A DNA stretch of 25,920 nt from NCBI GenBank assembly GCA_024281135.1, contig JAMXLG010000403.1, forward strand, positions 1 to 25,920. Reading direction: 5' to 3'. A program made the position numbers and the translations under genes. Of this stretch, positions 1-25,920 are shown piece by piece. Numbering within the stretch: the first letter of the stretch is position 1; each line of letters opens with the position of its first letter. The notes under the pieces were generated by a model, which worked only from the letters and a program-made list of their open reading frames with translations, did not search any database and was not told where the DNA came from. The DNA comes from Vulcanimicrobiia bacterium (lineage in GTDB: Bacteria > Eremiobacterota > Eremiobacteria > Baltobacterales > Baltobacteraceae).

Positions 1-1459
1 TGGACAAGTTGAGGCTGACGAGCGTCAACAGGGAGCGCAGTTAGCTTCAGCGCAAGCGCAACTCGGTACGCTCTCTCCGACGATTACGGGCAACACAACG
101 GTATCGGAAAATCCGGTCGTCTCGCAGATGCAGCAGCAACTCACGCAAGTAGAAGTTCAGTTGCAACAGGCTGAGCAACAATACACGGATCAACATCCGA
201 CCGTCATCGCGCTCAAGCAGCAAAAATCTCAGCTGCAAGCAGCGATCGCGAAACAGCAGCAAACGGTCGTTTCCGGGGAAAGCAAAGTGCCGAACCCGGT
301 GTACGAGCAGCTCTCGCAACAAGCGGCCAGCTACCGTGCGCAAGAAGCGTCGGATGCAGCGCAAATCGTCGAGCTCGACCGCCAGCGCAAGGCGATGGAG
401 CCGCAGCTCGCGGCATTGCCTGCGCAAACGGCGCAGCTTGCGAATTTACAACGCGACGCCAAGGCGGAGCAAGACGTCTATTCGGCACTGCAGCAGAAGT
501 TCGTAAACGCGCAAGTTGCCTCGCAAACGGCGCTCTCCGATGTAACGATCACGCAGCCGGCCTCACCTAGCGAAGCGCAAGTGCGTCCGAACCTCTTAAT
601 CAACCTTGCAATCGCAATCGTACTCGGCGCGGTGCTCGGTGTAACGGGCGCGTTGCTCCTTGATTACTTCGATAACTCGATTCGCGATGAACGCGAAGTG
701 GAAGAAGAGCTGGCGCTTCCGCAACTCGGAACGATTCCGCTCGTTCAACTTCGCAACGGCGAACCGATCGTGCCGTGGGTCAAAGCGCTCGCGCTCGAAT
801 CGTTCCTGCAACTCGTCACGAACATCAAGTACGCAACGGATCAGCCGCTCCGCTCCCTTGCGGTGTTGAGTCCGATGCAGGGCGACGGGAAGTCAACGAC
901 CGCGCTCAACATCGCGCTTGCACTCAACGAGATGGAAGGTAAAGTACTGTTGATCGACGCCGATCTTCGCCGTCCGTCGCTGCATGCGAAACTGCGGCTC
1001 TCGAACGAACGTGGACTCTCCGACGTGCTCGTCGGCCGTTCATCGATCGAATCCGCAATTCAGGTCGACGACAAGAGCCGCCTCGCCGTGATGACGAGCG
1101 GAACGGCAGCGCCGAATCCGATCAAGCTGCTCGAATCGCAAAACTTCGACCGGCTTCTCGAGCGGCTCTACGAGCAGTACGAAACGATCATCTTTGATGC
1201 AGCTGCGCTGGTCGGCAACGTGGATTCCGCCGTGCTGGCACGCCGCGTCACGGGCACCGTTCTCGTCGTTTCGCAAGGATCCACGGATCTTCGCGAAGCG
1301 AGCGTGGCGATGCGTCGACTCTCGCGCATGGGTGTGCGCAATGTGCTCGGCTTCGTTCTCAATCGCGTTGAAGCACGCCGGGCAGATTACTCGCCATATG
1401 GGAACGACGCACCGCAACTCTACTCGGATGACGCTCCGATCGTTGCGACGCCGCAATAA
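1..1459 (+). CDS. Wzc/BceF-type polysaccharide co-polymerase fused to a tyrosine autokinase, 5'-truncated by the window edge
   Basis: The frame is open from base 2 and gives 485 visible residues; the true start lies upstream. The first ~150 residues are a Gln/Ala-rich coiled-coil segment typical of the periplasmic part of Wzz/Wzc proteins. A membrane segment (LLINLAIAIVLGAVLGVTGA, nt ~593-655) follows, then a cytoplasmic P-loop kinase domain. Walker A is GDGKST (nt 881-898) and Walker A' is LLIDADLRRP (nt ~951-980). The Walker B region reads IIFDAAALVGNVDSA, where BY-kinases usually have a D-T-P-P sequence. The last 20 or so residues hold three tyrosines, a plausible autophosphorylation cluster. 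Family knowledge: such proteins set chain length and drive export of capsule or exopolysaccharide through the Wzx/Wzy or Wza route. No glycosyltransferase is visible here, so the rest of that locus would be upstream. Confidence 0.88.
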   Translation, partial: GQVEADERQQGAQLASAQAQLGTLSPTITGNTTVSENPVVSQMQQQLTQVEVQLQQAEQQYTDQHPTVIALKQQKSQLQAAIAKQQQTVVSGESKVPNPVYEQLSQQAASYRAQEASDAAQIVELDRQRKAMEPQLAALPAQTAQLANLQRDAKAEQDVYSALQQKFVNAQVASQTALSDVTITQPASPSEAQVRPNLLINLAIAIVLGAVLGVTGALLLDYFDNSIRDEREVEEELALPQLGTIPLVQLRNGEPIVPWVKALALESFLQLVTNIKYATDQPLRSLAVLSPMQGDGKSTTALNIALALNEMEGKVLLIDADLRRPSLHAKLRLSNERGLSDVLVGRSSIESAIQVDDKSRLAVMTSGTAAPNPIKLLESQNFDRLLERLYEQYETIIFDAAALVGNVDSAVLARRVTGTVLVVSQGSTDLREASVAMRRLSRMGVRNVLGFVLNRVEARRADYSPYGNDAPQLYSDDAPIVATPQ

Positions 1460-1461
1460 GC

Positions 1462-1884
1462 GTGTTTGCAGGCAGCAGCGCAATGTTCGACGCTGGGGGA
1501 CGTACGGTGGTCCATCTAATCGAGCCACAGCATCTGTTCGTTCCTGCACTGATCGATGTGTTCTCGGAGGCCGGGCTCTTCGTCGACTATGTCGGCGCGG
1601 AGCTCGACCCGAGGCGCTTGCTGGACGATCAGCCTGACCTCATCTTTATCGACACCGACTATCTGAGCGAACCGCTCGAATCCGTACGCGTTTCGCACGT
1701 ACTCGTTCCAACCGCGCAAATCTACGTCTATTCCGCGTCGGCAACCGCCGCGATCGTTTCCGCTTTTACGGCCGCCGGTGCCGACGTGGTCGTCGATAAG
1801 TCGGCAGACCGCCGCGCAATCGTGCAAGGTTTGCGCGAGGTCGACCGTCGCCGGCGCCAGCGACATAGCCATCACCAAGAGTAG
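1462..1884 (+). CDS. stand-alone receiver-like (CheY-fold) protein
   Basis: The gene starts with GTG two bases after the kinase stop; an ATG at 1483 (residue 8) is an alternative start. The 140-residue product reads like a response-regulator receiver domain. It has a first beta strand VVHLIEP, a second conserved strand LIFIDTDY carrying the likely phospho-acceptor Asp, a YSAS segment at the Thr/Ser switch position, and VVVDKS with the conserved Lys. The usual pair of acidic residues after strand 1 is reduced to a single Glu (EP), so magnesium binding and phosphorylation may be impaired. There is no output domain; the C-terminus is a basic Arg/His tail. Its position directly behind the tyrosine kinase suggests a role in exopolysaccharide control, but this is inference. 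Fold assignment is moderately sure and function is unknown. Confidence 0.62.
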   Translation: MFAGSSAMFDAGGRTVVHLIEPQHLFVPALIDVFSEAGLFVDYVGAELDPRRLLDDQPDLIFIDTDYLSEPLESVRVSHVLVPTAQIYVYSASATAAIVSAFTAAGADVVVDKSADRRAIVQGLREVDRRRRQRHSHHQE

Positions 1885-1934
1885 CTGAAGTCGCGAGGCG
1901 TCGTCGGGCGGCGCGCTGAAACCCTCGCGTTCGC

Positions 1935-4550
1935 ATGCGAAACCCCGTGACCGAACTTTCGAAGACCTACGATCCGGCCAGTGTAGAACCGCGCCTCTAT
2001 GATTTTTGGGAGCGCAGCGGCTTCTTTCACGAAGAGCCTGACCCCGCGCGCCCGCCGTTCATCATCCCGATGCCGCCGCCCAACGTCACAGGCCGGGCGC
2101 ATTTGGGTCATGGCTCGACGTACACGCCACAGGATGCACTGACCCGCTACCACCGCATGCTGGGCGACAACGCCGACTGGCTTCCGGGGCTTGACCACGC
2201 TGCGATTGCAACCGAGGCCGTGCTCGTTCGCGAGCTATCTAGGGAAGGAACGCCGCGCGAAGCGCTCGGACGTGAACGATTCGTCGAGCGCGCATGGCAA
2301 TGGTCGCGAGAATACGGCGGCACGATCAACGATCAGTTTCGGAAACTGGGGTTCGGGCCGGATTGGGAGCGCGGGCGCTTCACCATGGACGAGCAACTCT
2401 CGGCCGCCGTCCGCAAAGTCTTCGTCTCACTCTATCGCGAGGGATTGGTCTATCGCGGGAAGCGACTGATCAACTGGGACCCCAAGGGTAAGACAACCGT
2501 CTCGGACGCCGAGGTCGATCACCGCGAAGAAGATTCGCATCTCTGGCACGTGCGCTATCCATCGAAAGACGGATCGTATTCGATCGAGATTGCGACGACG
2601 CGTCCCGAGACCATGCTTGGCGACGTTGCTATTGCGGTCCATCCGGACGACGAGCGATATAAGGCTCTCATCGGGAAAACGGTATTAGCGCCGCCGCTCT
2701 TGCAGCGTGAGATTCCGATCGTTGCGGACGACGTCGTCGACATGACGTTTGGAACGGGCGCCGTGAAAGTCACGCCCGCACACGATGCGACCGACTATGA
2801 GATCGGCTTGCGCCACGATCTTCCGATGCCGTCGATCATGGACTTTGACGCAAAGATTACCGGCGAAGATATCGACGTAGGGCCGTACGCCGGACTCAAT
2901 CGTTACATCGCGCGTGAACGGGTTGTCGAATCACTTCGCGCAAGCGAACTACTCGTCAGGGTGGAACCGCATCGTAACGCGATCTCGGTAAGCGAACGCT
3001 CCGGCGATGTGATCGAACCGCTGCTTTCGTTGCAGTGGTTCGTGAAGATGAAGCCGCTTGCGGAACCGGCACTCGCCGCGTATCGCGACGGACGTCTGAA
3101 GTTCGTTCCCGAGCGGTATGGCCGGACATACGAGCAATGGCTCGAGAATATTCGTGATTGGAATATCTCGCGGCAACTTTGGTGGGGCCATCAATTACCG
3201 GTTTGGTATACGCACAATGGAGATATCGTCGTTGCGGAGACGGAAGAAGAAGCGCTTCGCATCGCGCAAGAGCGCTTCGGTACCACCGATCTGACGCGCG
3301 ATCCCGATACGCTCGATACATGGTTCTCGAGCGGGCTCTGGCCCTTCTCGATTCTCGGATGGCCCGAGAAAACGCCGGAACTCGAACACTGGTATCCGTC
3401 ACAAGTGCTGGTCACGGGATGGGAGATCATCTTCCTGTGGGTTGCCCGCATGGTGATGCTCGGCATGCATTTCCTAGGCGGAGTTCCGTTTCCGACCGTG
3501 TTCATCGCGCCGCTCGTCTTTGACGCACACGGTCGCAAGATGTCGAAGTCTCTCGGCAACGCGATCGATCCCATGGATCTCGTCGACCGCTACGGCGCCG
3601 ATGCGTTTCGCATGGGCATCTTGCGGCAGATGCGGCTCGAGGGTCAGGAGATTCGCTTTCAAGAGTCACGCTGCGAAGAGGCGCGCAACTTCAACAATAA
3701 AATTTGGAACGCCACGCGTTTCATTCTTTCGTTGCCCGAGGGATTGCCGCGCGCAATGACGCTTCCGAAACCGGATGCGCTCACGCTCTCGGATTCGTGG
3801 ATTCTTACGCGTTTGCACGAAACGATCGTTGCCGTGACCGGCGCGTTTGACAGTTTCGATTTCGGAGGTGCCGCGGAGACGATTTGGCGCTTCGTTTGGT
3901 ATGAATTCTGCGATTGGTATCTCGAAGCCACGAAAGCGCCTGATAACACCGGCACGCGCGCGAGCGTTCTGTCGTTCGTATGGAACAACACGATGCGGCT
4001 GTTGCACCCGATCGCGCCGTTCATTAGCGAAGAGGTTTGGCTCGCGCTCCCTCACGATGGCGTCACGATCATGACGGCGACGTGGCCTGACCGCAACGAA
4101 GTACCGGTCGACCCCGAAGCTGCGCGCGTGTTCTCGTCATTGCAAGAGACCGTCGAACGCATTCGCAACCTGCGTTCCGAGATCGGACTCGCGCCGCGCG
4201 CACCGCTGACGATCACCGTGCCAAGTAACGTCGGTGAAGAGGTTGCGGGATTGCTCGCGCTGCTCACCGCCGCAGAGATTGAGTGGGTCGACCCGATGGG
4301 CGATCTGCACGAAGCGCTCGCCGCGGTCGAAGGCCGAGCACCGAAGGCTGTGTTGATCGAACGCTATCGCAAGGATGCGGCGCGTCTTCGTTCAGAGGTC
4401 GAACGCGGTGAGAAGAAGCTCGGGAACGCGCAGTTCACCGCCAAGGCCGCCGCGGAAGTGGTTGCGAAGGAGCGGGAAAAGCTCGAAGCATATCGCTCCG
4501 AGTTGCAGCGTGTTGAGGCGGCGCTCGCCGCTATGGGAGAGACGGCATGA
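1935..4550 (+). CDS. valS: valine--tRNA ligase
   Basis: This 871-residue class Ia aminoacyl-tRNA synthetase charges tRNA(Val) in the cytoplasm. The N-terminal PPNVTG-x3-HLGHG segment (residues ~48-60) is the HIGH signature. KMSKS is at 535-539. The CP1 editing domain that removes mischarged threonine lies between the two halves of the Rossmann fold and includes the TTRPETMLGD motif. WWGHQLPVWY is the family's post-editing signature. The C-terminal ~65 residues form the Lys/Glu/Arg-rich coiled coil that contacts the tRNA in ValRS. Length is normal for bacterial ValS. The start at 1935 gives the usual N-terminus (TYDP...EPRLYDFWE). No strong Shine-Dalgarno is visible in the 50 bases upstream. 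The stop overlaps the pyrR start by 4 bases, so valS and the pyr genes are probably co-transcribed. Confidence 0.97.
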   Translation: MRNPVTELSKTYDPASVEPRLYDFWERSGFFHEEPDPARPPFIIPMPPPNVTGRAHLGHGSTYTPQDALTRYHRMLGDNADWLPGLDHAAIATEAVLVRELSREGTPREALGRERFVERAWQWSREYGGTINDQFRKLGFGPDWERGRFTMDEQLSAAVRKVFVSLYREGLVYRGKRLINWDPKGKTTVSDAEVDHREEDSHLWHVRYPSKDGSYSIEIATTRPETMLGDVAIAVHPDDERYKALIGKTVLAPPLLQREIPIVADDVVDMTFGTGAVKVTPAHDATDYEIGLRHDLPMPSIMDFDAKITGEDIDVGPYAGLNRYIARERVVESLRASELLVRVEPHRNAISVSERSGDVIEPLLSLQWFVKMKPLAEPALAAYRDGRLKFVPERYGRTYEQWLENIRDWNISRQLWWGHQLPVWYTHNGDIVVAETEEEALRIAQERFGTTDLTRDPDTLDTWFSSGLWPFSILGWPEKTPELEHWYPSQVLVTGWEIIFLWVARMVMLGMHFLGGVPFPTVFIAPLVFDAHGRKMSKSLGNAIDPMDLVDRYGADAFRMGILRQMRLEGQEIRFQESRCEEARNFNNKIWNATRFILSLPEGLPRAMTLPKPDALTLSDSWILTRLHETIVAVTGAFDSFDFGGAAETIWRFVWYEFCDWYLEATKAPDNTGTRASVLSFVWNNTMRLLHPIAPFISEEVWLALPHDGVTIMTATWPDRNEVPVDPEAARVFSSLQETVERIRNLRSEIGLAPRAPLTITVPSNVGEEVAGLLALLTAAEIEWVDPMGDLHEALAAVEGRAPKAVLIERYRKDAARLRSEVERGEKKLGNAQFTAKAAAEVVAKEREKLEAYRSELQRVEAALAAMGETA

Positions 4551-5089
4551 CGACGGCGCAGAACGGGCGCGTGCTCATCGGGAGCGACGAAATCGCGCGC
4601 GTAATCGCCCGGATCGCGCACCAAATACTGGAGCCCGACGACGCACAAACGGGAGTTGTGCTCATCGGTGTTCGGCGCGGCGGCGAAGCACTGGCACAAC
4701 GTCTTGCAAGCGAGATCGAACGCATCAGCGGTAAAGCGCCCGCGCTTGGATTTCTCAATATCAATCTGTATCGCGACGATCGCGTGACGCACGAGATGCC
4801 GGAATCGCAGATTCCGGTCGATATCAACGGACGGCTCGTCGTTATCGTCGACGACGTGCTCTTCACCGGACGTACGATTCGCGCCGCGCTCGATGCGGTG
4901 ACCGATCTCGGCCGTCCGTCGGCGATTCGTCTGTGCGTCCTGGTCGACCGCGGATTACGCGAATTGCCGGTTCAGGCGGACTATGTCGGACGCACGATTC
5001 CGACGAGCCGCCGCGAACGCATCAAAGTATCGCTTTCGGGTGCGCCGTCAACCACCGACGAGGTAGCGGTTCTTGCGTCTGCGCCGTAG
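4547..5089 (+). CDS. pyrR: PyrR-type bifunctional pyrimidine regulator / uracil phosphoribosyltransferase
   Basis: The 180-residue product is a type I phosphoribosyltransferase. The PRPP-binding loop VVIVDDVLFTGRT is at residues 98-110, and the N-terminal region matches PyrR (RIAHQILE, then GVRRGGEALAQRL). The ATG overlaps the valS stop as ATGA. PyrR proteins sense UMP/UTP and bind pyr mRNA; many also make UMP from uracil and PRPP. In Bacillus they act at attenuators between genes. Here there is no room for one: pyrR touches valS and pyrB begins inside pyrR. Regulation, if any, must act upstream of valS, at another pyr operon, or at ribosome binding sites as described for mycobacteria. Family assignment is strong; the regulatory mode is inference. 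Confidence 0.94.
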   Translation: MTTAQNGRVLIGSDEIARVIARIAHQILEPDDAQTGVVLIGVRRGGEALAQRLASEIERISGKAPALGFLNINLYRDDRVTHEMPESQIPVDINGRLVVIVDDVLFTGRTIRAALDAVTDLGRPSAIRLCVLVDRGLRELPVQADYVGRTIPTSRRERIKVSLSGAPSTTDEVAVLASAP

Positions 5090-5987
5090 CCTCATCGATC
5101 TGAACGATCTGACCGGCCAAGAACTCGAATACATCTTCGATCGAACGCGCGTGTTCGAAATGCAAAGCCCGGAACCGCTGCTCCAAGGGACCGCCGTCGT
5201 AAATCTGTTCTTCGAGCAGAGCACGCGTACGTTCACGTCGTTCAATCTCGCGGAAATGCGCCTGGGCGCCCACGTGGTCAACCTCTCGCCGAAAGATTTG
5301 AGCCTCGCGACGAAGGGCGAAACGGTCGAGGACACCGTCGTGACGCTTGCCGCAATGGGCATCGGCGTCATCGTCGTCCGTCATCCGGAGCCTGGGTTCC
5401 CGGCACGCGTCGCGACGTGTTTCGATGGCCACGTCATCAATGCGGGCGACGGCGCGCACGCGCATCCGACGCAAGCGCTGCTCGATATCTTCACGCTGCG
5501 TGAAGAGTTCGGCGAAATCAAAGGCCTAACGATCGCGATCGTCGGCGACGTGCTGCATTCACGCGTCGCGCACTCGACGATTGCCGGGCTACGATCGCTC
5601 GGCGCAAACGTCCTGCTCGTCGGTCCCGAGTTCTTTCTGCCGGGGAATTACGCACAGAACGGCGTCACGATTGAGCGCAGTCTCGATAACGCGCTCACGA
5701 AGGTGGATGCGATCATGCTGCTGCGCATTCAGCGCGAACGGTTCGTTGCGATGCCGATGACAGACGAAGAATACACCGCACAGTTTCAGTTGAACGGCGA
5801 ACGCCTAAAACGCCTTCCGGAGCGAACGATCGTGATGCATCCGGGACCGTACAACCGGGGAATGGAGCTCGACGACAGCGTTCTCACATTTGCGGGTTGG
5901 CGTTATGCGATGCAAGTCCATCATGGCGTCTACATCCGCATGGCTGTCCTCGACTTCTTAGTGAACGGCGCAAGTGTGGTGGCGTAG
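5073..5987 (+). CDS. pyrB: aspartate carbamoyltransferase, catalytic chain
   Basis: This 304-residue enzyme condenses carbamoyl phosphate with aspartate, step 2 of de novo pyrimidine synthesis. The carbamoyl-phosphate loop is FFEQSTRTFTSF (S50-T-R-T53), and the KGET loop is at 81-84 with the catalytic Lys. The HAHPTQALLD segment, LLRIQRERF and HPGPYNRGMEL are the further family signatures. After STRT the common Arg is replaced by Phe54. The start is TTG at 5073, 17 bases inside pyrR, preceded by an AGGTAG sequence; it gives the normal family N-terminus. No pyrI regulatory chain is present. pyrC starts 3 bases after the stop, so both enzymes are made from the same message. Confidence 0.96.
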   Translation: MRLRRSLIDLNDLTGQELEYIFDRTRVFEMQSPEPLLQGTAVVNLFFEQSTRTFTSFNLAEMRLGAHVVNLSPKDLSLATKGETVEDTVVTLAAMGIGVIVVRHPEPGFPARVATCFDGHVINAGDGAHAHPTQALLDIFTLREEFGEIKGLTIAIVGDVLHSRVAHSTIAGLRSLGANVLLVGPEFFLPGNYAQNGVTIERSLDNALTKVDAIMLLRIQRERFVAMPMTDEEYTAQFQLNGERLKRLPERTIVMHPGPYNRGMELDDSVLTFAGWRYAMQVHHGVYIRMAVLDFLVNGASVVA

Positions 5988-5990
5988 CGC

Positions 5991-7250
5991 ATGCTGATCC
6001 GAGGCGGGCGGATTGTGGATCCGTCGGGGCCGCTGGATGCTTTGCGCGATCTGCGGATTGAAAATGGTGTCGTCGTAGAGATCGGCGATCATCTTGTGGC
6101 GCGCGACGGCGAGGATGTCATCGACGCGACGAACGCGATCGTAGCACCGGGGTTTATCGACATGCACGTCCATCTGCGCGAGCCGGGCAATCCGGAAAAA
6201 GAGACCATTGCGACCGGCACGCTCGCAGCCGCTCGCGGCGGCTTTACTGCCGTCGCGTGCATGCCGAACACAAACCCGGCGCTCGACGATCCTTCCGTGT
6301 TGGCGGATCTTGCAAGTCGCGTAGGGCGCGACGCAGTCGTGCGCGTGTATCCGATCGGCGCAATTACGCGAGGACGCAAAGGCGAGACGCACGTCGATTT
6401 CGCCGCGCTCGCGCGCGCGGCTGCGGTCGGCTTCTCGGACGACGGAAACACGGTGATGAATGCGAGGGTGCTTCGCGATGCGGCACTCGCCGCACGCGAC
6501 GTTCCGGGCGTCTTTATTTCACACGCCGAAGACGAGCATCTCAAAGGGAACGCGGTGATGAACGAGGGCGCCGTTTCGCGCGCGCTCGGCGTCGTCGGGA
6601 GCCCCGCCGTTGCCGAAGATATCATCGTCGCGCGCGACCTTCTGATCGGTGCTGAGACGGGTAAAGCATGGCACATTGCGCATCTCTCTACGCGCGGCGC
6701 GCTCGAAGCACTCTTACACGCTCGTGCGCACGGAGGCCGCGCCACGTCGGAGGTAACGCCGCACCATCTGCTGCTTACCGATGAGGCGATACGCGAAGTC
6801 GGCCCAAAGGGAAAAGTCAATCCGCCGTTGCGTACGGAAGGCGACGCGCGCGTATTGCGCGACGCGGTGCGCGAAGGAACGATCGAGGTCTTTGCTACGG
6901 ATCATGCACCGCATACCGAAGCTGAAAAGTCGGGTGATTTGCAGCACGCGGCCGTGGGTTTTACCGGACTCGAAGTCGCCGTCGGCGCGTACGCGCGCGC
7001 GGTGCCGGACATACCGATGCTGCGGTTTGTCGAGTTGCTTTCCACGAATCCGGCGCGGATTCTCGGCGTTGCGGGCGGGACGCTTGCAATTGGATCGACT
7101 GCGGACGTGACGATTTTCGCCGAACGTCCGTGGCGCGTGGATCCGTCAGAGTTCGCATCAAAAGGGAAAGCTACGCCCTTTGCAGGTTGGGAACTGCCGC
7201 GTCGCGCGATTGCCGCGATCGTCGGTGGCCGCCCGGCCTTTACTTTGTAG
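5991..7250 (+). CDS. pyrC: dihydroorotase, type I (zinc metallo-amidohydrolase)
   Basis: The 419-residue protein closes carbamoyl aspartate to dihydroorotate, step 3 of pyrimidine synthesis. It has the amidohydrolase layout: a small N-terminal beta part, then a TIM barrel with DMHVHLREPG (metal ligands H59 and H61, substrate Arg63), FSDDGN (Asp150/151, metal-bridging position of type I enzymes), TPHHLLL and ATDHAPH (Asp304, catalytic base position). The C-terminus returns to the beta subdomain with GTLAIGSTADVTIF. Length (about 420-430) and the HLREPG signature place it in type I rather than the shorter E. coli type II. The last 11 bases overlap the convergent methyltransferase gene tail to tail. 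Confidence 0.97.
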   Translation: MLIRGGRIVDPSGPLDALRDLRIENGVVVEIGDHLVARDGEDVIDATNAIVAPGFIDMHVHLREPGNPEKETIATGTLAAARGGFTAVACMPNTNPALDDPSVLADLASRVGRDAVVRVYPIGAITRGRKGETHVDFAALARAAAVGFSDDGNTVMNARVLRDAALAARDVPGVFISHAEDEHLKGNAVMNEGAVSRALGVVGSPAVAEDIIVARDLLIGAETGKAWHIAHLSTRGALEALLHARAHGGRATSEVTPHHLLLTDEAIREVGPKGKVNPPLRTEGDARVLRDAVREGTIEVFATDHAPHTEAEKSGDLQHAAVGFTGLEVAVGAYARAVPDIPMLRFVELLSTNPARILGVAGGTLAIGSTADVTIFAERPWRVDPSEFASKGKATPFAGWELPRRAIAAIVGGRPAFTL

Positions 7251-7923
7251 CAACGCCGTAGACGATGTAGCGCCATGACGGCGGCACGAGCGCGTTGAGT
7301 CCCGCGCGATCGATTGCTGCGAGCATGCGCCGTTGCGCCTCGGAACGCCCGAAGGTTCCGAGCACACCGGCCGTCGAGCTTTTGACATCGGAGAACTCCC
7401 GCAAAAACGCGCGCATTTCGTCGATCGTCACGTAGCGCCAGTTCGTTCCCCACTCCACGAATCGCGAGCGAAGGAACTGATGCATGCGCGACCCGACGAG
7501 ATTTTCTGCGAAGAGAAGCCGGCCGTCGGGACGCAGCGCGCGATGCATCGATCCAATCGCCCGGCGTTGATATTCGATCGCGTTGTTCCGCCCTACCCCG
7601 CCCAGCACCGACTTGAATACGATGATATCGAAGCGATTTTCATACGGAATCGCCGTCGCGTCGATATTTTCAAACGCGACCCGGTCGAGCAAACCGTGAC
7701 GTTCGACGAGTGGCCGTGCCGTCGCTTCGCAATTCGCAAGATCCGAGCACAGCACGCGGTGCCCGCGCGAAGCGAGCCACACCGAGAGGCCGCCTTGATT
7801 GGCGCCGATTTCGAGGCAGTCGAGTGGCGCACCGTCAAGGCCGCCGTAGCGCACCCAAAAATCGAGCGCGACCCCCCAACTACCGGTATCCCACTTCAAA
7901 ACGTCAGTCGTCGTGAGACTCAC
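7240..7923 (-). CDS. class I SAM-dependent methyltransferase
   Basis: The 227-residue protein has a Rossmann methyltransferase core. Motif I is LEIGANQGGLSVWLA (residues 37-51), the acidic residue ending strand 2 is Asp61 (CSDLA), and FDIIVFKSVLGG matches the motif IV region. ALRPDGRLLFAEN is the post-motif strand seen in small-molecule methyltransferases. The start is GTG at 7923; an ATG one base further up is out of frame. No Shine-Dalgarno is seen. Instead a GTTAGG-13-GGGTAG promoter-like pair ends 9 bases before the start. The gene lies 51 bases downstream of the MarC gene on the same strand and overlaps pyrC by 11 bases at its 3' end. The substrate cannot be told from sequence. Confidence 0.85.
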   Translation of the reverse strand: MSLTTTDVLKWDTGSWGVALDFWVRYGGLDGAPLDCLEIGANQGGLSVWLASRGHRVLCSDLANCEATARPLVERHGLLDRVAFENIDATAIPYENRFDIIVFKSVLGGVGRNNAIEYQRRAIGSMHRALRPDGRLLFAENLVGSRMHQFLRSRFVEWGTNWRYVTIDEMRAFLREFSDVKSSTAGVLGTFGRSEAQRRMLAAIDRAGLNALVPPSWRYIVYGVATK

Positions 7924-7932
7924 ATAACAATG

Positions 7933-7957
7933 CTACCCCTTGCTTTGTGTCCCTAAC
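7933..7957 (-). promoter_or_regulatory. SigB/SigF-like promoter before the methyltransferase
   Basis: On the minus strand, GTTAGG (7957-7952) is separated by 13 bases from GGGTAG (7938-7933). Exactly 9 bases follow before the GTG start at 7923. The pair resembles SigB/SigF-family promoters (GTTT and GGGWA cores). Two similar pairs with the same 9-base gap occur at 13834-13858 and 14073-14098. It would give a near-leaderless transcript, which fits the lack of a Shine-Dalgarno. Confidence 0.45.
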
Positions 7958-7974
7958 CGAATTGGAAAACGGTA

Positions 7975-8607
7975 TTAGTGGTGAATCAACGGCGTTTGCA
8001 GCAATCCGTTGATGACGAACTGCACGGCGAGCGCTGCAAGAATAATGCCGAGCAGACGCGAGACGACATGAATGCCGGTCGCACCGATGCGATGCATGTA
8101 GCGGGTCGCGCCTCGCATGCAAAGCCATGTGATTGCGAGTGCCAAGGCGTATGCGAGAAACAGCGCCACATAGCGTGCCAAGCTGCCGCGTGCAAGATTG
8201 ACAAGGAGAAAAATCGTGGCAAGCGTGCCGGGACCCGCGATCATCGGAACGGCAAGCGGAAAGACAGCGGGATTGTCGCCGCTTTGTGCCTGTCGCTCTT
8301 CATCGGTCGTGGCTCGCGCGCCGGTTGGACGCGCAAAGAGCATGTCAATCGCGATGAGGAAAAGCAAAATGCCTCCCGCGATACCGAATGCCGGCAGCGT
8401 GATGCCCAGATAGTCGAGCACCGCCGGTCCGACGATGCCCATCACGAGCATGACGAAAGCCGCAACGAGCACCGCCTGATCGGCGATCCGGCCACGCTTA
8501 TCCGGCGGGCAATTCGACGTCGACGTAAGCGTGAGCGGGATCATGCCGATCGGGTCGATGATTGTCACCGCCGTCGCAAAGGCGGTGGCGGCAAAGTGCC
8601 AATCCAT
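7975..8607 (-). CDS. MarC-family integral membrane protein
   Basis: The product has 210 residues with about six hydrophobic helices (roughly 4-26, 44-66, 70-92, 118-138, 145-165, 185-205). It carries the family landmarks: an early IIDPIGMIPL segment, GGILLFLIAIDMLF, and FPLAVPMIAGPGTLATI. MarC (UPF0056) proteins sit in the inner membrane; their role is not established, and an early link to multiple antibiotic resistance was later withdrawn. I chose the ATG at 8607 because the family N-terminus begins there. The same frame stays open much further upstream, but only as an antisense shadow of carA. It is divergent from carA across 60 bases. Confidence 0.88.
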   Translation of the reverse strand: MDWHFAATAFATAVTIIDPIGMIPLTLTSTSNCPPDKRGRIADQAVLVAAFVMLVMGIVGPAVLDYLGITLPAFGIAGGILLFLIAIDMLFARPTGARATTDEERQAQSGDNPAVFPLAVPMIAGPGTLATIFLLVNLARGSLARYVALFLAYALALAITWLCMRGATRYMHRIGATGIHVVSRLLGIILAALAVQFVINGLLQTPLIHH

Positions 8608-8667
8608 GAAGCTCGCGATTATTTCCAGGTCTGCGCGGCCCCTTCGGCCAACCAGGAAGCCCTCAGG
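8608..8667. promoter_or_regulatory. divergent promoter region between marC-like gene and carA
   Basis: These 60 bases are the only spacer between two divergent genes, so both promoters or their cores should lie here. An AT-rich block (8614-8626) is the likely open-complex region. AGGAAG (8653-8658) is a fair Shine-Dalgarno 9 bases before the carA ATG. A GGCC-5-GGCC inverted repeat sits at 8637-8649. I could not assign -35 and -10 boxes with confidence. Confidence 0.4.
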
Positions 8668-9747
8668 ATGACCACTACGCCTGCAGCGCTCTTTCTTGCC
8701 GACGGCTCGCGATTCGACGGCCACGGACTCGCCTATCACGGCCTCGCATTCGGCGAAGCCGTTTTTTACACCGGAATGACGGGCTACGAAGAAGCCCTCA
8801 CGGATCCGTCTTACGCAGGGCAGATTCTTACCTTCACCTATCCGCTGATCGGAAACTACGGCATCTCGGGCGTCGCTGCGCAATATCCGCGCGCCTGCGT
8901 CGCCGGCGCGGTCATCAAACAGATCGCTCATCGTCCCTCGCACTATCTGGCGAAGACGGACCTGCCGTCGTGGCTCGATCAGCAGTCGATTCCGGCGCTG
9001 GTCGGCGCCGATACGCGCGCGATCACGATTGCGCTGCGCGAACATGGGACAATCTGGGCCGCACTCGCCGTCGGTGAAGAGGCACTGGAACGCGCCGAAC
9101 GCGAGCTCGCCGAATTTGTGCGCAAAGCGACGACGAAAGAACTCGTGCCGAGCGTGGCCGTGCGCGAACGACACGTCGAAGGTCCGCACGGCGGCAAACG
9201 TGTTACGCTCATCGATTGCGGCGTGAAAAAAGCGATCCTGCGCGAGTTGACTGCTCTCGGCAGCGAAGTCACAGTCGTCCCCTACAATGCGAGCGAAGAA
9301 GAATTGCTCGAAGGCGATCCCGACGCAATTTTCATCTCGCCGGGTCCCGGCGACCCCACCGATCTCCCGGAAACGATCGAAACGCTGCGCGGGTTGCTTG
9401 GACGCAAACCGCTCTTCGGCGTGTGTCTCGGTCATCAGTTGCTGGCGCTTGCGTGCGGCGCGAAAACATATAAGTTGCCGTATGGTCATCGCGGCGGGAA
9501 CCAACCGGTGAAAGATCAGGTAAACGACAGCGTGCTGATCACCGCGCACAATCACGGCTACGCGGTCGACAGTCGCAGCCTACCGTCAGATTTGGAAGAG
9601 ACGATGACCAATCTCAACGACGGAACCAACGAGGGATTCCGCCATCGTTCGCTTCCAGTTGCCGCCGTGCAATTCCATCCGGAGGCTTCGCCTGGTCCGT
9701 TCGATGCGCGCAGGCTCTTTGCCGAGTGGCTCGGTTCCGTGCGTTAA
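8668..9747 (+). CDS. carA: carbamoyl-phosphate synthase small (glutaminase) subunit
   Basis: The 359-residue subunit hydrolyses glutamine and passes ammonia to CarB, making carbamoyl phosphate for pyrimidines and arginine. The N-terminal CPSase small domain contains FTGMTGYEEALTDPSY-like residues (visible as YTGMTGYEEALTDPSYAG) and FTYPLIGNYG. The class I glutamine amidotransferase domain holds SPGPGDP, GVCLGHQLLAL with catalytic Cys253, and QFHPEA with His337 and Glu339. The ATG at 8668 follows an AGGAAG ribosome site and gives the standard N-terminus; the frame is open upstream, but that part is antisense to the MarC gene. Its last 22 bases overlap the next gene. carB is not adjacent; it starts about 5.1 kb downstream. 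Confidence 0.97.
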   Translation: MTTTPAALFLADGSRFDGHGLAYHGLAFGEAVFYTGMTGYEEALTDPSYAGQILTFTYPLIGNYGISGVAAQYPRACVAGAVIKQIAHRPSHYLAKTDLPSWLDQQSIPALVGADTRAITIALREHGTIWAALAVGEEALERAERELAEFVRKATTKELVPSVAVRERHVEGPHGGKRVTLIDCGVKKAILRELTALGSEVTVVPYNASEEELLEGDPDAIFISPGPGDPTDLPETIETLRGLLGRKPLFGVCLGHQLLALACGAKTYKLPYGHRGGNQPVKDQVNDSVLITAHNHGYAVDSRSLPSDLEETMTNLNDGTNEGFRHRSLPVAAVQFHPEASPGPFDARRLFAEWLGSVR

Positions 9748-10589
9748 TCGCGCTGCTGCTGGCGTCGGTATTCTGCGCGCCGGCACTAGCGCAATCGCTG
9801 CAGCGTCTCACGGTCTTGCAGTTGACCCTCGCTGCGAGTACGGCTTCGCCGAAGGTCGAGGTTCCGTTCGATCTCATCATCACCGCGCGCGTCCGCGAGC
9901 GCGTAACCGACCTGCGCAATCTCGATTTGCCGACTCTAGCAGAAGAAGTGGAGCTGCTCGGGGACGAGCACTCGGTCGTGAGCGACGCGAGTGGAACGAC
10001 GTATACGGAACGCCTGCGCGTCGTCGCGCACCGTAGCGGCGTTATAACGATTCCGCCCGTAACGCTGGACGCAATCGACGCGCGTGACGGAAAACCAAAA
10101 CGTTACTCCTCGAATTCGCTCTCCCTCAACGTCGGCGGCGGCGTCCTCAGTGTCACGCGGACGTACGACGTCACGGGCATCGTTTTTACGATATCGCGAT
10201 GGCTCGCCATTCTCGTCGTTGCCGCAATTATCGTACGGTTGATGGTTCGCAGACGGAGAAGACCCGCGATGGTCCCCGCGCCGCAACCCGATCCTGCTCC
10301 CGTTGCGCCCCCGCTCGTGACGGGCGAACAACGCTTGCGTGACGCTCGCACTGTGCTCGAAGCCGAGCGAACCCGTCCAACGGTCATGCGAATCCGCTCG
10401 ATGGTCCGCGAAATGGTGGGCGCGAATGATGCCGAAACGCTTGCCGATGTGCTACGTCGAATCGAACCGGAAGAGCGGCACATGCGCGCGCTGCTCTTCG
10501 CACTGGAACGCGCCGCGTTCACGCATGACGGAGATCTCAACCGCTCGATCGACCATGTCATCGACCGCCTAAACGAGATGGTCGCATGA
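9726..10589 (+). CDS. secreted/membrane-anchored BatD-like protein of a MoxR-Bat operon
   Basis: This 287-residue protein starts with GTG inside carA. The start is supported by an excellent signal peptide (residues 1-22, a positive start, a Leu-rich core and ALAQ cleavage). A beta-rich extracytoplasmic part (~23-150) includes SGVITIPPVTLDA, which resembles the Ig-like repeats of BatD/'oxygen tolerance' proteins. One membrane helix (~152-174) is followed by an Arg cluster, a Pro-rich linker and a helical cytoplasmic tail (~190-287). Full BatD proteins are longer, so this is a short relative. It overlaps moxR by 4 bases, and its neighbours MoxR, DUF58 and VWA form the classical module in which such proteins act as envelope partners. 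Exact function is unknown. Confidence 0.68.
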   Translation: MARFRALIALLLASVFCAPALAQSLQRLTVLQLTLAASTASPKVEVPFDLIITARVRERVTDLRNLDLPTLAEEVELLGDEHSVVSDASGTTYTERLRVVAHRSGVITIPPVTLDAIDARDGKPKRYSSNSLSLNVGGGVLSVTRTYDVTGIVFTISRWLAILVVAAIIVRLMVRRRRRPAMVPAPQPDPAPVAPPLVTGEQRLRDARTVLEAERTRPTVMRIRSMVREMVGANDAETLADVLRRIEPEERHMRALLFALERAAFTHDGDLNRSIDHVIDRLNEMVA

Positions 10590-11512
10590 ACGCACACCCG
10601 CGCGTGCTTGCCGATGCGCTGCATCAGACGATTGTCGGCCAAACGGTGGTCGTCGAAGCTCTGATTCTCGGATTGCTCGCAAACGGGCACGTCCTACTTG
10701 AAGGGCCACCGGGGCTAGCCAAAACGCTCGCGTGCCGCGCGCTTGCCGCAGCACTTGACGGCGAGTTCAAACGCGTTCAGTTCACCCCCGACCTCTTGCC
10801 GAGCGACATCGTCGGCACACGGATCTTCGATCAGCACGAAAGCCGCTTCTCAACGGTGCTCGGCCCGATCTTCGCGAACGTTGTTCTCGCCGACGAAATC
10901 AATCGCGCGCCCGCCAAAGTGCAGTCGGCGCTTCTCGAAGCGATGCAAGAGCGTCAAGTGACGATCGGCCCGCAGACCCATGCGTTGCCCGACCCCTTCC
11001 TCGTGATGGCGACGATGAATCCACTCGACGCCGAAGGCACCTACGCGCTTCCCGCCGCTCAGATGGACCGCTTTCTCATCAAAGTCGACGTATCGTACCC
11101 AAACCGTGATGAAGAACTGCAGATTCTCGAGCGTTTTGCGGTCGCGGATACGCAGCCGGTGCGCGCCGTTGCAACGCTTGCGGACGTACGCGCTTGGCGA
11201 GAAGCAGCGCACGCAATTCATCTCGATGCGAAATTGAAACGGTATGTCGTCGAACTCGTTGCCGTAACCCGCGAACGCGAGACGCAGTACGTCGATTACG
11301 GCGCGAGCCCGCGCGCGACGCTTGCAATCGCGCATCTCGCGCGCGCAAAAGCATTGCTCGAGGGACGCGACTACGTGCTGCCCGACGACGTGCGCGCTGT
11401 AGCGCCGCTTGCGCTGCGTCACCGCATCGGATTCAACTTTCGCGTTGCGACGGAAAACGTTGGGTCTTCACGCGTGCTCGATCGATTGATCGCGAGCGTT
11501 CCGGTGCCGTAA
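10586..11512 (+). CDS. MoxR-family AAA+ ATPase
   Basis: The 308-residue ATPase has Walker A GPPGLAKT (40-47), Walker B VVLADEIN (99-106), the MoxR insert SALLEAMQERQVTIG, sensor 1 in MATMNPLDAEGTYALP, and the arginine-finger region QMDRFLIK. The C-terminal lid carries GASPRATLAI (sensor 2). MoxR ATPases work with VWA proteins as chaperone-like complexes that mature or remodel client proteins, often in stress responses or metallo-enzyme activation. It overlaps the BatD-like gene (ATGA) and the DUF58 gene (one base), so the partners are translationally coupled. The family is certain; the client is unknown. Confidence 0.95.
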   Translation: MNAHPRVLADALHQTIVGQTVVVEALILGLLANGHVLLEGPPGLAKTLACRALAAALDGEFKRVQFTPDLLPSDIVGTRIFDQHESRFSTVLGPIFANVVLADEINRAPAKVQSALLEAMQERQVTIGPQTHALPDPFLVMATMNPLDAEGTYALPAAQMDRFLIKVDVSYPNRDEELQILERFAVADTQPVRAVATLADVRAWREAAHAIHLDAKLKRYVVELVAVTRERETQYVDYGASPRATLAIAHLARAKALLEGRDYVLPDDVRAVAPLALRHRIGFNFRVATENVGSSRVLDRLIASVPVP

Positions 11513-12288
11513 TGGCTGCGCCTACGCTGCGTGACGCGCTGCTTCGCGGCAAACGCCGGCCGCGACGCTTCGGTGCTGGGTCGCCGACGACGTATCGCGG
11601 CGACGGCTACGAGTTCGTCGAGCTGCGCGCCTACGTTCCCGGGGACGACGTACGCCGCATCGACTGGGCGGCAACGGCACGCTCGGGCGATCTTCAGACG
11701 CGCGTCGTCCTGGAAGACGTTGCACTGACGCTCGCAGCATTCGTCGATGATTCGGCTTCCATGCAGGTCGGCCGGAAGCGCGCATTGCTTGATGCGGCAA
11801 ACGAGGCGCTCGATACGTGGTACAGTACAGCGAAAAGCGGCGACCGCACCTTACGCATTGGACCCGAGCGCGTAACCCCTTCTCGGGTGCCCTTCGAGGG
11901 CCGCTTCGATCTCGAACGCACGTTGATCACAGCGCGCGCTGTGCTTCCGCGCGGCGCCGCGCTCCTCGGCATCGGCGATTGGTTTGATTTGAAACCCCGG
12001 CACGACGATCTCTTGGCGTCGCTTGCCTCGCGTTGCGATTGCACGGCGCTCGTTGCACGCGATCCGTGGCACGCCGGATTACCGCTCTCGGGATTCGTCC
12101 GAATCCGCGGCGCGGAAGCGGGACACGTGCGCGCATGGGTCGGCGCCCGCGAACGCCGCGCGTTTCTCGACGCGGTCCGCGCTCGCGAAGCGCAGTTGCT
12201 AGAACGGTTCGAAGCGCTCGGTTGGCGCACGGGGATCATCGAAGAGCACGACGGAACCGCGGGGTTGCTGGGAGCGTTCGGGCTATGA
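11512..12288 (+). CDS. DUF58 domain protein (MoxR partner)
   Basis: The 258-residue protein starts at an ATG that shares one base with the moxR stop. The hallmark DUF58 region is GDGYEFVELRAYVPGDDVRRIDWAA (residues ~31-55; key residues are the GxGxEF start, the RxYxPGDD core and the IDW end). It is followed by a VWA-like strand FVDDSASM, which keeps a D-x-S-x-S metal-site pattern. There is no membrane segment, unlike many DUF58 proteins, so it should be cytosolic. DUF58 proteins are found almost always beside MoxR ATPases; their precise role is not known. The gene is coupled to the following VWA gene by an ATGA overlap. Confidence 0.92.
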   Translation: MAAPTLRDALLRGKRRPRRFGAGSPTTYRGDGYEFVELRAYVPGDDVRRIDWAATARSGDLQTRVVLEDVALTLAAFVDDSASMQVGRKRALLDAANEALDTWYSTAKSGDRTLRIGPERVTPSRVPFEGRFDLERTLITARAVLPRGAALLGIGDWFDLKPRHDDLLASLASRCDCTALVARDPWHAGLPLSGFVRIRGAEAGHVRAWVGARERRAFLDAVRAREAQLLERFEALGWRTGIIEEHDGTAGLLGAFGL

Positions 12289-13199
12289 GCTTCGATCATC
12301 CGGCGTATCTGTTTCCGGCGCTCTTTATCGCGATAGCGATTGTGGCGCTGGTGCTCGCGGGACAACGGCGCATGACCGCGCGCGATCTCGTCTATTCAAA
12401 CGTCGCATTCTTGAACGATGCGATCGCACCGCGCCGGTGGATCGGCAGAGCCTTTAATACGACGTGGATCGCTGCGCTCGCACTTGGCGCGCTCGCCGTT
12501 GCAGGGCTTCACGTGCGCATACCGCTTCCGGCACGCGACGGTTCGGTGTTCATTTGCATTGATACATCGGGTTCAATGGGATCTACCGACGTTCAACCGA
12601 CGCGCTCGGCTGCGGCAAAGGCTGCAGCAGCGGCGTTCATTGATGCTTCGCCGCCGGGGACGCGCGTCGGTGTCATCGCCTTCTCGAGCGGCGCGGCAAT
12701 CATCTCGCCACTTTTATCCGATCATGAAGCCGTGAAATCCGCGCTCGATCAGGTTCCGAGTCCCAATGGTGCGACGGCGATCGGCGACGCGTTGCAACTC
12801 GCCGCCCAAAATTTTCCGCCCACCGGACACCGCGTCGTCATTCTGATCACCGACGGCGTGAATAACGCGGGCGTCGATCCGCAAGAGCTGGCGTCGTACC
12901 TCGGCGCGCATCACATTCCGGTGTATACGATCGGGATCGGGACGCCGAACGGCGATATCATCGGCGGCGAACAGTCGACGATCGATGAAGACGCACTGCG
13001 TTCCTATGCCGACGCGAGCGGGGGCGCATACGCGCGCGTCGAGAACGCGTCGCAGTTGCGTAGCGCACTAGCCCACCTGGGCGGTGTGACGATGCTCGAG
13101 AAACGCGAGGTGGCTGCGTCGCTGCCGCTGGCGTTTGCAGCTGCGGGATTATTGATGCTGACGCTCGTCACCGGTTTTGCAACGGGGAGAATACCGTGA
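12285..13199 (+). CDS. membrane-anchored VWA-domain protein, BatA-like
   Basis: The 304-residue protein has the BatA/BatB architecture. Two N-terminal hydrophobic helices (about 7-25 and 60-77) are followed by a VWA domain and a C-terminal membrane helix (about 283-301). The MIDAS is complete: DTSGS (Asp93), the Thr of GATAIGDAL, and the Asp of LITDGVNNAG. The opening MSFDHPAYLF matches the family's typical 'F-x-P-x-x-L' start. It should be held in the membrane with the VWA domain free to bind MoxR or envelope partners. The ATG overlaps the DUF58 stop. Its stop is shared with the pdxH start (GTGA), so a cofactor enzyme is coupled to this operon. Confidence 0.9.
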   Translation: MSFDHPAYLFPALFIAIAIVALVLAGQRRMTARDLVYSNVAFLNDAIAPRRWIGRAFNTTWIAALALGALAVAGLHVRIPLPARDGSVFICIDTSGSMGSTDVQPTRSAAAKAAAAAFIDASPPGTRVGVIAFSSGAAIISPLLSDHEAVKSALDQVPSPNGATAIGDALQLAAQNFPPTGHRVVILITDGVNNAGVDPQELASYLGAHHIPVYTIGIGTPNGDIIGGEQSTIDEDALRSYADASGGAYARVENASQLRSALAHLGGVTMLEKREVAASLPLAFAAAGLLMLTLVTGFATGRIP

Positions 13200-13834
13200 A
13201 CTTGGAATCCAGCCGCGCGCGATACGGCAGTGGTCAGCTACTCGAATCGACGGCTCAACACGATCCGGTCGAACAGCTGCGCGAGTGGCTCGAGCTTGCG
13301 TATGCAACACCCGAAATCGTTGAAGCAAATGCGATGTGCGTTGCAACTGCAGGGCGCGACGGTACGGTGTCGGCGCGCATGGTGCTCTTGCGCGGACTCG
13401 ACGAACGCGGCCTCGTGTTTTTTACGTCATACGGCAGCCGCAAGGGGCAACAAATCGCTGAAAATCCGCGCGCTGCGGCGACGTTCTATTGGGCGCCGAT
13501 CCATCGGCAAATACGCGTGGAGGGGACGGTAGCGCAACTGCCCGAGGATGAATCGGATGCCTATTTTGCAACGCGTCCGCGCGGTCATCAGCTCTCGGCA
13601 TGGGCGTCGGAACAAACCGAACCGGTCGAAGGCCGCGAAGTGCTCGACGAACGTCTTAAACATTTCGAAGAGCGTTTCGAAGGTGACGAAGTACCGCGAC
13701 CGCACTCCTGGGGCGGCTACCTGATCGCGCCGGATCGATTCGAATTCTGGCAGGGCCGCGAAAATCGCATGCACGACCGCTTGGAGTACGTGCGCGCAGG
13801 ACGCGCGTGGACGATCCGGCGATTACAGCCGTAG
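13196..13834 (+). CDS. pdxH: pyridoxamine/pyridoxine 5'-phosphate oxidase
   Basis: The 212-residue FMN enzyme oxidises PNP or PMP to pyridoxal 5'-phosphate, the last step of the DXP-dependent B6 route and of salvage. Signature segments are ARMVLLRGLDERG, FFTSYGSRKG, the FMN/dimer strand RQIRVEG, RPRGHQLSAWAS, and the C-terminal block FEFWQGRENRMHDR. Length is typical. The start is GTG in a GTGA overlap with the VWA gene, with a strong GGGGAGA ribosome site (13184-13190) 5 bases upstream. No other B6 gene is nearby. It ends the carA-to-pdxH chain; a promoter-like element begins at the last base of its stop codon. Confidence 0.95.
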   Translation: MNLESSRARYGSGQLLESTAQHDPVEQLREWLELAYATPEIVEANAMCVATAGRDGTVSARMVLLRGLDERGLVFFTSYGSRKGQQIAENPRAAATFYWAPIHRQIRVEGTVAQLPEDESDAYFATRPRGHQLSAWASEQTEPVEGREVLDERLKHFEERFEGDEVPRPHSWGGYLIAPDRFEFWQGRENRMHDRLEYVRAGRAWTIRRLQP

Positions 13835-13858
13835 TTAGGCCTCCCTTAAAACGGGAAC
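13834..13858 (+). promoter_or_regulatory. SigB/SigF-like promoter before the small unknown gene
   Basis: GTTAGG (13834-13839), 13 bases, GGGAAC (13853-13858), then 9 bases to the ATG at 13868. The -35-like hexamer and the 13-base spacer are identical to the minus-strand site at 7933-7957. The first G is the last base of the pdxH stop codon. There is no Shine-Dalgarno before the ATG, as expected for a near-leaderless message. Confidence 0.4.
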
Positions 13859-13872
13859 GCTCTTAAAATGGG
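13845..13872 (+). repeat. tandem-spaced 11-base direct repeat over the start of the small gene
   Basis: CTTAAAACGGG (13845-13855) and CTTAAAATGGG (13862-13872) match in 10 of 11 bases. Their starts are 17 bases apart. They flank and overlap the proposed -10 element and the ATG at 13868. They are AT-rich against a GC-rich background. A regulator binding two turns of helix or a chance duplication would both explain them. Confidence 0.5.
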
Positions 13873-14068
13873 CGAGCATAGGCGCGATCGCAAGGGCGAG
13901 ATTTTTCAAGACAACATGACCGAGAACCAAGGTGCGACTCCGCCGGCGCGCGAGCAAGCATCCCATCACTTGCGTCCGGACGGCGACATCAACTCGCAAG
14001 AAGCCGACGAGATGAATCGTGAGTTCGCGGAACGTTTGAAGAAGAGCGGGCACTCGTCAGGCCACTAA
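13868..14068 (+). CDS. small hydrophilic protein of unknown function
   Basis: The frame encodes 66 residues; an internal ATG at 13916 (residue 17) would give 50. The product is polar and charged, with no membrane helix, cysteine or recognisable domain. It has a basic N-terminus, a His pair, a short acidic/basic helix (SQEADEMNREFAERLKK) and a Gly/Ser/His tail, so it is probably largely disordered. I do not recognise it. Support for a real gene comes from its own promoter-like element, the clean intergenic position between pdxH and the RsbV-like gene, and the lack of a better frame. The shared promoter type suggests a stress-induced small protein, which is inference. Confidence 0.5.
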   Translation: MGEHRRDRKGEIFQDNMTENQGATPPAREQASHHLRPDGDINSQEADEMNREFAERLKKSGHSSGH

Positions 14069-14072
14069 TTCC

Positions 14073-14098
14073 GTTTGCGGCACGTTTGAGCCGGGTAC
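14073..14098 (+). promoter_or_regulatory. SigB/SigF-like promoter before the RsbV-like gene
   Basis: GTTTGC (14073-14078), 14 bases, GGGTAC (14093-14098), then 9 bases to the ATG at 14108. The cores GTTT and GGGTA match what is known of SigB (Bacillus) and SigF (mycobacteria) promoters, and the 16 bases between GTTT and GGGTA fit the SigF spacing. It stands in front of an anti-sigma antagonist gene, the classical place for SigB autoregulation. No Shine-Dalgarno is visible. Confidence 0.55.
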
Positions 14099-14107
14099 GC
14101 CCGAGAC

Positions 14108-14425
14108 ATGGAAAGCTACGATCAAGCGGGACCAAGCTTGACGATCGAATGCCAGGACGGCACAACGAACGTACTACTGGCCGGTGAATGGGATCTCTGC
14201 GAAGCGCCGCAATTGCGCGAAGCGCTCGACGGCATCAATGCCTCGCAACACGTGCTCTTCGATCTCGCCGGCGTCACCTATCTCGATTCATCCACGCTGC
14301 GTGTCTTCGCCGAATTCAAACAACGATCGAAGAGCCTCGGCGGAAGCACAGCGATCCACTATGGCGGCAACGAGCGCGCCCGCAAGCTCATGAGTCTCGC
14401 GGGAGTCGCAACGCTGTTGCATTAG
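14108..14425 (+). CDS. STAS-domain anti-sigma factor antagonist (RsbV/SpoIIAA-like)
   Basis: The 105-residue protein is a single STAS domain. NVLLAGEWDLCEAPQLREAL is the second strand and helix, and VTYLDSSTLRVF holds the switch region with Asp60-Ser61-Ser62. The second serine aligns with the one phosphorylated in SpoIIAA. In its dephosphorylated form such a protein captures its partner anti-sigma kinase and frees a sigma factor. The partner is very likely the HATPase gene 26 bases downstream. No sigma gene follows, so the sigma factor must be encoded elsewhere. The promoter-like element just upstream suggests positive feedback. Which sigma it serves cannot be seen. Confidence 0.85.
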   Translation: MESYDQAGPSLTIECQDGTTNVLLAGEWDLCEAPQLREALDGINASQHVLFDLAGVTYLDSSTLRVFAEFKQRSKSLGGSTAIHYGGNERARKLMSLAGVATLLH

Positions 14426-14451
14426 TCGATTGCTCCCGCGCGGCAGCGGGT

Positions 14452-14859
14452 ATGCGGGTGTACATGTGGCATCTCCACGCAGACAATCCCGAAGATGCTC
14501 TACGGCAACGATCCCGGTTCTTGGCCGCACTTGCGAGCGAAAGCGGTGACCCCGGGTTCGACCGGTTTGCTGCGCAACTCATATACACGGAGCTGATCGG
14601 GAACGTGATGCGCCACGCGCGCGGTCCAGTCGACATTCAGTTGCGATGCGTCGACGGCAAGGCGCTGCTGCACGTCTTCGATCGCGGCGACGGATTCGTG
14701 TTCGAACCGACGTTGCCGGAGGCGCCGCTGCAAGAAAGCGGTCGCGGTCTTTTCCTCGTGAGCCGGTTTGCGGAACGGGTCAACGTGCACACGCTAGGCG
14801 GACACGGCACCTGCGTAAGCGCGGTTTTTGAGGTTGGAAGGCACGGTCGCGTAACGTAG
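14452..14859 (+). CDS. RsbW-like anti-sigma factor / serine kinase (HATPase)
   Basis: The 135-residue product is a small GHKL ATPase of the RsbW/SpoIIAB type. The N box is ELIGNVMRHA (Glu47, Asn51), the G1 box DRGDGF (77-82), and the G2 box GRGLFLVSRF (97-106). There is no phosphoacceptor His domain. Such proteins bind a sigma factor or phosphorylate the STAS antagonist on serine. I chose the ATG at 14452; GTG 14458 and ATG 14464 are alternatives. The frame stays open upstream, but that part overlaps the STAS gene. The gene follows the STAS gene by 26 bases and ends 19 bases before carB. The E-L-x-x-N N-box and G boxes look functional. Confidence 0.83.
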   Translation: MRVYMWHLHADNPEDALRQRSRFLAALASESGDPGFDRFAAQLIYTELIGNVMRHARGPVDIQLRCVDGKALLHVFDRGDGFVFEPTLPEAPLQESGRGLFLVSRFAERVNVHTLGGHGTCVSAVFEVGRHGRVT

Positions 14860-14878
14860 CCAATCCACCCTCCCCAGC

Positions 14879-17800
14879 ATGCCCCGCCGCAATATCATGG
14901 TCATCGGCTCGGGACCGATCATTATCGGTCAGGCCGCCGAATTTGACTACGCGGGCGTTCAGGCGTGCCGCGCCCTGCGCGAGGAAGGCCATCGCGTCAT
15001 CCTCGTCAATTCGAATCCCGCTACAATCATGACCGACCCAGAGGTGGCCGATGCCGTCTACCTCGAGCCTCTCACGGTTGCTTCGGTCGAGCAAATCATT
15101 GCGCGCGAGCGCCCGGATGCGCTCTTACCGACGCTCGGCGGACAGACCGGATTGAATCTCGCAGTCGAACTCGACGACGCCGGCGTTTTAACGCGCCACT
15201 GCGTCGAGCTGCTCGGTACACCGGTCGATACGATTAAACTCGCAGAAGACCGCGAACGCTTCAAAGAAAAAATGCTCGAGATCGGCGAGCCCGTCGCCGA
15301 GAGCGAGATCGTCACTTCCGTCGAGCAAGGTGTCGGCTTTGCAGAGCGCACTGGATTTCCGCTCGTCGTGCGACCCGCATATACGCTCGGTGGTACGGGT
15401 GGCGGCGTGGTGTACAACGAGGAGGAACTGCGCGAGCGACTCGATGCGGGACTCAATGCGTCGCTGATTCATCAAGCGCTGCTCGAAACGTCGCTCCTCG
15501 GCTGGAAAGAGATCGAGTACGAAGTGCTGCGCGACGGTGCGGACAATTGCATCATCGTTTGCAACATGGAGAACATCGACCCCGTCGGGGTGCATACGGG
15601 CGATTCGATCGTTGTTGCACCGTCGCAGACCCTCACCGACGTCGAGTACCAGATGCTGCGCACTGCGTCGCTGAATGTTATTCGCGCGCTCAACGTGCAG
15701 GGCGGCTGCAATATCCAATTCGCGCTGCACCCGACAAGCAACGAGTACGCGATCATCGAAGTGAACCCGCGCGTGTCGCGGAGTTCGGCGCTCGCATCCA
15801 AAGCCACGGGCTATCCGATCGCAAAAATCTCGACGCGCATCGCGCTCGGACAAACGCTCGATCAGATTCCCAATCCGGTTACCGGCGTGACGAAGGCCGC
15901 GTACGAGCCGACGCTCGATTATTGCATCGTCAAGATTCCGCGCTGGCCATTTGATAAATTCCCGCTCGCCGACACGCTGCTCGGTACGCAAATGAAGTCG
16001 ACCGGCGAAGCAATGGGCATCGGGCGCACGTTCCGATCGGCGTTGATGAAAGCCGTGCGCGGACTCGATCTAAAACGCGAGCGCCTCACGGGCGGCGAGT
16101 ACACCGAGTGGAGCATTGCTGAACTCGAAGAGATCGTCACCAAACCGACCGACGAGCGTCTCTTCGCCGTCGCGGAATTGCTGCGCCGCGCGCGCGTCCT
16201 TCGACAGGCTCAGGATGACACGGTCGCGGTTGATGCCGCGATCGAACGCATCCATGCGCTCTCCGCCATCGATCGCTTTTGGTTGTACGAAATCGCCGAG
16301 ATCGTCGCGGCGGAAGAAACGGGAGCACCGATCGAAGCGGGCGACGCGTCGTTCCGCATGGTCGATACCGCCGCGGCCGAGTTTCCCGCGCAATCCCCGT
16401 ATTACTATCTTTCGCATGGCGAGATGGACGAGATCCGGCGCAGTCCGAACGAAGCGGTGGTCGTCGTGGGTAGCGGACCAATTCGTATCGGTCAAGGTAT
16501 CGAATTCGATTACAGCTGCGTGCACGCCGCATGGGCGCTGCGCGACGCCGGAAAATCACCGGTCGTCATCAACAATAATCCGGAGACCGTCTCGACGGAC
16601 TTCGATATCTCCGACGTGCTCGTCTTTGAACCGCCGGGGCCGGACGAAGTCGAAGCAACCTTTCGCGGCACCAATGCGACCGGCGTGATGCTCACGTTCG
16701 GCGGCCAGACGGCGATCAATCTCGCCGGCGAGCTCTCGCGGCGGAACGTTCGCATCATCGGAAGCGACCGCGCAAGCCTCGACATGGCCGAAGACCGCGC
16801 GCAGTTCGATGCTGCGTTGCAGCGTTTGGGCGTCGCACGGCCGCAAGGACGCGCAGCTACGAGCTTCCGTGAAGCGCGTGTCTTTGCGCGCGAACTCGGA
16901 TTCCCCGTGCTCGTACGCCCGAGCTTCGTGTTGGGTGGCCGCGCGATGGAAATCATTTATAACGAAGGCCAGCTTGCGTCGTACGCTGAGTCCGCGCCGC
17001 CGATTCTTCCCGGCGCTCCGCTGCTCGTCGATAAGTATCTGCGCGGCTTGGAAGTCGAGGTCGACGCTGTTTTCGACGGCGACGACAGCCTCATTCCCGG
17101 TATCTTCGAGCATATCGAACGCGCCGGCATCCATTCAGGCGATTCGATCAGCGTGTATCCGACGCAGACGATCGACGAGGCGATGACGAAGCGCATCGTC
17201 GACGTTACGACAGCGATTGCCTCGGAACTGCGAATTCGCGGACTGATCAACATTCAGTTCGTCGTGCACGAAGGCGACCTGTACATCATCGAAGCGAATC
17301 CGCGCGCGAGCCGCACGGTACCGATCATCCAGAAGGCGACCGGAGTAAATATGGTCGCTGCCGCAACGCGCATTGCACTGGGCGAAAAACTGCGCGACAT
17401 GGAGTACGGAACGGGCTTGCATCCGCGTACGCCGTACGTTGTCGTCAAAGTGCCGGTGTTCTCGTTCTCGAAGATGCGCGGCGTCGAGACAATTCTCGGC
17501 CCCGAAATGAAATCGACCGGTGAGGTGCTCGGCATCGACGACACCTTCGCAGGTGCGCTACGCAAGGGATTCATCGGTGCGGGCGTTCGCCTACCGGGAA
17601 GCGGTGGCCGGATTCTCGTCTCGATTGCGGATGAAGAGAAGCACGCAGCGTTGCCGATTCTAAGCCGCTACGCGGATTTGGGTCACACGCTCGTCGCAAC
17701 GCCCGGCACGCGCGCCGTGCTGGAACATGCCGGCATTCCGTGCGAACCGATCAACAAAATCTCCGATGCTTCGCCGCACGTCCTCGACGTGATTCATCAA

Positions 17801-18016
17801 CGCAAAGTCGATCTGGTGATCAACGATGCGAAGGGGCCGCGCGAAATCTCCGACGGCTATCGCATTCGCCGTGCCGCAGTAGAGAGCGGCATCGCGTGTC
17901 TCACTTCGCTCGATACGGCCAAAGCGCTCGTCACCGCGCTCGAAACCGTGCCGGGACCGCCTCGATCGCTGCAGGAGTACCGTGCCGCCGCGGGCGCCCG
18001 CGCACCCGTATCTTAG
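14879..18016 (+). CDS. carB: carbamoyl-phosphate synthase large subunit, with a short in-frame insertion
   Basis: The 1045-residue subunit makes carbamoyl phosphate from bicarbonate, ammonia from CarA and two ATP. Its domains are: first ATP-grasp half (1-~395, starting GSGPIIIGQAAEFDY), oligomerisation domain (~396-520), second half (from ~523, GSGPIRIGQGIEFDYSC), and the MGS-like allosteric domain (~908-1020) that binds UMP or ornithine in relatives. In the oligomerisation domain, between LLRRA and IHALSAIDRF, there are 19 residues where E. coli CarB, recalled from memory, has about 5. The extra part includes VLRQAQDDT, encoded by a short repeat sequence (see 16196-16222). No Shine-Dalgarno precedes the ATG. 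The stop codon lies inside a palindrome that leads into the next gene. The catalytic motifs are otherwise intact. Confidence 0.96.
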   Translation: MPRRNIMVIGSGPIIIGQAAEFDYAGVQACRALREEGHRVILVNSNPATIMTDPEVADAVYLEPLTVASVEQIIARERPDALLPTLGGQTGLNLAVELDDAGVLTRHCVELLGTPVDTIKLAEDRERFKEKMLEIGEPVAESEIVTSVEQGVGFAERTGFPLVVRPAYTLGGTGGGVVYNEEELRERLDAGLNASLIHQALLETSLLGWKEIEYEVLRDGADNCIIVCNMENIDPVGVHTGDSIVVAPSQTLTDVEYQMLRTASLNVIRALNVQGGCNIQFALHPTSNEYAIIEVNPRVSRSSALASKATGYPIAKISTRIALGQTLDQIPNPVTGVTKAAYEPTLDYCIVKIPRWPFDKFPLADTLLGTQMKSTGEAMGIGRTFRSALMKAVRGLDLKRERLTGGEYTEWSIAELEEIVTKPTDERLFAVAELLRRARVLRQAQDDTVAVDAAIERIHALSAIDRFWLYEIAEIVAAEETGAPIEAGDASFRMVDTAAAEFPAQSPYYYLSHGEMDEIRRSPNEAVVVVGSGPIRIGQGIEFDYSCVHAAWALRDAGKSPVVINNNPETVSTDFDISDVLVFEPPGPDEVEATFRGTNATGVMLTFGGQTAINLAGELSRRNVRIIGSDRASLDMAEDRAQFDAALQRLGVARPQGRAATSFREARVFARELGFPVLVRPSFVLGGRAMEIIYNEGQLASYAESAPPILPGAPLLVDKYLRGLEVEVDAVFDGDDSLIPGIFEHIERAGIHSGDSISVYPTQTIDEAMTKRIVDVTTAIASELRIRGLINIQFVVHEGDLYIIEANPRASRTVPIIQKATGVNMVAAATRIALGEKLRDMEYGTGLHPRTPYVVVKVPVFSFSKMRGVETILGPEMKSTGEVLGIDDTFAGALRKGFIGAGVRLPGSGGRILVSIADEEKHAALPILSRYADLGHTLVATPGTRAVLEHAGIPCEPINKISDASPHVLDVIHQRKVDLVINDAKGPREISDGYRIRRAAVESGIACLTSLDTAKALVTALETVPGPPRSLQEYRAAAGARAPVS
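16196..16222 (+). repeat. short dispersed-repeat-like sequence read in frame within carB
   Basis: The sequence from 16199 to 16218 reads CTTCGACAGGCTCAGGATGA. In its six frames this element gives peptides such as LRQAQDD, FDRLRMT, SLSKDA and HPEPVEG. I remember these as recurrent in spurious proteins of many bacterial genomes, a sign of a widespread interspersed repeat. Here it encodes residues 440-448 of CarB without breaking the frame, at a place of extra length. Only one copy is in the window, so its repeat status rests on memory. Confidence 0.6.
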
Positions 18017-18029
18017 GGAGACTCCCTAA
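18013..18029. promoter_or_regulatory. perfect palindrome covering the ribosome binding site of the next gene
   Basis: TTAGGGAG-A-CTCCCTAA is an uninterrupted 8+1+8 inverted repeat. It contains the carB stop (TAG, 18014-18016) and the Shine-Dalgarno AGGGAG (18015-18020). It ends on the base before the ATG at 18030. As RNA, a 6-pair stem with a 5-base loop would hide the ribosome site. As DNA, it could be an operator for a dimeric regulator. Confidence 0.6.
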
Positions 18030-18782
18030 ATGCGCAAACTGGCGGCGCCGCTAGAACGCACGCTCGACCTCAGGGACGAACCGCGCGTCTTTGTGTTGGG
18101 CGGCTCCGGCAACAATCTGGGATTCACCAATAGTTTCCGTACCGAGAACGGCGGGATTACTGCACGCGTCGTTCCCGTTGCATGGACGCCGCTCGGCGCC
18201 GTGATCGGAGACAGTTGGCAAAACGTCGGGATCGCGCTGCACGGATTGCTCGAATGGGTCGATCGGTCGTTTCCACCTGAAGACGAGCGCGCGTTCGTTG
18301 CGCCGATGCGCGACATCGAGTTACTCGCGCGCGTGCAGTGGCATGCGGAACTCCCGGAAAAACTCACGGACGAATCGGTTCTCAATATCGAAGATGTTCC
18401 CGAAGAGATCGCTGAGGGATTGAGCCATCCGCCGGCGGCAATCGTGCAGTGCGCGGCCTGCCGGCGTTTGTGCGTGAAAGACGAATTCGTCTGGAAAGAG
18501 AAGCAGCTCTGCGCATGGGATTACCATTCGCAGGTCTTCGGCCGGCGTGGTCCGTGGCGTGACGGCGCCTATGAAGATCGACATTTCGACACGCTCCCGG
18601 CGTGCGCATATGTGGCGCCGCAGTTGCTCGCCGAGATGAACGTCGAAGTCGTGCTTGCAACCAATGCGATCGTTGAAGCGACAGCAGTGAAGATCATCAA
18701 TTTGCTGCTCGAGTCGGAACCGCAGCGCCCGCACATGGCGGTGCGCACCGGTGACGGCTTTACGGTCTTGCGCGAGCTGTGA
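18030..18782 (+). CDS. uncharacterised protein with a possible Cys-rich metal site
   Basis: The 250-residue protein is not one I recognise. It has no signal peptide or membrane helix and is rich in acidic residues. Residues ~18-60 are a beta-rich start with a glycine-rich stretch (VLGGSGNNLG). The centre has a Cys cluster C141-x2-C144-x3-C148-x12-C161-x4-H166, which resembles a small zinc-binding loop. The C-terminal half includes LATNAIVEATAVKIINLLLE, a likely amphipathic helix. It follows carB by 13 bases and its stop overlaps the transpeptidase start (GTGA), so it is co-expressed with wall-synthesis genes. Its ribosome site lies in a palindrome. Function: unknown. Confidence 0.78.
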   Translation: MRKLAAPLERTLDLRDEPRVFVLGGSGNNLGFTNSFRTENGGITARVVPVAWTPLGAVIGDSWQNVGIALHGLLEWVDRSFPPEDERAFVAPMRDIELLARVQWHAELPEKLTDESVLNIEDVPEEIAEGLSHPPAAIVQCAACRRLCVKDEFVWKEKQLCAWDYHSQVFGRRGPWRDGAYEDRHFDTLPACAYVAPQLLAEMNVEVVLATNAIVEATAVKIINLLLESEPQRPHMAVRTGDGFTVLREL

Positions 18783-20185
18783 CCAATCGCGCGATCGCCG
18801 CGCTCGCGACACTTTTCGTCGCGCTCTTCATCTTGCTCGCCGCACGGCAAGCATACATCATGGTGATCAGGGGCCCGGAAATTGCGGCAAAACCCTATAA
18901 TCCGCGTCATGCGTTGCTCGATGCGCGTCGCGGCCGGATTCTCGCAACCGACGGCACCGTACTCGCAAAGAGCGTCGGAAAGACGCGTGTGTACCCTTAC
19001 GGCGAATCGCTCGCGCAAACGCTCGGCTACGTTTCAGCCCGCTACGGGACGAGCGGCATTGAAGACGCGTACGATCGCGCGTTAACGCCGCCCGATACGA
19101 CCGGCGATCCCGTCGCGCAATTCGACGACCTCGTTGCATCGATTCAAGGGAAGACGCAGCAATCGCGCGGCGCCGACATCGTTACTACGATCGTTCCGCA
19201 GATTCAATCCGTCGCATGGCAACAGCTCGACGGGCACGCACGCGGCGCGGTTGTCGTCCTCGATCCTCGCAACGGCTCCGTGCTAGCGCTCGCGAGCGTG
19301 CCGAGCTTCAATCCAAACGACCTCGATACGACGTTTCCGTCGCTGAACTCCGATCCCAGCAGCCCGCTCATCAATCGCGCGATCGACGGACTGTATCCGC
19401 CGGGGTCGACGTTCAAGATTTTCACCGCCGCCTCAGCGCTCGATGCCGGCACCGTCACCATGGATTCGCACTTCGACGATCCGGGTTACTATGTGGTCGG
19501 CGACTTCACGTTGCATGACAATGAAGGCGAAGCGACGGGTTATCAGGACCTGACAACGGCCTTTGCGCTTTCGAGTAACGTCGACTTCGCGCAGGTCGCA
19601 TTGAAAATGGGGACGGATGCCTTCTATCAATACATCGACAAATGGGGCATTGGGTCGTCCCTCGACTTCCAAATCCCGGCGGAGACGGACCGCATCCCGG
19701 ACAAGGCGTCGGTCGTGCCGGGAGAGCTCGCGCAAATGGGTTTCGGCCAAGGCGCGCTCCTCATGACGCCGCTACAGATGGCGCTCATCACCTCGACGAT
19801 CGCAAACGGCGGGAACATGCCCCGGCCCTACATCGTCCGCCAAATCGTGCGGGACGGAACGGCAGCAAGTGTTACCCCGGGCGGAAACCTAGCAAGCCCC
19901 GTGTCGGCGGACACCGCCGCGAACGTGAAGAAGATGATGGTCGCGGTGGTTACGCGCGGAACGGGAACTGTCGCTCAGATTCCCAACGTCCAAGTAGCCG
20001 GAAAGACCGGCACGGCGACGAATCCGCACGGGGCCGCGCACTCGTGGTTCGTCTGTTTCGCACCTGCGGATAACCCGCGTGTGGCCGTCGCTGTGATCGT
20101 GGAGAACGGCGGCTACGGGGCAGACGTCGCGGCCCCGATCGCGCGAAACGTACTGCGCGAAGCGCTGACCGTCGTTAAGGACTAG
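18779..20185 (+). CDS. penicillin-binding protein transpeptidase (PbpA/FtsI-like class B PBP)
   Basis: This 468-residue protein is anchored by one N-terminal helix (~6-29) with a short cytoplasmic start. A compact N-terminal part has HALLDARRGRILATDG. The transpeptidase domain shows all three motifs: STFK with nucleophile Ser210 and Lys213, SSN (265-267), and KTG (409-411). It cross-links peptidoglycan on the outer face of the membrane. The short N-terminal module and the position next to a PASTA kinase resemble PbpA of Actinobacteria, where pbpA and the pkn kinases are neighbours. No rodA or ftsW gene is here. The start is GTG in a GTGA overlap with the unknown gene. PbpA versus FtsI/SpoVD is not settled by sequence alone. 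Confidence 0.92.
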   Translation: MTNRAIAALATLFVALFILLAARQAYIMVIRGPEIAAKPYNPRHALLDARRGRILATDGTVLAKSVGKTRVYPYGESLAQTLGYVSARYGTSGIEDAYDRALTPPDTTGDPVAQFDDLVASIQGKTQQSRGADIVTTIVPQIQSVAWQQLDGHARGAVVVLDPRNGSVLALASVPSFNPNDLDTTFPSLNSDPSSPLINRAIDGLYPPGSTFKIFTAASALDAGTVTMDSHFDDPGYYVVGDFTLHDNEGEATGYQDLTTAFALSSNVDFAQVALKMGTDAFYQYIDKWGIGSSLDFQIPAETDRIPDKASVVPGELAQMGFGQGALLMTPLQMALITSTIANGGNMPRPYIVRQIVRDGTAASVTPGGNLASPVSADTAANVKKMMVAVVTRGTGTVAQIPNVQVAGKTGTATNPHGAAHSWFVCFAPADNPRVAVAVIVENGGYGADVAAPIARNVLREALTVVKD

Positions 20186-20191
20186 CCGAGC

Positions 20192-22273
20192 TTGATCGAG
20201 CAACAGACGTTCAACAATCGATATCGACTCGATCGCAAGTTAGGCGAGGGCGGCATGGCCACCGTCTACAGCGGTACAGACACGCTGCTGCGCCGGCGCG
20301 TCGCGATCAAGGTCTTGCGTTCGCAATACGCCGCCGATGCCGAATTCGTGCGCCGCTTCTATCAAGAAGCCGAATCGGCCGCGCGTCTTTCGCATCCGAA
20401 TATCGTCAACACGTACGACGTGGGCCGCGAAGGCGACACGTACTACATCGTGATGGAACTCGTCGATGGGCCCTCGCTCGCCGAGATCATTTCGGTCGAC
20501 GGCAAACTTCCCGAACAGGTCGCGATCGACTATGCCGCCCAGATTTGCAACGGGCTCGCCTACGCGCACCGTCAAGGCTTATTGCACCGCGACATCAAGC
20601 CCGCGAACGTGCTAGTCACCAAAGACGACGTCGTCAAGCTCTCCGATTTCGGCATCGCGCGCGCCGTTTCCCAACACACGATGGCGTTGACCAAGCCGGG
20701 CCTCGTGATGGGAAGCGTGTTCTACATTTCGCCCGAGCAAGCGCAAGGGCATGAACTCAACGAAACCTCCGATCTGTATAGCGTCGGCATCGTGCTCTAT
20801 CAAATGCTCACCGGCGACTTGCCGTACGGTGGAGAGTCGCCGGTCACCGTCGCCCTCAAGCACATCGGCGATCCGGTTCCGACGCTCGATACGAAGAAGC
20901 TCGGCATTTCGCCGGCGCTCGCAGCGATCGTGAATAAGTTGCTGCAGAAGAATCCGGAGAACCGATTCGCATCGGCCAGTGAAGTCGCGACCGCACTGCG
21001 TGAGGCTCGCGAGCGCCCGAGCGTCGCAGCGTACTCGATCAGTGACGACGCGCCGACTCAGACGTTCCGTACAGTTCCTCCGCCGCGGCGCTCACCGATG
21101 CCCGATCGCTCCTACACGTCGATCAGCGAAGAAGAAGAGTCGCGCTCGCGTCTCGGGGGTAGGGCGATCACGGTTCTGGCTATCCTCGCAGTCATCGCGA
21201 CGGGGTTCGGGTACTTTCTTTTCGGGCGAAATACCATCTCGCTCCCCGTTGTCGGCGCGACGATCAAAGTCGCCGACTATTCGAACATGAGCGACAGCCA
21301 AGCCCAGGCAGAAGTCGTGAACGCGGGCCTCGTCGCGCGATTCATCAAGACGTCGAGCGATACGGTTCCCGCCAATCACGTGATCCGTCAGAATCCGCCG
21401 GCGGGTTCGAGCGTGCAGAAGAACGCGACGATCGAACTCGTGGTGAGCAACGGATTGCCGACGGTCGGTTTGCGCGACGTTCGCGGATTCAACGCGGGCG
21501 ACGCGCAACGCATTCTGCAAGATGACGGCTTCAAGGTGAAGCTTGCGAAGAAGTACGATAGCTCGCCGATCGATACGGTGCTCGATCAAGCGCCAAGAGC
21601 GCGCTCGCAGCTACGGAAAGCGAGCACGGTCACGCTTATCGTCTCGCAAGGTCCCGAGTCGATCAAAGTTCCGCAGTTCATCGGACTCACCGCCGACGAA
21701 GCAACGGCGCTTGCAAAGAAGAACGGCATCACCCTGGATACCTCGCAGCGCGCTGCCTATCCGAACACGCCGAACGATGTCGTTGCAACGCAGGACATTC
21801 CACCGGGAAGTTCCGTCGATCGCGGCTCAACCGTGCACGCCATCATCAGCAACGGTGCAGGGATTAGCAATACGGGACAACTGGCTGCGGTGCCGGGCGT
21901 CGTAAACAACGCCTACCAAAGTGCAATCGACGCAATCTCCAAAGCGGGTTTCACGCCGGTCGTCAAGTACAGCACGCAGCTCGATCGCAACGGCATGATC
22001 GTCGATCAGCAGCCGGCCGCGGGAACTCAAGCGCCGTCGAATTCGACGGTGACGATCACGCTCTCGACGAGCGGCGAAGTTCCGGATACCGACGGAATGG
22101 CCGTCCAGGACGCGCAAGCGACGCTTCTCAGCTACGGCTATCGCGTCACGCAGATCCAATATACGTCGTCTGAAGGCGCGGACGGAAAAGTCGTACGGAC
22201 CGATCCGCCGGCCGGAACAAATCTCGCGCCCGGATCGGCCCTAACACTTTGGGTTAACGGAGTCGCACATTAG
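20192..22273 (+). CDS. membrane Ser/Thr protein kinase with five PASTA repeats (PknB/PrkC/StkP type)
   Basis: The 693-residue kinase starts with TTG six bases after the pbpA-like gene. The Hanks-type catalytic domain (~10-270) has the Gly loop GEGGMATVYSG (18-28), Lys40, HRDIKPAN with Asp134, and DFG at 152-154. SVFYISPEQ marks the end of the activation loop, which holds Thr163 and Thr167 as likely phosphosites. A Ser/Pro/Arg-rich linker leads to one membrane helix (~325-345). Five extracellular PASTA repeats follow (about 353-421, 424-487, 490-556, 566-627, 629-690), several with the P-P-A-G-x-x-V/L signature. In known systems PASTA repeats sense muropeptides or lipid II and control wall growth. 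Its neighbour PbpA-like protein is the natural partner. No cognate PP2C phosphatase is in the window. Confidence 0.95.
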   Translation: MIEQQTFNNRYRLDRKLGEGGMATVYSGTDTLLRRRVAIKVLRSQYAADAEFVRRFYQEAESAARLSHPNIVNTYDVGREGDTYYIVMELVDGPSLAEIISVDGKLPEQVAIDYAAQICNGLAYAHRQGLLHRDIKPANVLVTKDDVVKLSDFGIARAVSQHTMALTKPGLVMGSVFYISPEQAQGHELNETSDLYSVGIVLYQMLTGDLPYGGESPVTVALKHIGDPVPTLDTKKLGISPALAAIVNKLLQKNPENRFASASEVATALREARERPSVAAYSISDDAPTQTFRTVPPPRRSPMPDRSYTSISEEEESRSRLGGRAITVLAILAVIATGFGYFLFGRNTISLPVVGATIKVADYSNMSDSQAQAEVVNAGLVARFIKTSSDTVPANHVIRQNPPAGSSVQKNATIELVVSNGLPTVGLRDVRGFNAGDAQRILQDDGFKVKLAKKYDSSPIDTVLDQAPRARSQLRKASTVTLIVSQGPESIKVPQFIGLTADEATALAKKNGITLDTSQRAAYPNTPNDVVATQDIPPGSSVDRGSTVHAIISNGAGISNTGQLAAVPGVVNNAYQSAIDAISKAGFTPVVKYSTQLDRNGMIVDQQPAAGTQAPSNSTVTITLSTSGEVPDTDGMAVQDAQATLLSYGYRVTQIQYTSSEGADGKVVRTDPPAGTNLAPGSALTLWVNGVAH

Positions 22274-22762
22274 GTGCGGATCCTCGGGATCGATCCGGCA
22301 CTACGCGTCACTGGGTACGGGGTTATTGAACGCACGCCCAAGGGCGTGCGTTTGATTGAAGCAGGGGTCGTGAGTCCGCGGACGGATCGTGCGCTGGAAG
22401 AACGTCTTGCCGAACTGCACGACGGAGTTCGCGCGATTCTTGCGGAAACCAAACCCGACGTGGTCGTCATCGAAGAACTCTACACGACGTATAAGAATCC
22501 CATGACCGCTATCCTGATGGGTCACGCACGCGGCGTGATGTGTCTTGCTAGCGCGCAAGCCGGTGTTCCGGTCCATACGCTCGGTCACGCACACGTCAAA
22601 CGCGCCCTCGTCGGATCGGGTGCCGCGCGCAAGGACCAGGTCAACGCGATGGTTACCCGACTGCTGCGCCTCCGCACCGCGCCGAAGCCCAACGACGTTT
22701 CGGATGCGCTCGCAATCGCACTTGCCTACATGAACATCTCGGATCATGTTCTCGCGTATTAA
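22274..22762 (+). CDS. ruvC: Holliday junction endonuclease RuvC
   Basis: The 162-residue nuclease cuts Holliday junctions as a dimer with RuvAB. The four acidic catalytic residues are in place: Asp7 (ILGIDPALRVTGYG), Glu67 (VVVIEELY), Asp141 and Asp144 (NDVSDALAIAL). Length matches the family. The start is GTG immediately after the kinase stop (TAG GTG), which means strong coupling to the PASTA kinase. The common upstream partner yebC is absent. The 3' end overlaps ruvA by 17 bases. Confidence 0.96.
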   Translation: MRILGIDPALRVTGYGVIERTPKGVRLIEAGVVSPRTDRALEERLAELHDGVRAILAETKPDVVVIEELYTTYKNPMTAILMGHARGVMCLASAQAGVPVHTLGHAHVKRALVGSGAARKDQVNAMVTRLLRLRTAPKPNDVSDALAIALAYMNISDHVLAY

Positions 22763-23372
22763 CGGAACGCTCGTCGATCGCAACGGTGAAAGCGTCGTGC
22801 TTGACGTCAACGGCCTCGGGTATGACGTCGTACTCCCGCCATGCGTCGCAGAAAAGGTGGCGGCTCCTGCGGGCGAGCGCGTGACGCTCGAGATCTTCTC
22901 CGTGCTCAACATGGACGGCAACAGCGGACACTTCACGTTCTACGGCTTCACGAATGCTATCGAGCGCGAATTCTTCGAAGCCTTGCTAAGCGTCGCCTCG
23001 ATCGGTCCCCGGTCGGCTGCGCGCGCGTTCTCGCAGCCGATGTCCTCGATCGCGAGCGCAATCGATCGCGGCGATCACACATATTTGAAAACACTTCCCG
23101 GAATCGGTCAGCAGAAGGCACGCGACATCGTCGCAAAACTGCAGGGAAAAGTTGCGAAGTTTCTGCTCATCCAGGATGCGCAGCCGGCCGCGCAGGCACC
23201 GATGCCTGACTTCGCCGACGAAGCGATGGCGGTGCTGCTGCAGTTGGAATATAAGCGCGCCGAGGCCGAAGCCATGATTCGGGAAACGCTCGATGCCGAG
23301 CCGGCGATCAAGGATCCCGAAACGCTGCTCGCACAAATCTATCGTCGCAAGGCGGAGAAGGTGCGCGCATGA
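22746..23372 (+). CDS. ruvA: Holliday junction branch-migration subunit RuvA
   Basis: The 208-residue protein forms the tetramer that holds the four-way junction and recruits RuvB. Domain I (1-~70) has the OB-fold start MFSRINGTLV and LDVNGLGYDV. Domain II has two helix-hairpin-helix elements, VASIGPRSAARAF and LPGIGQQKARDIV. A linker (~142-155) precedes domain III, the RuvB-binding three-helix bundle (~156-205). At the end of domain I the usual RED-A-x-x-LYGF block is replaced by MDGNSGHFTFYGF, so this RuvA is divergent there. It lies inside ruvC by 17 bases and meets ruvB as ATGA. Confidence 0.94.
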   Translation: MFSRINGTLVDRNGESVVLDVNGLGYDVVLPPCVAEKVAAPAGERVTLEIFSVLNMDGNSGHFTFYGFTNAIEREFFEALLSVASIGPRSAARAFSQPMSSIASAIDRGDHTYLKTLPGIGQQKARDIVAKLQGKVAKFLLIQDAQPAAQAPMPDFADEAMAVLLQLEYKRAEAEAMIRETLDAEPAIKDPETLLAQIYRRKAEKVRA

Positions 23373-24436
23373 GCAGCGATCCATCAGCGCGTAAAAAGCT
23401 CATCGGCGGAGAAGAAGAGCCGGAGCGCCTCGTTTCGCCCGATGATACGCTCGAAGATGAAGTCTACGGCGCGAGCCTTCGGCCGCGGACGTTCGCCGAC
23501 TATGTCGGGCAAGATCGCGTCGTCGAGAACCTTCGCATTGCGATCGACGCCGCGAACCGGCGCAACGAAACGCTCGAACACGTCCTGTTCTACGGGCCGC
23601 CGGGCCTTGGAAAGACGACGCTCGCGGCGTTGATCGCGCGCGAGATGAGCGCGAACTTCCGTCCGACGAGCGGACCGACGCTCGAGAAACCTAAGGACTT
23701 AGTGGGCATTTTAACGTCGCTCGAAGCCGGCGACGTCCTGTTCATTGATGAGATTCATCGTCTGGGTCGCGTGGTAGAAGAGTTCTTGTATCCGGCGATG
23801 GAGGATTACCAGATCGACTTCGTCGTCGATCGCGGCGCCTACGCAAAGACGATCAAACTCCCCCTCAAACGCTTCACGTTGATCGGCGCGACGACGCGCG
23901 CCGGCATGCTGACCGCTCCGCTGCGCGAACGTTTCGGCATCGTCCACCATCTGGATTACTACTCGGATGAGGAACTGGAACGGATCGTCACGCGATCTGC
24001 TTCGGTGCTCGGCGTTCCGATCGAACGCGAAGGCGCAACGACGATTGCCTCGCGCAGCCGCGGCACGCCGCGTATTGCGAACCGCTTGCTTCGGCGTGTG
24101 CGCGATTACGCCGAAGTGCGCGCGGGCGGTACGATTACCGCGACGGTTGCCGATGAAGCGCTGCAACGCGAAGGCGTCGACGCTCGCGGACTGGACCGGC
24201 TCGATCGCGCCTTTCTCCGCACTATCGTCGAACAGTATGGCGGCGGTCCCGTCGGCATTTCCGCGATCGCCGCTACGCTCACCGAAGATGCCGAGACACT
24301 CGAAGACGTCGTCGAACCGTATTTGCTCAAAGCCGGATTCGTCGTGCGCACCGCAAGCGGGCGCAAAGCAACGCCGGAAGCCTACCGTCATCTCGGCGCC
24401 ATCCCAAATCGCACGCAACAGGAACGTCTGTTCTGA
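23369..24436 (+). CDS. ruvB: Holliday junction branch-migration helicase RuvB
   Basis: The 355-residue AAA+ motor drives branch migration with RuvA. Walker A is GPPGLGKT (76-83), Walker B is VLFIDEIHRL (~122-131), and GATTRAGMLTAPLRERFGI carries sensor 1 and the arginine finger. The C-terminal winged helix ends with YLLKAGFVVRTASGRKATPEAYRHLG, the usual family ending. An N-terminal extension of ~30 acidic residues precedes the conserved LRPRTFADYVGQ. The start forms ATGA with ruvA. The stop shares a base with the SpoIID-like start. Confidence 0.98.
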   Translation: MSSDPSARKKLIGGEEEPERLVSPDDTLEDEVYGASLRPRTFADYVGQDRVVENLRIAIDAANRRNETLEHVLFYGPPGLGKTTLAALIAREMSANFRPTSGPTLEKPKDLVGILTSLEAGDVLFIDEIHRLGRVVEEFLYPAMEDYQIDFVVDRGAYAKTIKLPLKRFTLIGATTRAGMLTAPLRERFGIVHHLDYYSDEELERIVTRSASVLGVPIEREGATTIASRSRGTPRIANRLLRRVRDYAEVRAGGTITATVADEALQREGVDARGLDRLDRAFLRTIVEQYGGGPVGISAIAATLTEDAETLEDVVEPYLLKAGFVVRTASGRKATPEAYRHLGAIPNRTQQERLF

Positions 24437-25437
24437 TGCGTCGCATGCAGTTCTTAACGGGAGTGGCCGTAGCGACCCTGACTCCAGTATTCGCGCGCGC
24501 GCAGCAAGACGATGAGTTCGATCCCGCGTCGTCATCGACATCACAGGCGCTACGCGTGCTGCTCGGACGAGGCGACGCGCAAACGCTTCCCGAAGGCGGC
24601 TTTACGTTCAACGGGCGTCCGTATCGCGGTACATTTGTTCGTCAATCCGACGGCAGTATCGTGTCGACGGTCGCGCTCGAGGAGTATTTGTACAGCGTCG
24701 TGCCCCGCGAGATGCCGCCGTCGTGGCCCGCGAGCGCGCTTCAAGCGCAAGCCGTCTGCGCGCGTACCTACGTTTTGCAACGCAGTTCTCCGCGCCGCAC
24801 CTACGATCTCGTCCCCTCCGAGGCGGACCAGGTCTACGGCGGCATCGAGAGTGAGTCTCCGGCTGCACGCGCAGCAGTCGACGCAACAGCGGCACAGGTG
24901 CTGCGCTTCGACAACAGCTTCGCGCAGATCATGTACTCGTCGTGTTGCGGGGGACACACGGAAGCGTCGACCGACGCATGGGGCGGTGCATTCTTTCCGT
25001 ACCTTGCGGGCGTCGTCTGCACGCACTGCAGCGATTCACCAAACTACCGCTGGAAACGCGATCTCACGCTCGAACAAATTGCCACGGCGTTCGCCGCAGA
25101 GATCGCGCCTTACGGGATGCTTCGCGGAATTCGTTCGAGCGTTCTCGACGGGAGCGGCCGCGTGCGGATGATGGAGTTGACATGCGAGCAGGGTTCGGCC
25201 TTCGTTAAGGGCGGCGCGTTCCGTTCGCGCATCGGTGCTCGCGTCGTGCCGAGCTTGCTGATCACAAAATTCGACACGACGCCGCAATCGCCGGATCGCT
25301 TGACGATTGAAGGTGGCGGACTCGGCCATGGGGTAGGCCTCTGCCAGTGGGGTGCACGCGGCATGGCGCTAACAGGTGCGTCGGCAAGTGACATCCTCAA
25401 CTTCTATTTTCCGGGAACGACGATCGCACATGACTGA
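24436..25437 (+). CDS. SpoIID/LytB-domain protein, probable secreted peptidoglycan glycan-strand cleaving enzyme
   Basis: The 333-residue protein begins with a signal peptide (about 1-22, ending FARAQ). The SpoIID domain shows ALEEYLYSVVPREMPPSWPA (residues 80-99), in which Glu92 aligns with the catalytic Glu of SpoIID. It is followed by ALQAQAVCARTYV, YSSCCGGHTEAS and the terminal GHGVGLCQWGARGMAL. SpoIID is a lytic transglycosylase that needs stripped glycan strands, and LytB homologues stimulate amidases. Outside spore-formers these proteins serve division or wall turnover. A CC pair near the GGHTE motif and a C-x2-C (VCTHCSDS) may bind zinc or form disulfides. It links to the wall genes pbpA and the PASTA kinase upstream. 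No other sporulation gene is present. Confidence 0.9.
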   Translation: MRRMQFLTGVAVATLTPVFARAQQDDEFDPASSSTSQALRVLLGRGDAQTLPEGGFTFNGRPYRGTFVRQSDGSIVSTVALEEYLYSVVPREMPPSWPASALQAQAVCARTYVLQRSSPRRTYDLVPSEADQVYGGIESESPAARAAVDATAAQVLRFDNSFAQIMYSSCCGGHTEASTDAWGGAFFPYLAGVVCTHCSDSPNYRWKRDLTLEQIATAFAAEIAPYGMLRGIRSSVLDGSGRVRMMELTCEQGSAFVKGGAFRSRIGARVVPSLLITKFDTTPQSPDRLTIEGGGLGHGVGLCQWGARGMALTGASASDILNFYFPGTTIAHD

Positions 25438-25801
25438 CGGTCAAGAGAAGAAGCCGCCCGAGAGCGAGTCGGGCGACAAACGCTACGCGTTGCGTTTGCG
25501 CAAGTACATCGACGTCGTCGTCGAGGACCCGCTCTCGTCGATGCTCCTTCGCGCTGCAGTTGCCGATATTTCGCCGACCGGAATGCGCATTATCGCCGAT
25601 CAGTATCTGCCGGTGGGAACGAAGTACACGTTTACGATGAAACGCGCGCCGTTTCTGCGTTTGCGCGGACAAGTGCGTTGGATCCGCGCCTTTCAAGGCG
25701 AAACGTATCAAGTCGGCGTGCTTATCGTCGACGCGAGCGAAGACGATCGCAAACGCCTGACGAATTTCCTCGAAATGGAGCGGCAGCGCTTCACTCCCTA
25801 A
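25430..25801 (+). CDS. PilZ-domain protein, probable c-di-GMP receptor
   Basis: The 123-residue product is essentially one PilZ domain. The two c-di-GMP contact motifs are complete: R18-x3-R22 (RYALR) and D46-x-S48-x2-G51 (DISPTG). The rest fits the PilZ beta barrel, with RLRGQVRWIRAF and a C-terminal helix ending in MERQRF. I chose the ATG at 25430, 8 bases inside the SpoIID-like gene; a GTG at 25376 in the same frame would add 18 residues of poor fit. It is not attached to an effector domain, so it would act by binding another protein. Together with the exopolysaccharide kinase at the left end, it hints at c-di-GMP control of surface polymers or motility. The target is unknown. Confidence 0.87.
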   Translation: MTDGQEKKPPESESGDKRYALRLRKYIDVVVEDPLSSMLLRAAVADISPTGMRIIADQYLPVGTKYTFTMKRAPFLRLRGQVRWIRAFQGETYQVGVLIVDASEDDRKRLTNFLEMERQRFTP

Positions 25802-25920
25802 TGCGTCCCGAGGACTTTGCCTCGGCGTACACGTTCGATCTGCCCGAGGAGTTGATTGCCCAGCATCCGGCACCGGTGCGCGACGCCAGCCGCTTGATGG
25901 TCGTGCACGAATCCGGCAAC
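25801..25920 (+). CDS. queA: tRNA preQ1(34) S-adenosylmethionine ribosyltransferase-isomerase, 3'-truncated by the window edge
   Basis: The first 40 residues are visible. They match the QueA N-terminus: FASAYTFDLPEELIAQHPAP followed by RDASRLMVVH. QueA transfers the ribosyl group of SAM to preQ1 in the anticodon of tRNAs with GUN, making epoxyqueuosine. The ATG shares its A with the PilZ stop (TAATG). queA next to ruvAB is a common bacterial order, often followed by tgt, which would be expected beyond the window. Confidence 0.9.
   Translation, partial: MRPEDFASAYTFDLPEELIAQHPAPVRDASRLMVVHESGN

Follow-up and report, generated by a model that had tools for sequence, protein, structure and literature searches.

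In Bacillus subtilis, promoters of the sigma factor SigB follow the consensus GTTTAA-N12-14-GGGWAW, as quoted in PMC8346170, and those of mycobacterial SigF the consensus GGWWT-N16-17-GGGTAY (PMC7693655). The Streptomyces coelicolor promoter SCO3557p, mapped by S1 nuclease, is read by six SigB homologues, and Table 2 of the same source prints nine bases after its -10 element (PMC8346170). In Mycobacterium smegmatis, RsbW1, encoded beside the sigma gene, is the anti-sigma factor, and RsbW2 phosphorylates RsfB without binding SigF (PMC7693655). Leaderless transcripts make up 24% of the transcripts of the same organism (PMC6448022). For the Eremiobacterota, a search of an open-access library yielded no publication dealing with sigma factors, with RsbW or with genes lacking a leader.

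The window analysed here is a stretch of 25,920 nucleotides from a member of that phylum. Its plus strand carries a predicted SigB/SigF-type promoter at 14073..14098, consisting of a -35 element GTTT(GC) at 14073-14078 and a -10 element GGGTA(C) at 14093-14098. The spacer from GTTTGC to GGGTAC is 14 bases long; written with the shorter boxes, the same site is GTTT-N16-GGGTA (14073-14097), i.e., a GTTT-like -35 and a GGGWA -10 with 15-17 bases between them, which places it in this class. Nine bases (14099..14107) lead from the -10 hexamer to the ATG (14108-14110) of a gene for a STAS-domain protein, so that the start codon follows ten bases after GGGTA, and none of AGGA, GGAG or GAGG stands directly 5' of it as a Shine-Dalgarno element. 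The preceding gene stops at 14066-14068, 39 bases ahead of this ATG. The motif and its distance to the ATG, as given in the initial annotation, proved exact. The hexamers and their spacing, GTTTGC-N14-GGGTAC, are identical to those of SCO3557p in Table 2 of PMC8346170, although that promoter was S1-mapped and the one in the window is only predicted. Compared with M. smegmatis SigF promoters (PMC7693655), the window has CGTTT instead of GGWWT, its site is near-leaderless, and the roles of the gene pair behind it are predicted.

The boxes by themselves are unremarkable. Across 200 dinucleotide shuffles of the window, GTTT-N15-17-GGGWA averaged 0.39 occurrences at any position (one found in the window). 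With one mismatch allowed at the N16 spacing, five matches were present against 4.93 expected, which is chance level. In the 3.3-Mb genome of a relative (G001), the bare N16 motif, counted regardless of placement, gave 20 exact matches vs. 19 for the reversed pattern, and this count was dropped as evidence. Taken together, the shuffles and the G001 counts mean that the boxes alone have no weight and that it is the position before a start codon that counts. The initial annotation had estimated a chance match at about 1 in 90,000 per position, a figure that does not matter here, since the motif shows no enrichment on its own. When an ATG was required 10-12 bases downstream, the single match in the window compared with an expectation of 0.015. 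From the sequence, only the placement of the motif appears unusual, and the comparison with relatives makes the promoter more credible. A sigma-70 promoter scan of 13700-15000 gave one promoter-like site on the minus strand (14949-14921), and a terminator scan of the same interval gave one terminator-like site vs. 1.3 expected; neither has a bearing on the site at 14073.

The STAS gene lies within a row of five plus-strand genes separated, after correction of the starts, by gaps of 33, 39, 38 and 19 bases: a pdxH-like gene (13196..13834), a gene for a hydrophilic protein of 66 aa (13868..14068), the STAS gene for an anti-sigma antagonist-like protein of 105 aa (14108..14425), a HATPase_c_2 gene for a predicted RsbW/SpoIIAB-like kinase of 131 aa (14464..14859) and carB (14879..18016). 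The start of the small gene at ATG 13868 agrees with all nine homologues found, each of 66 aa, and a copy in the relative G061 is 67% identical over its length; no Pfam family matched this protein over the cut-off. The STAS start at 14108 is supported by 14 of 21 homologues of exactly 105 aa. The HATPase start was moved from 14452 to 14464, since the corresponding gene of another relative (L001) has no ATG at the place of 14452 and aligns from 14464, and the G061 copy does likewise. A row of same-strand genes with gaps of 19-39 bases favors another explanation, by which the boxes arose by chance, transcription reaches the STAS gene from pdxH or from some other promoter upstream, and translation proceeds without a Shine-Dalgarno element. 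Contrary to the initial annotation, a promoter is therefore not strictly needed in the 39-base gap. Read-through also agrees with the lack of enrichment of the motif alone and with the one-mismatch matches being at chance level, while the expectation of 0.015 placed sites per shuffled window argues against it.

A scan of genome contigs returned five loci, one of which is the same locus, in the Candidatus Eremiobacterota MAG contig JAFANA010000133.1 (L001). Here the STAS protein is 81% identical, the 66-aa gene is deleted, and the two boxes GTTT and GGGTA, the 16 bases between them and the ten-base distance to the ATG are all kept. Across 35 aligned columns there are six mismatches and none in the nine box columns, which for a single relative is a weak footprint (P 0.14) and can be accommodated by read-through. 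In G061, pdxH, the 66-aa gene and the HATPase gene are present, the last directly following the 66-aa gene with no STAS gene between them. At E 1e-10, STAS orthologues were detected in only one of the 103 genomes of the order of L001, and therefore this locus offers no deeper footprint. A possible second promoter of the same type precedes the HATPase gene at 14428..14452 (+): GATT-N16-GGGTA, with the ATG 11 bases on and GATT differing from GTTT by one mismatch. Its comparison with L001 gave 12 mismatches in 36 columns, all of them outside the nine columns of the boxes (P 0.014). Another possible site, GTTA-N15-GGGAA at 13834..13857 (+), lies ten bases ahead of the ATG of the 66-aa gene; its GGGAA is kept in L001 and G061, the -35 is not kept in G061. 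Thus, the 66-aa, STAS and HATPase genes each have, in succession, a GGGWA 10-11 bases before the ATG, which speaks against chance boxes. HATPase relatives matched in 85 of the 103 genomes at E 1e-4, most of the listed matches being long frames of other architectures. Thirty loci were fetched and eight with short frames were read; two of the seven other short HATPase-gene loci (L039, L041) have GTTT-N15/17-GGGAA 9-10 bases before the ATG.

Enrichment of the motif before start codons, proposed in the initial annotation as a check, was found in the relatives. In the 103 genomes, GTTT-N15-17-GGGTA-N6-12-ATG had 228 matches vs. 99 for the reversed pattern, and a change of the spacing to N20-22 gave 106 (125 reversed). 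Per genome, the motif outnumbered the reversed control in 61, fell below it in 21 and equaled it in 21. The promoter geometry is widespread in the order: at gaps of 10-11 bases there were 140 matches vs. 41 reversed, present in 73 of the 103 genomes and amounting to about 1.4 perfect sites per genome. Among the 143 distinct sequences listed, gap 10 was the commonest (65, with 21 at gap 11). Since the controls are biased the same way, albeit more weakly (gap 10-11 accounts for 41 of the 99 reversed matches and for 27 of the 66 sequences with wrong spacing, compared with 140 of 228 for the motif), the gap bias is partly non-specific, and part of the GGGTA-N10-ATG bias may be a coding-phase artifact. 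A frame of at least 45 aa starts at the ATG in 24 of 30 motif matches vs. 1039 of 2151 ATGs overall in the same loci. Five of the six matches without such a frame are one recurring segment (GTTTTC...GCAATG) and probably not promoters; segments of this kind inflate the counts of 228 and 140.

Within 1.2 Mb of three relatives (G061, G047, G015), GGGTA alone occurred nine times at 10 or 11 bases before the ATG of a called gene, whereas the other gaps between 0 and 60 mostly had 0-2 occurrences, with a maximum of four at gap 35. The same 1.2 Mb contained no full GTTT/GGGWA site 9-12 bases before a called-gene ATG, so perfect two-box sites are sparse; the three full sites found came from G001 stretches that had been chosen around motif matches. 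Among the nine STAS_2 genes of G001, only two have a GGGWA box 6-15 bases before the start. Among the products of genes behind gap-10/11 sites are a hemerythrin-domain protein (L111), a glyoxalase-domain protein (L108), copper-amine-oxidase-N-domain proteins (L105 and relatives) and an MFS protein (L109). Separately, in both G001 and G061 (L124, L162), GGGTA lies 13 bases ahead of the ATG of a gene that was identified by eye as Ku-like.

A protein family reached through the motif (L121 and its orthologues; L121, L123, L220-L230 and other loci within L222-L251) provided a footprint. Searched as a protein, this secreted-looking family without a Pfam match was found in 53 of the 103 genomes, and 30 loci were fetched. 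GGGWA stands 8-13 bases before the candidate start in 15 of the 30, 11 of them with GTTT at N15-17. Within 150 bases upstream, the two-box motif occurs in 18 of 30 loci in the sense direction and in none in antisense, with six wrong spacings pooled giving 4 of 30. After removal of the eight loci of the close clade that supplied the query, the respective values were 10, 0 and 4 of 22. Eight of these ten loci have the motif 50-83 bases ahead of the aligned region, five of the eight with a Shine-Dalgarno-like stretch near the start. Some members of the family thus have the motif directly at the ATG and others 50-83 bases ahead, so that the promoter appears to be kept while its distance to the start changes. 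The earlier assignment of the window site to the SigB/SigF type is thus supported in its type by enrichment before ATG and by footprints, both in relatives, and the interpretation built on it is supported in part.

As judged from the geometry, transcription beginning 9-10 bases downstream of the hexamer would give a leader of only about 0-1 base. If the last base printed for SCO3557p is its start, the first transcribed base in the window would be the A of the ATG or the one immediately preceding it. Leaderless genes seem to be usual in this order beyond the SigB type. In stretches of G001, G061, G047 and G015, TANNNT boxes peaked at 6, 7 and 9 bases before the ATG (22, 19 and 21, vs. about 4-15 at most other gaps), and only 17-24% of the genes called in the sampled relatives had a Shine-Dalgarno-like 4-mer at -16 to -5, the control stretch giving 5-10%. 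Both observations suggest that leaderless genes are common here. The likeness to mycobacterial leaderless transcription lies in a promoter directly before the ATG and the lack of a Shine-Dalgarno element; the difference is that the -10 in the window is SigB-type, and the available text of PMC6448022 does not describe SigF promoters as a leaderless class. That many genes of the relatives have no Shine-Dalgarno-like 4-mer also fits read-through. Against this stand the enrichment of the gap-10 geometry across the order and the succession of three window genes with GGGWA 10-11 bases before the ATG, and we regard chance boxes with read-through as unlikely.

The initial annotation placed the cognate sigma factor elsewhere in the genome, and a group-3 SigB/F/G sigma factor is indeed encoded in the relatives; the genome of the window presumably has one too. 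Such a protein is over the curated cut-off in G001 and in 96 of the 103 genomes, and the seven genomes without one had 10 motif matches vs. 6 in the control, too few to judge. In the genome of L001, it is encoded in a ytxH-like/rsbV/rsbW/sigB operon. One sigma factor from a relative (L006) scored 284.8 bits against TIGR02980 (cut-off 234.35) and remained below the SigB equivalog cut-off (215.3 of 315). All 31 sigma loci that were read have rsbW next to sigB; 29 have rsbV, the remaining two ending at a contig edge, and 25 have a ytxH-like gene, whose product is below its Pfam cut-off (24.9 of 37.5 bits). In 10 of these 31 loci, GTTT-N15/16-GGGAA is located 30-46 bases ahead of the ytxH-like gene; in 21 it is absent there. 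Over the 1560 bases ahead of the sigma gene, a looser motif had 15 matches in sense and 2 in antisense, and its wrong-spacing control had 0. At L006, the conservation of the site may be partly coding because the site sits in the end of the upstream reading frame.

The STAS protein matched PF01740 with 39.1 bits (cut-off 22.6) and PF13466 with 38 (29.2); against the NCBIfam antagonist model TIGR00377 it stayed below the cut-off (42.6 vs. 53.45 bits) and is hence called antagonist-like only. Its best relatives of solved structure are RsbV (6m36, E 9.4e-5) and SpoIIAA (1th8). A serine follows the aspartate of the DS motif (DSS at residues 60-62, YLDSSTL aligned to RsbV YMDSTGL), and this serine we take to be the one phosphorylated in RsbV-type antagonists. 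The second protein matched HATPase_c_2 with 51.1 bits and has the residues of the N, G1 and G2 boxes; the Bergerat-motif residues E43, N47, D73, G75, G93, G95 and G115 are invariant in eight aligned sequences. It had no match to the NCBIfam RsbW/SpoIIAB models at E 1e-5, its sole NCBIfam match being a weak one to the RsbA family (45.2 bits, cut-off 210), and a sequence search against solved structures gave nothing at E 0.01. B. subtilis SigB/RsbV/RsbW is similar in promoter class (consensus in PMC8346170), in the match of the STAS protein to RsbV and in the rsbV-rsbW-sigB order of the relatives; it differs in that the window pair has no adjacent sigma gene, reads DSST instead of DSTG and has both proteins below the curated cut-offs.

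The pair is 28% (to RsbV) and 27% (to RsbW) identical to the proteins of the sigma operon in relatives, and because that operon has its own, divergent RsbV and RsbW, the window pair is an additional one. It resembles rsfB-rsbW2 of M. smegmatis, in which an antagonist gene is followed by a gene for an RsbW homologue away from the sigma gene (PMC7693655). Since rsfB/rsbW2 form such a pair, we prefer to read the window proteins as an antagonist with an antagonist kinase over an antagonist with an anti-sigma factor. Under a further alternative, the promoter is SigB-type and the HATPase is the anti-sigma factor of another sigma factor or acts on a non-sigma partner, with no feedback loop on SigB. 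The low identities to the cognate-operon RsbW and RsbV, the RsbA family as the only weak NCBIfam match and the many pairings possible among the nine STAS_2 proteins and five HATPase matches of G001 are in its favor. However, the two proteins belong to the SigB/SigF partner-switch type, the promoter falls in the class read by such sigma factors, and M. smegmatis RsbW2, divergent and non-sigma-binding, still acts in the same circuit (PMC7693655), so that a different target seems quite improbable. Reading of the site by a different sigma factor sharing a GGGTA-like -10 is very improbable: although G001 has seven matches to TIGR02980 with one over the cut-off (284.9 bits) and at least three further sigma-70-like proteins at 136-146 bits, GTTT with GGGWA is the recorded SigB/SigF signature (PMC8346170, PMC7693655) and such a motif precedes the sigB operon in the 10 of 31 loci mentioned.

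The reading that we favor, and consider probable, combines a SigB-type promoter, a near-leaderless STAS message and an orphan partner-switch pair with feedback on SigB. The site at 14073-14098 would be a SigB/SigF-class promoter read by a SigB/F/G sigma factor from an rsbV-rsbW-sigB operon elsewhere. The STAS transcript would start at the ATG or within a base or two of it, giving leaderless or near-leaderless translation. The HATPase would phosphorylate the STAS protein on the serine of the DSS motif, and, when not phosphorylated, the STAS protein would relieve inhibition by an anti-sigma factor, for which RsbW of the sigma operon is the simplest candidate. Under sigma control and autoregulated in this way, the pair would tune the gain of the stress response through feedback, in the manner of RsfB/RsbW2 with SigF in M. 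smegmatis.

Extended to the phylum, a much more tentative proposal, which we hold to be rather unlikely as a whole, is that an Eremiobacterota SigB regulon has its promoter at a near-fixed GGGTA-N10-ATG and so produces leaderless stress messages without Shine-Dalgarno elements, with the orphan RsbV/RsbW-like pair as feedback and with members of one family passing between leaderless and leadered modes. If true, the range of SigB-type regulons, which have been worked out in detail for Firmicutes and Actinobacteria, would extend to a phylum with few cultured members, and a sequence rule would be at hand for finding its members. Moreover, orthologous genes that share this stress promoter and differ in whether they have a leader would form a natural set for a direct test of how leaderless translation acts under stress.

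Across the whole window, GGGWA was found at six places 9-13 bases ahead of a start codon (ATG or GTG) that opens a frame of 60 codons or more. They belong to the 66-aa, STAS and HATPase genes, a PilZ gene, a methyltransferase gene and one minus-strand frame. The last lies opposite a pyrB-like coding sequence and is probably not a gene. The PilZ gene has its GGGWA at gap 12, without GTTT. On the minus strand, a candidate SigB-type site, GGTT-N16-GGGTA, is located at 7934-7958, ten bases before the GTG of the methyltransferase-like gene at 7240-7923.
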